A DNA stretch of 13,353 nucleotides from Clostridiales bacterium (GTDB taxonomy: Bacteria > Bacillota > Clostridia > Oscillospirales > QAMX01), in contig QAMX01000016.1 of the NCBI GenBank assembly GCA_003149835.1, positions 1-13,353 of the forward strand. Reading direction: 5' to 3'. The translations under genes and the position numbers were made by a program. Each line of letters starts with the position of its first letter. Position 1 is the stretch's first letter. This document shows, piece after piece, positions 1 through 13,353 of this stretch. Under the pieces are notes generated by a model that was given only the letters and a program-made list of their open reading frames with translations, made no database searches and was not told the DNA's origin.

Positions 1-659
1 TCGTAATGAGGCATCAAAGGTCTTAAATGGGAAATATCATTGACAAATGAAATACGCTCCCGGCCGTCTGACGTGTATTTGTACTTGCTGACGGATGTAT
101 GGGAAATCGTGTTGCAAAACTGATCGTCTTCCTCTTTTAAAATGCCGACGCCGGAGTGTAAAAAACTGTTTCCGATAGAGCCGTGGGCAATTATGAGGAT
201 GCGTTTGCCGAAACCAAAGCGCTTCCGTAGATATAGATGGATGGCCCAACATCTGTCCAGTGCAGCTTGTTCCCCCAAGCTGTCAAAACATCGGTCGGAT
301 TCGCCCCACACGATATCCGGGCAATATGTCAGTTTATCATAATAGCGGGACAGGTCGTTCAACGATTGACCGACATACCCCACAGAAGTTCCCTTCTCAA
401 TCATTTCGGGCAGCAACTCAATGGTGGGACGCTCTTTCATCCTGGAAACCGCACAAGCTGCCGTGCACACGCAACGAAGCAACGGGCTTGAAAACACTGC
501 ATCAAACTCGTAATCCTTTAAACGTTCCCCCAATAACTCGGCCTGTTTGAAGCCCAGCTCTGATAAGCAGTAGTCATTGTGTCCGCGGCCCTCATCGTTT
601 CCAACATCGGGCTGCGCGTGGCGCACATAAAAAATTTCTAACTTCTGAATTTCACTCAT
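1..659 (-). CDS. Histidine phosphatase superfamily protein (phosphoglycerate mutase-like), 3' end cut off by window edge
   Basis: The frame stays open from an ATG at 659 to the left edge, giving 219 codons with no stop, so the gene continues outside. The start has a strong GAGGAGAGAG site about 6-9 nt upstream. Family signatures are visible in order: VRHAQ with the phosphate-accepting His14 (RHA instead of the usual RHG), FSSPLLRCVCTA at 56-67, Glu85 in the LLPEMIEKG segment as likely acid, and IIAHGS at 156-161 with His159. The C-terminal part (HTSVSKYKY, FVNDISHL) also fits. The family removes phosphate from sugars, nucleotides or proteins in the cytosol; the substrate cannot be told here. 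The codons (TTA, TTG, ATA, many A/T third positions) are clearly more AT-rich than in the other genes, suggesting a different origin. It is separated from the next gene by about 250 bp, so it is probably a separate unit. Confidence 0.88.
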   Translation of the reverse strand, partial: MSEIQKLEIFYVRHAQPDVGNDEGRGHNDYCLSELGFKQAELLGERLKDYEFDAVFSSPLLRCVCTAACAVSRMKERPTIELLPEMIEKGTSVGYVGQSLNDLSRYYDKLTYCPDIVWGESDRCFDSLGEQAALDRCWAIHLYLRKRFGFGKRILIIAHGSIGNSFLHSGVGILKEEDDQFCNTISHTSVSKYKYTSDGRERISFVNDISHLRPLMPHY

Positions 660-713
660 ATTCTTACTCTCTCCTCACCCACCCGTTCTCTTTTGGCGTG
701 ATATTTTATAAAC

Positions 714-730
714 ATGCCTTAAATAGGCAT
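714..730. repeat. Short perfect inverted repeat upstream of the histidine phosphatase gene
   Basis: ATGCCT and AGGCAT flank the five bases TAAAT. It lies about 55-70 bp upstream of the phosphatase ATG, next to an AT-rich TTTATAAAATAT stretch (minus strand) that could be a -10 region. Its position would suit an operator, but no matching -35 box at good spacing is seen, so the role is inference. Confidence 0.35.
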
Positions 731-850
731 TTGAGCAAACATAACCTTGAATTTAAAAGGGCAATCAACGAAACAGCAGAATGAAAGTGCATGTCATACA
801 AAGAGATCTGGACGAAAACGAATCACACGAATAGAAAGAGCAAACCTCGC

Positions 851-900
851 GCAGCGCCGTTGAGAGGGCGCAGAATCGGAAAATCGTCTGACGGCGCTGC
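851..900. repeat. 10-bp perfect inverted repeat with 30-nt loop
   Basis: GCAGCGCCGT (851-860) is the exact reverse complement of ACGGCGCTGC (891-900). It lies 9 bp beyond the stop codon of the minus-strand TIM-barrel gene, where a transcript end is expected. The T content after it on the minus strand is modest (GGTTTGCTCTTTC), so it is not a textbook intrinsic terminator. It may be a 3'-end stabilising hairpin. The remainder of 660-908 holds no convincing gene. Confidence 0.4.
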
Positions 901-908
901 CGGACGGC

Positions 909-1766
909 TTAGAACGACGCGGCGGCGCGCTGCGCCAGAGACGCTACCCGGCAGGCCCGCTTCAAGGCCTCGGTGAGAAATTCTTCGACAGGCATTTTGC
1001 CATAAGCGTCGTTTTCAAAGCGGTTTGGCTTACTGCGGACACAAAGCTCAAAGGTCAGCGTGTCGGTAAAATGGTATTTTGCCAGCTCGGCGGCGATGGC
1101 GTGCCAGTCGCAGATTCCGTCAAAGGGCAGCAGATGCAGATCGTCGGTCCAGAAAATCCGCTCCCCGTGAAAATCGCGGATGCCGAGGTTGTCGTTGAGA
1201 TGCGTGGAGAGGATTTTTTCGCCGTAAAGGCTCATCAGATTTCGGCCTCGGTTATAGCACTGCTCATGCCCTGTGTCCCAGCAAAAGCCGACGTGCCTGC
1301 AACCGTGAAATGCGCTCATCAGAGCTGCCAGGTATTCCTCGCCCTCGGTGTTTTCAAATGCGATTTTTACGCCCAGACGCTCCGCCTCGACGACGACCTC
1401 GCCGAAACGGTGAACGCCGGCGTCGGTCGGCTGGTGATCCTCGAAGCCGATAAAAGCGTGCGCCACCATCAGCGGAATTTCGTTGGAGGCGCAGGCGGCC
1501 AGACAGTGCTTTAATTCCGTTACCGCCGCCGCCGAGGCCGCCTGATCTTCTTTCCAGAAATCCGCCGCACGGCTGAAAGGCGCGTGCAGGGACTGATAAA
1601 GCATGCCGGTTTCTCTGGCAGCTTTTTTATAGGCGGCGATATCGGCAGCCTCGTGCCACATGGTAAAAAAACCGTCGAAACCGCGCCGCTGAAAGAGCCG
1701 AATCTGCTCCTCGACCGGAAGCGCGAATTGCTCGCTGACGCCAAGACATAATTTTGTTCCGCGCAC
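909..1766 (-). CDS. Sugar phosphate isomerase/epimerase-like TIM-barrel protein
   Basis: This 285-residue protein has the features of the xylose isomerase-like TIM-barrel superfamily (AP endonuclease 2-type fold). Likely metal ligands at strand ends are visible: Glu138 in IAFENTEGEEY, Asp164 and His167 in CWDTGHE, His189 in STHLNDN, and Glu240 in LTFEL. HAPFS near residue 61 is also typical. Members isomerise or epimerise sugars such as inosose, tagatose or hydroxypyruvate; the substrate here is unknown. I chose GTG at 1766 because AGGGGG sits 7 nt upstream and the protein then begins right before the first beta strand (TKLCLGVS). A longer reading from GTG 1832 would begin inside a hairpin and add unconserved residues. 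It is the third minus-strand gene after rex and the lipoprotein gene, but a hairpin lies between it and the latter, so cotranscription is uncertain. Confidence 0.82.
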   Translation of the reverse strand: MRGTKLCLGVSEQFALPVEEQIRLFQRRGFDGFFTMWHEAADIAAYKKAARETGMLYQSLHAPFSRAADFWKEDQAASAAAVTELKHCLAACASNEIPLMVAHAFIGFEDHQPTDAGVHRFGEVVVEAERLGVKIAFENTEGEEYLAALMSAFHGCRHVGFCWDTGHEQCYNRGRNLMSLYGEKILSTHLNDNLGIRDFHGERIFWTDDLHLLPFDGICDWHAIAAELAKYHFTDTLTFELCVRSKPNRFENDAYGKMPVEEFLTEALKRACRVASLAQRAAASF

Positions 1767-1810
1767 ACGACCACCCCCTGATTCAATGAATGAGCCCCTA
1801 AATGGAATTT

Positions 1811-1835
1811 GCCGTGCCCATGTTTCGGGCACGGC
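1811..1835 (-). terminator. Perfect 9-bp hairpin after the lipoprotein gene, possible terminator
   Basis: GCCGTGCCC (1811-1819) and GGGCACGGC (1827-1835) form a perfect stem with a 7-nt loop. It lies 45 bp downstream of the lipoprotein stop codon and 45 bp before the TIM-barrel start. The sequence after it on the minus strand (AAATTCCATTT) is only partly T-rich, so termination may be weak or absent. Confidence 0.5.
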
Positions 1836-1879
1836 TCCATCTCCGTTCCGGTTTCAGGCGCGGAGATATCTGGCCGCGC

Positions 1880-2629
1880 TCAATACCGTTCAAACATATC
1901 GTTTTCGGCGTTGTAAAGATAGGCCGACAATCCGTCAAAGGAGATGGCGAAGCGGCGCATAATGCTGCCGGGGTCGGCGGCGCTGGAAACGGAAACGTCG
2001 TAATAATGCTCGTCGCCGATGACGATAACGTCGTTGAGCTGCGCTTCCAGTTCAATGGTCGCTTCGCCCAGAATGCCGTAGGTGAGGTTGATCGCGTACA
2101 CCTTGGCGTCCTCGGCGGACAGCTCGCCCTCTTCGGGTTCAGGCAGCGTCGGCTCGTCCGGCTGATAGGCGGTTTGACCGGAAAGGTCGATGCCGAACTG
2201 TCCGGCGCCGTCTCCGACCGTTACAAACAGCGCTTTGTCGCGGCCGTAATTCTGGCGAATGGTCAGGTATACGCTGTCGAGCAGACCGCGCAGCGCCTCT
2301 TCCGATTCGCTTTCGGCGAGCGCCGAAGCGCTGCCGAAAACGACCCGCGCCTCCGACGGAGTGACCTCGGCGCTGAGCAGATCGAATTCGACGCCGAGCT
2401 GCGCGGCCAGAGCGGTGAGAATGGCGGCCGGCGTCGTGTCGCCCTCGTACCCGTAATAGGCGGTCGCAGGAGTCCCCGTGCGGTTATCGACGAGAACAGC
2501 CGTGTAAGTCTGCGCCTCTTCCGGCTGCCCCGGCGTCGTCGCGGAAGGGTCGCCGTTTTCGCCGCAGGCGGCGCAGGAAAAAAGGAGCGCAAGAGCCAAG
2601 AGCGCAAGGGTCAGTCGTTTCATAAACAT
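1880..2629 (-). CDS. Lipoprotein with GerMN-like domain
   Basis: The 249-residue product starts with MFMKR, a hydrophobic stretch and LFSCAAC, giving a likely lipobox with the lipidated Cys at 19 (alternatively 22), then a Pro/Gly/Thr-rich linker. Residues about 40-150 contain a pattern resembling the GerMN domain of spore-germination and sporulation lipoproteins: a strand pair, a helix with SEEALRGLL, SVYLTIRQNYG and a VTVGDG turn followed by FGIDLS. The remaining 100 residues form an acidic segment (PEPEEGELS) and a beta-rich C-terminus I do not recognise. It probably sits on the outer face of the membrane. I chose ATG 2629 because GGAGG lies 10 nt upstream; TTG 2635 and ATG 2623 are alternatives. 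It begins 45 bp after rex on the same strand, so the two are probably cotranscribed. The GerMN assignment is by eye and moderate. Confidence 0.72.
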   Translation of the reverse strand: MFMKRLTLALLALALLFSCAACGENGDPSATTPGQPEEAQTYTAVLVDNRTGTPATAYYGYEGDTTPAAILTALAAQLGVEFDLLSAEVTPSEARVVFGSASALAESESEEALRGLLDSVYLTIRQNYGRDKALFVTVGDGAGQFGIDLSGQTAYQPDEPTLPEPEEGELSAEDAKVYAINLTYGILGEATIELEAQLNDVIVIGDEHYYDVSVSSAADPGSIMRRFAISFDGLSAYLYNAENDMFERY

Positions 2630-2674
2630 GGTCAATGTTCCTCCAGGAGAAGCGCCGCGGCGCGCACAGAAAAA

Positions 2675-3334
2675 CTAACGCGCGTCGTAAATTTTGTTTT
2701 CCAGATCGGTCAGACGGTAGCAAAGCGTCGTCAGCGAGTCGGAAAGATGGACGTTTTGGATCAGCGTACTCGCCTCAAAACGGGCGAGGTCGCCCTTTGT
2801 AAAATTCCAGATCGCCTTGACCCCGCATTTTTTCAGCAGCTCCGCGCCGGCGGCGGCGGCCTCCGTCGGCACGGTGAGAATGCCGATATCCGGTTTGGGC
2901 AGGCCGCTCATGACCTGCTCGATCTCCGACACATCGCTTACCGTGACGCCGCCGACGGTTTGCCCGACGACCGCCGGATCGCTGTCAAAGGCGGCGATGA
3001 GGCGAAAACCGCGCTTTTCGAAGTCAAAATTTTCCAAGAGCGAACCGCCGATGCGGCCGACGCCGATCATAATCAGGCCGTAGTTCTGATCGAAGCCGAG
3101 GATTTTCGTGATTTCCCGGTGCAGATGCTCGACGTCATAGCCGCAGCCCTGTTGGCCGAAGTCGCCGAAACAGTTAAAATCCTGCCGCACCTGAGAGGCG
3201 GTCAGCTCCATGCAGTCGGCCAGCTCGCGGGAGGAGATCTGCTTGATACCGCTCAGATACATCTCATGGAGATAGCGGTAGTATCTCGGCAACCGGCGAA
3301 TCACCGCCATGGAAATGAAACCGTGTCTGCTCAT
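2675..3334 (-). CDS. rex: Redox-sensing transcriptional repressor Rex
   Basis: Rex senses the NADH/NAD+ ratio and represses fermentation and respiration genes when NADH is low. The 219 residues are full length for the family. An N-terminal winged helix spans about 9-80, with the highly conserved AVIRRLPRYYRYL, TASQVRQDFNCFG and GFxQQGxGY-type region (FGDFGQQGCGY). A Rossmann fold follows with GVGRIG at 91-96 and Asp117 in AAFDSD, which fits NAD(H) rather than NADP(H) binding. The C-terminal helix (SDSLTTLCYRLTDLENKIY) is the swapped dimerisation helix. ATG 3334 has AAAGGAG 11 nt upstream. I searched the visible intergenic regions for an obvious Rex operator of the TTGTGAA...TTCACAA type and did not find one, so targets in this window are not shown. 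Confidence 0.96.
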   Translation of the reverse strand: MSRHGFISMAVIRRLPRYYRYLHEMYLSGIKQISSRELADCMELTASQVRQDFNCFGDFGQQGCGYDVEHLHREITKILGFDQNYGLIMIGVGRIGGSLLENFDFEKRGFRLIAAFDSDPAVVGQTVGGVTVSDVSEIEQVMSGLPKPDIGILTVPTEAAAAGAELLKKCGVKAIWNFTKGDLARFEASTLIQNVHLSDSLTTLCYRLTDLENKIYDAR

Positions 3335-3396
3335 GTTTGAAGCAACTCCTTTTGTGGGGCTTGACAGCCGTAAGCGGAAAACGTAGAGAAAGGGAC

Positions 3397-3426
3397 TTTA
3401 TGCGGATGAAAAAGGGCGTCCGGCAA
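3397..3426 (-). promoter_or_regulatory. Candidate rex promoter
   Basis: On the minus strand TTGCCG (3426-3421) and CATAAA (3402-3397) are separated by 18 bp, each matching the sigma-A consensus at four of six positions, about 65 bp upstream of the rex start. The rest of 3335-3558 has no gene I can support. A weak GCCT/AGGC hairpin followed by TGTTTTT at 3461-3445 (minus strand) could help end icd transcription. Confidence 0.3.
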
Positions 3427-3558
3427 ACGTAGAAAAAAACGGGAAAAACAGCCTGAAAGGCGCCGCAGCTCCGCCGCGCGGAAAGGTTTCGGCGGCAGCG
3501 GGACGCGCCGGAGAGACATGCGCGGAGTTTCCCGAAACGAACGCCGTCCGCACAGGGG

Positions 3559-4707
3559 TCAGCGCGACATCGTCTCCATCACATAATCGGCGAATTCCGC
3601 GCCGGTCGCGCCGGTGTCGCGGCCGGTGATCTTCATGGCCGCATTTTCGCCGGAACAGACGTCCAGAGCGCCGGCGAGGACGTTGGCTTTATCGGCGTAG
3701 CCGATGTGTTCAAGGAGCAGCACGCAGGCGCGGAGCACCGACGAGGGATCGGCGTACTGCGCGCGGCCCTGCTCGACCATGCGCGGCGCCGAACCGTGAA
3801 TCGCCTCGAACATCGCGTATTTCTTGCCGATGTTGGCGCTGCCCGCCGTGCCCACGCCGCCCTGAATCTCGGCGGCCTCGTCGGTGAGAATGTCGCCGTA
3901 GAGGTTCGGCAAAACAATGACGCTGAAATCGGAGCGGCGCTTTTCATCGATGAGTTTGGCGCTCATGATGTCGACAAACCAGTTGTCATGCGTGATATTC
4001 GGGTATTCCTTGGCGATCTGCTCAAAAATATCCAGGAACTTGCCGTCGGTCGTCTTGATGATGTTGGCCTTGGTCACCGCGTCCACGCGCGTGCGGCCGG
4101 TCTTGACGGCGTATTCAAAGGCGAGGCGGATCAGACGCTCCGTGCCCTGCGTCGTCGTGACACAGAAATCAACGGCCAGATCGTCGGTGACGTGGACGCC
4201 TTGGCTGCCGACCGCGTAGGAGCCCTCGGTATTCTCGCGGAAGAACACCCAGTCGATCTTTTTCGAGGGGATTTTGACGGGGCGGACGTTGGCGAACAGG
4301 TCGAGCGCCTTGCGCATGGCGACGTTTGCGCTCTCGATATTGGGCCACGGGTCGCCGGCCTTCGGCGTCGTCGTCGGCCCTTTTAAAATGACGTGGCATT
4401 TTTTCAACTCGTCCAGAACGTCGTCGGGGATCGCCTTGCCGCAGGCGGCGCGGTTTTCAATCGTCAGGCCGCCGATTGAACGGAATTCGACCTTGCCGCT
4501 CCGGACTTCGTCGGCCAGCAGGAAGCGGAGCACGCGCTCGCCCTGCGCGGTGATGGCCGGACCGATGCCGTCGCCGCCGCAGACGCCGACGACAATGGGG
4601 GACAGCGCCGCGTAGTCGACGAAATCGCCCTCGTTTTTCATGCGCTCGACGCGCGCGAGCTGGGACTGGATGATCTTTTCAAATTGGTTTTGGGCAGCCT
4701 GTGTCAT
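3559..4707 (-). CDS. icd: Isocitrate/isopropylmalate dehydrogenase family protein, probably isocitrate dehydrogenase
   Basis: This 382-residue enzyme belongs to the beta-decarboxylating dehydrogenases and probably oxidises isocitrate to 2-oxoglutarate, supplying glutamate carbon. Seen in order: GGDGIGP (44-50), ILKGPTTTP (107-114), the isocitrate-type substrate loop with Ser126, Asn128, Arg132 and Arg142, RENTEGSY (157-164), Lys213 in VTKANI, Asp246, the metal ligands Asp272 and Asp276 in NLYGDILTDEAAE, and IHGSAP (303-308). The SxNxxxR loop separates it from isopropylmalate dehydrogenases. The coenzyme-discriminating pair after HGSAP is Arg-Met, neither the Lys-Tyr of NADP enzymes nor the Asp-Ile of NAD enzymes, so the cofactor is open. 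The first 35 residues form an extra polar helix before the domain. ATG 4707 has GGAGGAA about 8 nt upstream. It appears monocistronic, with its own strong promoter. Confidence 0.85.
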   Translation of the reverse strand: MTQAAQNQFEKIIQSQLARVERMKNEGDFVDYAALSPIVVGVCGGDGIGPAITAQGERVLRFLLADEVRSGKVEFRSIGGLTIENRAACGKAIPDDVLDELKKCHVILKGPTTTPKAGDPWPNIESANVAMRKALDLFANVRPVKIPSKKIDWVFFRENTEGSYAVGSQGVHVTDDLAVDFCVTTTQGTERLIRLAFEYAVKTGRTRVDAVTKANIIKTTDGKFLDIFEQIAKEYPNITHDNWFVDIMSAKLIDEKRRSDFSVIVLPNLYGDILTDEAAEIQGGVGTAGSANIGKKYAMFEAIHGSAPRMVEQGRAQYADPSSVLRACVLLLEHIGYADKANVLAGALDVCSGENAAMKITGRDTGATGAEFADYVMETMSR

Positions 4708-4778
4708 ATTTTCAATTCCTCCGTATACTTTTCAGACAGGGATCGGCGATAAATGGGCTAAAAATCAGCACTATATAT

Positions 4779-4807
4779 ATTTTACATGGATTTGCGCGGA
4801 TTGTCAA
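4779..4807 (-). promoter_or_regulatory. Strong sigma-A promoter for icd
   Basis: The minus strand reads TTGACA (4807-4802), a 17-bp spacer, then TAAAAT (4784-4779). This is a perfect -35, ideal spacing and a five-of-six -10. Predicted start is near 4772, giving a leader of about 65 nt to the icd ATG. The first copy of a duplicated 19-mer overlaps the spacer and the -35, which suggests an operator. Confidence 0.78.
4787..4805. repeat. 19-bp direct repeat, copy 1 (over the icd promoter)
   Basis: TGGATTTGCGCGGATTGTC occupies the spacer and part of the -35 of the icd promoter. A second copy, differing at two positions, lies 145 bp away at 4932-4950. Duplication of promoter sequence outside any gene suggests paired binding sites, but no known regulator motif was recognised. 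Confidence 0.6.
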
Positions 4808-4836
4808 GCGGACGCCTGTAAGGCAATTACATATAG

Positions 4837-4866
4837 TTATCCATGATATCCACATAGTTTTCCACA
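4837..4866 (+). other. Cluster of three DnaA-box-like 9-mers
   Basis: TTATCCATG (4837-4845), ATATCCACA (4846-4854) and TTTTCCACA (4858-4866) follow each other in the same orientation. The third matches the TTWTNCACA consensus fully, the second at eight of nine positions, the first at seven. An AT-rich TATATATATTTTA stretch lies about 55 bp away. No dnaA, dnaN or gyrB is in the window, so this is more likely a titration or regulatory cluster than oriC; chance occurrence is possible. Confidence 0.4.
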
Positions 4867-4931
4867 TTAGGAAATCGACCGCGCGCCTAAGAAAAACAGC
4901 AAAAAAACGCGGAATGGACAAGGCGCGAAAG

Positions 4932-4950
4932 TGGATTTGCGTGGATTGTT
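4932..4950. repeat. 19-bp direct repeat, copy 2
   Basis: TGGATTTGCGTGGATTGTT repeats the promoter-overlapping 19-mer at 4787-4805 with two changes. It is not itself next to a recognisable promoter. Confidence 0.6.
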
Positions 4951-5095
4951 TCGACCGCAGCCGCTTCTGTCGGACGCCGCTTTTTGGCGGCGCTTCTCGC
5001 CGTCCGCCCTTCGGCGGGCGGCAAAACAGAAAAAACACGGCGGGCAGCCTCAAAACGACAAAAAACGGAGATTACTTATGGTAATATCAGGGATT

Positions 5096-6112
5096 TCAGA
5101 AGGCGTCGGAAACCGGCATGGTCGCACAGGCGTTCAGATCCAGCCCCGCGGTTTCGCCGCTTTGAAAGGCGTAGAAGGCGGCGCAGCCGATCATAGCTGC
5201 GTTGTCGCCGCAGAGCCGCGCCGGAGGGATGCGGACGTTCAGGCCGCGCTCGCCGCCGCGCCGCCGCACCGCCTCTCGGAGAAACGAGTTGGCCGCGACG
5301 CCGCCGCAGAGCGCAATGGTTTTCCGGCCGCGCAGAGACGCGGCGAGCAGCAGCCGGTCGGTCAGCAGTCCGGCGACGCGCTCCGAGACGGCGCGCGCCA
5401 GCGCCGCGCGGTCAAAGGCCTCTCCGCGCGCTTCACAGGTGTGAACAAGGTTGATGACCGCCGTTTTCAGGCCGGAAAAGGAGCAGTCGAGCGGCGCGTC
5501 GGCAAACGAGGGGCGCGGCAGACGAAAGTCGCCGCAGGTGTCGGCGGTTCGCGCCAGCGCGTCCAGCTCCTTGCCGCCGGGATAGGGATAGCCGAGGATG
5601 CGCGCCACCTTGTCGAAGGCCTCGCCCGCCGCGTCGTCGCGCGTGGAGCCGAGGATCTCGATGTCGCTGTAATCCCTGACGTCTGCGAACAGCGTATGGC
5701 CGCCGGAGGCCACGAGACAGACAAACGGAGGGACGAGCTCGGGAAACGCGATGTAATTGGCGGCGATATGTCCGCGGATGTGATGGACGGGGATCAGCGG
5801 CACGCCGAGCGCGAAGCTTGCGGCCTTGGCAAAGCTGACGCCGGTGAGCAGAGCGCCGATCAGGCCGGGCGCGGCCGTCACCGCGACCGCGTCGATGTCG
5901 CCGCGGCTGAGGCCGGAGTCGGCCAGCGTATGCTCGACGGTCTGAGAGATGGTCTCGATGTGCCGCCGCGAGGCGAGCTCAGGCACGACTCCGCCGTATT
6001 CGGCGTGCATCTGAATCTGGGAATAGACCGTCTCGGCGAGAACGGTCCGGCCGTTTTCGGTCAGCGCCGCGGCTGTTTCGTCGCAGGAGGTTTCGATGGA
6101 GAGGATTTTCAT
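5096..6112 (-). CDS. tsaD: tRNA N6-adenosine threonylcarbamoyltransferase TsaD
   Basis: TsaD transfers the threonylcarbamoyl group from threonylcarbamoyl-AMP to A37 of ANN-decoding tRNAs, working with TsaB and TsaE in bacteria. The 338-residue length is normal. Signatures seen: MKILSIETSCDET at the N-terminus, the metal-binding HHIRGH (110-115, His111 and His115), SGGHT (136-140), DDAAGEAFDKVAR (159-171), FSGLKTA (212-218), CGGVAANSFLR and CGDNAAM near the end. ATG 6112 gives the canonical N-terminus; its ribosome site is weak (AAGGG 12-13 nt upstream). A TTG at 6139 with AAAGGAAG just upstream would add nine residues and cannot be excluded. It lies downstream of rimI with a 211-bp gap. The partner genes tsaB and tsaE are not in the window. 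Confidence 0.97.
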   Translation of the reverse strand: MKILSIETSCDETAAALTENGRTVLAETVYSQIQMHAEYGGVVPELASRRHIETISQTVEHTLADSGLSRGDIDAVAVTAAPGLIGALLTGVSFAKAASFALGVPLIPVHHIRGHIAANYIAFPELVPPFVCLVASGGHTLFADVRDYSDIEILGSTRDDAAGEAFDKVARILGYPYPGGKELDALARTADTCGDFRLPRPSFADAPLDCSFSGLKTAVINLVHTCEARGEAFDRAALARAVSERVAGLLTDRLLLAASLRGRKTIALCGGVAANSFLREAVRRRGGERGLNVRIPPARLCGDNAAMIGCAAFYAFQSGETAGLDLNACATMPVSDAF

Positions 6113-6323
6113 AGTTCGTACGACGCCCTTGCCAGGCAAAGGCTTCCTTTCGTCGGAATTGGAGCCGGTTTCCGCGCCGCCGGCTTTGCGCCATGCGTAG
6201 GAACATCGGCCGCGGCCGCGATTGTTGCGCCGGTCAGGCCCGAATCAAGTCCCGCCGCCGGCCTTCCCCGCAAAAACGGGAACGCACGGAAAGCGTAAAG
6301 CACAGCCGTCCGGCCTCTCCTGA

Positions 6324-6791
6324 TCATTCGCTCTCAGGCTCCGTAAGGTTTAGGCTCATCAGCACAGCGTCCTCGGGCGGGCAGGCGTAATAGCCGCGTC
6401 GCCGCCCGGTGCGGCGGAAGCCGAAACGCCGGTAGAGCGCCTGTGCCGCTTCGTTGGAGGCGCGCACTTCGAGGTGGACCGTCAGCGCTCCGAGCGCGCG
6501 GGCGCTTTCGAGCAGCTGGGAGAGAAGCCGCGCGCCGAACCCGCGGCGGCGAAAGCGTTCGGCGACGGCGATGGTCGTGATTTCAAATTCGTCGCAGACC
6601 AGCAGCCCGCCGCCGTAGCCGGCGCAGACGCCGTCCGCGAGAAGAACGAAGTAGTGGGCGAGCGGGTTGTTCAGCTCGCCGGCCAGCATATCATAGCTCC
6701 ACGGGTCGGAAAAGCAGGCGTTTTCCAGCGCGGAAACGTCGCCGACGTGGTACATGGTCATCGGCAGCAGCACCGGCTCGCCGTTATTCAT
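6324..6791 (-). CDS. rimI: Ribosomal protein bS18-alanine N-acetyltransferase RimI
   Basis: This GNAT-fold enzyme of 155 residues is expected to acetylate the N-terminal alanine of ribosomal protein S18. Seen: an N-terminal ENACFSDPWS segment (23-32) typical of RimI, the acetyl-CoA loop RRRGFGA (81-87) after ITTIAV, and LEVRASNEAAQALYRRFGF (107-125) with Glu108 and Tyr120 at the catalytic positions. I chose ATG 6791 because AGAGGG lies 8 nt upstream; GTG 6800 has no room for a ribosome site. The start overlaps the end of the phosphatase gene by 8 nt (ATGAATAA), indicating translational coupling. Other GNAT substrates are possible, but the link to tsaD supports RimI. Confidence 0.9.
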   Translation of the reverse strand: MNNGEPVLLPMTMYHVGDVSALENACFSDPWSYDMLAGELNNPLAHYFVLLADGVCAGYGGGLLVCDEFEITTIAVAERFRRRGFGARLLSQLLESARALGALTVHLEVRASNEAAQALYRRFGFRRTGRRRGYYACPPEDAVLMSLNLTEPESE

Positions 6792-7308
6792 CCGTTTCAC
6801 CCTCTGTTTCCAAATTTGTTTGCGGCGGCTTTGCCGCCGCAGGCGGAGCGCTTGGAGCGCGGGCCGGAAAACCGTCCGCTCCGCAGAGCGCGTCGAGCAG
6901 GCCGTTGACCTCCGCGTTCAGCGCCCGCGCCGTGGCGCGGTACGCCGCCAGATCGCCGCCGAACGGATCGGGGACGGGAGGATCGAGCACGAACACGCGC
7001 CCGCTCAGCTGCGGCAGCGCGGAGACGATCGCGGCGCGGTGGGCGGGGGACATGCAGTAAATCGCGTCCGCGCCGGCGAGGAGCTCCGGCGTGGCCATGC
7101 GGGAGCGATGCTCTGAAAGGTCGGCGCCCAGCTCGGCCGCGGCTTCCGCGGCGTGGACGCTGGCGGGCGCTCCGGCGGAGGCCGCAAGGCCGCACGAGCG
7201 CGCGCAAAAGCGTTCGCCGACGCCGCGCTCGGCGGCCGCTTTGCGAAAGAACGCCTCGGCCATCGGGCTGCGGCAGGTGTTGCCTGTACAGACGAATAAG
7301 AGTTTCAT
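6784..7308 (-). CDS. ywlE: Low-molecular-weight protein phosphatase, YwlE-type (probable protein-arginine phosphatase)
   Basis: The 174-residue protein opens with the LMW-PTP loop VCTGNTCRSPMAE: nucleophile Cys7 and Arg13 in CX5R, and the general-acid Asp114 in VPDPFGGD. Thr11 in the loop is the residue known to favour phosphoarginine in Bacillus YwlE, and DPFGGxxxxY also matches YwlE, so protein-arginine phosphatase is more likely than tyrosine phosphatase; this is inference from family knowledge. The partner kinase McsB is not in the window. Residues 145-174 form an Ala/Pro-rich then acidic tail that family members usually lack. ATG 7308 has GAAGGAA about 6 nt upstream. A 20-bp tandem repeat lies just ahead of the ribosome site. 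The stop overlaps the rimI start. Confidence 0.88.
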   Translation of the reverse strand: MKLLFVCTGNTCRSPMAEAFFRKAAAERGVGERFCARSCGLAASAGAPASVHAAEAAAELGADLSEHRSRMATPELLAGADAIYCMSPAHRAAIVSALPQLSGRVFVLDPPVPDPFGGDLAAYRATARALNAEVNGLLDALCGADGFPARAPSAPPAAAKPPQTNLETEGETDE

Positions 7309-7323
7309 GCGGATTCCTTCTTT

Positions 7324-7363
7324 AACTGTGATCTCTCTGTTGGAACTGTGATCTCTCTATTGG
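7324..7363. repeat. Two-copy 20-bp tandem repeat ahead of the YwlE-type gene
   Basis: AACTGTGATCTCTCTGTTGG (7324-7343) is followed directly by AACTGTGATCTCTCTATTGG (7344-7363), differing at one base. It ends 15 bp before the phosphatase start (minus strand). Two exact 20-bp units equal about two helical turns each, as expected for paired protein-binding sites, but simple replication slippage is equally possible. No promoter boxes are clear within it. The rest of 7309-7514 is GC-rich with no gene seen. Confidence 0.75.
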
Positions 7364-7514
7364 CGCCGCCGGCCGGCGCTCATAGGCGGCTCGGCAGGGT
7401 TTACGGAAAAGCGGAGCCAGCGCCGGAAGACCGACAGGCCCGCAAAGCGCGCCGGCGGAAAAAGAACGCCGCCGCCGCGCCGGACGAAAGCGGGAGAAGA
7501 GCGCCGCGGGACAA

Positions 7515-10151
7515 TCAGCTCTTTGTGTCGGCCCAGCTGAACCCGATCCCGCTGTCCGCCGCGAGGCGGACGTTGAGGTGGGCGGCATTCTCCATTTCCT
7601 CCGAGAGCAGCCGCGCGACCTGTTCGGCCTCTGCTGCGGGCGCTTCGACGATCAGCTCGTCGTGTACCTGTAAAATCAGCCGCGCGGCAAAGCCCTCGCG
7701 CCGCAGACGGCGGAAGACCAGCACCATCGCGCGCTTGATCACGTCGGCGGCGGTTCCCTGAATCGGCGTGTTCAGCGCGACGCGCTCGGCGGCGGAACGG
7801 ATGTTGAAATTGGAGGATTTGATATCGGGCAGATAGCGACGCCGGTGGTCAAGCGTGGCGACGTAGCCGTTTTCGCGCGCCTCCGTCACCACGCGTTCCA
7901 TATAGCGTTTGACGCCCGCGTATTTGGAGAGATATTTTTCGATCAGCTCGTGCGCCTCTTTGCGGGTCGTCCCGATATCCTCGGAGAGCGAGAAGTCGGA
8001 AATGCCGTAGACGATGCCGAAATTGACGGCCTTGGCGCTTGTCCGCTGCTTGGGCGTAATCTGCTCGGGAGGCACGTCGTATACCTGCGAGGCGGTGATG
8101 GTATGGATGTCCTCGCCGTTTTCAAACGCTTCGAGCATGATCCGGTCGTCGGCGATGTGGGCGAGAATCCGCAGCTCGATCTGCGAATAGTCCGCGTCGA
8201 CGAGCAGCGCGCCGTCCCGCGCGATAAACATCTCGCGCAGGCGGCTGCCGGGCTCCTGGCGAACGGGGATATTTTGAAGATTGGGCTCCGACGAGCTGAG
8301 CCGCCCCGTGACCGTCCCGGTCTGATCGAAGGTAGAGCGGATGCGCCCGTCCGGCTGGACGAGCTTCAAAAGCCCTTCCACATAAGTGGATTTCAGCTTT
8401 GTCAGGGCGCGGTATTCCAGAATCAGCCCGATGATTTCGTGATACGGCATGAGGGGGCGAAGCGAATCGACGTTGGTCGAATAGCCCGTTTTGGTTTTCT
8501 TCCGCGCCGGCAGGCCGAGCTTTTCAAACAGAATCACGCCGAGCTGCTTGGGCGAAAGGATATTGAACGGCTCGCCGGCGAGGAGATGGATCCCCTTTTC
8601 CAGCTCGGCGATCCGCGTGTCGAGCGCGCGGCCGAAGGCGGCGAGCGCGCCGGAGTCAATGCGAAAACCGTCGTGCTCCATGTTGGCGATGACTTCGGAG
8701 AGCGGCATTTCTACGTCGTACAGCAGGTCGTTTAAATCGTTTTCCCTGATTTTTTCACGCAGCAGCGGCGCCAGCCGCAGCAGCAGCTCGCTGCGCGCGG
8801 ATAGTTCCGCAACGGCCTGACTGGCGTCGGCGAAGAGATCGAGCTGGCGCTCCTCCGTGCTTTCGCCGCTGTCGGGCGCAACGCTGAAAAAGCGCTGCGC
8901 CAGCGCGGACAGATCGAGCGGCAGGCTGAGCAGATAAGCGGCCAGAAGCGTGTCGAATGCGAACGCGGGCGGCGTCAGCCCGCGGGACAGGCAGTCGTGA
9001 TAGACGCGCTTCGTATCATGACAGACGAGCCCGGCGGCGTTGGAAAAGAGCGTTTGCAGAGCCGCGCCGCGCGCGTCCTCCGGCAGCGCGGACAGGTCGA
9101 GCAGATAGACGCCCTGCTCCTGCGAGAGGGCGACGCGGAGAAAATCGGCGTCGAAAGCGGCGGCCGTGTCTGCGCCGGCGCTGAGCGTCTGGATAAGCGC
9201 GCCGGCGTCGGTAAACGTCTGCGGCTCCCGCGGAGAAAAGGCGGAAACGCCCGCGCTTTCCTGCGGGTATTTCGGCGTTTTGAGGCCGAGCTTGGCGATG
9301 ACGCTGCGCAGCTCCAGCCGCGACAGCAGCGCATAGAGCGCGTCGTTATGATAAGGCTGAACGCTGAGCGCGTCTAAGGAAATTCCGATCGGCGCGTCGC
9401 AGTCGATTTCCGCGAGCATCCGGCTCATATAGGCGCTGTCCCGTCCGGCTTCCAGCTTGGCGCGCACGGCGGGTTTGACGTCGGGGCTGTTCAAGTTTTC
9501 ATAGACGCCGTCCAGCGTGGAAAAGCGGCGGATCAACTCAAACGCCGTCTTTTCGCCGATTCCCTTGACGCCGGGGATGTTGTCGGAAGCGTCGCCCATA
9601 AGCGCTTTGACCTCGATGAATTGCAGCGGGTCGATGCCGAAATCGAGCTGGATTTTCAGCGTGTCGTAGAGCACGGCGTCCGATTTCCCCGTCCGCGTAG
9701 AAATGTAGCGGAGCGTGACGCCGTCGCGGATGAGCTGGAAGCTGTCGCGGTCGCCTGTGACGAGGAGGCAGACGTCGTTTGCCTCGGCAATCCGGCGCGA
9801 CAGCGTCCCGAGCAGGTCGTCGGCCTCGTAGCCCGGCAGCTCCAAGCGCGGAACACGCATGGCGTCGAGGAGTTCTTTCAGCAGCGGAATCTGCATGGCC
9901 AGCTCTTCGGGCATGGCGCGCCGCTGCGCCTTGTAGCCGGGGAAGGCCTTGTGGCGGAAGGTCGGTTCTTTTAAATCAAAGCAGACGCAGACGCCGTCGG
10001 GCTGTTCGTCGGCAATCAGCCGGCTGTAAATATTCAAAAAGCCGAGCAAAGCGTTGGTATAAACGCCGTCGGACGCGGAGAGAAGCCGGATCCCGTAAAA
10101 GGCGCGGTTGATAATGCTGTTTCCGTCGATGACGATGTATTTCTTTTCCAA
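7515..10151 (-). CDS. polA: DNA polymerase I
   Basis: Pol I removes RNA primers and fills gaps in replication and repair. The 878-residue protein has the usual three parts. The 5'-3' exonuclease (1-290) shows GYEADDLL, VTGDRDSFQL and MGDASDNIPGVKGIGEKTA. The middle 3'-5' exonuclease-like domain (about 310-475) seems dead: the DxE of Exo I is replaced by FDADF (333-337), the Exo II Asp400 remains in FDTLLAAYLL, and no YxxxD Exo III motif is seen. The polymerase part has motif A DYSQIELR (Asp654), motif B KQRTSAKAVNFGIVYG (701-716, Phe711) and motif C QVHDE (828-832, Asp831). I chose TTG 10151 because GGAAGG lies 8 nt upstream and it yields the standard MEKKYIVIDGNS start; an upstream TTG at 10169 would run through that ribosome site. 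Confidence 0.97.
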   Translation of the reverse strand: MEKKYIVIDGNSIINRAFYGIRLLSASDGVYTNALLGFLNIYSRLIADEQPDGVCVCFDLKEPTFRHKAFPGYKAQRRAMPEELAMQIPLLKELLDAMRVPRLELPGYEADDLLGTLSRRIAEANDVCLLVTGDRDSFQLIRDGVTLRYISTRTGKSDAVLYDTLKIQLDFGIDPLQFIEVKALMGDASDNIPGVKGIGEKTAFELIRRFSTLDGVYENLNSPDVKPAVRAKLEAGRDSAYMSRMLAEIDCDAPIGISLDALSVQPYHNDALYALLSRLELRSVIAKLGLKTPKYPQESAGVSAFSPREPQTFTDAGALIQTLSAGADTAAAFDADFLRVALSQEQGVYLLDLSALPEDARGAALQTLFSNAAGLVCHDTKRVYHDCLSRGLTPPAFAFDTLLAAYLLSLPLDLSALAQRFFSVAPDSGESTEERQLDLFADASQAVAELSARSELLLRLAPLLREKIRENDLNDLLYDVEMPLSEVIANMEHDGFRIDSGALAAFGRALDTRIAELEKGIHLLAGEPFNILSPKQLGVILFEKLGLPARKKTKTGYSTNVDSLRPLMPYHEIIGLILEYRALTKLKSTYVEGLLKLVQPDGRIRSTFDQTGTVTGRLSSSEPNLQNIPVRQEPGSRLREMFIARDGALLVDADYSQIELRILAHIADDRIMLEAFENGEDIHTITASQVYDVPPEQITPKQRTSAKAVNFGIVYGISDFSLSEDIGTTRKEAHELIEKYLSKYAGVKRYMERVVTEARENGYVATLDHRRRYLPDIKSSNFNIRSAAERVALNTPIQGTAADVIKRAMVLVFRRLRREGFAARLILQVHDELIVEAPAAEAEQVARLLSEEMENAAHLNVRLAADSGIGFSWADTKS

Positions 10152-10332
10152 GCTGAATCCCTTCCTCAATCCGCAGAGAGATTCTCCGGCGCCGGCCGAT
10201 GCGCAAGAGGCCGGATGAACGCGCTTTTCTTTCCCTGCCGCGGCGCTGAAAGCAGCCGTTCGCCCGCTTTGTCGCGCGCGGTCGCTCCGCCTAAGCGGTC
10301 TCCGCTGCTGTCATACGGTTATAGATCAATAT

Positions 10333-10361
10333 ATTATACCATGTTTTGCGCATAATAAAAA
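10333..10361 (-). promoter_or_regulatory. polA promoter with extended -10
   Basis: The minus strand reads TGGTATAAT with the -10 hexamer TATAAT at 10338-10333, a perfect consensus with a TG dinucleotide for an extended -10. The -35 position (TTTTTA, 17 bp upstream) is poor, consistent with reliance on the extended element. Start would be near 10326, giving a leader of about 175 nt to polA. It may drive polA and the phosphatase-rimI-tsaD genes beyond it. Confidence 0.7.
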
Positions 10362-10387
10362 GAGAAAACCTGTGAATTTTATGTACC

Positions 10388-10425
10388 GCCGCCTGCCGCG
10401 CGGGCAGACGGCGCTGTAAAAAAAA
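10388..10425. terminator. 10-bp hairpin beside an eight-base A/T tract, possible terminator or processing site
   Basis: GCCGCCTGCC (10388-10397) pairs with GGCAGACGGC (10403-10412) over a five-base loop, with one G-T pair. A run of eight A follows at 10418-10425. On the minus strand, in which the upstream gene is read, the T-run comes before the stem, so this is not a standard intrinsic terminator in either direction. T-rich sequence does follow the stem on the minus strand after about 25 nt. Confidence 0.35.
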
Positions 10426-10494
10426 TCGGTGATCGGATCCGCGGAGCCGGCCGTCCATTGCGAAGGCTGAGCCGGCGGCAGGCAATGCGGGAGC

Positions 10495-11742
10495 TTATTC
10501 GCCGTAGATGGCCCAGCCGAGGCGGTTGCCGCTGACGACCGCGCTCGCCCGCGCCAGGAGCTCTGCGGCTTCGCCGCGCGTCATCGTCTCGCTGAGCCGC
10601 GCCGTATCCGTGAGGATACCGAGCGCGCGCAGGGAGAGCGCGTCGTCAGCGGCCCACGCCGGGGTCAGCGATTCAGAGGAGGCGACGGATACGTCGGCGT
10701 CGATCAGCCGTGAGACGATCGCCGCTGCCTCAGCGGAGGTGATTTCGTCGCTGTAACGCGCCGAGCTGATGATCGCGTTGTCCAGCGCCGCGGCGATATA
10801 CGCACCCTGCCAGCCGCAGGTCTCCGTCAGCACCGCGCTGACCGGCGAGTCGAGGGAGAGCGAGAGCGCAGAGGAGGCGAGCGCGATGAACTCGCCGCGC
10901 GTCAGCGTTTCGCCGGCCTCGAAGATCATGTCCTGTCCGACCGTGCGGCCGAGATAAACGCCTTTTTCAGCCAGGTAGACCGCGGCATATTGAAGCGTGC
11001 TGCCCTCTAAATCGGAGTAGCAGACGTCGCTTTTCTGCTTTTCGACCTTGACGGTGACCGTAGCGAGGTCAGAGGTGTTGCCGAGCGCGTCCTGCGCATA
11101 GTAGGTGAAGCTCACCTTGCCGGTTTTATTGGCCTGCGGGGTGTAGATCAGCTTGTTGCCGGAGGCCGTCAGCTCGCCGCGTTCGGGCGTGGAGACGACG
11201 GTATAGCTCAGCGCGTCGCCCTCGTGGTCAAAGGCCGACAACCAGATCTCAATGGGCAGGTTTTTATACGTCGAGAGCGTCAGATTGGCCGCAGAGGGCG
11301 CGTAATTGCGCGCTTCTCCGAGATAAACCGCGACGCACGAGTTTTCCCCGGCGACCTCGCCGCCGCCGGCTGAGAAGAGCGGAATAAAGTGAAGCTCGAC
11401 GGACATGGCCGCGTCGCCCGACGGCGCGAAGACGAGAGAGGAGAACATATCGCGCGGGATCACCGAGCCCTCGGCGACGGCGGCGCTGCCAAGCAGAAAT
11501 GCGCCGCTGTCCGGCGTGGGGATCGACGTGACAAGAATGCCCGTCAGTTTTCCCTTGCCGATCAGGTTGGAGGTAAAATCCTCCTCGCTGAAAACGATCT
11601 GCGCGCCGGTTCTGCCGTGCTTGGCAAAGGGTTTGATCATGCCGGCCGCGTCGTCGGCAGAGGCCGGAAGCGCGAGGGCGAGAGAACAGAGGAAAAGAAA
11701 CAGCGCTGCAATCAGCGCGATCGGTTTGAATTTTGTACGCAT
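10495..11742 (-). CDS. Exported protein with cadherin/Ig-like domain and SLH-like repeats
   Basis: The 415-residue protein has a clear signal peptide: positively charged start, hydrophobic core to about residue 24 and a likely signal peptidase site at PASA-DD (26-31). Residues 30-146 form an unrecognised domain. Residues 147-234 look like a bacterial cadherin/Ig-like domain (APSAANLTLST, AFDHEGDALSYTVVS, GNKLIYTPQ, VSFTYYAQDALGN, ending VTVKV). Residues 240-408 contain two to three S-layer-homology-like repeats: YSDLEGSTLQYAAVYLAEKG with TLTRGEFIALAS, and ALGILTD with TMTRGEAAELLARA. The protein is therefore probably attached to the cell wall. ATG 11742 has AAAGG about 11 nt upstream and a closer GGAG only 1 nt away. 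It diverges from guaA and is not clearly in an operon. Its function is unknown. Confidence 0.8.
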   Translation of the reverse strand: MRTKFKPIALIAALFLFLCSLALALPASADDAAGMIKPFAKHGRTGAQIVFSEEDFTSNLIGKGKLTGILVTSIPTPDSGAFLLGSAAVAEGSVIPRDMFSSLVFAPSGDAAMSVELHFIPLFSAGGGEVAGENSCVAVYLGEARNYAPSAANLTLSTYKNLPIEIWLSAFDHEGDALSYTVVSTPERGELTASGNKLIYTPQANKTGKVSFTYYAQDALGNTSDLATVTVKVEKQKSDVCYSDLEGSTLQYAAVYLAEKGVYLGRTVGQDMIFEAGETLTRGEFIALASSALSLSLDSPVSAVLTETCGWQGAYIAAALDNAIISSARYSDEITSAEAAAIVSRLIDADVSVASSESLTPAWAADDALSLRALGILTDTARLSETMTRGEAAELLARASAVVSGNRLGWAIYGE

Positions 11743-11848
11743 ACTCCATAGAACCTTTCATTTGATATTTGCCGGAATTTGTGCTGCTGGCGTTATTTTT
11801 TCACAGAGCATGCAGATATAACCGTGGTAATTTCTGCGAAAATTTCCG

Positions 11849-11877
11849 TTGGAATCTTTGTCGGAATATGGTATAAT
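11849..11877 (+). promoter_or_regulatory. guaA promoter with extended -10
   Basis: TTGGAA (11849-11854), a 17-bp spacer and TATAAT (11872-11877) preceded by TGG give a near-consensus sigma-A promoter with an extended -10. Start is expected near 11884, so the guaA leader is about 190 nt long. Confidence 0.82.
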
Positions 11878-12000
11878 ATCTTCAAAGTCGAAAGACCGGT
11901 TTCAAAGCCGCCGGAACCGCGGCGTGGCTGCGGATGGCCGGAAACGGGCTGTGGGACGGGCGGATCACCGATGCGTTCCCATGAGCGATCGGCGGCGTGG

Positions 12001-12038
12001 TCACGCGCATGTGCGAACCGGCGCCGGGCGTGATTTTT
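12001..12038 (+). terminator. Terminator-like hairpin with T-run in the guaA leader
   Basis: TCACGC (12001-12006) pairs with GCGTGA (12028-12033), followed at once by TTTTT (12034-12038). Between the arms are the self-complementary GCATGTGC and the palindrome CCGGCGCCGG (12018-12027). An alternative stem CGC/GCG around 12004-12015 would break the outer pairing. An upstream stem GCCGC/GCGGC encloses CGGAACC near 11914-11930. This is the architecture of an attenuator, but the stem is short and no known riboswitch class is recognised. Confidence 0.4.
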
Positions 12039-12061
12039 GTCTGATAATTTTGGTCTGATAA
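12035..12061 (+). repeat. Tandem near-duplicate just before the guaA ribosome site
   Basis: TTTTGTCTGATAA (12035-12047) is followed directly by TTTTGGTCTGATAA (12048-12061), the second copy having one extra G. The second copy runs into the AAGGAG ribosome site (12060-12065). Confidence 0.65.
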
Positions 12062-12073
12062 GGAGAAGAACCG

Positions 12074-13353
12074 ATGAAACAGGATATGATTTTGATCGTC
12101 GAGCTCGGCGGCAAGGAAAATGCCGCGCTGGCCCGGGAAATCAGAGCGATGGGCGTCTACACCGAGATTCATCCGCACGATCTCTCCGCGGAGGCGCTTG
12201 CGGCGCTGCCCAACGTCAAGGGCGTTATCTTCGGCGGCGGGCCGAACCGGTTTGTGAACGGCGTCGCCATCGACGCGTCGGAGGCGATCTATGCCAGCGG
12301 CCTGCCGATTCTCTCGTTTGATCACAAGGGTTCGGCGCCCATCCCCGCCGACGCGGCCGAGCGCCGCGCTGTGCTTGACCGGTTTGTTTTCGGCGAATGC
12401 GGCGCGGAAAAGAACTGGAACATGGAAAACTTCATCGCCGACCAGATCGAGCTGGTGCGCGAGCAGGTCGGCGACGGCAAGGTGCTGCTGGCGCTCTCCG
12501 GCGGCGTCGATTCCTCGGTGGTCGCGGCGCTGCTCGTCCGCGCCATCGGCGAGCGGCTGACCTGCGTTCACGTCAATCACGGTCTGCTCCGCAAGGGCGA
12601 GCCGGAGGAGGTCGTCCGCGTGTTCCGCGGAGAACTGGGCGCAAACCTCATTTATGTCGAGGCGCAGGACCGCTTCCTCGACAAGCTGGCCGGCGTGAGC
12701 GATCCTGAACAAAAGCGCAAGATTATCGGCGCGGAGTTCATCCGCGTTTTTGAAGAAGAGGCCCGCAAGCTCGAAGGCATTGAGTTTCTTGCGCAAGGGA
12801 CGATTTATCCGGATATCATTGAATCGGGGACGAAGGTGGCTAAGGCCGTCAAGGCGCACCACAATGTCGGCGGCCTGCCGGATGATATGCAGTTCAAGCT
12901 GGTCGAGCCGCTGAAAATGCTGTTCAAAGATGAGGTCAGGCGCTGCGGCGAGGCGCTCGGCCTGCCTTCGTCGATGGTAAACCGTCAGCCGTTCCCCGGG
13001 CCGGGTCTCGGCGTGCGATGCCTCGGCGCGATTACCCGCGAGCGGCTGGAAGCCGTCCGCGAGTCGGACGCGATTCTGCGCGAGGAATTTGCGCTGGCCG
13101 GCTTAGAAGGAAAGGTATGGCAGTATTTTACGGCGATCCCGGATTTCTGTTCCACCGGCGTGCGCAATCACGCCCGTTGCTTTGAGTGGCCGGTCATCAT
13201 CCGCGCCGTCAACACCGTAGACGCGATGACCGCGACGGTCGAGCCGCTCGACTTTGCGCTCCTGCAAAAGATCACCGCCCGCATCCTCGCCGAGGTCAAG
13301 GGCGTCAACCGCGTCCTCTACGACCTCTCCCCGAAACCCGTCGCGACGATTGA
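12074..13353 (+). CDS. guaA: GMP synthetase with truncated glutaminase domain; last few codons lie beyond the window
   Basis: GuaA converts XMP to GMP with ATP, normally using ammonia from its own glutaminase domain. ATG 12074 has AAGGAG 8 nt upstream, and 426 codons are open to the right edge, ending PVATIE, close to the usual KPxxTIEWE terminus; the final TGA bases are out of frame. The synthetase part is intact: LSGGVDSS ATP-pyrophosphatase loop (141-148), HGLLRKGE (169-176), GTIYPDIIESG, RQPFPGPGLGVR and AINVRYD-like end GVNRVLYDLSPKP. The N-terminal class I amidotransferase part is not: residues 5-80 follow the family (MGVYTEIHP, GGGPN at 54-58), but at the catalytic Cys motif GICYG there is SFDHKG, and only about 20 residues lead to AVLDRFVFGECG, which matches the domain's end. 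The His/Glu region is absent. Expected length is about 428 residues against 510-525 for the family. It should depend on free ammonia or another glutaminase. Confidence 0.95.
   Translation, partial: MKQDMILIVELGGKENAALAREIRAMGVYTEIHPHDLSAEALAALPNVKGVIFGGGPNRFVNGVAIDASEAIYASGLPILSFDHKGSAPIPADAAERRAVLDRFVFGECGAEKNWNMENFIADQIELVREQVGDGKVLLALSGGVDSSVVAALLVRAIGERLTCVHVNHGLLRKGEPEEVVRVFRGELGANLIYVEAQDRFLDKLAGVSDPEQKRKIIGAEFIRVFEEEARKLEGIEFLAQGTIYPDIIESGTKVAKAVKAHHNVGGLPDDMQFKLVEPLKMLFKDEVRRCGEALGLPSSMVNRQPFPGPGLGVRCLGAITRERLEAVRESDAILREEFALAGLEGKVWQYFTAIPDFCSTGVRNHARCFEWPVIIRAVNTVDAMTATVEPLDFALLQKITARILAEVKGVNRVLYDLSPKPVATI

Follow-up and report, generated by a model that had tools for sequence, protein, structure and literature searches.

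Bacterial GMP synthetases are described as carrying both of their domains, the glutaminase (GATase) and the ATPPase or synthetase domain, on one chain (PMC10526850, PMC9312489). The ATPPase unit is also reported to run on external ammonia in vitro: according to Table 1 of PMC10526850, the ATPPase subunit of M. jannaschii alone reaches a kcat of 1.91 s-1 with NH4+ (Km 4.1 mM), and the glutamine-driven enzyme 1.94 s-1. As the same paper gives Km values for NH4+ of about 4 to 174 mM for the characterised GMP synthetases, free ammonia would have to be plentiful for this route. A search of the open literature by titles and the openings of abstracts found no paper on a glutaminase-less bacterial GMP synthetase, and searches with exact phrases likewise returned none.

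Here we describe a guaA gene at the edge of a 13,353-nucleotide stretch of DNA from a Clostridiales bacterium (contig QAMX01000016.1; hereafter the window), which a first-pass annotation had read as an intact synthetase joined to a GATase domain lacking its catalytic half. We consider it probable (roughly 0.76) that its product is a conserved GMP synthetase which, having lost the glutaminase catalytic core, aminates XMP with free ammonia.

The shortened GuaA of the window

The guaA frame is open on the forward strand, on which all parts described below lie, from the ATG at 12074 to the window edge at 13353. Its 426 codons bear out the clean frame that had been claimed; the edge cuts the gene, the predicted ammonia-dependent GMP synthetase (12074..13353), which has 429 codons in relatives. 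On a reading of the sequence, AAGGAG (12060..12065), 8 bases 5' of the ATG, is the likely ribosome-binding site. Residues 1-82 (12074..12319) are a retained first half of the GATase domain that stops immediately ahead of where the nucleophile cysteine would be, as delimited by profiles (which reach positions 1-76 only), alignment, the structure model of the relative P0002 and dN/dS. The Pfam GATase profile covers only residues 10-80 (profile positions 4-76 of 190), and guaA_Nterm only residues 6-80 (positions 1-74 of 188), with 41.7 bits against a cut-off of 172.15. In an alignment with eight full-length GuaAs, everything from GICYG through the HPE segment is wholly absent, and with it the Cys-His-Glu triad; GICYG and HPE are present in all 32 full-length comparison rows. 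About 15 variable residues (83-97, DHKG...R; 12320..12364) occupy the place of the missing core, a junction placed by alignment and dN/dS. Beyond it, residues 98-118 (12365..12427) retain the end of the GATase, around FVFGECGAEKNW, which aligns with the matching full-length segment and runs into the synthetase.

The loss of both catalytic motifs with retention of both domain ends is thus as first described, and two details of that description change. SFDHKG had been given as the replacement of GICYG; DHKG does belong to the replacing segment, but SF is the end of the retained strand. The shortening itself is real, but the figure of 85-90 residues gives way to a net loss of 77-87, since 141 residues precede the P-loop in the short form and 218-228 in the full-length proteins.

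The remaining residues, 119-426 (12428..13353), form intact ATPPase/synthetase and dimerisation domains, as had been proposed and as comparison with solved GMP synthetases supports: TIGR00884 (guaA_Cterm) matches with 440.8 bits over a cut-off of 338.75, from profile position 1 to 307 of 310, up to the window edge. In the SGGVDSS P-loop (residues 142-148; 12497..12517), S142, G143, G144, D146 and S147 are invariant in 69 aligned rows, and V145 and S148 are found in at least 90%. The residues that PMC10526850 names as required for adenyl-XMP formation or XMP binding map, by motif and spacing in a mapping of our own, to D247, E250, K260, H262, H263, R368, R413, K421, I426 and E427, and all ten are invariant across the 69 aligned rows, which include full-length, short and bare (GATase-less) forms. 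The named residues of the lid segment D247..E250-S251..K260..H262-H263-N264 (12812..12865) are invariant in the same rows, their roles being taken, through the same mapping, from the Plasmodium counterparts described in that paper.

No RNA element scored above the Rfam gathering score in the window or in seven relatives' loci. The other window genes tested, between 909 and 11742, are ordinary-looking; the window encodes a xylose-isomerase-like TIM barrel, a Rex-like DNA-binding/CoA-binding protein, a member of the isocitrate dehydrogenase family, TsaD, a GNAT acetyltransferase, a low-MW phosphatase, an Ig-domain protein and, assigned by reading only, DNA polymerase I. The frame at 1880-2635 (-) has no Pfam match.

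Recurrence, descent and selection of the short form

A search for the same form in related genomes, suggested in the first-pass annotation, was positive. Among 121 stored proteins (the query and the best 120 of 7994 scored matches), 111 are exactly 429 aa long, and a scan of one-genome-per-species records with the N-terminal part found at least 531 stretches encoding a relative. The best 80 of these loci were fetched; 72 hold a complete short gene, and the other eight hold none by the rule used. They come from Flavonifractor, Intestinimonas, Lawsonibacter, Agathobaculum, Oscillospiraceae and others, with many gut or rumen bins, the named records being mostly metagenome bins. The same shortened form in so many records is not chance, and an assembly deletion of about 260 bp, which had been named as a possible refutation, is excluded by this recurrence. 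In a phylum-wide draw of 81 genomes, the GMP synthetase frames were mostly full-length and the sole frame recognised as belonging to the short family was that of the centre genome, G002; the draw also included frames of 422 aa (G218) and 456 aa (G179) and six of 324-345 aa. One short guaA (L001:3001-4287) lies near the end of a 73.8 kb IMG/VR viral contig, perhaps in the host flank of an integrated element, and two proteins, P0003 and P0016 (539 and 481 aa), repeat a block within their synthetase half, probably through assembly errors.

A tree was built from 80 synthetase-domain rows: 37 short forms (33 of 81 locus genes and four proteins), 32 full-length forms and 11 bare forms, in which the GATase is wholly lost and a new short N-terminus opens a protein of 326-333 aa counted from the first Met. 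Short and bare forms (47 rows) sit beyond a single branch of length 0.8 with support 100/100, and the eight full-length GuaAs from the same order make up a separate clade (99/96). Ten of the bare rows form one clade (99/99) nested among the short forms; the eleventh, an archaeal GuaAb (L034), falls outside the clade of short forms and has a long branch. The simplest history that we infer starts with a single old duplication, after which the GATase core was lost once and then, at a later stage, the remnant, likewise once. In the alignment, four bare proteins (L086, L089, L097 and L100) have in common a new N-terminus of about 20 residues (M..N.RPE.M.RI.T..L) that replaces the remnant. A further kind of GATase-less synthetase frame was seen in G054, G250, G256, G279 and G266, with 53-56% identity to the window protein over residues 113-426. 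The locus of the archaeal GuaAb, on a 162-kb contig of a MAG titled Methanomassiliicoccus (L034:9006-12108), encodes GuaAb, a short GuaA of bacterial type and GuaAa consecutively, with purE adjacent; the short GuaA appears to have been transferred from a bacterium into this archaeal purine cluster.

Database naming does not separate these forms. The model for glutamine-hydrolyzing GMP synthase, NF000848, accepts the window protein (515.4 bits, cut-off 400) and every other protein scanned, three short and two bare in all; since the two bare proteins pass (460.0 and 449.0 bits), the model does not test for a glutaminase, and the name 'glutamine-hydrolyzing' is misleading for short and bare GuaA.

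The remnant is under purifying selection: its median dN/dS is 0.123, compared with 0.087 in the synthetase and 0.41 in the junction (here residues 85-103), over 641 pairs with dS between 0.15 and 1.2 from the 61 of 80 sequences with 426 or 429 codons. These values bear on the reading that the short gene is a decaying relic, or the product of an assembly deletion, which was raised at the outset for the case that a full-length guaA should lie elsewhere in the genome. Such a gene does accompany the short one in 12 of the 21 relatives' genomes that have the short form. Its presence does not, however, reduce the short copy to a relic, because the two belong to separate clades, that of the short form being deep, and the short copy is under purifying selection (dN/dS 0.12 for the remnant); the listed frames contain no stops, and the same form stands in many independent records. 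We reject the relic and give this whole reading next to no credence.

The P0002 model has a mean pLDDT of 88.2, and residues 1-80 score 84-96 in blocks of ten, with the remnant modelled as strand-helix-strand-helix-strand. Its nearest solved folds are GMP synthetases. Values below 50 (in segments of three or more residues) are restricted to the lid, within 248-267, a loop that PMC9312489 describes as disordered in the known unrotated structures, the human one excepted. In P. falciparum the lid residue Glu374 is reported to contact His20 of the GATase (PMC10526850); as a position that early in the GATase would fall within the part retained here, the remnant may by analogy still pack on the lid. 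The bare clade went on to lose the remnant altogether, which suggests that this part is dispensable; the reaction probably does not require it. A new role for the remnant as a dimer or docking surface, as first proposed, gains from its conservation and confident fold and loses from its absence in the bare clade.

Genome repertoires and the search for a glutaminase

To describe repertoires we used a complete listing of the 117 genomes in the order of genome G016, tallied by hand with no completeness filter, with G062 (a partial short form) excluded and G261 counted as bare by alignment despite a longer frame. The short form occurs in 21 genomes, 12 with and nine without a full-length GuaA, and the bare paralogue in 36, of which 17 have a full-length GuaA and 19 do not. 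One or the other is present in 57 genomes, and 28 of these 57 show no full-length GuaA.

Some short-only cases are explained by assembly gaps. In G014, first counted as short-only, a GuaA-type GATase match (136 bits) is cut off by the end of its 4,475-base contig; given this case, and as guaA is often near a contig end, the short-only count is somewhat inflated. A second set, the order of G002 at 95% completeness or more, gives a measure of such gaps. There, 140 of 148 genomes have a synthetase domain and 110 a GuaA-type GATase (E 1e-33); the 38 without the latter are made up of eight without any synthetase and 30 with one, the 30 including at least one case (G049) at a contig edge. Because only eight of 148 genomes lack a GMP synthetase match, we judge gaps unlikely to account for the 28 of 57. 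The guaA gene is used as an integration site by integrative elements, which may cause contig breaks near it, and it appears in papers on such elements. Five contigs (L085, L091, L093, L094 and L095) end within 1.3 kb past a guaA, and the short guaA has a tyrosine-recombinase integrase at a distance of about 1 kb in one locus (L007:12358-13470) and of about 8.5 kb in another (L025:345-1496). In L102 (G121:C12) a full-length guaA has one in-frame TAG in its GATase part, either a broken gene or a sequencing error.

A separate glutaminase could supply what the short form has lost. The short GuaA might be the synthetase half of a two-part enzyme, in which a glutaminase of some other type than GuaA binds to the remnant and supplies ammonia derived from glutamine; archaeal GMP synthetases are split into two subunits (PMC10526850), the archaeal locus described above sets GuaAb, short GuaA and GuaAa side by side, and the conservation of the remnant is what a docking surface would lead one to expect. 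Against this, no GATase of the GuaA type reached the cut-off in the 28 relatives' genomes where a short or bare form stands alone, in a search that covered the GuaA type only, and no common neighbour gene was seen by eye in seven loci; the bare clade, moreover, has no remnant to dock on. We regard a two-part enzyme as unlikely. The same null result runs counter to a GuaA-type version of the separate glutaminase partner that the first-pass annotation had offered among its three readings, and to the stand-alone GuaA-type glutaminase for which it had proposed a search. Remnants aside, the strongest GATase match in these genomes (G045, 103.7 bits) looks by eye like TrpG, and a similar protein in G017 is named TrpG by NCBIfam. 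A GATase-like match of 69.7 bits in G064, in a 261-aa frame, falls below the GuaA-type cut-off, and a glutaminase from another family might act in trans.

The genomes with both enzymes bear on a further reading, that the short protein, instead of making GMP independently, assists or regulates full-length GuaA, or that it acts on a substrate other than XMP. In three loci (L056, L083 and L084) the short gene lies directly behind a full-length guaA, and short and full-length forms differ by fixed differences in ten alignment columns, such as F/Y to H at 166, in a comparison from which the archaeal GuaAb row was dropped. None of the ten checked ATP/XMP residues, all invariant, is among these columns, however, and in nine of the 21 short-form genomes the short GuaA is the sole GMP synthetase found; such a role thus seems improbable to us. 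Tandem pairs of full-length and bare guaA also occur (L086 and L087).

The distribution of repertoires over the tree was examined in 31 genomes picked by their loci, 14 of which gave a single match. Among the nearest tree neighbours of the window gene, the four with a tested repertoire (L013, L014, L024 and L042) each yielded the short form alone. The 'short only' label is patchy, with 14 changes, and was rejected as a single event on the tree; among 500 shuffles of the labels, 28 gave values as low for 'only' and 47 did so for 'both', with L010, L018 and L023 (no complete gene) omitted and with L029 (short and bare, no full-length) and the wrongly labelled L048 taken in under 'only'. An IMP dehydrogenase match is present in 27 of the 28 genomes with only short or bare forms (20 over the cut-off). 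We dropped it as proof of an active pathway, as it is not discriminating: 14 of 17 genomes in which no GMP synthetase was found have one as well.

Predicted function and comparison with known enzymes

With its synthetase residues intact, its glutaminase core gone and no partner of the GuaA type above the cut-off in the 28 genomes, the short GuaA is most simply explained as an ammonia-dependent GMP synthetase, and this is the best supported of the three readings first offered. In the mechanism that we propose, the ATPPase half would adenylate XMP using ATP, as other GMP synthetases do, and the adenyl-XMP would be attacked by ammonia from the medium rather than by ammonia channelled from glutamine. 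The remnant, which preserves the initial strands and helices of the former domain, would remain packed against the synthetase, acting as a lid or supporting the dimer. Genomes with both enzymes might split the work by nitrogen supply, and in those without a full-length GuaA, GMP synthesis would depend on ammonia alone.

One may postulate a broader scenario, which we advance tentatively and hold to be somewhat short of an even chance: a bacterial order could have evolved a dedicated ammonia-only GMP synthetase by the stepwise dismantling of a duplicated GuaA (full, re-fitted half, none), with the new enzyme displacing the glutamine enzyme in many gut lineages and the synthesis of guanine nucleotides, and with it growth, coming directly under the control of ammonia. 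The half GATase might in that case have been re-used to guard the adenyl-XMP site or to sense nitrogen.

GMP synthetases that lack a working glutaminase occur in many species of one bacterial order, among them many gut Clostridia, and are frequently a second copy. If the prediction holds, this bears on nitrogen use in the gut and on metabolic models, and glutamine-analogue inhibitors would miss the short enzyme. The natural series of full, half and no GATase also allows the role of each part of a glutamine amidotransferase to be tested.

Compared with the two-domain GuaA (NF000848; E. coli 1gpm), the short form has in common the synthetase half, the adenylation and XMP residues and the first part of the GATase; it differs in having neither nucleophile cysteine nor HPE segment, in its shorter length and in forming a clade separate from that of the full-length GuaAs in the same order. 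In the archaeal two-subunit enzyme, GuaAb (M. jannaschii 6jp9, P. horikoshii 2dpl) is accompanied by a partner gene for GuaAa, whereas the short form keeps half a GATase and no GuaAa scored over the cut-off in the 28 relatives' genomes with short or bare forms only. NH3-dependent NAD synthetases are among the weaker structure matches returned by Foldseek and VIA-align. We know of no half-domain glutaminase remnant in NAD synthetases. The ammonia- and glutamine-dependent NAD synthetases described in PMC3376133 act on another substrate and, unlike GuaA, draw on another glutaminase family (nitrilase-like), but they present the same choice, ammonia or a fused glutaminase, on a related synthetase fold.
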